NCBI GenBank assembly: GCA_905250025.1
Contig: CAJNOJ010000222.1
Span: 62,001-126,000, forward strand
Source: Adineta ricciae
Taxonomy: Eukaryota > Rotifera > Eurotatoria > Adinetida > Adinetidae
DNA: 64,000 nt
Reading direction: 5' to 3'
The notes under the pieces were generated by a model. That model saw nothing but the letters and a program-made list of their open reading frames with translations, ran no database searches and was not told the origin of the DNA. Made by a program: the position numbers and the translations under genes. Of the stretch, positions 1 to 64,000 are shown in pieces; position 1 is the stretch's first letter, and every line of letters begins with the position of its first letter.

Positions 1-654
1 AACGAAAAATTTTTACTCATACCTGATAAGAATGAGATAAATATTTTATATCGTTTTCCTTTGCTTTTATTAAAATTCAACTCTGTGTGAAAAGCTGTGG
101 ATAGAATAAATGACTCACATCTACCCAGGCAGACAAATCTGATTCTACGGAATTTTTACATGTTCACAATCGTACATGGTTATGCATATCAACGCGTTCT
201 TGTTGACTTTTTCCTCTGACAGGATACAGTTCGGTCAAACACTAGAGATCATTTCACTGTCCAAATTTATGTCAGAACAACTGCGTTGAAATTTCATTAG
301 TAGATAATTGTTACTCTCGAAATATCGACCGCCACCGAAGTTTCTTTCATTAATGGAAAGAACATTTTTGAAAAGTTACTCCAATCAGATCTTTTTTCAA
401 ACTATTTCTTGCTCCATTCAATCATTTGTATTATTAGCAAATTAAGTGTCGTTCGGTAGACGACTAAAATTTAAACGGTAATGTTCCATTGCTGGAAGGA
501 ATAGTGATACGTATTTTAATCAAAGTAATTTGATCTTTTCGCCTAAAAATGAATGTTCTATTAAAAACGACATTATGTTTATACTGGATGCGTAACAACT
601 TGCTAGCCTAAGGCATTCGATCAATTATTATTTGATTGAAGTATGATGATAACT
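1..654. other. Left-edge non-coding stretch
   Basis: AT-rich sequence with stops in all frames. I see no exon, RNA gene or repeat that I can support. It lies upstream of the EF-hand gene and probably contains its distal promoter. Confidence 0.5.
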
Positions 655-664
655 TTTTTCTCTC

Positions 665-674
665 TATAAATATA
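665..674 (+). promoter_or_regulatory. TATA-like box of the EF-hand gene
   Basis: TATAAATATA lies 47 bases before the proposed ATG at 722. The spacing fits a TATA box with a very short 5' leader. This is sequence evidence only. Confidence 0.45.
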
Positions 675-721
675 AGACATTCGTACGACACAAAACTACT
701 GCATTCAATACAAGACTATTC

Positions 722-1696
722 ATGGGTAACGACGCTTCTAAAGGGTGCTCAACACCGTTGAGCGATCTGGGTGCGTTTCTTCTTCCTGATCCTGAAATTT
801 GATTTTCATAACTTCAAACTCTTTTTTCGGATTAGAAATTGCTGTACTCATAGCCAATTCAAGACTTAGTGAGAAGGGTAAGGTAATATTTAAAGCAAAA
901 TCATAATCGAAAAGTTTTCCTTGATTGTATTTAGAAATTCGAGCCATGTATGACGTGCGTGAAAAGCCTTTCAGAAGTCTTTTTGCTATTCTGTTTTCCT
1001 TTCAAAGGATTTTCAAAAAAATGGTGGAGAAGGTGATGGAAAAATATCTCGCGATGAATTTGAAGAGTATTATCAAAAGACTGTTGGAATCGACGATAAA
1101 CGTGGCATCTTAGTCGAGTATTGTTTTATTATAGTTTCTTTAGATTTCTTTTCGATGATTTGTTTTTAAGTAATGCTTTTGCTGCATTTGACGCTAATCA
1201 CGATGGTTATATCAGTTTCACCGAATTTGTTTTTGCTGTTTTGGCCCATGGTAAAACGGATTTGAACGGTATATTGGATTTTTCATTCGCCGTGTAAGAA
1301 TACTGTTTGAAATACCTACGAAAATATCAAATTGATTGATCGTTTAGAATGGATACATCTGGTGATGGCCGTATTAGCTTTAATGAATTGAAAACTTATT
1401 TAGAAAAAGCGGTGACATTTGAAGAAGAAATGTAAATAATATGAAGTTCTTTGTGTTTGTTAAGATGATATTAGCAGTTGGACGTAAGGAAGCATCAACG
1501 ATTAATGTCGATCAACATGCTAAAGATATTTTCCGAGATTTTGGTCTTACTCAAGCACAGAAATTGAATAAAGAACAATTTATTCAAGGGTAAAGAACTG
1601 TTGAAATTGCCTTATTATTTTTAATAGAAATAATATTCTATATTTAGATGTACAAAGAACGAAGAACTCGCCAGTATATTTACTGAATTGAAATAA
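722..1696 (+). CDS. EF-hand calcium-binding protein, 7 exons, possible N-myristoylation
   Basis: Exons 722-770, 935-954, 1008-1117, 1171-1293, 1348-1411, 1465-1589 and 1648-1696 join without frame breaks into a 179-residue protein ending in TAA. All introns are GT-AG; the longest is 164 nt and the rest are 53-58 nt. It begins MGNDASKG, a classic N-myristoylation context as in neuronal calcium sensors and calcineurin B. Three EF loops are visible. Loop one is degenerate (GGEGDGKISRDE); loops two (DANHDGYISFTE) and three (DTSGDGRISFNE) are canonical, followed by a weaker C-terminal helical region. Overall size and layout resemble the recoverin/NCS or calcyphosin-like groups. A calcium-switched, membrane-attached sensor is inferred. 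The start was chosen because it alone gives in-phase splicing and the MGN terminus. The second copy is in block B. Confidence 0.8.
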
Positions 1697-2454
1697 ATTC
1701 ACTATTATTTAATGGCTTCCTACATAGAACTCTTCCCATTCGAATCCTTGACTTTTTTCAATAAATTACTTTTTCCGGTATAGTTCGCATAAGACTAGCA
1801 CATATATCTAACTCCACTTCGTGGCATAACTGTAGAATTCAGGTTGGAATATTTCCCAAGCTCACATGTGACTGATGCTACTTCAAGTAGGAAAATTTAT
1901 TCACTAATTAATAATCAATAAGTGTCTATTTATCATTTGAATTTCATGCCGTATGCAATTGTTCTCGATTCATTCATGCAAATTATGAGAAACATTTAGA
2001 CAATGTAATTGATACAAGGTTTCTTCTCTCACGGAAATATTTCTAAAAAATTATAAACTGGAGTTCACAAGAAATAACCAACTTAAGTAAATAAATATTC
2101 TCAGCCAAACTTCTTCGCTAAAGAATAGCTATCGTCACACTAGTTGTCACTCCCAGATCATCGACTTCGTTCGCATTGGTCCAGCTCAATCTATAAGGAG
2201 CACGAAATAATTTTTAACCGTATCATTCATACTCACATCAACACTCTCCATTTATCTTCGACATAAATTGAAAACGAATTCTTAGTATATATGCATATAT
2301 AAGTTCTGACCCGAATGCCAACTCAGAGAGAAATTTTGCAGCTGCGGGGGTTTCATTAAATATTTATTTAGAACTCAAAAGAGACTACGCAATCATGCGA
2401 ACTAATTACACACTGATCATCAACATCGTGCAGTATTTACGTAATAACTGTAAA
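1697..2454. other. Spacer between convergent genes
   Basis: Non-coding, AT-rich. It separates the 3' ends of the EF-hand gene (+) and the methyltransferase-like gene (-). It is matched, with small indels, at 9127-9853. No other feature seen. Confidence 0.5.
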
Positions 2455-3693
2455 CTAGCCTGTAGCTCGCGTAATTTCTGCCAACCATGTCGGTCGTATA
2501 TTATTGTTGGGAATACCTCGTTGATTAGATTGACTGTCGCTCCAGATAGGTACGTTACCAGCTACGGACTTTAACGCGTCGTAAGTAACAACATTCACTC
2601 CATTAGCATTGAGTTTCGCTAAAAAATTCATATAATGAGGATAATAATTCGACGTTGTCAAATACAGCTTATTGGCATAATGTAAAATTGGTACTAGGCG
2701 TGAGCATCCGTGCTCAGATTGACCAGCTTTACTAGTCACCTCGACTATACGACAAGAAAATTCTAACGTAGGTGCAAAGGTATGCCGTTTCAGCATATTA
2801 AATAATATTGAGTCATCATTTATATTGAATAATGATGATGTCTCTGATAAAAAGCGACCAACACCATCACGCACTCCTAACCATCCCGGATTATCAATAT
2901 CATCTACGATTACTATGCCGCCGTCGACAAGAAACCTTGACACAGAACATAAATCAGCATAGGTTAATAGAGTGGTATGGCCACCATCAATTGATACTAT
3001 TTGAAAACCATTCTTGCCAACTTTCTTCTGCCACCAATATTGAGCACTTGTATTATTTGAGTAAGCAGAATTCAGATCGAGTGAATTGCCTTCGTAGATG
3101 TCAACTTCATCAACAGAGACGTTCGCATATGTCTTGATGGCTTTCAAAAACTCGTTTCGATCACCATTACCCGATTGATCAATATTCAATGATTTTTTAG
3201 CAAAGACATCAACGGCAAATAGTGTTTGGTTTCCACTGCGGTGCCGAAGCAAATACAAGTAGCTAGTGAATTTACCTCTATGAACTCCAATTTCACCGAT
3301 TGCTCCATTCACTATTGGAAGATGTGTATACTGGAATTCAGCTATTAACCATAGTACAAACAGGGTATCGAACGCGAACCAACTCTGAGTCTTGTGGAAA
3401 TCAGTTAAGTAACGAGTAAACAACTGGTTACTAACGAAAAGTTTAAATTCTCTTAGTTGTTTATTGCTTGATAGTATCGAATAGCAATCTTTTCTCGTTG
3501 AGTGAGAAGTCAGATTATGATCGCTGCCTATCTTCGTGCCACGAACCATTTTTTCTTCACACCGATTAGTTGACATATGTATGAAGGGACTCTTCCAAAC
3601 AACAACGAACGAGAGCACAATAATGATACAGGTAGTTGACGTGCATAGCTTAATAGGGAATGAGATCATCACAGAGTGCGTGACTGTGCTCAC
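2455..3693 (-). CDS. Type II membrane protein with class I methyltransferase-like domain (copy A)
   Basis: Single-exon frame of 412 residues. A hydrophobic segment at about residues 18-34 follows a short N-terminus, so a type II membrane anchor with the catalytic part in the lumen or outside is likely. The rest matches the Rossmann methyltransferase pattern of the Methyltransf_24 / macrocin O-methyltransferase type. The glycine-rich SAM motif GEIGVHRGKF is at about 133-142, the acidic strand end FAVDVF near 160, IVSIDGGH near 237, and VDDIDNPGWLGVRDGV near 268. Substrate unknown. Several NxS/T sites fit a secreted-side location. Copy B is 405 residues, and a 21-nt in-frame indel between short CACAG repeats changes its N-terminus. 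Both copies are open, which suggests selection. Bacterial-type origin is possible but not tested. Confidence 0.75.
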   Translation of the reverse strand: MSTVTHSVMISFPIKLCTSTTCIIIVLSFVVVWKSPFIHMSTNRCEEKMVRGTKIGSDHNLTSHSTRKDCYSILSSNKQLREFKLFVSNQLFTRYLTDFHKTQSWFAFDTLFVLWLIAEFQYTHLPIVNGAIGEIGVHRGKFTSYLYLLRHRSGNQTLFAVDVFAKKSLNIDQSGNGDRNEFLKAIKTYANVSVDEVDIYEGNSLDLNSAYSNNTSAQYWWQKKVGKNGFQIVSIDGGHTTLLTYADLCSVSRFLVDGGIVIVDDIDNPGWLGVRDGVGRFLSETSSLFNINDDSILFNMLKRHTFAPTLEFSCRIVEVTSKAGQSEHGCSRLVPILHYANKLYLTTSNYYPHYMNFLAKLNANGVNVVTYDALKSVAGNVPIWSDSQSNQRGIPNNNIRPTWLAEITRATG

Positions 3694-5169
3694 AGTTAGT
3701 TTACTTGCGATGACGCTCTGAAAACAATAAAAATAAAAGAAAATTTAGTATTGAAACAACATAGGGAATAATCAAGCCAATGCAGAAAAACAATCTGCAG
3801 AATGATGGTGGATAGTTTAGTAAAGTTGATATCTTTATGATTAGATATTTATGCGATGCGTACATGGAGTCGTCTTTCTAGTGTCAGCATTCGAGAGACC
3901 AGTAAAATTCGTTGCCGCACTGATGTTGCGGATAGTGGTGTAACTAGGATTTGACAGATGGCCGGGCGACATCCTAATATTTTTTAAAATTTACTCTTTT
4001 TAGTAATTAAGAGTGTATCAGATGAAATGAGCCTCTCAATATTCTTGCAGATATCCGTTCGAGTTTCAATCGTGCATAGTTGCATTTTTTCAAAAAGTAA
4101 GCTATGAATTCATCTAGAAAATTCTTATTAAACAAATTCTTTCGATAAACGATTATGAGTTGTTTACTTTCTGATGGCACCGAGAATTGTAACAGTTTTC
4201 TTTTCTCGAGATTGCTATTATTTTATCTAAAATTTACCTCATTATAAAGCATTGCTCAGGTCAGCTACTACCGTAGTATGATAGATTTTCTAGTAATTTT
4301 GCACATTTTTAAACAAAAACAAGATTTCTGAGAATTTACGATAAACACGTATAGCTAGCAGGGCAGGGCAGGGCAACTTTTTGAAACCGCCCTGCCCTGT
4401 GGTCATCTCTGTTCTGAATGACACTTTAAAATCTCCTATACTACCCAACCAGTATTATCGCTGATTTACATAAACTCGTCTTATGCTTTGGATGTAGCCT
4501 ACCACTATAGTTTTTACACTTTGATGTTTTTATATTCGTGCACGACTGTATCTTTCTGCGTCAGAGGTATTCACAGGGCACATTTTTCCTGTCTTGTCCT
4601 GTCCTGCAGGGCGAACGGCAGGACTGAATTCGAAAAGACGCTTTGATCTATGAAACCTCTGTTTCAAGTACCGCATACAGAACGAAAATAATTCAACCAA
4701 GAATAATGATTTTAGCAGTCAGATCTGTTCGAACATTTTCTGCTATGATTAGCCGTCAATTTAATTGAATATAAATTCGAGAGTGAAGATACGAGAGTAG
4801 GAAGCATATGTACGCATCAATATCATTCTAACCTATATTCTTACCTCATACAGTGAATAAGAAACTCAAAGAAAAGCGTTCAAGCGATTACCACCTTTTA
4901 GTGAGACATAATTTAATCCGAACTTACTGTTGTTTCCAAAGTGTCGTCTTCCAAATGAGAATATAACGCCGTTGTACACAATCGCGACTTCTGTTCGTTG
5001 TTTTTTTTCCTTTGTTTGCTTTACCTATATTTTTGCTGCTCTCTCACATTTTGTCTGTTCGGTGATCGCTGTTTCTCGTTTCGATTGAATCGTCACGGAC
5101 GAGCAATCAAAGCTGTGTATAATCTATTCCACATTGCCATCAATCAAATATAACTGAGATGCAGCTTAT
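3694..5169. other. Long intergenic stretch with a GC-rich inverted pair
   Basis: No gene recognised. The notable part is 4358-4625: a (GCAGG) run at the left and a run that is similar when reverse-complemented at 4595-4609, with a short local hairpin (GGGCAGGG against CCCTGCCC) at 4361-4399. Block B carries a decayed version near 11784-12030. Confidence 0.45.
4358..4625. repeat. Possible small foldback (MITE-like) element
   Basis: The left end GCAGGGCAGGGCAGG is matched, with three differences, by the reverse complement of 4595-4609. The roughly 240 bases between have no coding frame. I could not define target-site duplications, so a short non-autonomous element is only one reading; a GC-rich hairpin of other origin is equally possible. 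Confidence 0.25.
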
Positions 5170-5447
5170 AAATGGACACGTCGATCGAATGATGAGGGTG
5201 CGTGAGAGCGTTCGTCGCATCCATTCGATAGTTTGGAGTGTTTGCTCAGCTGCACAGATCTGATTGGAATATCCAGAGGCGAATTGAAGAAGCGGGTTCT
5301 AAACATGCGCAAAAATATTGTGCCGTTCAGCCTCTAATAGTTCTGTACGAAGGAATAAGATTAAATACGACTACAATTCAGAATTATCAGTTATATAATA
5401 ATCGATTTTATTTTTGTCAATGGATGCGAAATTTACTGCGAAAATGA
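5170..5447 (+). CDS. Small open frame conserved in both copies, function unknown
   Basis: A frame ending in ...FCQWMRNLLRK is also open in block B at 12571-12813, where it ends FCQWMRNLFRK. Most differences between copies are substitutions. The 5' parts differ: A carries about 40 extra bases, and a continuous frame in A starts only at 5238. No domain, signal peptide or membrane segment. It may be a chance frame; the support is the open frame surviving in two diverged copies. Confidence 0.2.
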
Positions 5448-5479
5448 GCTCCCTTTCTAAAATTGACTCCTTTTTTTAT

Positions 5480-5862
5480 TCACAAATCAAATCTTGAGAT
5501 TCGACCATTTCTAAAATCAGCAACATACAGGTTGCCTCCGTCATCAAGTGATAAACCAAGGAGACGACAAAACTGATTTGATTCTTCACCTTCTTGATTT
5601 CCCTCACATCAACGCATTACTCGATGATTCTCTTGATCTGCGGCAAAGATTTGACATGGGAAACGTAGAAAAATCCATATGTGTCCATTATCAAGGCATG
5701 GCACGAAATGTTGTCGATGCGAGTTTTTTCTTGATTTAGATTCCACCAGCGCATCTGTTGGTTAATTCGATGATTTGAATAATCCGCAATGAAAACAGCT
5801 TGAATTTGATTAACATAAATTCTATATGAAGCCAAAAGACTCGGTTCAATTTGCTCCAGCCG
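5480..5862 (-). pseudogene. Decayed NHL-repeat gene fragment (copy A)
   Basis: On the minus strand two NHL blades are readable. One contains IYVNQIQAVFIADYSNHRIN and the other ends GGNLYVADFRNGRISRFDL followed by TGA. The text between them is frameshifted and enlarged compared with copy B. In intact bdelloid proteins of this kind these would be the last blades of a beta-propeller. Upstream blades cannot be read, so this looks like a 3' remnant. Confidence 0.65.
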
Positions 5863-6704
5863 CGATTTTCGTAGTCTGCTTCCCGTTGTTCAAATTTATT
5901 TCTTCTAACTGAGTTCTCGCCGGACTTTTTTTCGTTTTGAATTGATTGTGAATCACAAAAACAAAAGGAAACTTTCTGCAAGTCTGTGTATACGTGAAAA
6001 ACGTGAAAGGAAAAAAGAATTAAATTTGCGATTAACAAAGAAAAGAAAAATTCTGTATTGTCCAAATGTCACTATCATCTCCAACTGACGGACATTGGAT
6101 GATGTTCATTCAATCTGTTATGACATGTAATTCGTTTTGACTTCTAGCTGATTGAAAGCAAAAGACGGAGAAAGATTTTTCGTGTTTATGGAGAACACAA
6201 GGAATCTTCGATATCGAAAGAGTTGATGCATGAAGAGAAAGAAACAACTATTCTTTTAAATAGAAACAAGTTTGAAAGCATTTACTTTCTCATCATAAAA
6301 CTTCTCCGTTTAATGCGTTATAGCTGTCTGACTGGACGAATGATAATAAAGCAAATGGCTATACTCACACATTGTTCCTGGAAATCGTTGAAACGTTCGT
6401 TGTTCAAAGGATAGTTTTATAGCAAAGAGCGGTAGATGTTAATGAGTGTGATAAAACTGTTGACGTATAAGTGAAAAATATATCGAATAGATAAGCAAAT
6501 TTGGCCCGAAAATATTCAAATCGATAATATTAGAAAATGCGAGTAGTTCGAGCGGAAATCAAGCGTAGCGTGAATAGTTGCTCTATATTGTATCAAACAA
6601 ACTGCCAAACGTTTTTGTATCGAATTGAACTAATAATTCAGCTTACTTCACATTCTTTCCTCTTTGGAGAAAACGACACTAGCTTAGCAGCAATTTATAT
6701 ATAA
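5863..6704. other. Intergenic stretch upstream of the first receptor
   Basis: No supported gene. Open frames here are not preserved in the homologous stretch 13131-13915. It probably holds decayed 5' parts of the NHL remnant and the receptor promoter. Confidence 0.4.
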
Positions 6705-6719
6705 TTATGTTCCATATAA
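6705..6719 (+). promoter_or_regulatory. TATA-like box of receptor copy A
   Basis: TTATATATAATTATG lies about 35-48 bases before the ATG at 6753 and is identical in copy B near 13916-13930, although the coding parts have decayed. Confidence 0.35.
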
Positions 6720-6752
6720 ATGTAAGACTTTAGTTCCGTTTTTGTTCTCACA

Positions 6753-7698
6753 ATGAGTTCAAACAGTTTAGAAATTTTCGACGACAAAAAACATATTCTT
6801 CATCGAATAAAGCTTTTTATCTTAATTGTGCTGGAAATTCCAGCAGTTATCATTAGTCTTTTGATTTTCGTCTTCTTCATCACACATCGTTCTGCGTTGA
6901 AAAATCTTCAAAATCAAGCTTTCTTAGTTTTACTAGCCGCCAACTTCATAGAATTAGCCACCAGTATACCGATGACTATAAATTTCTTCCAATTTTCCTA
7001 CGTTTATCCAACAACAGCAGTTTACTGTACGTGGTGGACATTTCTCGCGTATAGCCTTGCTGTCATCGGTGAGTTTCTGATGGCGACCATTTCCGTACAA
7101 CGGCACACACTTATATTTCAACCACAAACATCACAAGTGTCTTTTAAACGCTGTATAGTATATCATCTATCCAATTGTGTTTTACATATTCGCGACTTTT
7201 TTTTATACATGTGACGGTACTCAATGGGATTTTCAAGAAAATGAGTGTGGCTTCGCAAACTGTTATTTCGTATATGACAACATTCTGAGCACATTCGACT
7301 GGGCAATGAATAATGGTGTTCCAATGGTGGTTATTTTCGTGGCCAATGTCACCCTCGTCATACGAGTGGTTAGGAACAAATATCGTCGCCAACGACTTGT
7401 TACTTGGCGAAAACATCGACGAATGACTATACAGTTATTGAGTATATCCAGTCTTTTTCTAATTGCCTGGTCACCGAGTCTGGTCATTGCACTCATTCAA
7501 TAATTATTTTCTCCGGATTTTGCACTACAAATTCAACTGGATTATATAACCGAGCTGATTTACCTTGCATGTCTCTTATTACCTTGGGTGTGCGTCGGTG
7601 TACTACCAGAATTTATTAAATGGATTGCGAAGTTTTTACACTGCGGAGCAACAGCAGACAATGTCATTCGACCAGTTACAAATAATATTCAAATATAA
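6753..7698 (+). pseudogene. Rhodopsin-like 7TM receptor, inactivated (copy A)
   Basis: The N-terminal part reads as a class A-like receptor: TM1 around ILIVLEIPAVIISLLIFVFF, a following NLQNQAFLVLLAANF helix, a conserved VYCTWW segment before TM3, and VQRHTLIF where an E/DRY-type motif is expected. At about 7169 a 23-nt segment present in copy B is missing between CATCTA-type repeats, which shifts the frame before TM4-TM5. A second lesion is the stop TAA at 7501-7503 (CAA in copy B). Past it the frame is readable to TM7 and ends at 7696-7698. Ligand unknown. None of its lesions is shared with copy B. Confidence 0.75.
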
Positions 7699-8023
7699 GT
7701 TCATCTTCAAGGTACTGCGATGCCTATACTCTGCCCCTTGGTAACTTAAATAAAACAAGAAAAATGGATCCTGTTATCATGCATTCGAATTGCGCAGTAT
7801 AAACGACTTTTCTTATTTCAATTACTCTAACACCTCTCTTCTTTCGCTCGCTTCTTATCGTTCTCAATATCAAAGCTAACAGTAGTTTTTTTTAACCTCA
7901 TTCTCACGTTTTTTTTTCTTTCTTTTTTTCTTATCTGCTTTATATAAATACAGCAATTTGGTATCTTTCAAGGCATTTATTCGTTATTTCTTCTCGAGAT
8001 TTCGTTCGTTAATAAATACATCC
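7699..8023. other. Spacer with pyrimidine-rich tracts
   Basis: Non-coding; T-rich runs around 7886-7935 precede the start of the VioB-like gene. The equivalent in block B is 14924-15241. No other feature seen. Confidence 0.5.
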
Positions 8024-8355
8024 ATGGATGATAAACGCAAACAACAATCAATCAACAACTTGCTGAAGGAGAATGAGCCCAAAAGATTTGCAAAAGGTAA
8101 TTAAACTATTCTTGATGAAAGCTGCTAATACCTCTAATTATTCGAAATGTTTAACCGTAAATAAAAATCGACTTAAATAAAACACACTTCTATTGATATA
8201 GATTCACCTGTACCACCAAAGCAACAAAACGAAAGCTATCAACTCTTAGTCAAGTTGCTTCAAGAGGCGTGCCATCTCGAACATTGCTTGTTGAATTCGT
8301 ATTTATATACAGCATGCTCGATCAAGAGTACACCTGACGAATTTGAAAAGATCGA
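8024..8355 (+). CDS. VioB/RebD-type protein, 5' part (block A)
   Basis: Exon 1 is 8024-8096, beginning MDDKRKQQSINN, followed by an intron 8097-8201. Exon 2 starts at 8202 and is cut by the N at 8356. The last 221 bases are the same as the start of block C, so the gene continues at 15796. The start was chosen because the ATG sits shortly after a pyrimidine-rich stretch, the frame splices in phase, and the same ATG exists in copy B. Confidence 0.7.
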
Positions 8356-8356
8356 N
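8356..8356. other. Scaffold join (single N) A/B
   Basis: A lone N. The left side stops inside exon 2 of the VioB-like gene. The right side starts at the splice acceptor of EF-hand exon 2, equivalent to A position 927. Blocks A and B end on the same bases, as two arms of one bubble would. Confidence 0.85.
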
Positions 8357-8364
8357 GTATTTAG

Positions 8365-9126
8365 TAATTCGAGCCATGTATGACGTGCGTGAAAAGACTT
8401 TCAGAAGTCTTTTTGCTATTGTGTTTTCCTTTCAAAGGATTTTCAAAAAAATGGTGGAGAAGGTGATGGAAAAATATCTCGCGATGAATTTGAAGAGTAT
8501 TATCAAAAGACTGTTGGAATCGATGATAAACGTGGCATCTTAGTCGAGTATTGTTTTATTATAGCTTCTTTAGATTTCTCTTCGATGATTTGTTTTTAAG
8601 TAATGCTTTCGCTGCATTTGACGCTAATCACGATGGTTATATCAGTTTCACCGAATTTGTTTTTGCTGTTTTGGCCCATGGTAAAACGGATTTGAACGGT
8701 ATATTGGACTTTTCATTTGCCGTGTAAGAATACTGTTTGAAATCGCTACGAAAATATCAAATTGATTGATCGTTTAGAATGGATACATCTGGTGATGGCC
8801 GTATCAGCTTTAATGAATTGAAAACTTATTTAGAAAAAGCGGTGACATTTGAAGAAGAAATGTAAATAATATGAAGTTCTTTGTGTTTATTAAGATGATA
8901 TTAGCAATTGGGCGTAAAGAAGCATCAACGATTAATGTCGATCAACATGCTAAAGACATTTTCCGAGATTTTGGTCTTACTCAAACACAGAAATTGAATA
9001 AAGAACAATTTATTCAAGGGTAAAGAAATGTTGAAATTGCCTTATTATTTTTAATAGAAATAATGTTCTTTATTTAGATGTACAAAGAACAAAGAACTCG
9101 CCAGTATATTTACTGAATTGAAATAA
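8365..9126 (+). CDS. EF-hand protein, copy B, exon 1 missing at the join
   Basis: Exons 2-7 correspond to block A shifted by 7430 bases (exon 2 at 8365-8384, stop at 9124-9126) and all splice sites are kept. The two canonical EF loops are unchanged. The myristoylation exon is absent only because the block starts inside the preceding intron. The copy looks functional apart from the truncation. Confidence 0.7.
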
Positions 9127-9853
9127 ATTCACTATTATCTAACGGTTTCCTACATAGAACTCGTCTCATTCGAATCCTTGACTTTTTTCAATAAATTACT
9201 TTTTCTGGTATAGTTCGCATCAAACCAGCACATATATCTAACTCCACTTCGTGGCATAACTAGAATTCAGGTTGGAATATCTCCCAAGCTCACATGTGAC
9301 TGATGCTACTTCAAGTAGAAAATTTTATTCACTGATTAATAATCAATAAGTGTCTATTTATCATTTGAATTTCATACCGTATGCAAATTATGAGAAACAT
9401 TCAGACAATGTAATTGATACTAGGTTTCTTCTCTCACAGAAATATTTCTAAAAAAACTATAAACTGGAGTTCACAAAAAATAACCAACTTAAATAAATAT
9501 TCTCAGCCAAGCTTCTTCGCTAAAGAATAGATATCGTTACACTAATTGTCACTCACAGATCGTCGACTTCGTTCGCATTAATCCAGTTCAATCTATAAGG
9601 AGCACGAAATAATTATTAACCGTATCATACATAATCACATCAACACTCTTCATTTATCTTCGACAAAAATTGAAAACGAATTCTTAGTATATATGCATAT
9701 AAATTATGACCCGAATACCAACTCACAGAGAAATCTTGCAGCTGCGAGGGCTCATAAAATATTTATTCAGAACTCAAAAGAAACTACGCAATCATGCGAA
9801 CTAATTACACACTGCTCATCAACATAGTGCAGTATTTACGTAATAGCTGTAAA
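9127..9853. other. Spacer between convergent genes, copy B
   Basis: Matches 1697-2454 with small indels; no feature seen. Confidence 0.5.
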
Positions 9854-11071
9854 CTAGCTTGTAGCTCGTGTAATTTCTGCCAACCATGTCGATCGTATAT
9901 TATCGTTGGAAGTACCTCGTTTCTTAGATTGACTATCGCTCCAGATAGGTATGTTACCAGCTACGGACTTTAATGCGTTGTAAGTAACAACATTCACTCC
10001 GTTAGCATTGAGTTTCGCTAAAAAATTCATATAATGAGGATAATAATTCGACGTTGTCAAATACAGCTTATTAGCATAAAGTAAAATTGGTACTAGACGT
10101 GAGCATCCATGCTCAGATTTACCAGCTTTGCTAGTCACCTTGACTATACGACAAGAAAATTCAAACGTAGGTGCAAAAGTATGCCGCTTCAGCATATTAA
10201 ACAATACTAGGTCATCATTTGTATTGAATAATGATGATGTCTCTGATAAAAAGCGACCAACACCATCACGCACTCCTAACCATCCCGGATTATCAATATC
10301 ATCTACTATTACTATGCCGCCGTCGACAAGAAACTTTGACACAGAACATAAATCAGCATAGGTTAATAGAGTGGTATGGCCACCATCAATTGATACTATT
10401 TGAAAGCCATTCTTGCCAACTTTTTTCTGCCACCAATGATGAGCACTTGTATTATTTGAGTAAGCAGAATTCAGATCGAGTGAATTGCCTTCGTAAATGT
10501 CAACTTCATCAACAGAGACATTCGCATATGTCTTAATGGCTTTCAAAAACTCGTTTCGATCACCATTACCGGATTGATCAATATTCAAGGATTTTTTAGC
10601 AAAGACATCAGCAGCAAATAGTGTTTGGTTTCCATTGCGGTGGCGAAGCAAATACAAGTAGCTAGTGAATTTACCTCTATGAACTCCAATTTCACCGATT
10701 GCTCCATTCACTATTGAAAGATGTGTATACTGGAATTCAGCTATTAACCATAGTACAAACAGGGTATCGAACGCGAACCAACTTTCAGTCTTGTGGAAAT
10801 CAGTTAAGTAACTGGTAAATAACTGGTTACTAACGAAAAGTTTAAACTCTTGTAGTTGTTTATTGCTTGATAATGTCGAATAGCAATCTTTTGCCGTTGG
10901 GTGAAAAGTCAGATTATGATCGCTGACTATCTTCGCGTCACGAAGCATTTTTTCTTCACACCGATCAGTTGACATATGTATGAAGGGACTCTTCCACACA
11001 ACAACGAACGAGAGCACAATAATGATGAAGGTAGCTGACTTGCATAGCTTAATAGGGAATGAGATCATCAC
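9854..11071 (-). CDS. Type II membrane methyltransferase-like protein (copy B)
   Basis: 405 residues, open throughout. SAM motif GEIGVHRGKF, IVSIDGGH and VDDIDNPGWLGVRDGV are all kept, as is the N-terminal anchor (ATFIIIVLSFVVVW). Differences from copy A are mostly conservative and scattered. It begins MMISF because the 21-nt stretch that lengthens copy A is absent. Confidence 0.75.
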   Translation of the reverse strand: MMISFPIKLCKSATFIIIVLSFVVVWKSPFIHMSTDRCEEKMLRDAKIVSDHNLTFHPTAKDCYSTLSSNKQLQEFKLFVSNQLFTSYLTDFHKTESWFAFDTLFVLWLIAEFQYTHLSIVNGAIGEIGVHRGKFTSYLYLLRHRNGNQTLFAADVFAKKSLNIDQSGNGDRNEFLKAIKTYANVSVDEVDIYEGNSLDLNSAYSNNTSAHHWWQKKVGKNGFQIVSIDGGHTTLLTYADLCSVSKFLVDGGIVIVDDIDNPGWLGVRDGVGRFLSETSSLFNTNDDLVLFNMLKRHTFAPTFEFSCRIVKVTSKAGKSEHGCSRLVPILLYANKLYLTTSNYYPHYMNFLAKLNANGVNVVTYNALKSVAGNIPIWSDSQSKKRGTSNDNIRSTWLAEITRATS

Positions 11072-12570
11072 AGTTAGTTTACTTGTGATGACGCTCTGAA
11101 AACGATAACAATAAAAGAAAATTCAGTATTGAAACAACATAGGGAATCAAGTCAATGCAGAAGAAGAACCTGCAGAATGATGGTGGATAGTTTAAAGTTG
11201 ATAACTTTATGATTTATTTCGGCTCCTTTTCTATGCTATTTCATAGAGAAAAACGATTATGCGGACGATGTACTTCTAAGAAACAAAGTCTAGCGTCAGT
11301 ATACGAGAGACCAGTAAAATTCGTTGCTGCATTGATGGTGTGGATAGTGGCGTAACTAGGATTTGACGAGTGGTTGGCCGGCTCGCTACTAGTTTTTAAA
11401 TTGACTCTTTTTTTTAGTAATTAAGAGTGTATCAGGCGAAATGACCATCCCACAATTTTTGCAGATATCTCTCTGAGGTTCAATAGTGCATAGTTGCAGT
11501 TTTTCAAAAAGTAACCTATGAATTTATCTAAAATTCACCTCATTCTAAAGCATTGCGCAGGTCAGCTACTACTGTAGTATGATAGGTTATTTTAAAAAAT
11601 GTCTAAAACTGCTGAAACACACGTCAAATTCTGTTTTGATAAAGGTATATAAACGTTTGCTAACGATATAAAATAGTTTTGGATGCTATTGGATGCCAAA
11701 ATCGCGTTCTTCTAGTAATTTTGCACATTTTTTAAACAAGAAAAAGATTTCTGAGCATTTACGATAGACATGTATAGCTAGCATGGCAGGGCAAACTTTT
11801 GAAACCACTCTGCTCTGTGGTCATCTTTGTTCTGAATGATACTTTAAAATCTCCTATACTATCCAACTAGTATTATCGTTGATTTACATAAACTCGTATT
11901 ATGCTTTGGATGTAGCCTACCACTATAGTTTTTACACTTTGATGTTTATATATTCGTGCATGACTGTATCTCTCTGCGTCAGAGGTATCCACAGGGCACA
12001 TTTTCCCTGTCCTGTCCTGCAGGGCGAACAGCAGGGCTCAGTTCGAAAAGACGCTTTGGCCTATGAAACCTCTGTTTCGAGTACCACATACGGAACGTAA
12101 AAAATTCAACTAAGAATAATAATTTTAGCAGTCAGGTCTGCTCGAACATGTTCTGCTATGATTATCCATCAGTTTAACTGAATATAAATTCGAGAGTGAA
12201 GATACGATGGTAGGTAGGCTATGCACACATCAATGTCATTCTAACCTACACTCTTATCTCATACAGTAAATAAGAAACTCAAAGAAAAGTGTTCAAGTGA
12301 TTATCACTGTTTGGTGAGACATAATTTAATCCAAACTTACTGTTGTTTTCAAAGTATCGCCGTTCAAATGAGAATATACGTAACGCCGTTGTACACAATC
12401 GCGACTTCTGTTCGTTTTCATTTGTTTTTGCTTTACCCATATTTTTGCTACTCTCTCACATTTTTTCTGTTCGGTGATCGCTGTTTCTTGTTTCGATTGA
12501 ATCGTCACGGGCGGCCAATCAAAGCTGTGTATAATCTATTCCACATTGCCATCAATCAAATATAACTGAG
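11072..12570. other. Intergenic stretch, copy B
   Basis: Counterpart of 3694-5169 with extra bases near 11220-11280 and 11600-11700. It carries a decayed version of the GC-rich inverted pair (11784-12030). No gene recognised. Confidence 0.45.
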
Positions 12571-12813
12571 ATGCAGCTTATAAATGGACACGTCGATCGA
12601 ATGATGAGGGTGCGTGAGAGCGTACCTGATTGGAATATACAGAAGCGAATTAAAGAAACTGATTCTAAACATGCGCACAAATATTGTGTCGTTCAGTCTC
12701 TAATAGTTGTGCACGAAGGAATAAGATTAAATACGATTACGATTCAGAATGAACAGTCGTATAATAATCGATTTAATTTTTGTCAATGGATGCGAAATTT
12801 ATTCCGAAAATGA
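12571..12813 (+). CDS. Small conserved open frame (copy B), function unknown
   Basis: 80 residues beginning MQLINGHVDRMM. Its last 60 or so residues match the frame ending at 5447. No domain recognised; may be a chance frame. Confidence 0.2.
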   Translation: MQLINGHVDRMMRVRESVPDWNIQKRIKETDSKHAHKYCVVQSLIVVHEGIRLNTITIQNEQSYNNRFNFCQWMRNLFRK

Positions 12814-12844
12814 GTTCCTTTACTAAAATTGACCTTTTTTAAAT

Positions 12845-13130
12845 TCACAAATTAAATCTTGAGATTCTATCATTTCCAAAATCAGCAACATGCAGGTTGC
12901 CTCCGTTATCAAGTGATAATAAACCGAGGAGAAGACAAAACTTATTTGATCCTTCGCCCTCTTCATTTCCCTCACGTCAACGCATTACTCGATGATTCTC
13001 TTGATTTAGATTCCGCCAGTGCATCTGTTGGTTAATTCGATGATTTGAATAATCGGCAATGAAAACAGTTTGAATTTGATTAACATAAATTCTATATGAA
13101 TCTAAAAGGATTGGTTCAATTTGCTCGAGT
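12845..13130 (-). pseudogene. Decayed NHL-repeat gene fragment (copy B)
   Basis: Less rearranged than copy A. IYVNQIQTVFIADYSNHRIN is followed, after one frameshift, by ENHRVMRW-like text and then GGNLHVADFGNDRISRFNL and a stop. A repeat-sized segment present in copy A near 5640-5735 is absent. Confidence 0.65.
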
Positions 13131-13915
13131 CACGATTTTCGTAGTCTGCTTCTATTTGTTCAAATTTAATTCTTCTAACTGAGTTCTCGCCCGTTTTTTT
13201 TCGTTTTGAATTGACTGCGAATCTCAAGAGCAAAAGAAAACTTTCTGCAAGTCTGTCTATAGATGAAAAGCGTGAGAAGAAAAAAAGAAAAATTCTGTAT
13301 TATCCAAATATCACTATCATCTCCAACTGACGGACATAGGATGATGTTCATTCAAACTGTTGTGACATGTAATTCGTTTTAACTTCTAGCTGATTGAAGG
13401 CGAAAGAGGGAGAAAGATCTTTCGTGTTTATGCAGAACACAAGGAATCTCCAAGATCGAAAGAGTTGATGCATGAAAAGAAAGAAACAAGTTTGAAAGCA
13501 CTTACTTCCTCATCACAAAACTTCTCCGTTTAATGCATTATAGCTGTCTGACTGGACGAATGATAATAAAGCAAACGGCTATACTCACACATTGTTCCTG
13601 GAAATCATTGAATCGTTCGTTGTTCAAAGGATAGTTTTATAGCAAAGACCGGTAGATATTAATGAGTGTGATAAAACTGTTGACGTACAAGTGAAAAATG
13701 TATCGAATAGATAAGCAAACTTTGGCCCGAAAATATCCAAATCGATAATATTAGAAAATGCGAGTAGTTCGAGCGGAAATCAAGCGTAGCGTAAATAGTT
13801 ACTCTATATTGCATCAAACAAGCTACCAAACGTTTTTGTGTCGAATGGAACTAATAGTTCAGCTTACTTCACATTCTTTCCTCTTTGGAAAAAACGACGC
13901 TAGCTTAGCAGCAAT
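13131..13915. other. Intergenic stretch upstream of receptor copy B
   Basis: Counterpart of 5863-6704; no conserved open frame. The TATA-like TTATATATAATTATG lies at its right end. Confidence 0.4.
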
Positions 13916-13973
13916 TTATATATAATTATGTTCCATATAAATGTAAGATTTTAGTTCTGTTTTTGTTCTCACA

Positions 13974-14923
13974 ATGAGCTCAAACAGTTCAGAAATCTTC
14001 GACGACAAGAAACATATTCTTCATCGAATAAAGTTTTTTATCTTCATTGTGCTGGAAATTCCAGCGGTTATCATTAGTCTTTTGATTTTCGTCTTCTTCA
14101 TCATCCATCGTTCTGTGCTAAAGAATCTTCAAAATCAAGCTTTATTAGTTTTACTAGCCGCCAACTTCATAGAATTAGCCACGAGTATACCGATGACTAT
14201 AAATTTCTTCCAATTTTCCTACGTTTATCCAGCAACAGCAGTCTACTGTACGTGGTGGACATTTCTCGCGTATAGCCTTGCTGTCATCGGTGAGTTTCTG
14301 ATGGCGACCTTTTCCGTACAACGACACACACTTATATTTCAACCACAAATATCACAAGTGTCTTTTAAACGCTGTTTAGTATATCATCTACCTCTGGTCC
14401 TTTGCATCATCTATCCAATTGTGTTTTACATATTTGCGATTTTTTTTTATACATGTGACGGTACTCAATGGAATTTTCAAGAAAATGGGTGTGGTTTCGC
14501 AAACTGTTATTTCGTATATGACAACATTCTGGGCACATTCGACTGGGCAATGAATAATGGTTTTCCGATGGTGGTTATTTTCGTGGCCAATGTCACCCTC
14601 GTCATACGAGTGGTTAGGAACAAATATCGTCGCCAACGACTTGTTACTTGGCGATAGCATCGACGAATGACTATACAGTTATTGAGTATATCCAGTCTTT
14701 TTCTAATTGCCTGGTCACCGAGTCTGGTCATTGCACTTATTCAACAATTGTTTTCTCCGGATTTTGCACTACAAATTCAACTAGATTATATAACCGAGCT
14801 GATTTACCTTGCGTGTGCATCGGTCTACTACCAGAATTTATCAAATGGATTGTGAAGTTTTTACACTGCGGAGCAACAGCAGACAATGTCATTCGACCAG
14901 TTACAAATAATATTCAAATATAA
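13974..14923 (+). pseudogene. Rhodopsin-like 7TM receptor, inactivated (copy B)
   Basis: TM1 to TM5 read without interruption for 227 residues, including the LPLVLC TM4 text lost in copy A. An in-frame TAG at 14655-14657 then interrupts intracellular loop 3 where copy A has AAA (Lys). Downstream TM6 (LFLIAWSPSLVIAL) is readable. Near 14811 a 19-nt deletion between CCTTG repeats, relative to copy A, shifts the frame in TM7. The ancestral stop lies at 14921-14923. Its lesions are different from those of copy A, so the two copies were broken separately. Confidence 0.75.
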
Positions 14924-15241
14924 GCTCATCTTTAAGGTGCTGCGACACCTATCCTTTGTCCCTTGGTGACTTAAATAAAACAAGAAAAACGGATCCTGTT
15001 ATTATTCATTTGAGCTGCGCAGTACAAACGACTTTTCTTATTTCAATTGCCTTAACACTTCTCTTCTTTCGCTCTCTTCTTATCGTTCTCAATATCAAAG
15101 TTAAGTGTAATTTTTTTAACCTAATTCTCGCTTTTTTTTTCTTTTTTCTTATCTACTTTGTATAAATACAGCAATTTGGTATCTTTCAAGGCATTTATTC
15201 GTTATTTCTTTTCGAGATTTCGTTCGTTAATAAATACATCC
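14924..15241. other. Spacer, copy B
   Basis: Counterpart of 7699-8023, with T-rich tracts; nothing else seen. Confidence 0.5.
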
Positions 15242-15573
15242 ATGGATGACAAACGCAAACAACAATCAATCAACAACCTGATGAAGGAGAATGAGCCCAA
15301 AAGATTTGCAAAAGGTAATCAAATTATTCTTGATGAAAGCTGCTAATACCTTTAATTATTCGAAATGTTTAACCGTAAATAAAAATCGACTTAAATAAAA
15401 CACACTTCTATTGATATAGATTCACCTGTACCACCAAAGCAACAAAACGAAAGCTATCAACTCTTAGTCAAGTTGCTTCAAGAGGCGTGTCATCTCGAAA
15501 ATTGCTTGTTGAATTCGTATTTATATACGGCATGTTCGATCAAGAGTACACCTGGCGAATTTGAAAAGATCGA
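15242..15573 (+). CDS. VioB/RebD-type protein, 5' part (block B)
   Basis: Exon 1 15242-15314, intron 15315-15419, exon 2 from 15420, cut by the N at 15574. It differs from block A at several positions (for example HLEN against HLEH in the ferritin-like helix). The His-to-Asn change is near a likely metal ligand, so if real this allele may be altered in activity. Confidence 0.6.
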
Positions 15574-15574
15574 N
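15574..15574. other. Scaffold join (single N) B/C
   Basis: Bases 15575-15795 repeat 8135-8355 of block A base for base as far as I can read, and differ from the B tail. C is therefore the continuation of A, not of B. Confidence 0.85.
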
Positions 15575-15641
15575 TAATTATTCGAAATGTTTAACCGTAA
15601 ATAAAAATCGACTTAAATAAAACACACTTCTATTGATATAG

Positions 15642-18535
15642 ATTCACCTGTACCACCAAAGCAACAAAACGAAAGCTATCAACTCTTAGTCAAGTTGCTT
15701 CAAGAGGCGTGCCATCTCGAACATTGCTTGTTGAATTCGTATTTATATACAGCATGCTCGATCAAGAGTACACCTGACGAATTTGAAAAGATCGATCATG
15801 CGGATAACAATATTCGTGCTGGTATCCAATTTGAACGTGCTCGAGAATGGAAACAAAGTATTTTGTTGGTAGCACATGAAGAAATGATACATTTGCACTA
15901 CGTTCAATGCATGCTGCGTGCACTTGGAGAACGTCCTTGTTTCACGCTACCTGATCGGCATCCAACAACGGGAAACTGGTTTATTCCAAATTGGAGAGCT
16001 CATATTGGAGAGAAGCCGAATAACGAAGGTGTACAAGTTCCAATTGAACCATTGACCTCGGAGTGCATTCAACACTTTGTTTTGTACGAATCAACGGATG
16101 CGCTACAAGATCAAGATCCATACGGGCCAAAAATTATGGCTCTATTTGAACAACTATTCGACTTCGAAGTCAATTTAAACATTGAATCAACACTACTGAA
16201 CGTCGACGATGAACCAACTCGAAGAAAATTATCCAGTCAGTTGCGAAGTCTCTATACCACGCAACTGCCACTTCTCGCACCGGCGAAACCGTTAATAAAA
16301 GTTGCACTGGCTGAATTACCGCCAGTAGAAGAGTTACATTTCGCTTCGATCGCTGATTTTTATCTACAAGGCGTTGCTCCATTATACTGGCAAGCCTTCC
16401 ATGAACATTGGGTCGTTAACAATAACCGCGACTTAGTAAACGAAATGCTTTCGCCAGATTTTGCCGGCGAAGGTTTTCTGCCTGTTGGTCCTATCTACAG
16501 AAGTAAAAATTTTGATGCATTAAATACCCAAAATATGAGAAGTTATTACCGAAATGTCAAGAGTGTCGACCGTATCATTGCTGAAATTGTTGATGAAGGA
16601 GAAGGATTTAAAAATTTCGAAGAACGTGCGGAGTTCCTGTTGGATAAAGTCAAACATATTGGGACACGCGAATATTTACGTTGTTATCTAGAAGAGAAAG
16701 CACCGAAAACAACTTCGACAAAATACCCGTGGCTGGCTGATTGCGAACGACTTCGCCAGTCTCATTTGTACCGCTTTGCCATGATTATGATGAGTATGAA
16801 ACAGGAAGCCGATTTAGCAAACGCGGTCAACGTCACATTCAACGCTTACAGGGAACCGGTAAATATAGATAGCAACGTTACCTTGAAAGACCTTACTACT
16901 CAAATACCTTATTATTTCAATGCCTGCTATCTTGTCATGATCATGTGGCTATCGCGAATGTACGAAATAGCACATTGGGCCGGCGATAAGTCTCAACGAC
17001 AAGCTATTGAAATGATTGCCACTTGGCCACTTATGTCGCTCGCTATACGACCGTTTTTGGAGCTCGCCTCATTCTTTCCGATCGAGAAGAAAGAACTTTT
17101 TTCACTTAACGCTGACTATCTTCCGCGTTTACCTTTGCACGCTCGTCAATTGTTTCAGCTCTATGCTGCAGAAGACAGATCTGAAAGGATCAACGAGTCT
17201 CTCGATTACTTTGGTGTGAAAACATTGACAGATGTCGCGATGTGGGCAAATGATAAAATCGGACCGGTTGGTAAATCGGATTTACCAAATGAACAAAAAG
17301 AAATGATCATTACTCGTCTCAAAGCTCTCACAGTTTTGAATGAGTTCGAATCACAATTTACGTTTCGCGTTCATGGTGGTTATTCGAGCACGATGCCTGA
17401 TCTAACCTATCAAAGAGAACATGACCGAGGTAGTCTACAATTCGAAGAACATCCGACCGGCGATACTTTTAAACCCGACGACGCTGCTTTTTATCAAGAT
17501 ACGTTACTGCTGCGTTTACGGTTTTCAGGCTGGGGTCTTGTTCAATTGGCTACCGATCCGGATCCACCGACTGACGAGGCTGGCTGTACGGGCACACAGA
17601 TGTTACAACCATCCGATGGTAAAGGACGTCGTCTAAACAGAGCTCTTGTCTGGCAAAAGCATACCAAAGATCTTACTGAGATCACGCGTGGACCGCAGGG
17701 CATTGTACCGGAAATCGGAGTCAACTGCGTCGACGTCAGTCTGATGGTCGCAGGTTCGAATACCACAGTTGGGTACATGCCTTTGCAAGTATTGAATAGT
17801 ACGGGCGCGGTACAAACGAGCGGCGTTCAAAGTACACTCAATATTACCGGTTTATCTGAACTACAACGGCTGAAACCGTCTGATATCACTGGCGATTCGA
17901 ATAGAAAGATGCGTATTGATCTTCTGGAGAAGAATGGTTTCAAACCGTTGTTGCTTGGTGAAAATCATCTCGTATGGAAAGACGGCGAACCGATCGATCC
18001 TTTCATACTGGCTATTTTAATCGATAGTAATGATCAAAAACAACAACCGACTCTTGTGTGTAGTCGCGAAATTTACAATGAGGATAAACGCCTTCTTGAA
18101 ATGACTCCGTATCAAAGACTTCGTAGCGGTCGTGCACCCTTCGGTTTTGATAGTGTGAAAAATATTCCAGAATGGGCTGCACAAAACTTTTCGAAAGCAG
18201 AGGCCGAACTGATTAGCAAACCAGAATATCCGACCAACTATCTCATCGCACGAGCACATAACCTTCAGCAAGCTCTCGAATCAGCTATTCATAGCGCCGC
18301 TAAGCCACCGAAACCGGAAGATGTGAATAACATCGTCTCATTAGCTGATCGAATGAGACAATTGGTACCCGATCCAACGAAAAAGCTATATCGATGGCTT
18401 CTTTATTTACTGCATTATGGCCATTCGATCAGTGGCACGCTCAATGCTCCAAGCACGACACCTATACTCGAAGTCATACGCAAAAATACGGGTCTTTCAT
18501 GCGCTATTACTGCCAGCAACAACCGAAACGAAACT
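15642..18535 (+). CDS. VioB/RebD/StaD-type ferritin-like protein, central part (block C)
   Basis: One long exon without stops. Joined with exon 1 of block A and the E exons (21211-21492 and 21655-21897), the coding length is 3492 nt, in phase, giving 1163 residues. VioB and RebD are about 1000. The N-terminal part carries the ferritin-like helix pattern of the iminophenyl-pyruvate dimer synthase family: LLQEACHLEHCLLNSYLY followed by AHEEMIHLHYVQCMLRALGE, with Glu and His residues placed to bind metal. In bacteria this family couples two indole-pyruvate imines in violacein and rebeccamycin synthesis. No partner gene (VioA/RebO type) is seen here, so the substrate in an animal is unknown. Introns show it is a resident eukaryotic gene. 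Horizontal origin is likely but not tested. The C-terminal half has no domain I recognise. Confidence 0.7.
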
Positions 18536-18536
18536 N
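18536..18536. other. Scaffold join (single N) C/D
   Basis: Bases 18537-18757 restart 221 bases before the end of C (18315-18535) with a few substitutions. A frame crossing this N repeats about 74 residues and is an artefact. Confidence 0.85.
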
Positions 18537-19444
18537 CGGAAGATGTGAATAACATCGTCTCATTAGCTGATCGAATGAGACAATTGGTACCCGATCCAAC
18601 GAAAAAGCTATATCGATGGCTTCTTTATTTACTGCATTATGGCCATTCGATCAGTGGCACGCTCAATGCTCCAAGCACGACACCTATACTCGAAGTCATA
18701 CACAACAATACGGGTCTTTCATGCGCTATTAATGCCAGCAAGAACCGAAACGAAACTAATTCAAGATGGTTAATCAAGTATACTTTGGGTTTAATGGATG
18801 TTGATGCACTCTCCGACTTTGTTTTTGGTGAACTATATATACCTCTGACAGTCGCTAATGCTCCAAATCAACCCATCCAATTGCGTCACAGTTGGACGTT
18901 CAACAAAGGAGTCTACAATGCAGTGAAAGACTTTGCTCTCGATTTCTTTCGTGCTTTCTGGTCCGATGATTACACTTATGATCGCAGTAACAATACTCGT
19001 AGTTTACAGATCGATACTCAGCACAAACTAATCGAAACAGTAAGTCAATCAAAAGTAAAGCACTATCTTTTCTAATGCAGAAATAGATCATCAGAAAGTG
19101 ACAAGCGTTGTCAAAATCCGTAATATATTTGAACTGTTTCATTGAAGTCACTCTGACCTTTCTAAAGCATCTGTATACTTTAGCTAAGTAATCCTGCGCA
19201 GAAACAGACAAGCGGTTCATCGTATGGCTATGAGTATACACAGACGGGCTTCACCGATATAACTACATGTTCTCAAAAAATTGCACTGACTGTCAACAAG
19301 AACAATGCGACATTCACGTGGAATATCAGCTTCGTTGCCAAAACGGAAAAAGCAACAGTGAACATGGCAATCTTCTTTACAAACCAAACTGCTCAGGCCG
19401 ATGCTGCCTTTGAAAGATTTCTCCTGCCGTCACCAGATGATTAG
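18537..19444 (+). CDS. VioB/RebD-type protein, 3' part (block D)
   Basis: Exon to 19039, intron 19040-19201 (GTAAGT...GCAG), last exon 19202-19444 ending TAG. Splicing in phase gives LIET joined to KQTSGSSYGYEY. Without splicing the frame would end at 19075. The final ~80 residues contain TFTWNISFVAKTE and look like a small beta-rich domain of unknown type. Alternative-haplotype version of 20997-21897. Confidence 0.65.
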
Positions 19445-20700
19445 TTCATGTAATATTCGAACGTTCGTCATAAGGAACTGATAATGTTTATCATTGATGA
19501 CATAAAACGTGAAACAGCTTCGCTAGTCGTTATCATTTTTCTGTGGAAAAAATTTTGCAAAAGAAAAAACGGGTAGAAATTTCTTTTCGTCTGTTCGCAT
19601 TTATTCAAATACTCTTTGACAAGATGAAAGAAATACGTCAAACGTTGAGAAACTCGTTCAGTTTGTACTCGAGGATTATATGAAGACTGCCATTTTTTAT
19701 TTATTTTGTCTGACTGCTTTGGTCATTTTAATTGTATGCTGTGACATTCACATGCGCAAATAAGATGGGCGATCGGATTGATAATATTCATTTATCTTCT
19801 AATTAGCAGTTTAGGCCTCTTCTCTCTATCATTGTCTAGGTAGGAAGGAATGAAAAAAGTGTGCTTCACTTGTTTCATTTCAAATAATCTAATCAAGTCA
19901 GATTATAAGTTCTTTCAGAATAGGGAACTCTCGCTTCGTTTATACATAGAAAAAAAAGCCAGATTAATGAGTTGACTACTCACAATTCGATCGCCATCGA
20001 CATTGAAATATGCTGTTATTATTACTATTTTTAGTTTAGTCACTTTGGAGAATTACTCTGTATGAAATAAAATGTGAACATTTGATAGTAAATCTCTATG
20101 ACATAATACGTTTTTATTATTTATGATCGAAATGAATTAAACAGACAGGAAAATGTTTAGACAGCTTCAATCAGAATTTATTTTCTATACTTGCTTCATT
20201 AATGGAAAATATATCTAACCGAATAGATTAGTTTTATTCTTCCAAGCAAGTATCATCTATAAATATTTTGATACCGCAAGTACTTTTGTCGAAGTTTTTA
20301 TAATGCTAGCATAGGACGTCCTTCCTTTGCTTTATACTATAATTACTCGTCTGTGCAGCTATTCGCCAATCCTGAATCTTATGATAGAGACGAAGAGTAA
20401 AAAGAATTCTTCTATGCATTTCATTGTTAAAGCTGTAAAATAACATCGTACACACCAATGTATTTTAGAGGTTAGTCACTTTAAAGTACACGACTACTAG
20501 GAAATTCTTTCTCCTCTTCCTTGTTTAAACCAATACAAGCGCAGCAAGTCTCAATCAGAAGTGTCTAGAGCAGTTTTTCTTACATCACACGAGTTATCGC
20601 GGTCTCTTGGACAATCCCGTTTTGACGATCACAAGATTCCTTTCGGTAGAATCTTAAGTATTTACTAGAAATCTTTCAGAGTGTAATCAACACATAAACA
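19445..20700. other. Intergenic stretch (block D)
   Basis: AT-rich, matched in block E at 21898-23091 with indels. No gene, RNA or repeat recognised. Confidence 0.5.
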
Positions 20701-20995
20701 ATGACTTCATGGTCATACGTTACCGTAATGTTCATACGTTATGCAGGTATTCCAATACTATGCATTAGCTTATTTGGTTGTATGATGAATGCAATGGTGT
20801 TTTCAAGTGGGCGCTCGTATCGAACCAAACCATGCACATTCTTTCTGATGGTAGCAGCCATTGCATCGTGTGTACAGTTAATATGTGCAACATTATCGCG
20901 TATTCTGGCATATGGTTTTAACAACGATTTAACCGCTTTGTCATTGACTTGGTGTAAAATAAAGCAGCACTTTGTTGCAACTTGCTATGGCATAT
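20701..20995 (+). CDS. Second rhodopsin-like receptor, 5' fragment (block D)
   Basis: The first 98 codons, nearly identical to 23092 onwards, beginning MTSWSYVTVMFIRYAG. It is cut by the N at 20996. The frame that seems to continue into VioB-like sequence is an assembly chimera. Confidence 0.7.
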
Positions 20996-20996
20996 N
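20996..20996. other. Scaffold join (single N) D/E
   Basis: Left side stops inside a receptor gene. The right side restarts in the VioB-like gene at the equivalent of 18544 and is identical to the C tail (18322-18535). So E continues C and D is the other arm. Confidence 0.85.
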
Positions 20997-21897
20997 TGTG
21001 AATAACATCGTCTCATTAGCTGATCGAATGAGACAATTGGTACCCGATCCAACGAAAAAGCTATATCGATGGCTTCTTTATTTACTGCATTATGGCCATT
21101 CGATCAGTGGCACGCTCAATGCTCCAAGCACGACACCTATACTCGAAGTCATACGCAAAAATACGGGTCTTTCATGCGCTATTACTGCCAGCAACAACCG
21201 AAACGAAACTAATTCAAGATGGTTAATCAAGTATACTTTGGGTTTAATGGATGTTGATGCACTCTCTGACTTTGTTTTCGGTGAACTATATATACCTCTG
21301 ACAGTCGCTAATGCTCCAAATCAGCCCATCCAATTGCTTCATAGTTGGACGTTCAACAAAGGAGTCTACAATGCACTGAAAGACTTTGCTCTTGATTTCT
21401 TTCGTGCGTTCTGGTCCGATGATTACACTTATGATCGTAGTAACAATACTCGTAGTTTACAGATCGATACTCAGCACAAACTAATCGAAATAGTAAGTCA
21501 ATCAAAAGTAAAGCACTATCTTTTCTAATGCAGAAACAGATTATCAGAAAGTGACGAGCGTTGTCAAAACCCGTAATATATTTGAACTGTTTCATTGAAG
21601 TCACTCCGGCCTTTCTAAAGCATTTGTATATTTTAGCTAAGTAATCCTGCGGAGAAACAGACAAGCCGTTCATCGTATGGCTATGAGTACACGCAGACGG
21701 GCTTCACGGATATAACTACATGTTCTCAAAAAATTGCACTGACTGTCAACGAGAACAATGCGACATTCACGTGGAACATCAGCTTCGTTGCCAAAACGGA
21801 AAAAGCAACAGTGAACATGGCGATCTTCTTTACAAACCAAACTGCTCAGGCCGATGCTGCCTTTGAAAAATTTCTCCTGCCGTCACCAGAAGATTAG
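20997..21897 (+). CDS. VioB/RebD-type protein, 3' part (block E)
   Basis: First 214 bases overlap the end of C. New sequence runs 21211-21492, then intron 21493-21654, then the last exon 21655-21897 ending TAG. It completes the 1163-residue protein with block A exon 1 and block C. Compared with block D the changes are few and mostly conservative, so both alleles appear maintained at this end. Confidence 0.7.
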
Positions 21898-23091
21898 TTC
21901 ATGTAATACTGGAACGTTCGTCATAAGGAACTGATAATGTTTATCATTGATAACATAAAACGTGAAACAACTTCGCTAGTCGTTATCATTTTTCTGTGGA
22001 AAAAATTTTGCAAAAGAAAAACGGGCAGAGATTTCTTTTCGTCTGTTCGCATTGATTAAAAGACTCTTTGACAAGATGAGAGAAATACGTCAAACGTTGA
22101 GAAACTCGTTCAGTGCATTGGAAGATTATATGAAGACTGCCATTTTTTATTTATTTCGTCTGACTGCTTTGGTCATTTTAATTGTATGTTGTGACATTCA
22201 CATGCGCAAATAAGATGGGCGATCGGATTGATAATATTCATTTATCTTCTAATTAGCAGTGTAGGCTTCTTCTCTCTATCATTGTCTAGGAAGGAATGAG
22301 AAAAGTGTGCTTCACTTGCTTCATTTCAAATAATCTAATCAAGTCAGATAATAAGTTCTTTCAGAATAGGGAACTCTCGCTTCGTTTGTACATAGAAAAA
22401 AGTCAGATTAATGAGTTGACTACTCACAATTCGAACGCCTTTGACATTGAAATATGCTGTTGTTATTATTATTTTTAGTTTAGTCACTTTGGCGAATTAT
22501 TCTGTATGAAATAAAATGTGAACATTTGATAGTAAATCTCTATGACATAATACGTTTTTATTATTTATGATCGAAATGAATTAAACAGACAGGAAAATGT
22601 TTAGACAGCTTCACTAAGAATTTATTTTCTATACTTGCTTCATTAATGGAAAATATATCTAACCGAATAGATTAGTTTTATTCTGCCAAGCAAGTATCAT
22701 GTAAAAATATAGTGTCTACGACAGTATCATCTATAAATATTTTGATACCGCAAGTATTTTTATCGAACTTTCTATAATGCTAGCATAGGACGTCCTTCCT
22801 TTGCTTTGTACTATAATTACTCGTCTGTAAATAACATCGTACACGCTAATGTATTTGAGAGTGTAGTCACTTAAAGGTACACGACGATCTAGGAAATTCT
22901 TTCTCCTCTTCCTTACTTGAACCAATACAAGCGCAACAAATCTCAATCAGAAGTGTCTAGGACAGTTTTTTTACATCACACGAGTTGTCGCGGTCTCTTG
23001 AACAATCCCATTTTGACGATCACAAGATTCCTTTCGGTAGAAACATAAGTATTTACTAGAAATCTTTCAGAGGGTAATCAACACATAGACA
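21898..23091. other. Intergenic stretch (block E)
   Basis: Counterpart of 19445-20700; no gene or RNA recognised. Confidence 0.5.
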
Positions 23092-24161
23092 ATGACTTCA
23101 TGGTCATACGTTACCGTAATGTTCATACGTTATGCAGGTATTCCAATACTATGCATTAGCTTATTTGGTTGTATGATGAATGCAATGGTGTTTTCAAGTG
23201 GACGCTCGTATCGAACCAAACCATGCACATTCTTTCTGATGGTAGCAGCCATTGCATCGTGTGTACAGTTAATATGTGCAACATTATCGCGTATTCTGGC
23301 ATATGGTTTTAACAACGATTTAACCGCTTTGTCATTGACTTGGTGTAAAATAAAGCAGCATTTTGTTGCAACTTGCTATGGCATATCTGTGACATGCTTT
23401 TGGTTAGCAACTCTTGATCAGTTTCTAATAACATCACGAGCTGTCTTTCTACGACGATTGAGTAGGATCGAGTGGGCTCATCGTATCGCCGCTGCTGTCA
23501 TTGTTCTGTGGATGTTGCAAGATGTACCGTTCTACATCTTTGTTGACATTCGGTAATTCAAATCTGAGCGCTATCTCTATTCTTATCTAATATTCTTTTC
23601 TCATGTATAGGTCGAATGTCTGCGGTATTTACAATTCATTTTGGCAAACTTACAATACTTACGTTTGCTTTTGGTTTTTATATATGACAATTCCGATTGT
23701 CATAATGATCATATTTGGTTCACTTGCCTATCGAAATTTACGTGGTTTGACAAGCGTGCAACTGCAAGGTGCTGATCAGCAACTTACCTTGATCATTTGT
23801 GGGCAGATAGCTACGATTATAATCACTGTTTTACCAACATGTATTTATAATGCTTACTCACAAATAACGATCACTGCAAACAAAAGTGCTGAACAGAAGA
23901 GTTTAGAGTTTTTCATTGCAAATATCATTAGTTTTTTAGCAGCTATTGGACTCGGAGTAAGTGAGATTTTTGTTTTTCGTTATTTTTATGACCTATTTCG
24001 AGCGATCTTTTCCATAGGGTACTTTCTATATATTTCTCATTATTTCAAGCACTTTTCGTCGACAATGTAAGCGGTGTCTATTTTACTTTTGTTTAAATTC
24101 AAAAGTTGCCGTAGCACCTACGAATAACAGTACAAGTGTCAGACAACGTACAAAAAACTGA
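23092..24161 (+). CDS. Rhodopsin-like 7TM receptor, intact (block E)
   Basis: Exons 23092-23552, 23611-23956 and 24018-24161 (introns 58 and 61 nt) give 316 residues. TM1 begins IPILCISLFGCMMNAMVF. TM3 is followed by TCFWLATLDQFLITSRAVFLRR, with DQFL where the E/DRY region is expected. TM5 is FWFLYMTIPIVIMIIFGSLAY and TM6 is LTLIICGQIATIIITVLPTC. Splicing the last intron yields a TM7 end GTFYIFLIISSTFRRQ and a Ser/Thr-rich tail ending RTKN. Without that splice the frame reads on to 24070 and loses TM7. This is an orphan receptor of the large bdelloid family; the ligand is not predictable. Confidence 0.8.
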
Positions 24162-24635
24162 CTACATTTGAAGTGAACGATGAAATATTGTATTTATTTG
24201 CTTATGGTAACTTCCTCTTCTTTTTCTTTTTTCCTTTCGTAATAAGTGTTCGCAACCTTTTCAATAAATCGGTGGGACAAGATCAGCGGACAAGCGCGGG
24301 TATATACCGAACATTCATACCAACGAAGCATAAATAAATGTTCTATTAGTACATCAACGAAGTTCGAGTGTACCAATTATTATCAACAGTGTCGATGCGA
24401 GCGCTGTCTAAAGGAGAAAAAAAAACGTCCTTTTTGCTTTTTCTCTGTCTCTCTCTCTCTATCGTTGTCATATATATGAGATAAGTACATTTACCTCTCG
24501 TCTGCCTATTCTTTTTGTCTCGATACACTATAAGGAGCTCGTAACACGAACGCCATTACTCATATTCAGACGATAGGCGACTATTACTCGGATCAACAAA
24601 AAAGATACTTGTATTTGTACGGCGAGTATTAAGTG
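24162..24635. other. Spacer with CT tract, upstream of the transporter gene
   Basis: Contains a CT-rich run near 24439-24460 and a TATATATGAG stretch near 24470. The equivalent F stretch (38879-39345) has a longer TA run, a length polymorphism between copies. It probably includes the transporter promoter. Confidence 0.45.
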
Positions 24636-25319
24636 ATGTCGAATCTCGCTGAAAAAGAGCCGTTTATTCCTACGGCGTCCGTATCAACTTCTATCACATT
24701 ATCAAGTGAACAATTCGACAAATTAGTAAGTCGATCTGCAAAATCCAGTGGAATAGCTAATCCAGCTGCACTTGGTCTTGCTGCATTTGCTTTAACAACA
24801 TTTGTCCTCTCAGCATTCAACGCAGGAAATTATCTAATCGATATTCGATTAGAACCAGTTGTATTACCTTTGGCATTATTTTATGGTGGATTAGCACAAG
24901 TTCTCGCTGGAATGTGGGAATTCAAATTAAATAATGTATTCGGTGCAACGGCATTCACAAGTTACGGAGCATTTTGGATGTCATTCGCCGGTTATGTTCA
25001 TATTATTGTACCGCATATCAAACAATACGGAAATGTGAAAAAGGCAACAAGTCTTTTTCTTTTAGCTTGGTTCATATTCACTCTCATCATGAATGTTGCT
25101 GCTTTGAAAGTATCAAAATTTTTATTGGTCTTATTCACCATATTAGATGTCACGTTCTTGTTACTATTCCTCGGAAATTTTTTCAATATTCCTTTAATTG
25201 TGAATATTGGAGGATGGTTTGGAATTCTAACAGCATTCGTCGCTTGGTATGGATCTGCCGCGGTTGTTATTAATTCAACTTTCAAGCGACAAGTCTTACC
25301 CCTTGGTGTTTATTCTTAA
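24636..25319 (+). CDS. GPR1/FUN34/YaaH (SatP-like) acetate/succinate transporter (copy E)
   Basis: 227 residues, single exon. The family signature NPAALGLAAFALTTF starts at about residue 42, and GGLAQVLAGMWEFKLNNVFGAT and SYGAFWMSFAG follow. Six hydrophobic segments fit the known six-helix fold of acetate/succinate channels such as bacterial SatP and fungal Ato/Ady2. Substrate is inferred from the family. The ATG at 24636 is used because the upstream codon at 24633 is GTG and copy F has its only ATG at the equivalent place. Family members are common in bacteria, archaea and fungi and rare in animals, so horizontal transfer is likely. The two copies differ in few residues, so the gene appears to be under selection. 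Confidence 0.85.
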   Translation: MSNLAEKEPFIPTASVSTSITLSSEQFDKLVSRSAKSSGIANPAALGLAAFALTTFVLSAFNAGNYLIDIRLEPVVLPLALFYGGLAQVLAGMWEFKLNNVFGATAFTSYGAFWMSFAGYVHIIVPHIKQYGNVKKATSLFLLAWFIFTLIMNVAALKVSKFLLVLFTILDVTFLLLFLGNFFNIPLIVNIGGWFGILTAFVAWYGSAAVVINSTFKRQVLPLGVYS

Positions 25320-25455
25320 TTGACAATCGAGTTAATTTGCTTCTTTTTTTTGAAAAATAAAACTAATCGTAGACTATAGGCGAAAAGATTTTGAATAGTT
25401 TACTACAAAAACAATGATCGACTATAGTCAGCAATGTTTTATAAATCTTTGACTT

Positions 25456-26462
25456 TCATGATAACAAATTTTGATTGATCTCATCTTTCTGATCTCCTCG
25501 GAAAGCTTTGATGGACATTTCCATGTAGTTGTCTTGTGCCCGGACCAGAGTTAAATAATTCCTTCTCAAACCCCCTATGTCGTATTCTTTCAAAAGTTTC
25601 AATAATCGATTTCTACCACACTTCATAACCTTTGAAGATTTCCGCTCCTAGCTCAAGTGTCTCTGGTAAATGACAGTTGAGGTGAAAATTATGATGACAA
25701 CCTGAATGTGCATACAATGTGTTATGTTCAGTCGTTTCTTCTAGGAGCGTTTTTTCGGTTAGTTCAGTTTTGTTAAAGTTCATTGATGTAATCTTTTTCT
25801 TCTGAAATAATTTGATATTTTCTTGAATAACCTGAATTCTTTGCGTTTGTTTCATCAAATCTTCGTGTTCACTTGTTAATGCTAAGTATTGCTGTTCAAT
25901 TTGTTCTTTTAATTGATACAATTTATGAAATGTGTTGCTGGCAATCGATTGAAAGTGTGAAATTATTTGGTACATATTCCGTACTATTGATATCGTTTGT
26001 TAAAATGAGGTTTTTGAAGTTTCAAGCATTTTCTCATCTGTAACTGATCGTCGACCGTCTCTAGTTTTGTTCTGAGCTTTTTCTAGTTCACATATTGGGT
26101 TATCGATGAGCCACTAGTATTGAATTTCCTTTTGTACATATGCAGCCAGAGTACTTATATTAAAATTTAGTTGTAAAGCATTGTCCACATTTGTAAATAT
26201 AAAATGGTACAATGCACATACTCTATTTGTTCAATGGCACGTATGATGAGTGACCTATTGTTGTATAAGCGAAGATTTTCATTTAGTGTTTTACCAGAAA
26301 TTTTTAAACTGGTTCACGTGCTCGTATAATGTAACGTTCAGGAATGATCTTTTAACTTGTTTCTTGTACTACATTTCTTAGTGATTCATTCATCGTGTTC
26401 CATCCTACTCCTTCACTGAACAAAACGCAAGAAACCAATAGTAAATAAATAATAGTTCTCAT
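25456..26462 (-). pseudogene. Decayed secreted-type Cys/His-rich gene (copy E)
   Basis: Reads from a signal-peptide-like start MRTIIYLLLVSCVLFSEG at 26462 through a broken middle to a coiled-coil-like stretch (LKEQIEQQYLALTSEHEDL). It ends in a Cys/His cluster, HNTLYAHSGCHHNFHLNCHL. A 32-nt loss relative to copy F removes the CAAM...CMKC part and shifts the frame; several stops lie upstream. The cluster resembles the C-terminal Cys-rich region of fish AIG1-like proteins, but I cannot confirm the family. Confidence 0.5.
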
Positions 26463-26961
26463 CGATGAAAATATCTGAGAGAAAACGAATTTCACAATCG
26501 CCAGGTACTGATGATCACTGTTTGGAATGTACATGAAAGACTTATACGCAAAAAAAAGGACATGTTATCTACATTGCTGATAAGGAAAGAACATGAGCAA
26601 AGTACTATTTGCCTTGTCTAAAGTTCCATCTAGACAGATGTCAAACATGATATAGAGAAGGGTAAGAAAAAGAAAGAACTGTAACGATCTCGGTTACAGG
26701 CACTGTACGCGTGCTATATGTTCTCATTTCGATGCACTTTGAATTGTCATTCCTTTTCTTGTATTTGGTGAATCAGTATATGATATAATTTTAAAGAAGA
26801 AGAAATAAATAAAGAGGCAGCTTTATCAACGCGTACATGTCTTTCATCAAAATCGGCACAAGAACGAAAGAAAAAACAAGGAGAAAAGGGTATGAAGTTA
26901 TTTGTATAACATAGATCCGAATACAGCATTTATTTTTACAACGAATTATATGAGCAGACGT
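26463..26961. other. Spacer between divergent decayed genes (block E)
   Basis: No exon recognised. Block F has extra bases in the matching region, near 41370-41500. Confidence 0.4.
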
Positions 26962-27441
26962 GCCAACACGGCAATTCACCGGCGTACCAAGCACTCAAAC
27001 AACACGTACTCTTCTTTTACTTGGTCCATCCCGCGCAGGCAAATCCACGATATGCCTGGCTTTTGTGATAATCAACCGCAATCGAGCAACTTTAAATTGT
27101 CGGACAAAACAATCGTGTCTATGTTGAAACCAGAAGTAGCCGAAGCTGCCATAGCTTTGATGCGCCTCTTTTAATCGAAGTTCCTCAATTAACGAAGAAA
27201 CGAATGAAAGTCAAGGACGTCAGTTAGTTGACGACCTTTTTCGTCATTCAAAATATTCAATCACAATACTTCTGCCCATGGCCACACTGTTGGCGGTGGC
27301 CATGTCGATGAAATCCTAGCTAAGTATCAACAGATATTTGAAGAACACCTAAAGAATGCCAAAGAACGATTCGAAAACGCGGAAGAAAGTTTCATGAACG
27401 CTGACGAATATGGCAAGACCTATCGACGAGGGATGAACTGA
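26962..27441 (+). pseudogene. AIG1/GIMAP-like GTPase, heavily deleted (copy E)
   Basis: Retains the P-loop text and the G3 text MPGFCDNQPQS, but fused directly. Relative to block F, 106 bases between two GATATG repeats are gone, removing switch I and shifting the frame. A further 109 bases between GCCA repeats are gone, removing the start codon. Only parts of the tail (ERFENAEESFMNADEYGKTYRRG) remain. Non-functional. Confidence 0.7.
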
Positions 27442-27596
27442 TGAGAGAAAATTCGATAAAGGAAGTAAGTAGTACCGAACAAGAAGATTCTGAAAAATAA
27501 TTCGTCAGAAAGGTGGATTCGTTGGTTTAAAAAGTGTTTTGATGTCTATTAATTGTAAATCATTATTGAATATAAAATTCTATTTTACATTGATAA

Positions 27597-28296
27597 ATGG
27601 CGACGATGCGGCCAGAAGACAATCGCAAACACCAGCCTGGTAAGATCATTATCTAACGTCGCAATCATTGTTCATATCGACCTGCTAGCATCGGAGGATG
27701 AAATACGACCGATACCAACGGGTACACTAAATCGTGCTGCGGCTAATCACGGCAACGAAGCGTGTTATTTCAATAGTATCGATTTACCCGGTCTGTATGA
27801 TAATACAACCGAGTAAAATGAACACGTGACCAATGAAAAAATTCGAAAATATATCGATGAGTGCATTACGAAAGACGTTACCGACATACATGCATTCGGA
27901 TTCGCCTTCAGTGCAAATGGTGGAATTAATTCTAAAGATATCAAGCCGATGATATTTATCAACGAAAAGCATTTTTTCCTCACAAAGAGTTGGTTAAATA
28001 CAACTTGAAAGACCTTTCCAGGCTGTCTTCGATCTGCTTTAAGAAATTTTCCAGATTCTAGAGCAGCCACGTTGCAAATCAAACACACAATCGATATGCG
28101 AAAGAAACTACTTAATTTTCTTCTTTCGCGTGAAGAATTTTTCAACATTCATCGTTTTATTCCATCTGGTGACACCGCCATCATTCGTCAAGTACGTTAT
28201 TTTCAAAAATTATCTTGGTCCATGCCTCCATACCTGATCATTTTAATATTGGGGATAATCATCGAATTAGTTGCACATGATGTTCTTTTACATTGA
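27597..28296 (+). pseudogene. Second AIG1-like GTPase remnant (copy E)
   Basis: Starts MATMRPEDNRKHQP with an intron donor, then lacks the P-loop. It keeps the G3 motif (IDLPGLYD) and the CITKDVTDIHAFGFAFSANGGIN region typical of AIG1 domains. A TAA at the codon equivalent to CAA in copy F and a later shift break it. The C-terminal stretch MRKKLLNFLLSREE ends in a hydrophobic segment, a possible membrane anchor. Confidence 0.65.
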
Positions 28297-29361
28297 GATT
28301 AAAGTTTCCTTCTCTCTATTGTCAATCGCATATATTCTAATAAATCACTAAACATTCAAACTAAGACTTGAGAATGAAGGTAATAAACAATACACTCCTC
28401 TGATATTTTTGGTGATATTGTGTAAGCAAGACCAGAATACATCTGATGGTGTTGTGAATCTGTTTTATGAAACTAATGCAAATCCTGACCACAAGCCAAA
28501 ACTAGTCGGCATGGAAGAGAGACAAAAGAAAGATAGTATTTCACTCCCTTCTTTGATTTCGATTCACTATTTATATAGAGTACGAAAATGAGTCCCCAAT
28601 GCATTGCGTTTATTCAGAATATGATGTACTTCTGTAGTGGTTGAACATCCGCTGCTGACGCGATGAGAACTTATAGAGCTATCATGCTATTTTCAGTTTG
28701 GTGTGTTTTCGGAAGTTGCTTCTATGACAGACATCTCTGTTTGCTTACGTGTTTCAGATATATATTTTGTTGATCATTGCGAAAGAGTCAGTTTCAAGAA
28801 AAAAGTTGAGCGGGTTCTTCGACTGACGTTAGTTATATGAAATATGACTACGAAATATGTATTTTTAGTAAATGAGGAAGAACAGAAAAGAAAAAGTGAA
28901 TAAATCATGCAAACGTGTTTACTCAAAAACATCCTTAAAACATTTCCGATATGATCGACCATAATAAATACGAATGAAATGAGCGTTCATTGAAACGATT
29001 ATTTATTCTTTACTAAACTTGAACAAAGATCAAATAATTCGAAACAGGTTTGACTATTTTCTAAGAAAAATGATCTGCTGTCAATTTCATGTGTGTCGTC
29101 ATTATGCAAGTCGATATTCTCCAATTAGACATACCTTTCAAACAGACAAAATCATGACTGATTGATTCTCACTTATAAATAAACGTAAAATACGCGATAT
29201 GTTTTTACGTATATATAAAGTAAATGATTCAAGAGAGGAAGGGATAAGATAGACAAAAACTCGATAGTCACAGTAAGTTGTTTGAGTCGAATGTTCTTTT
29301 GCAGATATAATCCTCATTTGTACATTATTGCACTTGATATGCACATTTCTATCTCTAGAGA
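28297..29361. other. Intergenic; left edge of the E-specific segment
   Basis: Similarity to block F fades at about 28400 (F 43830). The rest holds no gene I can support. A TATATATAAAG stretch near 29209 is a possible promoter element of the ABC transporter. Confidence 0.45.
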
Positions 29362-32300
29362 ATGGCTTCAAAAGTTGACATTTCTCAAATAGAAATCAAT
29401 GAAACAATTTCGAAAAAACGACAGATCAGAAGTTTAGTTAGTCGACAGAAAGCCTCGTCTATACAACATATTCCATCTGTTTATCTTTATAGTTCCATTA
29501 CGCTACAAAGCTTGATTGGTTCTACATGTTTTTAGCAGGTCTAGTCAGTATTTTACATGGTACTACGATCCAAGTCTTATTAATCGTTTTTGGAAACGTT
29601 ACGAATTTATTCACAAATCGTTCAACAGACCTTTGTATGACAAATTCCACTTCGCTATCTCAACTAAACTGCTCGTCGTATAATCAATCGAATATCGAAG
29701 AAATTTTTCCGTAAGAAAATGTAACATAAAACTTGCTTCTAAAATTCTCTCCAGTTTATGCAATTTCACTCGATTACCTTCGAAATTGGCATCCGAAATC
29801 GGACAACAAAGTGTATATATAGCTGGTAAACTGCAAATAAGATGATTGAGTTGATTCTTTTGATGAATTGTTTAGTTATGGGTTGTATTGTCTTCGTTTT
29901 TGGCTACATTCAAGATACTCTCTGGGCATTGACATCTGAAAGGCAAACATTTCGAATGCGTCAATCGATTTTTCGTTTACTTATGAGGCAAAATATCGAG
30001 TATTTTGATACTCACCATGTTGCCGATATGAATACCGTTCTTATGGAGTAACATCTGTTCTTTGTTTTTCTGTATCACATGAACTTCAATTTCGTAGAAA
30101 TATCAATAAAGTTAAAGATGGTCTTGGTCATCACCTGGGAACTATTTTACAATGTCTGGCTACTTTTCTCGCTGGTTTTATCATTGGATTAATCAAAAAT
30201 TGGAAATTATCCCTTGTTTTATTATCATTTTCTCCAATACTCATTACTTGTCTGCTGGTTCTTTCCAAAGTACGTATTTGTCCCTAATTACATTCAATGA
30301 CGGTCCGATGGCTTTTCTATCTTCAACAGATGATGTCAAAAATGATCACGACGGAAATATCTGCTTATGCAAAGGCCGGAACGATCGCTCAAGAAGTTCT
30401 TTCATCAATAAGAATGGTTTTCGCCTACAATGGAATGGATCACGAATATCATCGGTATAGATCAAAACTTGTTAATTAATTTCATTATCTAGGATTGATT
30501 TTGAGATATACACAAAACTTGCATTCGGCGAGAAAAACTGGGATACGCAAAGGGATAGTTTTTGGAATTATGATGGGATTCATACGTCTTGTTATTTTTG
30601 TAATATACGCGGTTGGATTTATTTATGGAACTCATTTGATTCAAACCGAAAACTCGACGATCGGTGATGTTTTTGTGGTAAATCATTGCCCATATGGAAC
30701 TTATTTATATCTGAAAACATATTTTACTGTAGGTCTTTTTTGGTATTTTTATCGCAGTTTTTTCTCTTGGACAAGCGACGAACACATTGCGATACCAAAG
30801 TAAAAACATTACAATGAAATGTGAATTATTTTCGCTTGAAAAATTGTTATTGTAGATGAAGCCATTTGTGCAGTGAACTCCGTTCGGACATTGTTAAATC
30901 TCGATGTTTTCGAGCAAGTCCATCAGCAACGCAAAGAATTTGATCGTCAAGTGAATATCCATGGAGACATAACATTTGACAATGTCAGCTTCGCTTATCC
31001 ATCACGACCGAATTCAGTCATCATTTCAAATGTGACATTTCATGTAAAATGTGGCGAAACTGTTGCTATTGTAGGATCAAATGGTTCTGGGAAGGTAAGC
31101 AGAAAATAGTGGATCGTGTAACTATATTCTATTTTGCCTGACTTGTAGAGTAGTTGTTTACAACTATTGCAAGGATTCTATGAACCAACAAATGGAAGCA
31201 TAAGTCTCGATGGAATACCATTAGATAAATATGATGTAGATTGGCTAAGAGAAAATATGTCAGTAGTTAGTCAAGATGCTGTGCTCTTCTCTACATCGAT
31301 TCGTGAAAATATCATGTGCGGAAATCGAAACGCAACAGTGAATGATATGTTACAAGTAGCAAAACTGACCAATCTAGATCGCATAGTGGAAAGATTTCCT
31401 CAGGTAGAGTGAATGTCGAAACAGCCGTTGGCATTTTCAAGTTTTTTTTATTTCTTTTCATTGAAATATCTTAGGGATACGATACAATCATAGGTGACAA
31501 TAGTAATCATCAACTGTCTGGTGGACAAAAACAACTGATTTGTGTAGCAAGAGCGTTGATTAAACAAGCGAAACTAATGTTGCTTGATGAATGTACCAGT
31601 GCATTAGGTGAAAGAAATCAAATCGAATGTAAAATTGCTTATAGATGTGGGATTTCTTCTACATAGACTATGAAAATGAGTCAAACATCATGGAAATTCT
31701 CAAGCAATCATCATCAAGTTGTACTTTCAAATCGAATCACTTGGATGAAATTGATTGATAATTTTTAGATCGAACAACTATAATCATAACTCATCGAATT
31801 TCTACAATTCGACATGCAAGTCGAATTCTTGTAATGCAAGATGGCCGAATAGTCGAACAAGGTACACACGAAGAACTCATAGCAGTGAAGAATGTTTATT
31901 ATAATATGGTTCATAATTGCGAACAAAATCATAGGATGATCGATGATTTCGAACGAGTCGAGTCAGATTTAGAACGACACGAGAATAATTCCAATCAGCC
32001 ATCAATCGTCGTCAATGATCAAACAGATACGGTAAGGATAAACAAATTGCACATCTACAAAACGCGTCGTAGATTGTAATTACAAGTTTTATCTCGCATT
32101 CCATATTTTCTATAGACATCTGAAGATAGAAACATCCGATCGCCAACTTGGTACATGCTGAAACTGAATCGACCGGAATGGTTATATATCCTATTCGGAT
32201 GCGTGGCCTCTTTTTGTACTGGCGGTTTTCAACCAGCTGTAGGTATTCTAATCAGTAAAATTATTGCGGTAAGAAAAGATATATTGTTTTTCGAAGGAAA

Positions 32301-34665
32301 ATCGATTTCTTTCTTAATATAGGTTTTTCAAATGTGTAGTACAGATGAGCAGAAAGATAGAATTGGACTTTATGTATTGATATTCTTTATCTTTGCAATT
32401 CTAATATGGATAACCGTTTTCCTACAAGTATGAAAATTAGGATTAGTGATAAATACATCTGTTTTCAAGAATTTTTTGTTTGCATATTCTGGAGAATCGC
32501 TGATACAACGAATTCGTTCGAAATTGTTTAAAACCTATATGGGCCAAGAGATTTCTTGGTTTGACGATCCCAGTCATAATACCGGGTCGCTTTGTCTTCA
32601 ATTATCGTCCGAAGCATCTGCAGTACAAAAAGTAAATGATCATCTTTCCAGATGCTAACTCAACTTTTGCTATTATGTTCGCGGAATAGTCAGTCGGCGT
32701 GCATTTGGGTACAATTTTCGAAACATTTGGAAATTTGGGTACCGGAACGGTACTCTCGTTTGTGTACGGATGGGAATTGACCCTTGTGATCATTGGCTTT
32801 CTTCCATTTCTAATTATATCCGGTGTAATCAATATGAAGTTAGTAGACAAATACACGAAAAGAGATTTAATAACATTTAAAGAAGTATCTCAAGTAAGTC
32901 GGATGGAATTGCACGGTAGAAATATGAAATGATTATTTCATGTAGTTATCCATGGAAGTCTTGAAAAATATTCGTACAGTTCGCCAATTGACAAAAGAAG
33001 ATGATTTCATTCTTCGCTATGAAACATTATTGTCAAAGCCGCATCGGTTTGTCGACTTTTCAGCAGAAATATTCTCATACAAGATATTCTTTGTTTGATT
33101 TTCGAAAGATTGGCTTGTAAGAGGGCTCATCTCAATGGCTTCCTCTTCAGCTTCTCCAACGCAATGGTCTTCTTCGCACAATCTGCTCTGACAGCATTCG
33201 CTGTCTTCCTTGTGACGAACAATCGAATGACATTTGAAAATGTTTTAATGTGGGTCCTTGATACATATCTTCATGAGAACTTGTTGTTTGTTTGTTTGTT
33301 ATCTTCAGCGTTTTCAACTGTATCTTACTCGGAGCTCAAGCGGCAGGGCAAACTGTTTCGATGTAAGTATTAGAAATGAGAGCCACTTGCTGTTCTAAAT
33401 CATGACCTTTTATCGAAGATCATCTGATTATGGAAAAGCTCTACGCGCCACAAAGAATATCATCAAATTATTCGAAGCAGAAAAGCAGTTGACTGAGAAG
33501 AATTCTAGTGCTGGAATGAAACTTGTAATGTTTTGGTTATTCAAACTTTTCTTGATTTCACATTCTTATACACTTTTGAAGACGGATTTTCAAGGCAACA
33601 TCGAACTGAGCATTAATTCTTTTGCGTATCCCGCTCGACCAAATGTTTCTGTGTTAAAGAATCTTCAGATAAATATTCGAGCCGGTATTTCGAGAAGAGA
33701 GAATTTTTTCCAATGAAATCAAATTTCCTTTCTAGGACAAAGTGTTGCTCTAGTTGGTCTGTATTCGTTACGGAGTAAAAAATCATCTGTATTGTTTTCC
33801 TCGAAATCATATAGGTAAAAACGGATGTGGCAAATCGACGATTATGCAACTAATACAGCGTTTTTACGATGTTTATAATGGTCATTTGGTAAGCACATAT
33901 GCAAAGGCACGATTGAATGGCGCACTGAGGAGAATTGCAAAACTGTTTTAGCTAATTGATTCAACTGAACTTCGACATCTTAATTTGCAATGGTATCGTT
34001 CACAGATTGGTTATTTAAGTCAAACACCCGTACTTTTTAATATAACTATTGAAGAAAATATTGCATATGGTGATCTTTCCCGTACGATTTCACAAGATGA
34101 GATTATCAAAGCAGCGAAAGATGCACATGCTCATTCTTTTATTGATAATTTACCTGAAGTATTGATTGCCGTGTTCTCGTGTGAAGGTAACAAATCGGAG
34201 TTCTATATTTAGAAGTATAAAACGATGGTTGGACCGAATGCTGAACGTTTGTCCGGAGGACAAAGACAAAGTATTGCTCTGGCTCGACTTTTCATCCGAA
34301 ATCCTCGAATTTTACTACTTGACGAATGCACAAGTGCTATGGGTAACATCCCTCCCGCCACTTCTTCTTTTAAATTGACATAAGTTTTGTTTATTTTTAG
34401 ATCATATAAATGAAAAAGTAAGTGATTTCGAAGAATTTGTTTCATTTTAACAAGAATCGTATTCAAGGCTATAGAAAACTCTCTAAGCGGAATCAAACAA
34501 AATCGAACATCGATTGTAATTGGACATCATTTATCATCGATTCAACATGCTGATATTATCTATGTGATACATCATCAGGGGCATGTTGTCGAATCAGGTA
34601 CACATGAAACATTAATGGCGGCTCGGGGTTATTATTATAAACTAGCATTGGACTTGATTCATTAA
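29362..34665 (+). CDS. ABCB-type (P-glycoprotein-like) full ABC transporter, 28 exons
   Basis: I could splice the gene by hand into one open frame of roughly 1200 residues with 28 exons and GT-AG introns of about 42-62 nt. Order is TMD1-NBD1-TMD2-NBD2. NBD1 has A-loop FAYPSRP, Walker A GSNGSGKSS (split by an intron), Q-loop [14 protein letters not shown], Walker [12 protein letters not shown] and H-loop ITHR. NBD2 has [40 protein letters not shown] and GHH. TMD text such as [13 protein letters not shown] and [13 protein letters not shown] matches ABCB1 at the same places. All catalytic residues are present, so an active exporter of lipophilic compounds is inferred. Individual open frames look broken only because retained introns carry stops. 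It is absent from the F copy. Confidence 0.85.
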
Positions 34666-34742
34666 GATAAATTTTGTTTTGATCTTTAACTACTATTTAA
34701 AACTACTCATATAATTCATGTCCTCAAGATATAAACAATCAA
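34666..34742. terminator. Shared 3' space of convergent genes
   Basis: Only 77 bases separate the stops of the ABC transporter (+) and the acyltransferase-like gene (-). The poly(A) signals of the two genes must lie in or overlap this space. No exact AATAAA was singled out. Confidence 0.3.
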
Positions 34743-36233
34743 TCAAATAGAGTTCTTTTGAAAAATCATATAGAAAAAAAACGATGATAAGACCATCGAG
34801 CATGGGATCAAAGCCAATTTTGTAGCTGATGCAATAATTCTGCTTAGTTTTGATAGTATGATAGAAATAATCGAACTCGAATGAAGATCTTTGTCTTTCT
34901 TATCTAAAATATCAATGATTGAATACACATTCAAATTCTCATCGTTTGCAAAACATTCCAATAGGTAAATAACTCCATTATGAAATCTTCTACCCCATTG
35001 TTTGCTTAAACCAGGATATGTAAATGTAGTAACTAAATTCAGACAGCCGTCATAAATACACGTATAATTCATATGTGACGAAGCATCGAGAGGAGTCGAG
35101 TTATAATGAGCTGTCATGATCCGTAGATCGTTGATGCTTAACCGATGATATTTCGTTTGGAGTTGGGCAGTTCCATTTGACGATGTCATGAGACTTGCTG
35201 GTTGTACAGGCACATTGAACTTTTTCGCATTGAGAAAATGCCATCCCATATGTTGATGATTATGTTTGTGAAGTTGTTTCGATGCGTCTTCAGCAAGAGA
35301 CCATAAAGATGAATGCGGTTCGATGTTTTGCTCCCAAGCCAATGGTGCCGATGCTTGAATACAATCTTCAGGATCGATAGGAGGTCGAGCAGATTGACGA
35401 AGATTAGTCGCACACCAGTTCAATGACCAGATTGGGAGTTGAGGGCGTGATTTTCGAATCCAGATCGATGTGATTAGAGCAGCAATACTCAAAACTCCTT
35501 GAACTGTCGTTGAATGAGCTTTGGCATTAGTTACTAGTTTCGTTGTGGTTAACTGATCAAATTTTTTGAATAAACCTATCGTTTGCCCAGATGAAGATGA
35601 CACCACCGATTGAATTTCATCGGTATCTGCATCCATTTCTTGTGGTGTTAAGTAATTATGATTGAAATTAAAGCAAGGTGCTTTATCTATCGGATTTCGT
35701 GCAAATACATCAATAAACGATCGTTGCTCTCGTGGTAAAATCGTTGAATAAGTTTCACATTGACTTATCTCACCCAGATAGCTGAAAAGCGTGTGAAGTG
35801 CTCTCATAAAACCCAAACCATCCAATGCTATATGATTGACGACACCAAAAAGCTGGTATCGACCGCGATTATTATAGTGACATTGAAGAAAAGTCAGAGA
35901 TGTATTATGATCAAATGATTGGTTTGCAAGACGATTAACTTCTTCTTCCCAGTTGTCCAAAATTCCTTCAAACCATACCAATGGAATACTTCCGGACTCT
36001 TCTTCAACGAGCCATATTGTATCGTTTACTTTGTCGGTATGCAAACGAAAATAAGGATGATATTGTCGCAAAAGAGCCAGTGAGTGATTGATCATACTCT
36101 GAGTTAGATTCTCACATACAAAATCACAATAGAAAGTGATGCTTGTACTGAGATCTTCCGTGATATCGATGGGACGCTTGAAAAGTATTTTCGGATCTTC
36201 ATTCATTGATCGGACGCTAGGATCCATGTACAA
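34743..36233 (-). CDS. CoA-dependent acyltransferase / condensation-domain-like protein
   Basis: 496 residues in one exon. The active-site motif reads NHIALDG (HxxxDG) at about residue 134, in the position expected for the condensation / PapA5 / alcohol acetyltransferase superfamily. The preceding LLRQYHPYFRLHTD is also typical. A C-terminal hydrophobic stretch (LALIPCSMVLSSFFFYMIF) suggests membrane attachment. The second-domain DFGWG motif of plant BAHD enzymes is not seen. Acyl donor and acceptor are unknown. It lies tail to tail with the ABC transporter and in the same haplotype-specific segment. A shared detoxification role is possible but only inferred. Single exon and family distribution fit horizontal origin. 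Confidence 0.7.
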   Translation of the reverse strand: MYMDPSVRSMNEDPKILFKRPIDITEDLSTSITFYCDFVCENLTQSMINHSLALLRQYHPYFRLHTDKVNDTIWLVEEESGSIPLVWFEGILDNWEEEVNRLANQSFDHNTSLTFLQCHYNNRGRYQLFGVVNHIALDGLGFMRALHTLFSYLGEISQCETYSTILPREQRSFIDVFARNPIDKAPCFNFNHNYLTPQEMDADTDEIQSVVSSSSGQTIGLFKKFDQLTTTKLVTNAKAHSTTVQGVLSIAALITSIWIRKSRPQLPIWSLNWCATNLRQSARPPIDPEDCIQASAPLAWEQNIEPHSSLWSLAEDASKQLHKHNHQHMGWHFLNAKKFNVPVQPASLMTSSNGTAQLQTKYHRLSINDLRIMTAHYNSTPLDASSHMNYTCIYDGCLNLVTTFTYPGLSKQWGRRFHNGVIYLLECFANDENLNVYSIIDILDKKDKDLHSSSIISIILSKLSRIIASATKLALIPCSMVLSSFFFYMIFQKNSI

Positions 36234-36734
36234 ATTTCTTAAAACTGGAAGTTACAAATCAGCGAAGCGTTTTTATAATACTAGCACACGCACATACACG
36301 AATGGTTTTTTCCTATTTAATTTCATACTTTCTACATTCTGATAGAATCATTCCAATGAGTAAAAGCCTGATTTATGCATATTTTTTGCTAATGAAATCA
36401 TTTTTAGTTAATTATTTTCACTAATTTTTCACCTTTCTCCCATGATACTTCACTAGTCAACTGCTATTTTTATCACTTCCTTGCCAAAAGGTACACTATG
36501 AGTCATGCATCAACGCGAGGTACTAATTGCGAATATCATTTGCGTATATATACAAAATCACGGATCGTTTATTGAAGACAAATACGTGAGATATCCTAAA
36601 AATAGATATAAATTTTTTCAACGAACGTCATACACACAAATAGTATCGGAACTAGGCAGAAATTGCGCGATTTGATAATATGGTATATAAGCGCTTATTC
36701 AATCACTACACAAATCACTTTGATTCAAACAAAA
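36234..36734. other. Promoter-side spacer
   Basis: Between divergent starts. GTATATAAGCG at 36682-36692 sits about 43 bases before the ATG at 36735 and is a good TATA candidate for that gene. Nothing else seen. Confidence 0.5.
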
Positions 36735-37241
36735 ATGGCTCTCGATTATCTTCGACAAGCGGTGTATGGTAAGAATATCAATTCGGAATATGTTTCGGGA
36801 CATGGATCAGCGCCAAAACCAGTCAAAGAAGATGAATGGAAATCATTCGACAAGCAATTCTTTGGTGACATGTCAGGTGGATTTACTCTCGTCGAAACAT
36901 CTGCTGAAGACATGGCGAAAATCGAAGAACTTCTCGAAGTGAAGCCAGGTTTTTTCACATCACCTTATGTGATCAAAACAAAGAAGGAATGTTGTGAGAA
37001 ATGTGGTCGTCGTAACAATTTCTTAGACGTTGTTACCACCGGACTTCGTGTGCACAAGCCAGCTTTCTTGATTGATGTTTTCAGTGGTAAATTCGGCCAC
37101 ATTCTCAATTCACAGGAGCATCAAGTATGCGTTTGCTATGGCTGTGGTACTCAATTACCTGTCGATGCAGCGAAATATTCGGCACCCAAACCTTGTACTG
37201 GTTCGCAAAAACCACGTGCTTGCTACCGCTGGAATTTTTGA
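36735..37241 (+). CDS. Small Cys-rich, zinc-ribbon-like protein, unrecognised
   Basis: 168 residues beginning MALDYLRQAVYG. Two cysteine pairs, CCEKCG at about 86-91 and CVCYGCG at about 132-138, look like a split zinc-binding site. No signal peptide or membrane segment if this ATG is used. An in-frame ATG 24 codons upstream overlaps the TATA-like box, so I rejected it. Acidic and lysine-rich N-terminal half; C-terminal end CYRWNF. Family unknown. Present only in block E. Confidence 0.55.
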   Translation: MALDYLRQAVYGKNINSEYVSGHGSAPKPVKEDEWKSFDKQFFGDMSGGFTLVETSAEDMAKIEELLEVKPGFFTSPYVIKTKKECCEKCGRRNNFLDVVTTGLRVHKPAFLIDVFSGKFGHILNSQEHQVCVCYGCGTQLPVDAAKYSAPKPCTGSQKPRACYRWNF

Positions 37242-37923
37242 GTGAAGATCAAACAGTTCAGTATCATTGAACATTTAATCAAGATAAACTGTCCGTGCAT
37301 GTAAACCACGAAAAACCTAGTGTTCTTTTTATCTTTGTAATAATTTCTCGCTTTACCTAAATTAATCTTATTACTGTCAATAAATTTTTGTACGTTGTCA
37401 TTTGTATAGAGATTCACTTATGGCGGAAGGTATAAAAAGAGAGTATAGCGGTATTGCTTAAACTAGTTTCGAAATATATACGTATATATTGAACGATCGA
37501 AACGATCATATCTGCTTTATACGCATAGGAGAAAAGAAGCGATATAAATGCCTTGTACTGATTTCAACACCAATACAATTGAGAATGTATTAACTCATTA
37601 TTTCATTGTGAATTTATTGAATAAACTAGAAAGATATCCACTAATTATAACGATTTTATTCGTCAGATTGGTTCGGAGTCCCATCGATTTAAGTTGTTTT
37701 GCATTCATAAAACACATGCTATGGTCGTTAAGAAACATGTGTGATTAAGTTGCCGAGGAAAAAAGAAAAGAAAAAAAAGTTTCGCAAGAAACGACGTCAT
37801 TCTGTCATTTTTGTTGTATGCTGAATCATGCAGCTCGTAATTGCTCAACATTTGTGTGCATTGTAAAAAGATAACAAATACTAACTGAGAAAAATAAGTT
37901 TATTCTCATTTGAATCAAACAGC
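37242..37923. other. Spacer; right edge of the E-specific segment
   Basis: Contains the near-palindrome ATATATACGTATATAT near 37475. Similarity with block F resumes at about 37587 (F 46933). Confidence 0.45.
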
Positions 37924-38566
37924 ATGCGACGAAATGGCAAGTATAATAGCAACAAGACCATCCGATATTGCAGATATTGTTCCGATCAGTCATTTCACAG
38001 TCACTCATCAAATGGCATGTCGATAGACAAAAGAAACCGTTGGCAACTGATTGAACTTCTGAAGAAATACAGTCAATCAACAGAGAACATTAACAAAAAA
38101 GTGACGCGTCGTGATTATCACTTCTACATGTACAATGGCTATTCATGGTATCTACCTCATCCTCCAAAACCACCTAAGCATTTCAGCTTTCCACAAAGAC
38201 CAGATTTTGTCTATCAGCCTTATGTGAACTTTGTCAAAGTCAATCAAGACATCTTCAAACTCGCTCTTCAGCATGGATCCGAGTACTTCAGAGACAAAAC
38301 TATTTTACTACAATTACTCGATGTTGATGCAGCAGATCTCACGGTGACTGTCATCTATTTCATGAAGGGATCACGGCATTGGTTTCCAAATGATTGGCAC
38401 AATGCACAAAGACATGCACATGGAGGTTACTTCGCTGATTACCATATGCTTTGCACAGGTGCGTATTGTCCTTTTGGACCGAAAATTCGTGGATTGACAG
38501 AAATAGACTCAAGAATCGATCAAGTATTATTTGTGAACACATCTAATGAACGACAAGGACGAATGG
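37924..38566 (+). CDS. Unrecognised basic protein, 3' truncated at join (copy E)
   Basis: 214 codons before the N. Same protein as 47265-48038, with an extra two residues (PQRP against PRP). Truncation is due to the join. Confidence 0.5.
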
Positions 38567-38567
38567 N
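38567..38567. other. Scaffold join (single N) E/F
   Basis: Left side stops inside an unrecognised gene. The right side restarts at the equivalent of 23847 inside the second receptor. The E end matches F near 47.9 kb, so 23847-38566 and 38568-47.9 kb look like two arms of one bubble. Confidence 0.85.
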
Positions 38568-38878
38568 ATAATGCTTACTCACAAATAACGATCACTGCAA
38601 ACAAAAGTGCTGAACAGAAGAGTTTAGAGTTTTTCATTGCAAATATCATTAGTTTTTTAGCAGCTATTGGACTCGGAGTAAGTGAGATCTTTGTTTTTCA
38701 TTATTTTTATGACCTATTTTGATCTTTTCCATAGGGTACTTTCTACATATTTCTCGTTATTTCAAGCACTTTTCGCCGACAATGTAAGCGATGTCTATTT
38801 TACTTTTGTTTAAACTCAAAAGTTGCCGTAGCACCTACAAATAACAGTACAAGTGTCAGACAACGTACAAAAAACTGA
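38568..38878 (+). CDS. Second receptor, 3' part (block F)
   Basis: Exon to 38677, intron 38678-38734 (57 nt), last exon 38735-38878 ending TGA. The TM7 text GTFYIFLVISSTFRRQ and the tail are intact, supporting the splice model used for 23092-24161. Confidence 0.7.
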
Positions 38879-39345
38879 CTACACTTGATATGAACGATGA
38901 AATCTTATATTTATTTGCTTATGGTAACTTCCTCTTCTTTTCCCTTTTCCTTTCGTAATAAGTGTTCGCAACCTTTTCAATAAATCGATAGGACAAGATC
39001 AGCGGACAAGCGCGGGTATATACCGAACATTCATACCAACGAAGCATAAATAAATGTTCTATTAATACATCAACGAAGTTCGAGTGTACCAATATTATTA
39101 ATAGTGTCGATGCGTGTGCTGTCTAAAGGGAAAAAACGTCCTTTTTACTTTTCCTCTTTCTCCCTATCGTTGTTATATATATATATATGAGATAAGTACA
39201 TTCACCTCTCGTCTTTCTATTCTTTTTGTTTCGATACACTATAAGAAGCTCGTAACACGAACGTCATTACTCATATTCAGACGATAGGCGACTATCATTC
39301 GGGTCAACAAAAAGATATTTGTATTTGTACGGCGAGTATTAAGTC
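38879..39345. other. Spacer upstream of transporter copy F
   Basis: Counterpart of 24162-24635, with a TA run at 39174-39187 longer than in E. Nothing else seen. Confidence 0.45.
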
Positions 39346-40029
39346 ATGTCGAATCTCGATGAAAAAGAGCCGTTTATTCCTCTGGCGTCCGTATCAACTT
39401 CTATCACATTATCAAGTGAACAATTCGACAAATTAGTAAGTCGATCTGCAAAATCCAGTGGAATAGCTAATCCAGCTGCACTCGGTCTTGCTGCATTTGC
39501 TTTAACAACATTTGTCCTCTCAGCATTCAACGCAGGAAATTATTTAATCGATATTCGATTAGAACCAGTTGTATTACCTTTGGCATTATTTTATGGTGGA
39601 TTAGCACAAGTTCTCGCAGGAATGTGGGAATTTAAATTAAATAATGTATTCGGTGCAACGGCATTTACAAGTTACGGAGCTTTTTGGATGTCATTCGCCG
39701 GTTATGTTCATATTATTGTACCGCATATCAAACAATACGGAAATGTGAAAAAGGCAACGAGTCTTTTTCTTTTAGCTTGGTTCATATTCACTCTCATTAT
39801 GAATGTTGCTGCTTTGAAAGTATCAAAATTTTTATTGGTCTTATTCACCATATTGGATGTCACGTTCTTGTTACTATTCCTCGGAAATTTTTTCAATATT
39901 CCTTTAATTGTGAATATTGGAGGATGGTTCGGAATTCTAACAGCATTCGTCGCTTGGTATGGATCTGCCGCAGTTGTTATTAATTCAACTTTCAAGCGAC
40001 AAGTCTTACCTCTTGGTGTTTATCCTTAA
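39346..40029 (+). CDS. GPR1/FUN34/YaaH (SatP-like) transporter (copy F)
   Basis: 227 residues, open throughout. Only a few residues differ from copy E (near the N-terminus, and the last residue). NPAALGL and the six hydrophobic segments are kept. Many silent differences alongside so few replacements point to purifying selection on both copies. Confidence 0.85.
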   Translation: MSNLDEKEPFIPLASVSTSITLSSEQFDKLVSRSAKSSGIANPAALGLAAFALTTFVLSAFNAGNYLIDIRLEPVVLPLALFYGGLAQVLAGMWEFKLNNVFGATAFTSYGAFWMSFAGYVHIIVPHIKQYGNVKKATSLFLLAWFIFTLIMNVAALKVSKFLLVLFTILDVTFLLLFLGNFFNIPLIVNIGGWFGILTAFVAWYGSAAVVINSTFKRQVLPLGVYP

Positions 40030-40164
40030 TTGACAATCGAGTTAATGTGCTTCTTTTTTTTTGGAAAATAAAACTAATCGTAGACTAGGCGAAAAGATTT
40101 TGAATACTTTACTACAAAAACAATGATCGACTATAGTCAACAATGTTTTATAAATCTTTGACTT

Positions 40165-41221
40165 TTATGATAACAAATTTTGATAGATCCCATCTTTCTG
40201 ATCTCCTCGGAAAGCTTTGATGGACATTTCCACGTAGTTGTCTTGTGCCCGGATCAGAGTTAAATAATTCCTTCTCAAACTCTCTATGTCGTATTCTTTC
40301 AAAAGTTTCAATAATCGATTTCTACCACATTTCATACAGCTCAAACCAGTTGAATCCATCGCTGCACAACCTTTGAAGATTACTGCTCCTGGCTCAAGTG
40401 TCTCTGGTAAATGGCAGTTGAGGTGACAATTATGATGACAACTTGAATGTGCATACAATGTGTTATGTTCAGTCGTTTGTTCTAGGAGCGGTTTTTCGGT
40501 TAGTTCAGTTTTGTTAAAGTTCATTGATGTGATCTTTTTCTTCTGAATAATTTGATATTTTCTTGAATATCCTGAATTCTTTGTGTTTGTTTCATCAAAT
40601 CTTCGTGTTCACTTGTTGACGCTAAGTATTGTTGTTCAATTTACTCTTTTAATTGATACAATTTATGAAATGTGTTACTGGCAATCGATCGAAAGTGTGA
40701 AATTGCTGGGTACATATTCCGTACTATTGATATTGTTTGTTGAAATGAGGTTTTTAAAGTTTCAAGCATTTTCTCATCTGCAACTAATCGTCGGGCGTCT
40801 CTAGTTTTGTGCTAAGCTTTTTCTAGTTCACATATTGGGTTACCGATGAGCCAGTAGTATTGAATTTCCTTTTGTACATATGCAGTCAGAGTACTTGTAT
40901 TAAAATTTAATTTTAAAACATCGTCCACATTTGTAAATATAAAATGATACAATGCACATACTCTATTTGTTCAATGGCACGTACGATGAGTGACTTTTCA
41001 TTTCGAGTGACATATTGTTGTATACACGAAGATTTTCATTTAGTGTTTTACCAGAAATTTTCAAACTGGTTCACGTGCTCGTATAATGTAACGTTCAGGA
41101 ATGATTTTTTTAAACTTGTTTCTTATACCAAATTTCTTAGTGATTCCTTCATCGTGTTCCATCCGAATCTTTCGCTGGACAAAACGCAAAAAACCAGTAG
41201 TAAATAAATAATAGTTCTCAT
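40165..41221 (-). pseudogene. Decayed secreted-type Cys/His-rich gene (copy F)
   Basis: Signal-like start MRTIIYLLLVFCVLSS at 41221, an early TAA where copy E has CAA, then broken frames. The last 119 codons are open and better preserved than in copy E: HNTLYAHSSCHHNCHLNCHL, GCAAMDSTGLSCMKCGRN, and a helical tail ending in the stop at 40165-40167. The Cys/His spacing suggests a zinc-binding end domain. Confidence 0.5.
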
Positions 41222-41839
41222 CGATGAAAATATCTGAGAGAAAACGAATTTCACAATCAGCAGGTACTGATCACTGTTTGGAATGTACATGAAAGACTTA
41301 TACGCAAAAAAAGGACATGTTATCTACATTGCTGATAAGGAAAGAATATGGGCAAAGTACTATTTGCCTTGTCTAGTTACATTCTTAGTAATTTAGAATG
41401 CCGCTTGCTCTTTCTCTCTGTCATGAGAGTTGCGCATATTTATATTGAATGATCGAGGTAAAAATCTACATCCAACGATATATAAGACAAGTTCCATCTA
41501 GACATACGTCAAACGTCATTTAGAGAAGGGTAAGAAAAAGAAAGAGCTGTGACGATCTCGGTTACAGGCGCTGTACGCGTGCATATAATTTTAGAGAGGA
41601 AGAAATAAATAGAGGGGCAGCTTTATCAACGCATACATATCTTTCATCAAAATCGGCACAAGAACGAAAGAAAAAAACAAGGAGAAAAGGGTGTGAAGTT
41701 ATTTGTATAACATAGATCCGAATACAGCATTTATTGTTACAACGAATTATATGAGCAGACGTGCCACTTCACGAGATAAAAGGAGACGATAAGGCTACTC
41801 GTTGTTTTTCTCGCCATTAACTTTGAATACGACTGAGAA
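41222..41839. other. Spacer between divergent genes (block F)
   Basis: Counterpart of 26463-26961, with about 130 additional bases near 41370-41500. No exon recognised. Confidence 0.4.
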
Positions 41840-42740
41840 ATGTCACGAAAAATAGGTGATGAATTAAACGAGCCAACACGGCAATTCATCGGCGTACCAA
41901 GCACTCAAACAACACGTACTCTTCTTTTACTTGGTCCATCCCGCGCAGGCAAATCCACGATATGTCAGGTTCTTCGCGACAGTCGGTATCAGCCGCCCGA
42001 ACCAAAACTTTATTCTGCTACGAGGGAACCTGAACATCATTCTGTTGGTAATCTGCGAATAATTGATATGCCTGGCTTTTGTGATAATCAACCTCAATCG
42101 AAGTTCCCTCAATTAACGAAGAAAATGATATTAGTGATAACACATGCTGAAGAAATCAATGAAGGTCAAAGACATCAATTAGTTGACGACCTTTTCGTCA
42201 TCCAAAAATTGTCCAATACTGCTTGAAAGAATTTTTCCAGCGAGGAGTTTATTTTCTCGGTTCAATTCGATATGAATCTACTCAACAGGAGGATGCTGCT
42301 GCAATCGCTCGAGACCATCGAAATGTTTTGGAAATGCGGCAGCAGTTTATATATAAATGTTTTCAAGCAACGATTTTTAAAAGAGAATATCAAACTCATT
42401 CAAAATATTCAATCAAAATACTTCTGCCCATGGCCCTTTTACTGTTGGTAGTGACCATGTTAATTATATGTCTACCTAAACTATTAGGAACAAATCCAAG
42501 ATCAGTGATACAAACGATCGTCCGCAGTTCAGACATGAAAAGGACGGAAAGTATAGTAAATGATCGGTTTGATGAAATACAAACTAAATATCAACAAATA
42601 TTTGAAGAACGATTAAAAAACGCGGAACAAAGTTTCAAGAACGCTGACAAATTATTAAACGTTACCGCATAAATTCTCAGCAAATTGCTCTCGGGTAATT
42701 TTCGTTCGAAAAGTATGACAAGAGCTACCGACGAGGATGA
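41840..42740 (+). pseudogene. AIG1/GIMAP-like GTPase with one frameshift (copy F)
   Basis: P-loop GPSRAGKST at about residues 32-40, G3 IIDMPGFCD, G4-like ITHAEE and the later GVYFLGS stretch identify an AIG1-type GTPase. At 42192-42195 copy F has four T where copy E has five, and the frame changes there. With five T the reading would pass smoothly into YCLKEFFQRGVYFLG. It then has a membrane segment (ILLPMALLLLVVTMLIICL), a coiled coil, an intron 42661-42713 and a stop at 42738-42740. Because the lesion is a single base in a run, a sequencing error is possible and the allele may be functional. GIMAP proteins act in membrane-associated immune signalling in vertebrates. Confidence 0.65.
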
Positions 42741-42959
42741 GCTGATGAAAGAAAATTCGGTAAAGAAAGTAAGTAGTACCAAACAAGAAGATTCGACAAA
42801 GAACAATTGGTAGGAAGGTGGGATTGTTCGGATTAAAAGGTATTTTGGTTACTAATAATTGTAAAACATTATTGAATAAAATTCCTTTTTACTATGTGCT
42901 TATTAAATAAGTTTGTCTTGAGTAATTTTGTTTTAAATATTGTATACTGATCAACGACA

Positions 42960-43770
42960 ATGACTGCACAAGAGAACAATCCCAAACACCAGCCAGGTAT
43001 GATCATTCTCTAAAGTAATAATTACTGTTCATATCGATCTGTTAGAACCCGAGGATGAGATGACTTTTGACACGATGATGCGAGAAGAACTCGAACAGGC
43101 AAATCGACTGAAGCTGAGGTCCTCCGCGATCCAACCTATGTAGCCAAAGACGCAAAACTCTTTGCAGAAACTCGAACGAGTACTCTAAATCGTGCTGCGG
43201 CTAATCACGGCAACGAAGCATGTTATTTCAATATTATTGATTCACCCGATTTATATGATGTTACAACAGAGCAAAATGAATACCTGACCAATGAAAAAAT
43301 TCGAAAATATATCGATAATTGCATTACGAAAGACGTTACCGACATTCATGCATTCGGATTCGTGTTCAGTGCAAATGGTGGAATTAATTCTGAAGATATC
43401 AAGTCAATGATATTTATCAACGAAAAGCGTTTTTTTCTTCACAAAGAGTTGGTTAAATACAACTTTAAAGACCTTTCCAGGCTGTCTTCGATCTGCTTTA
43501 AGAAATTTTCCGGATTCTAGAGCAGCTACACTGCAAATCAAATACACAATCGATATGCGAAAGAAACTACTTAATTTTCTTCTTTCACGCGAAGAACGTT
43601 TTAATATTTATCATTTTGCTCCGCCTGGAGAGACTGTCTATACTCAGCGAGTACACTCTCATGGCAAATTACTTTGTCCTATGTTTAAATATCCAGTTGT
43701 TTTAAGACTGAAGATATTCATCGAGTTGATTCCTTGCAATGTTCTTTTTGATTTGTATACATCCGAATAA
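42960..43770 (+). pseudogene. Second AIG1-like GTPase, partly preserved (copy F)
   Basis: MTAQENNPKHQP with an intron, then EPEDEMTFDTMM. GKST of the P-loop is readable only after a frame change caused by a deletion. Then come IIDSPDLYD (G3), CITKDVTDIHAFGF and GGINSEDI, all typical of AIG1 domains. The C-terminal part starting MRKKLLNFLLSREE is open to 43770. Better preserved than copy E but still interrupted. Confidence 0.6.
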
Positions 43771-44134
43771 ATCATTAAAAATTTAAGACAAAACTTGAGT
43801 ATGAGGATAAAAAGTATCACACACTATCCTGTTGCCTTTTGACGATTGCAGAAACAGGGACCAAATCGTGTCTGGTGATGCTATGAGTCTATCATACAAA
43901 ACTCATCCGCATTCTCATCTTCACCCTCATGAAGCAAACACCAACTGGAAACATCGCTGAAAATAGATGTGAAACTTTGTTAATGGCTTTTGACGTTACA
44001 GTTGAAAGGTTCGGTGAAAATGTTGAAGTCACACTGGTAACACAACTCGTCACGCTTGTGTTTGTAGCTGTATCGGTAATTGAAAATACACCTGTGTTCA
44101 GAGCCGTCCCGCTACTGTTATTCATTGGAGTCAT
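43771..44134 (-). other. F-specific segment begins; in-frame extension after a TAG
   Basis: Similarity to block E is lost at about 43830. On the minus strand an open frame (43892-44134, Ser/Thr-rich) continues in the same frame directly after the TAG at 44135-44137. It may be 3' coding sequence behind a nonsense codon, or chance. Confidence 0.3.
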
Positions 44135-44678
44135 CTACGAGATTTTATGAAAAAGTGGAAATTGTTGCGCAATATTGTTTCTCACTACATCAGTTATTGT
44201 TGTGCTTTGATCGAGCAGTTCTTTAATCTCGATTTCTGATTGAATAATGGCTTCACTCAGTTTATCTACTGCTATTATCCAATTTTCTTCAAAGTTAATC
44301 TGAATCGACTTAAGGTCTTTGGTTTCATTTGTAAGCTTCTCTACCATTAGCACTTCCATGCCACTAGCAGCCGCCTATGAACATAATACAATATGGAAAG
44401 AATATACATTTAACTTTACTAACCTCTAATACACCCGTTGTTTGAATGTCAAAAACGCACGCTTCGCGAACATTATTAATGGTTTTATTGTAGTGTACGT
44501 CACGATGTCCAGATATTTGAGAAATCATTGCCAAATAGTTCTTTAGATAGATCTCACAAACCGTACATGCCATTTCCAGAGTAACTTTTTGATAATTATT
44601 TGACTTTTGTTGCTGCACCTCGTGATGCTCCGATTCACACGTATCACTTTTACAGATGCCAACAGTTTCATTAATCAT
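44135..44678 (-). CDS. Unrecognised helical protein, two exons (F-specific)
   Basis: The first part (44678 downward) begins MINETVGICKSDTCESEHHE and is spliced through an intron starting GTTAGT after GVLE to a second part beginning AAASGMEVLMVEKL. The join is in phase. Mostly alpha-helical, charged, with an N-terminal cysteine pair; no known domain. The proposed ATG follows an acceptor-like AG, so an upstream exon may be missing. It is related to the frame at 46195-46764 on the opposite strand. Confidence 0.4.
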
Positions 44679-46194
44679 ACTAAATGCATGCCAAACATTT
44701 ATATTGTAGTGAAGCAGGTAACCGCGAGTCTAGATTATGCGAGAAAAAAATAAATACTTATTATGTGTCCAATATACTGTGGCAACAGAACAGTGCTCGA
44801 TTCGGAAGTTTTTCACGATCTATATTATCACGCGTAGTATTTGCTCCTCGGTGTTACCTATGCGTATCACAGGCAGTCGAACTTTTTAATATGTGGAAGT
44901 TAAGCTTTCTCACAGTAGGCTTCTGATATGATCAACGAATCGAAATCTGAAAATGAGATGTATAATAAAAAGAGTTTCTAATAATGGAAATGCTTTTATT
45001 ATAGACTGCGGACTATATAAAATAAGTTTCCGAAATGTACGGACTACTAAAACACAATACGATATTATTTTGGCCATGACTCTTTAAAATTTTTTACTGT
45101 CAGCATTGGTGTCTCAAAAGAGTTGTTACCTTGTAACAAGGTGCACATCTACTCCCCAGAGAAATTCTGAATGAGAGAACTCACTCGAAAGATATGTGAG
45201 AGAATCTTGAGCAAATGAGTGACGTAAATTATGACCGAAAAAAGTCAAAAGCTAATCTCAAACATCGTCATCCGCACATTTATACACACTCTTTTCGATT
45301 ACTCAAGATTTCAGTGTCACCTCAGAAGCTTAAGCTCTTTAGTAAAGGATTTGTTACTATCTGTTAGCGATGTCATCCATACTAAGGCGTCCAGCAACAT
45401 ACGTTATGCGTTATAATAGCTGTGAAATTAGCTGTTTTATAATAAATCGAAATCGTTCGAAATATTCCCATTTGATTAACTCGAACGTTGACACCTATTT
45501 TAAAATTCAACTTTAAAACTGAGCTTCGAAGCCAGTTAGTTCTATTTACCGTTTTCAGCACAATCAGCACTTGGCTCTACTTGAAAGTCAGTAGAAGAGA
45601 GAACACAACGAGGTGCTAACCCTTCTACAAAGATTGCTTATCGGGCGGCCTATATCGACTCGTGAAAAATGCATACGTGCAATATGATATTTATGTGAAA
45701 AACAAATGGATGGTTGATGTGAGTTGAAAAGTCTTTTTGAACTTCCTGATACACATTGCTGATATGTTTTAGGTGACCTTGATTTTCTCTGATGGAATCT
45801 CCATAAGTCCATTGTGTACTGTCAATACGAAAAATTTTAAGATTGACGCCAGTATCGGATGTAAGGAACACGGTATATACAGAGCTTTTATTTGTACGTT
45901 TAGACACATGAAATCCTCATTTTAGGAATTAACTATACGCAAACTGAAACGGTGGATGCTTGGCTTGTTGAAATCAATTACAGAAAAATCAATTTTCTGA
46001 CTATGATTACTCATCAGGTTTGTGATGCGACGTTGTAAGCCATAGGCGTCGTATTTGCTGTCTCCATTCCTATAACATCTGAGTTTCAATTGACTTATTA
46101 GCAAAAGTTTTCAATCAACCATCTCAATTATTGAGTGATAAATACGTTCAAGGACGACCCTCATACTTTTCAGATATCAAAATTTGTATTGTTG
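44679..46194. other. F-specific stretch without a supported gene
   Basis: Many stops in all frames. Short frames on the minus strand near 45588-45907 have no recognisable domain. Possibly decayed sequence between the two related small genes. Confidence 0.4.
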
Positions 46195-46764
46195 GTCTAG
46201 TTATCGTTTTTGTGTTCATTTAGAACCGTGCCAATCCCAAACACGCCAATATCGAAGTCTTTCAACCTAGGTCGTTGGTACTTCCTTCAGAGGGCATGTG
46301 CACAGGCACAAAATGCAACGAAGATGATCGTTCATTCATTGAACAACTTTCAACACCAGTGCGAGCGTTCACGGGACAACAAGCTCATGATATTTGTGAC
46401 ATACATATAAAAAATTATTTGAACAGACAGCGACGATCGGCATACCAGAGAAGCCGTTCTCATAATGATACAATTGACGCGGCGTAGAAAGCATGTACTT
46501 TCGATGTTGTTTCAACTGGAAAGCCGAGTGTAAGTCTTTACGATATTGAAGTACTCATTGAGTTCAATGATTTTGAAGGCAGCTGCTGGAGTAACAGACA
46601 TACTAATGATGGAAGAACTAATCACCGGTATGGCGGATGTTGACAATATTCGAAAAAGCATTCATAATGGTGCTTACAATGCGTTAATTGAACTGAATGA
46701 TGCTAGTCGAATATCTGAAGCCGAAATTCAGCGATTGTATCCTGATAGTATTCAATTGGGTTAA
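46195..46764 (+). pseudogene. Inverted paralogue of 44135-44678, with in-frame TAG
   Basis: CTGTKCNEDD, DICDIHIKNYLN and, after a TAG at 46485-46487, KACTFDVVSTG line up with CKSDTCESEH, TVCEIYLKNYLA and EACVFDIQTTG of the minus-strand gene. An intron starting GTAAGT separates it from AAAGVTDILMMEEL, which corresponds to AAASGMEVLMVEKL. The last part is open to 46764. An upstream exon may start before 46195, where a hydrophobic stretch (CIVGLVIVFVF) ends at a TTTAG acceptor. The TAG makes it a likely pseudogene. Confidence 0.45.
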
Positions 46765-47264
46765 TGTTTCGAAAATGCTACTATCGTCAGAAGAGATCGA
46801 TAGCAATCAAATACCGACATTTTTAAAAAATTAAATTCGATCTTTTGATTTTCTTTGTGTTTCATCGGAATGTGAGGGCGTGATTTTTAGTTTTACTCTG
46901 ATCTCATCCTTATGATGGCGTTCTACTGATTTTAACACATTATTTCATTGTGAATTTATCAATTAAACTAGAAAGATATGCACGAATTATAACGATTTTA
47001 TTCGTCAGATTGGCTCGGAGTCCCATCGATTTAAGTTGTTTTGCAGTCATAAAACACATGTTATGGTCGTTAAGAAACATGTGTGATCAAGTTGCCGAGG
47101 AAAAAAAGAAAAGAAAAAAGTTTCGCAAGAAACGACGTCATTCTGTCGTTTTTGTTGTATGCTGAATCATGCAGCTCGTAATTGCTCAACATTTGTGTGC
47201 ATTGTAAAAAGATAACAAATACTAACTGAGAAAAATAAGTTTATTCTCATTTGAATCAAACAGC
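46765..47264. other. Right edge of the F-specific segment
   Basis: Similarity to block E resumes at about 46933. No exon recognised before 47265. Confidence 0.45.
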
Positions 47265-48038
47265 ATGCGACGAAATGGCAAGTATAATAGCAACAAGACC
47301 ATCCGGTATTGCAGATATTGTTCTGATCAGTCATTTCATAGTCACTCATCAAATGACATGTCGATAGACAAAAGAAACCGTTGGCAACTGATTGAACTTC
47401 TGAAGAAATACAGTCAATCAACACAGAACATCAACAAAAAAGTGACGCGTCGTGATTATCACTTCTACATGTACAATGGCTATTCATGGCATCTACCCCA
47501 TCCTCCAAAACCAACTAAGCATTTCAGCTTTCCACGACCAGATTTTGTCTATCAACCTTATGTGAACTTTGTCAAAGTCAATCAAGACATCTTCAAACTC
47601 GCTCTTCAACATGGATCCGAGTACTTCAGAGACAAATCTATCTTACTACAATTACTCGATGTTGGCGCAGCAGATCTCACGGTCACTGTCATCTATTTCA
47701 TGGAGGGATCACGGCATTGGTTTCCAAATGATTGGCACAATGCACAAAGACATGCACATGGAGGTTACTTCGCTGATTACCATATGCTTTGCACAGGTGA
47801 ATATTGTCCTTTTGGACCGAAAATCCGTGGATTGACAGAAATAGACTCAAGAATTGATCAAGTATTATTTCTGAACACATCTAGTGAGCGACAAGGACGA
47901 ATGGGTTGCTGTTCTAATGTTGCCTGGAGATGTCCAACAAGTGCGAAGCGACACAGCTACAAAGAAGGTCGACATCGCATCAAAAGTCAACGTCGGCAAG
48001 GAAATCGGTTAACAAAAGAAGCAAACAAGTATAACTAA
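47265..48038 (+). CDS. Unrecognised basic protein of 257 residues (copy F, full length)
   Basis: Begins MRRNGKYNSNKTIRYCRYC. The central part has YMYNGYSWHLPHPP, VKVNQDIFKLALQHGSEYFRD and a hydrophobic SRHWFPNDWHNAQRHAHGGY, and the end is rich in Arg and Lys (RQGNRLTKEANKYN). No signal peptide, no transmembrane helix. Both copies are open with scattered substitutions, supporting a real gene. Family unknown. Confidence 0.55.
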   Translation: MRRNGKYNSNKTIRYCRYCSDQSFHSHSSNDMSIDKRNRWQLIELLKKYSQSTQNINKKVTRRDYHFYMYNGYSWHLPHPPKPTKHFSFPRPDFVYQPYVNFVKVNQDIFKLALQHGSEYFRDKSILLQLLDVGAADLTVTVIYFMEGSRHWFPNDWHNAQRHAHGGYFADYHMLCTGEYCPFGPKIRGLTEIDSRIDQVLFLNTSSERQGRMGCCSNVAWRCPTSAKRHSYKEGRHRIKSQRRQGNRLTKEANKYN

Positions 48039-48053
48039 AACTTTTATTTGAAA

Positions 48054-48634
48054 TCATGAAGGAGAAAAACATAACGTCATCATTCCATATCCTTTACATC
48101 CAACACCTGCTGTGGTAAACCAAGCACCGTCGATAGCCACAATGAATTTTCCCGTTCCAGTTTTGATACTTAACAGTGACATCTTGATCAAGATCATAAC
48201 GACTGAAAATCGAACCTGTTGTATGATCACTCGTTGGAATAATTCGACAATCCATTGGATAGACATCAAATGACCAAGTACAACCTTCATTCGGTGGATA
48301 GATCCTTATCTTTAGAGATATTATCGTTTGTGGAACAAGTAAACTTGCATCGATTCGGTGGTGCGATATATTCGATAGATTGGTTTATGCATGAATTCAA
48401 AGAAATTCCTCTGCTACCCGTCGAATGAGTATATGGAGGCGATGGTGTTGACACTTGCTGGTTTCTCGGCGTTGCATAAAGGATTATTATGGTTAATGCT
48501 AAGATAAGAGATACAACTGCAACAGCAACACTAATTATCATAATGAATTTATTTCGGCATTGCTTTTGTCTTTGCTCGACTGAATCAGTCCAAGATGGAG
48601 CAGCGCACGAAATACTCATATTAGAAAAATTCAT
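48054..48634 (-). pseudogene. Single-pass membrane protein with extracellular Cys domain, frameshifted
   Basis: Starts MNFSNMSISCAAPSW with a basic stretch (QRQKQCRNK) and one strong membrane helix (FIMIISVAVAVVSLILALTIIIL), then a Ser/Pro/Thr-rich stalk. The extracellular part reads across two frame changes: NEGCTWSFDVYPMDC in one frame, GKFIVAIDGAWFTTAG in another. One-base changes near 48290 and about 48155 would explain it. No family name; it may be active if these are sequencing errors. Confidence 0.4.
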
Positions 48635-49499
48635 TCTTTAGAAATTATATGTTACTATCGATCAATATGTACTACACATTGAATAGAAGTCAACGAAGCG
48701 CATCTTCAAATTGGGCGTCACTTTTCTTTTTTCAACCATTCGAATTGTAAAGGAGAATATGGCGATAGGAAGGTACTCGTCAATCATTTGTTACAAAAAT
48801 TAAGAATAAATAAGAAGCTAGTTTCTAGAAGATCTTCGTCGGCGAACTGATATTCATCGAGGTAATTTCATAGGGAGGGAGATGACGGCGAGTGTGCACG
48901 ACAACACGGAAAATCCTGAAGACTAAATTCCGGGGCGCTAAAAGTTGTTAATAGATGCAATATAAATTGAATCTCTCATGGTAATCAACATTCGCATTGG
49001 CCAAAAAGACATTCTCAATCTCCTTCCAGTTACGAATGATATTCGCAGTAAATAATCGTTTGCAGGAACACAGTCAGAGAGTGTTCGCAAATCCAGACCA
49101 GCTCTATGCGATCATAATTAATACGTCAGAATTAACAGAAGGTCTAACTCTCCAGATACTGTTTGCTTCTCGATAATGAAACTCAGACTGGTGCTCAATT
49201 GGCTGCGCGAATACATTCGTTACGACAATCTGTTCATACATGATGAAAATGATGATTGATCAACTTCTTCACTACTCTATTGTCAGCGAACACAACTTCG
49301 CCCATTACCATTATTGTACCAATAAGTGGATTCGATCCTCGATCCTCGATCAGTGAATCATGGTAATATGATTATGTCGGCGTACGAAACTTACTTCACA
49401 TTCATCGATCCATGGTCTGATCTTAAGGTGTCTATTGCAATTACAAAAGCAATGATCTATGATAATAACTTTTCATGCTAATTGAATATGAATTGCACC
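48635..49499. other. Stretch with scattered decayed coding text
   Basis: Short plus-strand pieces such as FANPDQLYAIIINTSELTEG near 49090 look like decayed upstream parts of the following remnant. No intact gene. Confidence 0.35.
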
Positions 49500-49512
49500 A
49501 CTCAAGCTGGAC

Positions 49513-49806
49513 TTGTTCAACCAAATTCAACCGCAATTAGAATTGTTGAATTATCCGATGTTCACTGGCAACCAGTCAATAGCAATTGACTATAGAGGAT
49601 ACTTCGACCCATGTTTACCTTCTTCATGCTCATATAAATACTCTACAGCTGAACGGTCTCGTGGTTGGCCTTTTTGGTGGCTTGACATTTGTGCTCAAAT
49701 TGATATGCCTTAATATTATGTATTTCTTTCACAAAGTCCATCAATACAAGACTAATCGAACGAAAGCGGATGAATTGACGTCGTCAATCCCAATGATAAT
49801 CGTGTA
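49513..49806 (+). pseudogene. Decayed membrane-protein 3' end
   Basis: YFDPCLPSSCSYKY in one frame is followed in another frame by LNGLVVGLFGGLTFVLKLI and a basic tail. The CxPxxCxY motif followed by a GLFGGLT membrane helix resembles the C-terminal end of a multicopy bdelloid membrane protein family (from memory, not checked). The frame break within TAE(R) marks it as a pseudogene. Confidence 0.45.
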
Positions 49807-50278
49807 GAGTATCGCCTTAGCGGTGGGTACTGAATGTACTGAGAATGTTCCTACTTATTCACATCCGCGGCGTCACCAACTTTAGCAAACATGTAAGATA
49901 CTTTTTTCTGAATTTGAATTGTCATCGGTGTCTTGTTATTGCTGCTAGGGCACAAAGTTTGTTCTGATTATTTTACTTTGAAAGAATGCGCAGAAATATT
50001 GTATATGATGCATAGAGCTTTGAGTACGGAAAATAACGTTTCCAAGGAAAATTTTCTTGTAGAATAAACAGACATAACGACTCTTGCGACAACTAATGCG
50101 ATCCTTTCGACTACAGCAGTTGAACACTCTTATTCTCATAAAATCCTGAAACGATTGTAGTCAGTTGCAGATTGGAAGATTTTGGAGAGAATGTGAGCAA
50201 TCTCATTCTTTTCTCTGCTATAACATGGCACTGTTCGCTGACATTCAGGAATAAGAATGGAAGTTTCGGCAAAAAAAA
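49807..50278. other. Stretch without a supported gene
   Basis: No conserved motif or long frame. Possibly further decayed sequence. Confidence 0.4.
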
Positions 50279-50482
50279 GTGACTTGTTCCACTGGAACAT
50301 TTACTTCACTGACTTCCGTGACCGCGGCTGACTTCAATCACGACCGTGCAGTAAATCCTGCCGTTGCCAACGAACATGCCCTTAGTCTGGGTATTTGGCT
50401 TGGTGTTGACAATAGAACTTGTTCTGTCACCGATCACGTTCTCAACCGGGATCCGTACTACTTCAGCACGACGGCAACATAG
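50279..50482 (+). pseudogene. FG-GAP / VCBS repeat remnant
   Basis: SVTAADFNHDRAVNPAVANE followed by LGIWLGVDN matches the calcium-loop pattern of FG-GAP repeats (ADFNxDGxxDLAVAN...IxLGxGNG) and the start of a second repeat (STG...PYYFS). Only about 1.5 repeats survive and no start or flanking repeats are readable. It is probably a fragment of a larger secreted repeat gene. Confidence 0.5.
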
Positions 50483-50730
50483 TCATTTTATTAAACGCAT
50501 GTACATATTGTGCGCATCCAGTTTTGAACAAAAGTTATTCATCAATTGATCTTTGATAATCTGATGCTGAAGATGTGCTTGTTAGCTACACTAACACACT
50601 AGCGAACGATCTCACAGAATATTGCGTGTCCAATGGTCATTATCAAGTAATTTGACGTTTTTCATGAAACTTGAAGCGATGTGAGGCGTAATTTATTGAT
50701 GAGACAAAAATAAAAGTAAAGCTATATGAG

Positions 50731-52136
50731 CTAGTTATTCATCATAGCTACAATTAACGAGACGATCATCAATAACCATTGAAGATTGTGATCAGCAGCA
50801 GCAGATGGCATCTGTGCGCTTGTCGTTGTTGCTGATGATCTTGGAATGCTTGTCGAACTAGATAAGCGCGTTGTTGAACCTAAATGAAATCAAGGTTAAA
50901 ATATTCTAATGAAAGTCTCGTATTTACTTGAAACTATTGTACGAATTGTTGACGACGCTGTTGTTAGGCGAGTAGTGATTATTGTTGTGCTTGTCACATT
51001 CGCTATTGAAGTCAAGTAAATATAGAAGCAGTTTAAATTGAAAACTTACAACAAATGGCCGAGAATTTTTGAGTTCGATTATTTTTAAAATCAGGAACAT
51101 AAATTGAATAATCTGGACCAAATTTAAAATTATATGGATTATATAATTGATTTGATGATGATCCAGCTGTTAAAGTTCCAACAATAAGACTGCCGACCGT
51201 TGCTCCGACTTGCCATTTCACAATCGAACTAGTTGTAAAACATAAAATATATAAATTTTTGTTTCCATCTCCAATCACTGATATTGGATAATAAAGCACA
51301 CTTAAACTCGAACCAGCTACACCTGTTTGTCCAGCTACTGTTGTTCCATTCTTTGCTCCTGACAACCATTGTTGAATTCGATGATTATATGTATCAGCAA
51401 CATATAATGTATTCGCATCCTTTGTATCAACAAATAATCCGAATGGGTAGTTAAACTGGTCAGCATTTGATCCATTACTTCCACCAACAATGATACCTGT
51501 TGTGGGTGATTCCCAACGAACAATTCGATGATTATATGTATCAGCTATCCAGATAAACATCGTATTTGGATCAAAAAACATTCCGCAAGGTGCGTTCAAC
51601 TGATTTGCGCCATAACCATTTCCATATCCACCTGCTACGACCGTTCCATTCATATTCGCAGTTGACCATTTTACGACACGACCAAGTTTCACATCAAGAA
51701 TGTAAAGATTTCCATTGGTATCACCTTGAATGCCAAGGACTGTAGCAAAAAAAGAAACACTAAAATTTAATTTCTTCTACAAATATAAACGCTCACTATA
51801 AGATGACTGATTGAAAACTGGTCCTGTCATCGCATTTATAAACGTCCGTTCGACTGTCGAATTGGGCCATATACGGCGTACACGACCATATCCGCTATCT
51901 AATACATATACAACATTGTTTTGATCAGCATATAAATCTCGGGGTTGATTAAGATTTGTGTCATCAGTCAATGTTTTAGCATTCGATTCCCATTGTAATG
52001 TGAGACAATTCTCACCGATTGCGAAACATTTTTCCATTGAACATCTGCAAACATCTCTTTGTATGGAATTAACATAGACCAAAATACGATTAACTTACGT
52101 GAACAGAAGAAAAATGATGAAATATAGTTGCTTCAT
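50731..52136 (-). CDS. Secreted NHL-repeat protein with GPI-like tail
   Basis: Exons (minus order) 52099-52136, 51797-52056, 51050-51739, 50928-51002 and 50731-50879 total 1212 nt, in phase, for 403 residues. Exon 1 encodes a signal peptide (MKQLYFIIFLLF). Next is a short Cys-rich part (DVCRCSMEKC), then about six NHL blades with repeats such as IWIADTYNHRIVRW and LYVADTYNHRIQQW. A Ser/Thr-rich stalk follows (TSTTIITTRLTTASS), then a hydrophobic end (LQWLLMIVSLIVAMMNN) without a cytoplasmic tail. This suggests a GPI-anchored extracellular beta-propeller. Unspliced reading would miss the stalk and anchor. NHL propellers bind proteins, RNA or glycans; partner unknown. Confidence 0.8.
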
Positions 52137-53078
52137 ATTCGTCTAAATGAGAATATTCAAGAATGCAAGCGATTTTATACCATCGAGTGAAATGAGAATT
52201 TCTAACGAGAAAAAAAAAAGTAATCATCTTGAAAAGAAAGGAAGTGTTGTTTTCAAATTATTCATTTGAACAACGAGAAGCAAAATAAAAAAAAAAGAAT
52301 ATCATTTACTGAATAGCTCTTTTCGAACTGTATTAGAAGACTTACATGAAAGTTTAACCGACGTGAAACGTCACCCTCTATATTTTCTGAATTGTACATT
52401 TGTGTTTGCTCCTGTTGATTATCAAATCATAGTGAATTCACATTATTGACGTTTCCAGGTAGAAAAATCAGAATGTTATATATTATTCTATTCGTGAGGG
52501 AGAAAAGCACTTCACTGGGAAAATTAATTGAAATCTAAGTCATGCTTGTCGAATTCTCCTCGCTATACTTGTTCTGCTATGGTTTCACTCAAAAATACCC
52601 TGAGTTTATATTTATGAAAAGTCAGTTATATTACTTTTCAGTATAGGTATGTTTTATTCATTTCAAATCGAGTGCGGATATCTTCTCATGACGATAGAAT
52701 AACAGAAAGAAAACATTTTTCCTCTGTAAATATCAACTGTTGAAATAGGGCAAATATATCTACACTCGCAAATTCTTAAATGATGATATTGTTTTTGTTT
52801 CTTATTTAGAGGAGGATGAGTTGCGACTCCGCAAGTAGCTATAGTTATGTATGGATGAGATACAGAAGAGTTTATTGCACATACTAGTAAGTTGCTTTAC
52901 TGTTAGCTCTCCAATGAATTCGATATAAGCTGAGTCCAGAATGGAAGCATATGGAGAACGACTTATCATGCTCAAATTTGATTTATCAAGTCCTCATCTA
53001 GATAGCATCATAAGATACTGTTAACATTTATTATGAGAGTGCATATTATATTTGCACACCTCGCCTCCAAGAAAATGA
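52137..53078. other. Spacer between NHL and ART-TPR genes
   Basis: AT-rich, with A-runs near 52210 and 52290. No exon recognised. Presumably the NHL promoter and the ART-TPR 3' end. Confidence 0.5.
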
Positions 53079-54080
53079 TTACTGTCGAATCGAAAAAGAT
53101 TTATGACAATATTCGAGCGCTTTTGTATAATCACCCATGTTCTTATACACGACACTGATGTTGATATAGGATGTAGCCAGATGAGGATGATTTGCAGGAA
53201 GTGATTGTTCCCAAATTGAAAGAGCTTTGTGATAGTATTTGAGTGCTTTTGGATGGTCACGCATATCACTATATACACCACCGATGTTGTGGTAAGAGGC
53301 CGCCAAGTCAGGATGATTTGTAGGAAGTGACTGTTGTCGAATTGAAAGAGCTTTCTCGTAGTATTCAAGTGCTTCTTGATAGTCACTCATATGATGATAT
53401 ACCAAACTGATGTTGTTGTAGGACGTGGCCAGATGAGGATGATTTGCAGAAAGTGATTGTTGGTCGACTGAAAGGGCTTTCTCATAATGCTCGAGTGCTT
53501 TTTGATATTCACCTGTATGACTGTACACACTACCAATGTTATTGTAGAATGTGGCTAGATGAGGATGGTTTGCAGGAAACGCTTGTTGATGAACTAAAAG
53601 TGCCTTCTCAAAATATTTGAGTGCTTCTGGATAATCACCCATATTCTTATATATCAAACCGATGTTGCTGAAAGATGTGGCTAGATCAGGATGATTTACA
53701 GGAAGCGATTGCTGTTGAATTGTAAGAGCGCTCTGAAAATATCTGAGTGCTTTAGGATACTCACCCGTCTGAGTATATACACTACCAATATTGGTGTAGG
53801 ATGTGGCTAAAACAGGATGATTTGCAGGAAGTGAATGTTGCCCAATTGAAAGAGTTCTCTGATGGTATAAGACTGCTTTTGGATAGTCACCCATATAATG
53901 ATACACCAAGCCTATGTTATTGTAGGACGTGGCCACATCAGGGTGATTTGTAGGAAGTGATTGTAGTTTAACTGAAAGGGCTTTCTCATAGTATTCGAGT
54001 GCTTTTTGATATTCACCTGTACGACTGTACACACTACCAAGGTTGTTGTAGGACGTGGCCAGATGAGAATGATTTGCAGA
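53079..54080 (-). repeat. 42-residue (126-nt) TPR array with 84-residue super-period
   Basis: Eight units starting LATSY. Units 1, 3 and 5 read GSVY..TGEY, while 2, 4 and 6 read GLVY/GLIY..MGDY. This indicates growth by duplication of a two-unit block of 252 nt. Confidence 0.75.
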
Positions 54081-55535
54081 AAGTGATTTTTCGCAAATTT
54101 CGACTGCTCTTTGACAAAGCTCTATTGCTTTCAGATATGCGCCCTAATGGTCCTGGACGGTAGCAAGTTGATGATAGATTAGCCATTTATCATTATCATT
54201 CGACGTTTGACTTAACAATACATTGTAAATTTCTTCAGCTTTCTGATTCTGACTCAGCTTGATTAGCAGTTGACCTAATCTACTCCAACCATCTCCATCT
54301 AAATAATTCTCTTGTCGAATATAATTGGTAAGTGTACTCAGTTCTTTGTCAACGTCGCTAGTTAGTAATATATTCACTTCGTAGATTGGGCGATCGGTAC
54401 AAAGCGGTTTGATCTCATGTATGCGAAATACACTATGCATAGTAAACAACACTTCAGCTTCAACGCCGAATTCACTAACATTTTCAATAAAAGCAAATGG
54501 CGTGGTTGTTTGAGTAGGATCAACCTTTATGTTAAAAAGAATTCCCACTAAATCAGAATTGTATGCATTACTGTCTGCATAATGATTGGCAATGTCGCGT
54601 TCCATGGTAGTAGATAAGAAGTAGTTGAATGACATCAAACCACCTTTAGTCTTAGATAGTTCTTCAAAGTCTTCTCTAGACAATCCTTGTCCACGATAAA
54701 CGGTAAAGATGTTCGAAAAAGATGTATTAATAATTTGTTCTCTATGCAATTGTTCGATGTGTCGATGAAGATCAGCGATGAAGAATCCCATTCGCACGAG
54801 GATTTCACCATCTATTACTCGTAAGGCACGATTGAGCATGGAGTGTAAGATAGTACCTCTAGTATACCACCAAATAGGCTCATTTGCAAGATAGTCATTC
54901 ACTAATTGATCGGCATCGCTAGATTGTTTACTATTGATAGTTAATGCAGTGGGATAATCATGGATAAATTGTTTTATATGTTCGTCGCCAAAGTTTATGG
55001 TTAATAAGACTTCCTTGAAGAGTTGCGTATACATGAACGATGGATTGAGTTGATCCAGTCTTCTTTCTGATGCTAAGAAACTTATTGGCATAGCATTCTG
55101 TTCGTACCGATTAAATATATCTTTTACTGCTTCATAGAGTGACTTTATGTCTATGAAAACACCCTTTATCTTAGTCCAAATTGTCGCCCATGTTTCATGA
55201 CGACGTTGATTTTCACAGAAGATGAAAATTGAATCCAATTGAGGCATATCATGAATACAAGGAACAAGGTATCGTACAACTGAATCAGAAAGGATTATGT
55301 ATACTTTGCTCTGACTACTATTCAAAATAAACTCAACGCATTCGTCATTATCGGTAAACGTATTTACATGACTCACAATGCGTTCAAGTTGTCTAATTGT
55401 ATATTGAAAATCTTCGTTGTTGTGATCCTCACAATCGTGCAACCATATCGTAACAACGCTAGGCATCTTATGAACAGCAATGAGTCGACCATTGTCGCCT
55501 TCATTTGAAGTTGTGACTGTTTCTCGGCTTGCCAT
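53079..55535 (-). pseudogene. ADP-ribosyltransferase-TPR protein split by one in-frame TAG
   Basis: One reading frame of 819 codons is broken only by TAG at 54144-54146. First part (463 residues): an N-terminal alpha/beta domain of unknown type, then an ART domain with Arg281 in VYRGQG, the Ser motif MSFNYFLSTT at 301-310, and the ExE motif EAE at 359-361. This is the full R-S-E triad of arginine-specific mono-ARTs. Directly after the stop the frame resumes with GAYLKAIELCQRAVE and kinesin-light-chain-type TPRs of 42 residues: seven full and one partial. CAG to TAG is a single-base change. A truncated ART-only protein, readthrough, or an inactive allele are all possible. Single exon. The start ATG at 55535 is the first of a long open frame. 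Confidence 0.75.
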
Positions 55536-56430
55536 TGATACTATAGATCGAATCGTTTCAATGTGTAGCTAGTTTTGCAAAAAAAATTCTCTCTCTCGGC
55601 TCCCTTTTTCCAACGTGGATGAGATGTTTTTTTCCGTTATATTTACGTGTAGTCAGTATATGTTTTGCCAACAACTGAGGGATGATAAGAACGTTACAAT
55701 CCGTAGTTTGTTATCATCAAACAGGATAGAGTCAAGTAAACTGAAAAAAAAACTTTCATAAAGAAGATATCCTTCTCACCAAATACAGCAACACGTAATT
55801 TGCATTATGTAATCGTGATGATAGATAAAATAACGCGTGCTAAAAAGATTTAGTTCCTATAGAAGTATATTTTTTGTGTTGATCTTCCGAGCGCTTAGCT
55901 TACAGAAAAAACAGCATAACCTCATGTTGGTTTCTCCCAACACTAAACATTTTATTGTGCAAAAATGAAACTTGGAATTACTGTATGTCTTTTTTAGATT
56001 TCTATAAAAATGAAAAATCCGAACAGAGAATCATGCAAACACTCCCGAATTTTCACAGTGACCGAAAATGCCTGCGGGAAAACGACAGTAAGACCTTTGC
56101 AGAAAAAAAATACAGACAAGGTAATTCTGGACATGTCGATGAGAATGCAATCGAGAAATAACCAGATTTTACTACCAGCTTCAGTGTAATAGTGACTAAA
56201 TTTACATAATGGGGTCCATCAATCGCCACAATCTATAGCCATAAGCCGAACAAAAGGTAATTGTTCGTTTACTTACTAGATTAAGTCTACTGAAGTTTTG
56301 CACACACCAAATGCTTGATCCTCTTTTGATGAAACTCAACATATAGAATATGAAACCAAACATTACACACAATACATTCTTCTTAATCAGAATACTCAAA
56401 TCACTCACTTAGATCAGAGATGACACTGTA
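55536..56430. other. Intergenic stretch
   Basis: No supported gene. A plus-strand frame at 55955-56161 has no recognisable domain and low-complexity Lys/Asn content. Probably contains the ART-TPR promoter. Confidence 0.4.
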
Positions 56431-56925
56431 CTTCACCTCTATGATAAACAACGTGTTTTCAAAAGCTCCTCTTGATTTAGACTACAAGGTGACAAACCTT
56501 GAGATAAACCATGCATATCTTGTTTCCTGGTCATTTGCTCTTACTTTGTAGTTTGTTTAGGTTGCTGATTAGCTCCTCCGTGTAATCCTATATCCGTTTC
56601 CATTGCTTAGTACTAACACCCCATAATAACAAATTGAATGCGTCTAATGTTGGGATCTTGATTCGCCAGGTATACTCTACTTCCTGCTAATAGCATGATT
56701 GCATTCAACGTTTTATCGAGAAAACTTTCCAATGGATAGAGATGGGTACATCGCCGCCAAACTACCACCTTTCCACTACTCTTGTTGTCGCAAATATTTG
56801 TCTACCTTGCAGCATGCCACTATTTTCACCAGTTTTCAAGATGTTTGATGGTATAGCCATAATAGAATCGGCTGCTAATGATGTTCCCACATGTGCTGGA
56901 GCTTCTCTTGTTACTTGAAAGCGAG
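56431..56925 (-). pseudogene. Decayed coding remnant of unknown family
   Basis: On the minus strand QVTREAPAHVGTSLAADSIM, then SGMLQGRQIFATTRVVERW, then in another frame YPLESFLDKTLNAIMLLAG read like protein sequence interrupted by stops and shifts. I do not recognise the family. Confidence 0.25.
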
Positions 56926-57350
56926 AAAATCATAACCAACATACTATATACAAAATAGAAGTGCAGTTTGTAAAAACAAAACCACATGTCCCTCGAGACT
57001 GTATTGAACAGTACGAGGAAATTACAAAAATCCAGTAGATGTCTAGTTTGAATTCGAAATACAAACCTTGGTATAAAACCAGTTCTTCAGACAGACATAA
57101 GCCTACTTGAACATGCTTCGTTTTCATATTCAGTCATAAATACATCTGTGTGCGTGAAATATAATTAAGCAAGAGTAAAATAAATTTATTTATATCATTA
57201 GAAAAGAACAGAGGGATACGCTATATACGCGTTGAATTAAAACTCTGTATAGTTCCTATTTCCACAATTGATTTCCGAAATTATGATACATAACTTAATC
57301 TGGATTGATGTTCGAATTCACTCTCAAGACAACTAATGTAAGCAATGCAT
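56926..57350. other. Spacer
   Basis: No feature recognised; it precedes the 3' end of the second NHL gene. Confidence 0.4.
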
Positions 57351-58941
57351 TTAAATCAGCTGAACACGTTGAATTCTATGATTTCCAGTATCAGCAATAT
57401 AAAGAAATGTTTCATCGTCATTCAGAGCGATTCCATATGGGGAAGAGAGCATAGTAGCACTATTACCTGAAGACCCACTTGGGTCGCCAATCATAGTGAC
57501 ACCCGATTGTGCACCTTGACTCCAGCGTTGAATTCGATGATTGACGCTGTCTGCGATATACAAGGCTTTTGTCTTTGTCGACACATATACGGCAAAAGGC
57601 GTATTCAGTTTGTTGTTCGATGCGCCTTGGCCATTTCCACCAGCCACTGTCGTGCCATTATTCGGATATCCCCCAAACAATGAAAACCGTTGTATTCGAT
57701 GATTATTCGAGTCACTTACATAAATATAAGAATTATTTTCATCCAAAAATACGCCACGTGGTGTATAAAGAGAAAACGAATTGCTACCAGCAACATTCGA
57801 GCCGGCTATAATAGTTCCATTGGGATTTCCTGGTTTCCACTTCAAAATACGATTGTTGCTGGAGTCGGCAATATAAAGAGTGCCATTACTGTCAATTGCG
57901 ATTTCTCCTGGCGTATTCAGTGCATTCGTTCCAGTTCCACTAGTACCACATATACCCACCACAACTGAAGGCATTGGGGTTGTAACTTGCATACTAGTGA
58001 ATTTTATTACACAATGTTTATTATAATCACTAACGTATAAATTCGATCTTTGATTTGGATCAATCGCTATACCAAAGGGTAAGCCAAGATAATTTCCACC
58101 ACTCCAAGTTTGCGCAACAAGTGACACATTGTTTGTAGTTATATTATAATCATAAAGGCGAATCACTTGACTTCCACCTGAGTTAGCCACGATTATAGAA
58201 TTATCTGTGGTTTTGTTAACAATAATGCTGTAAGGATAATTCAAACCGGTCGTAGGGCTATTTGCGATTTGTGTAGTACTGCTTGCGATTGTTGTGCCCA
58301 TTGACAATGAGAGTGCTTGAATAAAAATAGCTAATAGTTAAACATGGGAAAAACAAACGTGCACACTTACGTCCACATTGATTAAACTGTAAACAGGTGA
58401 AAGTAAGATCTGCTCGGCACATACTCAAGTTTTGTTGACAAGTTGAGCCAAGTATAGGTGATTGGGCCGAACACATTGATATCGTTGGATTCCAGTACGT
58501 ATTTTGAGGACATGTCCATGTGAAATTTCCTCCACAAACCAGATAGCGGTCTTCTGGAAGAGTTGAAGAGCATGGTTGGCCATAAGCGGCATACAAATCA
58601 TTTGAAAATTGTATCACACCCACTTGTGAGTTGTTTATTGATGATGAAATGATTGTTCCATGAAGATTAATATCACCTTGGAAAATTCGGCATTGGTTTG
58701 GCAGAACGCCATTAATGTCAAATATCCGACATAAAATATTTTGATTGCATATTTTGACACATGACATCAATAAATTGTTCTCATCGATGAATGTTGAAAG
58801 AATTTGACCAGGGTAATTACCCGGTGAAAATCGCAAATTAGTATTGGATAATGTTATACGTGATTCATGAATACTTTGATTTTCTTTCCAAAGCGTTGAG
58901 AGAATTGCGAAGTAGAGGCAGATATGTTTTGTTGAAAACAT
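57351..58941 (-). CDS. Secreted Cys-rich and NHL-repeat protein
   Basis: Exons 58371-58941 and 57351-58315, intron 55 nt, 1536 nt in phase, 511 residues. The start at 58941 is preferred over an in-frame ATG 40 codons upstream because it opens directly into a signal peptide (MFSTKHICLYFAILSTLW). Residues 30-190 hold about 14 cysteines, including CVKICNQNILCRIFDINGVL (PAN/apple-like spacing) and CGGNFTWTCPQNTYWN. The second exon holds about six NHL blades, for example LYIADSSNNRILKW and IYVSDSNNHRIQRF, ending HRIQRVQLI. No membrane anchor, so probably fully secreted. A recognition or matrix role is inferred. Same strand and class as the NHL gene at 50.7-52.1 kb, but with different end domains. 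Confidence 0.8.
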
Positions 58942-59354
58942 ATTGAACAGGAAAAGGATGTGTGTGCTGTGTGAACTTTGTTTATTAGAAAGAATGAGAC
59001 GGGATGCATTTCGAGTTCTTTTATTTATAGCCGAATCTTCTAGTACTGATGCTGCCGTCACATGAGTGAAATTAGTTCATAATGGAAGTAGAAAGCAACT
59101 CTTAGAATCCTTTTTAAATGACTGTCACTTAACGCAAAGCATTGATTCGAATTCTCTTTTGCTTATTGAACCTCTTACAAACAAAACTTATAAGCAACAA
59201 GAGTAGTGTAGAGCTGAAACTAAATTCAATTTCAGTTTTTTTTGACGAAAGAGAGAACGCTAGGGCAAAAATAATCATTCTGGATTAATAAAAAAAAAGA
59301 GACAGTACAGGAAAAGATTCGATTTTCTTTGTTCACTTTTTAAATGGCAAGCAA
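58942..59354. other. Spacer between NHL and F-box genes
   Basis: No feature recognised beyond an A-run near 59291. Confidence 0.5.
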
Positions 59355-60341
59355 TTATTGCAAATGCTCTTTATAGTTCACGAGGAATGCAACGCTTTCC
59401 CTACTAGACAATGACACCGTAAATTTAGGACGTCGAAACTGATCGATTACATATGGAATCAATGGAAATGTTTGACGAATAGTCTGGAACTCATTAAAAT
59501 TGACACCATATTTTGTTCGAGTATATATATCAAGGTATCGTAGATGCTTCCATGAGGATAAAAACTGAAGCCAATTTGCATTGTTGAGAAATGATCGATC
59601 ATGTACAGCTGTATCACAGTCTAATCTTACATGTTCAACATTCTGAGTTGATTGTGCCAGCAAATATAACTGTTCAAATTCAATCGAGTTAATTGTCAAT
59701 ATCAACGTGGAGAGGTCATTCAGATTAGCAATAGGGTCATGTTGAATCTTCGAATGAGCTCGACTACTAGTTACAAACCCACTGAAATATCGAATAGATG
59801 GAATATATCGAAGAATATTTGAATAGAGATAGGCAAATGATAGGCAACACTTCGATTCCATCTCGAAATATTCGATTGTAGAAACTAACTTGTCGTTTTT
59901 GTTGTCATAATTTACGGGAGTGACTGTAACTCGACCAGAACATTGTAACGAATTCTTTATTTGACAATATTTTAGTTGCGGAATTCTAAAAATAAAGTCA
60001 ATAATGGATGTGATACTTACATTTGTGGCGTATTTGAATACAGTTAAAGAACGAAGCGTTACAAATTGCTTGGGATCCACTGTTCGTATCAAATCGTAAT
60101 CATAACATTTCAGAGATCTGAGTTGTTCCAAGCAAATAGCTGATAAAATTATGTCGAGATTGTTTAGATCATTTATCAATGAACAATGTAATAATAAATG
60201 ATAATCAGTTAACAGTCGATTGAAATAGACATTTAAATTATAAAATGAGTCGAGTAATTCATTAACATTTAAATATTCAAATATGGAAATATGTATTTCG
60301 CTGCTCAAGTCTTCGAATGCAGTTGTTTTCGTTTGCGTCAT
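59355..60341 (-). CDS. F-box protein with leucine-rich repeat-like tail
   Basis: 328 residues from the ATG at 60341 (MTQTKTTAFEDLSSEI). A longer in-frame start at 60461 exists, but the F-box usually begins near the N-terminus in this family. The F-box FEDLSSEIHISIFEYLNVNELLDSFYNLN covers about residues 9-37. The rest shows Leu-rich repeating helices and strands (LRSLTVFKYATN, VEHVRLDCDTAV, LRYLDIYTRTKY) as in substrate-binding F-box/LRR proteins. Expected role: substrate adaptor of an SCF ubiquitin ligase, in cytosol or nucleus. Target unknown. Single exon. Confidence 0.75.
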   Translation of the reverse strand: MTQTKTTAFEDLSSEIHISIFEYLNVNELLDSFYNLNVYFNRLLTDYHLLLHCSLINDLNNLDIILSAICLEQLRSLKCYDYDLIRTVDPKQFVTLRSLTVFKYATNVSITSIIDFIFRIPQLKYCQIKNSLQCSGRVTVTPVNYDNKNDKLVSTIEYFEMESKCCLSFAYLYSNILRYIPSIRYFSGFVTSSRAHSKIQHDPIANLNDLSTLILTINSIEFEQLYLLAQSTQNVEHVRLDCDTAVHDRSFLNNANWLQFLSSWKHLRYLDIYTRTKYGVNFNEFQTIRQTFPLIPYVIDQFRRPKFTVSLSSRESVAFLVNYKEHLQ

Positions 60342-60618
60342 AGGATGAGAGCAACCTTCTTCTGTGACTACACAAATATACTCGTCATTTATTATTCTTT
60401 GACGGGCTTGATAAGAAAAAAAAACCGATGTTGATTGTTCTTCTTTCTCTCTGCTTTTCACATTTTGTGTGCGAAAAACCGGTTACATGTGTTTGCAAGC
60501 ATACTCGCAAGCTATTGCGAAAGACACCTGAACTCTTTATTGCAGAAGCAGTGAAAAAAAAACAAATGAGTTAGATATAGAAATTTTACGCAATTCCTGA
60601 GTAAAATCTACGGGTCAT

Positions 60619-61089
60619 TTATGAAGCAGCAGCACCACCGGACACGAGACAAGTGGACAGTCCTAAGATGACATCGAGTGTAATGAATGTGCCTCGAGTG
60701 ACCTCAGCTAATTGCGGATGACAATAAGTTGAAAGAGTTGCATTTTCATACTGCATAATATTCATTGAATTCGATGCAGAAAATCTTGCATAATTACTGT
60801 ATATTGTCCAAACTAAGAAGAATAAAGCAAGAATTGTCACAAGAATTATCAAACAGGTAATTAACTTTTTCCATTTGAGTTTACAAAAAAGAAATATCAT
60901 TGGAACTGCAAGAAATAGTAACATTCCAGTTGAACCAGACACTAAGTTAAGCCATGGAAACATTGGTTGAACAGGACATTTATTAAAATGCATTGCTCCC
61001 ATAACAAGTTGGATAATAAAAAGAGTTAGAAATCCAAGTGAGAGCATTACTGCAATGGTGATCATCACGATGGTCGAATAGGAATACAT
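60619..61089 (-). CDS. Four-helix membrane protein, TMEM272-like
   Basis: 156 residues. Membrane segments are at about 8-31, 47-69, 74-97 and 132-152. The motif GAMHFNKCPVQPMFPWLNLV between helices 1 and 2 resembles the CPV(Q/E)P loop of TMEM272-type proteins. Short N- and C-termini. Function unknown; the family name is from memory. The start at 61089 puts helix 1 eight residues in. Confidence 0.6.
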   Translation of the reverse strand: MYSYSTIVMITIAVMLSLGFLTLFIIQLVMGAMHFNKCPVQPMFPWLNLVSGSTGMLLFLAVPMIFLFCKLKWKKLITCLIILVTILALFFLVWTIYSNYARFSASNSMNIMQYENATLSTYCHPQLAEVTRGTFITLDVILGLSTCLVSGGAAAS

Positions 61090-61810
61090 GATTGTATTGA
61101 AATTAAACTTTGAATGTGCGTCGACCTTTTCTAGTAAAACGTATTTTTATATTGATTGTCATAAAATGTTCTTTGGTTTTTTCCTAGGAAAAAGCGTTGG
61201 AGTAAATTAGTCATTTAAGTTTTACAGCTATGATTCAATTCGATCGAACGATGAGTTTCTCCAACTATTTGCTGTCTTACGTTGAAAACATCATGAATAC
61301 AACAAGTAACAGAGCGAACATCACATATCCGTTTTCAATCATATCATGACGAAAGTATTGCATGAAGGTGAAGCCTCTGCTACTCATCATGAACTTCCAC
61401 ACTAACGTTTTGTTGACAGAAATTGACTTTACATCAAAATTGCGCGTGTTTAATTGTAGTTATATAAAGTCAATAGTATGATGTATTTTGGAATACAGCA
61501 TTACTGATACAGAGCTTCTTCCGAGCACTTCAACTTGCGATACTATGCGAATATGAATTCAATAAATCTAGGTTTGCTATAGCATGGAAATGTTCATTCA
61601 AAATATAAATGTAATTATAACTGCGGAGAATGCACAATTGATACATTTGATTGTTTGGCAATGAGCGCCATCTTTCGATGAAATTTGTTTATAGGCAGTT
61701 GACAAAAACCAGTTGTAATGCGATTGATTTTTTCTAACTATCTAACGCGTGCGCTAATATGAATGCATCTACGATACAAATTTATCTGACATAAAGTAGA
61801 ACGACGGCCT
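61090..61810. other. Divergent promoter region
   Basis: Lies between the minus-strand TMEM272-like gene and the plus-strand ART-NACHT gene. No exon or clear TATA box singled out. Confidence 0.45.
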
Positions 61811-64000
61811 ATGATGGGTAGTCGTTATGTAGACAATGCTTCGGAGTTCGAAAGCATCAATCGAAACCCAATATTTGAGTATGAAGATTTACCACTCCAG
61901 TCTATAGAAGAAACATTACAATGTATTATATCTGACATTCCTTGCATCATGGATTACGTCAAAACAGCTAAGAATAAATGCAATCGTGCTTCAAACATAC
62001 TAACACTTGATGAATCCGCAGCCATCTATCTCTATTCAATGTCATCACCAGTTTATAATCAGCTCAACAGTACTCTTCGAGCTCACGATCGTACAACATC
62101 AAAACTATGGTTTCCTTTCCTAAAACTCCTCACAACGGCTCTCAAAAGATTACCTTCAATCGAGACTACTGTTTGGCGAGGAGTCAGTTATGATGATACT
62201 TTGGCATTCGTTGAAAATGATGTACAATATTGGTGGAGTGTAAACTCATGTTCTAAGGCGCCTAATATTGTCAAACCATTCTTGGGAGAAAAGGGTACTA
62301 TATTTGCTATTGATGTCATCAATGGCAAAGACATTTCAACGTTTGCCGCAAATTGCGAAGAACTAGAAGTTATTCTTATGCCCGGATCTCGTGTACGCCG
62401 CAAAAATGAATCACTTTGTCTGTCCGATCATATCATTCTTCACTTGGAAGAAATAAGTTCTGACAAGTAAATCAACACTTAACTTCTTTGAACATTATTA
62501 ACAGTATTTTTTAGTGACACACAATTAGGATCGAACTATTTGTTTGATATAGTGAAGCAAAATTATCTGTACAACAGTCGCATCGAACGTTTGATAAATC
62601 CGACCAAATCGTTTCCGATCGAACAAAGTTACATCAATTTATCAGTAGTTACTTCTCAAGAACAACACAAACGAGAACAAAAATTGCGCGGCGCTGCATA
62701 CAGTGACCACATGTTAAGTTCTTATGAAGAAATCTATGGTACGAAGAGTCCAATAGATATCCAAAATATTTTTCAATCTTGTGAGAAAGACATGAATCAA
62801 GTTCTTGTATTTGGTCGAGCGGGTATCGGAAAATCAACATTCTGCCGTTACGTCACTTATCAATGGGCAAAAGGTGCATATTGGCCACAGTATGACTTAC
62901 TTGCTCTGATTCCATTGCGTCGTTTGACCGCCAATCGTTATCCTCCAATGACATCTGGTCAGAATTATTCTCTTATTGACGTGTTGAAAAAAGAAGTATT
63001 CTCATGTGAACTTTCCGAAAGAGAAAATGCTTTGTTAGAAAAACAATTCGATGTTAAGAATATCCTTTGGGTGTTAGACGGCTACGATGAAATCATACAA
63101 AATGAACCAGGACATTTAGAAGAGTTGTTGGAGAAGTTACTTAAAACTCCTCATCATATTGTTACATCGCGTCCGTATTTAAATACTTTATCATATCATG
63201 CACAAATGGAAATCACTGGTTTCACAGATGAAAATATTGGTCAATACATACAACAATTTTTCGATCAAATGAAAAACGAAGTCGAGGATGCGACAGTCAA
63301 ACATCAAACTTTAATGAAATTTTTGAAATCAAATCCTAGCATATGGGGTGTCGCTCATATTCCAGTCAATTTGGAATTGATTTGTAGTCTCTGTAGCAAT
63401 CAAGATTGGTCAAAGACAGAACATCTATCGATAACAACATTGTATAGCATGATAACAGAATGGCTATGTCGTCGCTACTTAAAAACATCGAATGACAAGA
63501 TTTCTCAATTGCCCGACCATGAGCTTTACCAATGTTGTAGAGGTGAGCTGAAATTTTTGGAAAGACTCGCTTTTACTGCAATGGAAAACAATACAATCAT
63601 TATCCGACCTACTCTACTAAAAAGAACTTTAAGAGATACCAATATTATCACTCAAGATCATCCACACATTCTTAATATTGGCATTCTCAAAAGCTTTGCC
63701 AAAGAAGGGGTCGGCACTCAAATTGAAATGAATAAAGAATACTATTTCGTTCATCTCAGCTTTCAAGAATACTTTGCAGCACGCTATTGGACAAATACTC
63801 TCAGTGAATCGTCAGCAGAGAATGTCCTTGAATTCGTTCAGCGTCATAAGTATAACCAACGATATGCATTGGTATTTACTTTTATGGCTGGTTTACTGAG
63901 TGAAAACGATGAAATGACACTTTTGAATACCTTTTGGAATCGGATTCTACAAGAGCCATTGGATTTAGTGGGATTACGACACATCGAGCTTATTGTCATT
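61811..64000 (+). CDS. ART-NACHT fusion protein (NLR-like), 3' end beyond window
   Basis: Exon 1 61811-62466, intron 62467-62514 (48 nt), exon 2 open from 62515 to the window edge. Residues 1-219 form an ART domain: Arg123 in VWRGVS, Ser146 in SVNSCS, and EELE at 183-186 giving the ExE pair. After the splice, a linker leads to a NACHT NTPase. Walker A FGRAGIGKST is at about 62812-62841, Walker B ILWVLDGYDEI at about 63060-63093, the sensor-like HIVTSRP follows, and further on VHLSFQEYFAARYW is the winged-helix end typical of NLRs. C-terminal sensor repeats, if any, lie outside. The layout fits an NLR-like receptor with an ART effector. That role is inferred; the domains and key residues are seen. 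Confidence 0.8.

Follow-up and report, generated by a model that had tools for sequence, protein, structure and literature searches.

In plant TIR-NLRs, an enzyme is part of the same chain as the receptor and acts directly. The N-terminal domains of vertebrate NLRs are described as acting via protein-protein contacts, and the strict definition of an NLR given in the same source is NACHT plus LRR (PMC12909245). Bacterial NACHT proteins are described as having an N-terminal effector, a NACHT and a C-terminal sensor, an order that the antiphage protein bNACHT25 shares with the gene analysed here (PMC12169576). Executor domains listed for apoptotic systems include both TIR and ART (PMC8195603). 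A literature search that excluded most subscription journals found no bdelloid ART-NACHT fusion described. No literature on bdelloid ADP-ribosyltransferases was found either, and none of the bdelloid papers retrieved, judged by title, concerned rotifer NACHT proteins.

The stretch of 64,000 nt of Adineta ricciae DNA analysed here (the window) ends within a gene that encodes ART, NACHT and HEAT parts in this order. The gene differs from bNACHT25, which has a nuclease effector and an NCH1 domain and belongs to a bacterial system. With the animal NLRs (NLRP3, NLRP1, NLRC4 and NAIP) it shares a NACHT with Walker A and B motifs, a winged-helix His and C-terminal repeats, but it carries an ART, not a CARD, PYD or BIR, and HEAT, not LRR.

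Domains of the ART-NACHT-HEAT gene

Exon 1 (61811..62466, forward strand) encodes the ART domain. It starts at the Met at 61811 or at 61814, with an in-frame stop upstream, and matches the Pfam ART family (PF01129) with an E value of 3.9e-6 and 26.8 bits, against a curated cut-off of 22.3. Counted from Met 61814, the catalytic residues are R122 of WRG (62177..62179), S145 of the S-C-S motif (62246..62254), which aligns to rat ART2, and E183 and E185 of the ExE motif (62360..62368), all on the forward strand. These four are invariant in an alignment of 19/19 ART exons from the same genome, and a profile built from the 19 exons finds rat ART2 at 1.3e-9. The original prediction of an R-S-E type ART with its catalytic motifs is thus borne out, and the R-S-ExE residues are, as judged from the alignment, intact. 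AlphaFold2, given only the domain's own single sequence, returned a pLDDT of 31.7. The family and the R-S-ExE motifs are shared with vertebrate ecto-ARTs such as rat ART2; the rotifer ART differs in that it is fused to NACHT-HEAT and has no signal peptide apparent by eye.

Exon 2 begins at 62515 on the forward strand, and its in-window part (62515..64000) comprises a linker, the NACHT and a winged-helix/HD2-like region. The Walker A motif GRAGIGKS (62813..62836) has GRAGIGK invariant in 12/12 NACHTs, followed by S or T, and the Walker B motif LDGYDE (63074..63091) and the sensor 1-like TSRP (63164..63175) are likewise invariant in all twelve. In the winged-helix His motif HLSFQEYF (63752..63775), which aligns to IHMTFQEFF of NLRP3, HLSFQE and the final F are invariant in 12/12; all four motifs are on the forward strand. 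Pfam matches are to NACHT (E 3e-14), to HEAT_2 (E 7.1e-52) and, below its cut-off, to NLRC4_HD2 (6.6e-5). The NACHT with intact Walker A and B and a winged-helix end was therefore correctly predicted.

The window cuts the gene, and the exon 2 frame runs on to L009:6478 (C222:128478). It had been proposed that extension of the sequence would reveal the C-terminal sensor, and the extended frame encodes HEAT repeats, which account for the HEAT_2 match. The joined protein is 1,539 aa long from Met 61811. A purpose-made pattern, written after the sequence had been inspected, finds 17 HEAT motifs spaced 35 residues apart, save for two intervals, of 36 and 70 residues, and suggests about 18 units of 35 residues. 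No LRR match was found in exon 2 in the Pfam scan. The protein has neither the C-terminal LRR of the strict NLR definition nor the CARD, PYD, DEATH or BIR N-terminus of the canonical vertebrate form, and shows HEAT and ART instead.

Recurrence and joining of ART and NACHT

In its own genome, the window NACHT finds 25 matches, and 16 loci, those at 46% identity or more, are counted as its family. Left out of this count are C280 (41%, with a 44% piece), C542 (45%), two matches each of C422 and C167, and two additional pieces of C564 (47% and 49%), of which the latter, at 4601, may be another locus. Ten of the 16 have a same-strand ART upstream. In four of these (C222, which is the window gene, C222b, C362 and C133) the NACHT directly follows the ART, with no TIR match between; in the other six (C449, C161, C148a, C868, C502 and C894) a TIR domain stands between the two. 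The TIR_2 Pfam family is matched by 3/3 TIRs tested, at 1.5e-15 to 2e-22. The TIR Glu, at the position known from SARM1, is kept in 10 of 11 TIR loci examined, the exception being C593 (L044), which is without that stretch.

As for the remaining six loci, C148b, C593 and C550 show an N followed closely by what looks, by eye, like the final part of an ART exon with the same kind of donor; they probably have an ART of which the rest is missing owing to assembly gaps. In C564, the TIR is at the very start of its contig. At the TIR-NACHT loci C398 and C441, the 2.8 and 2.7 kb of gap-free sequence upstream contain no match to ART, and one may lie farther away. The 130-Mb genome has at least 152 ART matches (553 first-look candidates), and by chance an ART in the correct orientation in the 2 kb upstream is expected at about 0.004 per locus, as compared with 10 of 16 loci observed, although these loci are paralogous, with recent copies among them, and not 16 independent trials. 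ART-NACHT is, at the sequence level, a real and recurrent fusion. The tandem copy C222b (L011, C222:143014-146667) is situated ~20.7 kb downstream of the window gene, with an ART that is 97% identical and an upstream flank that is similar by eye. That C222b is a pseudogene was considered and not upheld; its break coincides with a single N at position 2709 of L011, possibly a gap in the assembly.

Between the ART and NACHT exons of the window gene is a 48-nt GT-AG intron of phase 2 (62467..62514, forward strand). In 10/10 genes with a whole ART, a phase-2 GT-AG intron fits at one and the same position behind the ART, with lengths of 48, 48, 416, 291, 114, 114, 113, 113, 340 and 339 nt. Eight of the 10 also allow other in-frame pairings, which at the window gene give introns of 48 and 72 nt that use a different GT; the 48-nt pairing chosen is the one that agrees with the relatives. 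The splicing of ART in phase to NACHT, as originally predicted, holds in this sense. Because the intron fits the same place in all ten genes, it is most likely that a single protein contains both the ART and the NACHT.

Two other gene models were weighed. That the ART and the NACHT-HEAT frame are two adjoining genes making separate proteins appears very improbable. The gaps between the frames of C362 and C133, 416 and 291 nt if intronic, would suit it, but it is opposed by the shared intron position and phase and by the constant order and strand of ART and NACHT in 10/10. In addition, the first Met of exon 2 is 65 residues in, past eight residues that are invariant in 12/12 NACHTs, and thus a NACHT gene of its own would have to start elsewhere. 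It is also quite unlikely that the ART exon serves as a first exon that transcripts may use or skip, with the locus making proteins with and without ART. C398, in which no ART is seen, does have an AG|T before the first Met of its TIR, in the same phase, a single case that is possibly due to chance; C441 lacks this AG|T, unlike C398.

ART domains also occur with other partners. Nine ART exons that are not NACHT-linked, some of them close copies, show a phase-2 donor-like site after six and a phase-1 site after one; by a simple rule, no donor was found after the other two. An ART is in one frame with a caspase domain in L020 (C314:608-4246; Peptidase_C14, 2.2e-31) and with MORN repeats in L022, where a second ART frame has N inside. 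In L023, a Jacalin-like match at the cut-off shares a frame with an ART match that is below its own cut-off. AIG1 (L013) and Laminin_G_3 (L019) are found downstream of an ART in separate frames. Of ten proteins scanned with Pfam, four have no partner beyond the ART-type match and two have no match at all. We infer that the ART has spread by exon shuffling. The window itself contains an ART-TPR protein (53079-55568, reverse strand), with an ART-type match to PF03496 (2.3e-5) followed by TPR repeats in the same frame. It resembles the ART-NACHT-HEAT protein in that an ART-type domain precedes a repeat domain, and it differs in having no NACHT, in matching PF03496 and in having one in-frame TAG between its parts. 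As a separate observation, the ART exons of L027/L028 are near-identical to those of L041/L042 over the first half but diverge from them over the rest, a pattern such as recombination or gene conversion within the domain would leave.

Relatives and divergence of the NACHT core

Two short peptide patterns, run against 84,980 species, hit 77 stretches and yielded one relative, L048, from a gammaproteobacterial MAG; the patterns are strict and other phyla could still hold relatives. L048 scores 310.6 bits with the rotifer NACHT profile, as compared with 59 bits for NLRP3, which is the best PDB match to the same profile (3.3e-15). By sequence, the rotifer NACHT core is far closer to this gammaproteobacterial NACHT-HEAT protein than to the solved human NLRs. 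L048 resembles the window gene in its NACHT-HEAT arrangement (32% identity over about 465 aa) and has an Ank-TIR gene directly upstream. Eight of 369 genomes in its class match at 1e-10. Among five bacterial relatives scanned, only L048 has a HEAT match, the other four loci being cut short. L055 has a TIR_2 match below the cut-off in its NACHT frame, and L051 has a TIR-like frame alongside, seen by eye. Unlike the window gene, the gammaproteobacterial NACHT proteins occur in genomes with no PF01129 match (0/8); this family also had no match in 14 control genomes, though the genome of the window matches.

A NACHT tree was built from 25 rows, 14 of them rotifer sequences of the window family, two from C422 and nine bacterial, with C222b, C564 and L049 left out. 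The 14 rotifer rows, ART and TIR types alike, cluster with support of 100/98. Within the cluster, C441 (TIR) is placed beside C133 (ART) at 98/95, and C398 (TIR) with C222 and C362 (ART) at 80/81. As the tree mixes ART and TIR types, N-terminal effectors appear to have been gained or lost repeatedly on one core. The history may have been one of an ART-TIR ancestor with losses or one of repeated ART gains; an ART tree, built from 26 rows, is compatible with one common origin for the NACHT-linked ARTs but does not establish it (AU p 0.13). In the NACHT tree, both C422 rows are placed among bacterial sequences, so that the bacterial outgroup does not form one side of a branch, and long bacterial branches leave the deeper order unsure. 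These C422 loci, L003 and L006 (C422:59123 and 41791), are long frames without interruption, near-identical to each other, that encode a different NACHT.

The HEAT part is far less similar between paralogs than the NACHT. In 6/6 comparisons of C222 with its paralogs, identity is 48-60% in the NACHT and 19-26% in the HEAT part (residues 740-970 only), and part of this HEAT divergence may be due to misalignment of repeats. Several dN/dS pairs rest on few changes. For C222-C362, dN/dS is 0.23 in the ART and 0.14 in the NACHT, with synonymous sites saturated; for C222-C133 it is 0.31 in the ART, again with saturation, and is not computable in the NACHT. C222-C222b gives 0.32 and 0.39 from only six and four synonymous changes, and 0.42 in the HEAT part. 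The ART and NACHT ratios are 0.46 and 0.60 for C148a-C868, 0.18 and 0.31 for C502-C894, and 0.43 and 0.20 for C868-C502. Four TIR pairs give 0.57, 0.13, 0.09 and 0.49. In C449-C161 (L026 and L024), the ART ratio is 1.33, from 34 non-synonymous and seven synonymous changes, and that of the NACHT is 0.42; the ART value could reflect relaxed or diversifying selection.

Proposed function and neighbouring genes

The window gene probably encodes an NLR-like STAND receptor, with HEAT sensing, NACHT switching and mono-ADP-ribosylation by the ART as output, a reading we hold with moderate confidence. The HEAT superhelix would sense a ligand or a guarded protein. The NACHT, its motifs being intact, would then exchange ADP for ATP and oligomerize, and the N-terminal ART would thereby be activated or clustered. 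With its intact R-S-ExE motif, the ART would use NAD+ to mono-ADP-ribosylate arginines of target proteins. An immune role for the protein is suggested by analogy.

Not every STAND protein is immune, and the protein might be a regulator of stress responses or development; this has a small but appreciable chance of being correct. The differing TIR and ART N-termini, the fast divergence of the HEAT part and the tandem copy speak against such a regulator, in that they fit receptors in conflict, albeit as circumstantial evidence. Alternatively, the ART may be a former enzyme that now serves as a binding or oligomerization module. The variety of ART partners in the genome and the dN/dS above 1 in one ART pair are compatible with a module of this kind, which is nevertheless unlikely in view of the R, S and ExE residues, invariant in 19/19 exons, and of dN/dS values below 1 for the window gene.

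If the receptor reading is correct, a protein-modifying enzyme in the receptor chain would act directly, like those of plant TIR-NLRs and of nuclease-ended bacterial NACHT proteins. A wider scheme is put forward only tentatively, as it is more doubtful than the receptor reading itself. In it, a bdelloid receptor family would be built on a bacterial-type TIR-NACHT-HEAT core onto which a promiscuous ART exon with a phase-2 exit was shuffled; the NAD+-using TIR and ART would then be interchangeable or stacked outputs. Were this true, there would be an animal NLR-like class whose direct output is ADP-ribosylation and whose core has been exchanged with bacteria. The presence of ART, TIR or both on one core constitutes a natural experiment in the attachment of effectors to a STAND switch. 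The origin of the NACHT core can be tested through its bacterial relatives.

Other genes were noticed in passing. A fusion of an N6_N4 methyltransferase with a chromodomain has been described for sequenced bdelloids, the methyltransferase being said to be without eukaryotic homologs (PMC8885841). The present genome has two N6_N4_Mtase genes with SPPY and, by eye, a chromodomain-like tail, one of them with a stop inside the match; the pair supports a bdelloid as the source of the DNA. The telomere repeat TGTGGG did not discriminate, with 12+26 matches as compared with 14+30 for its reversed control. Within the window, the frame at 34743-36251 on the reverse strand matches PapA_C (5.4e-8), and the frame at 15617-19075 on the forward strand has a Ferritin-like match (4.7e-18).
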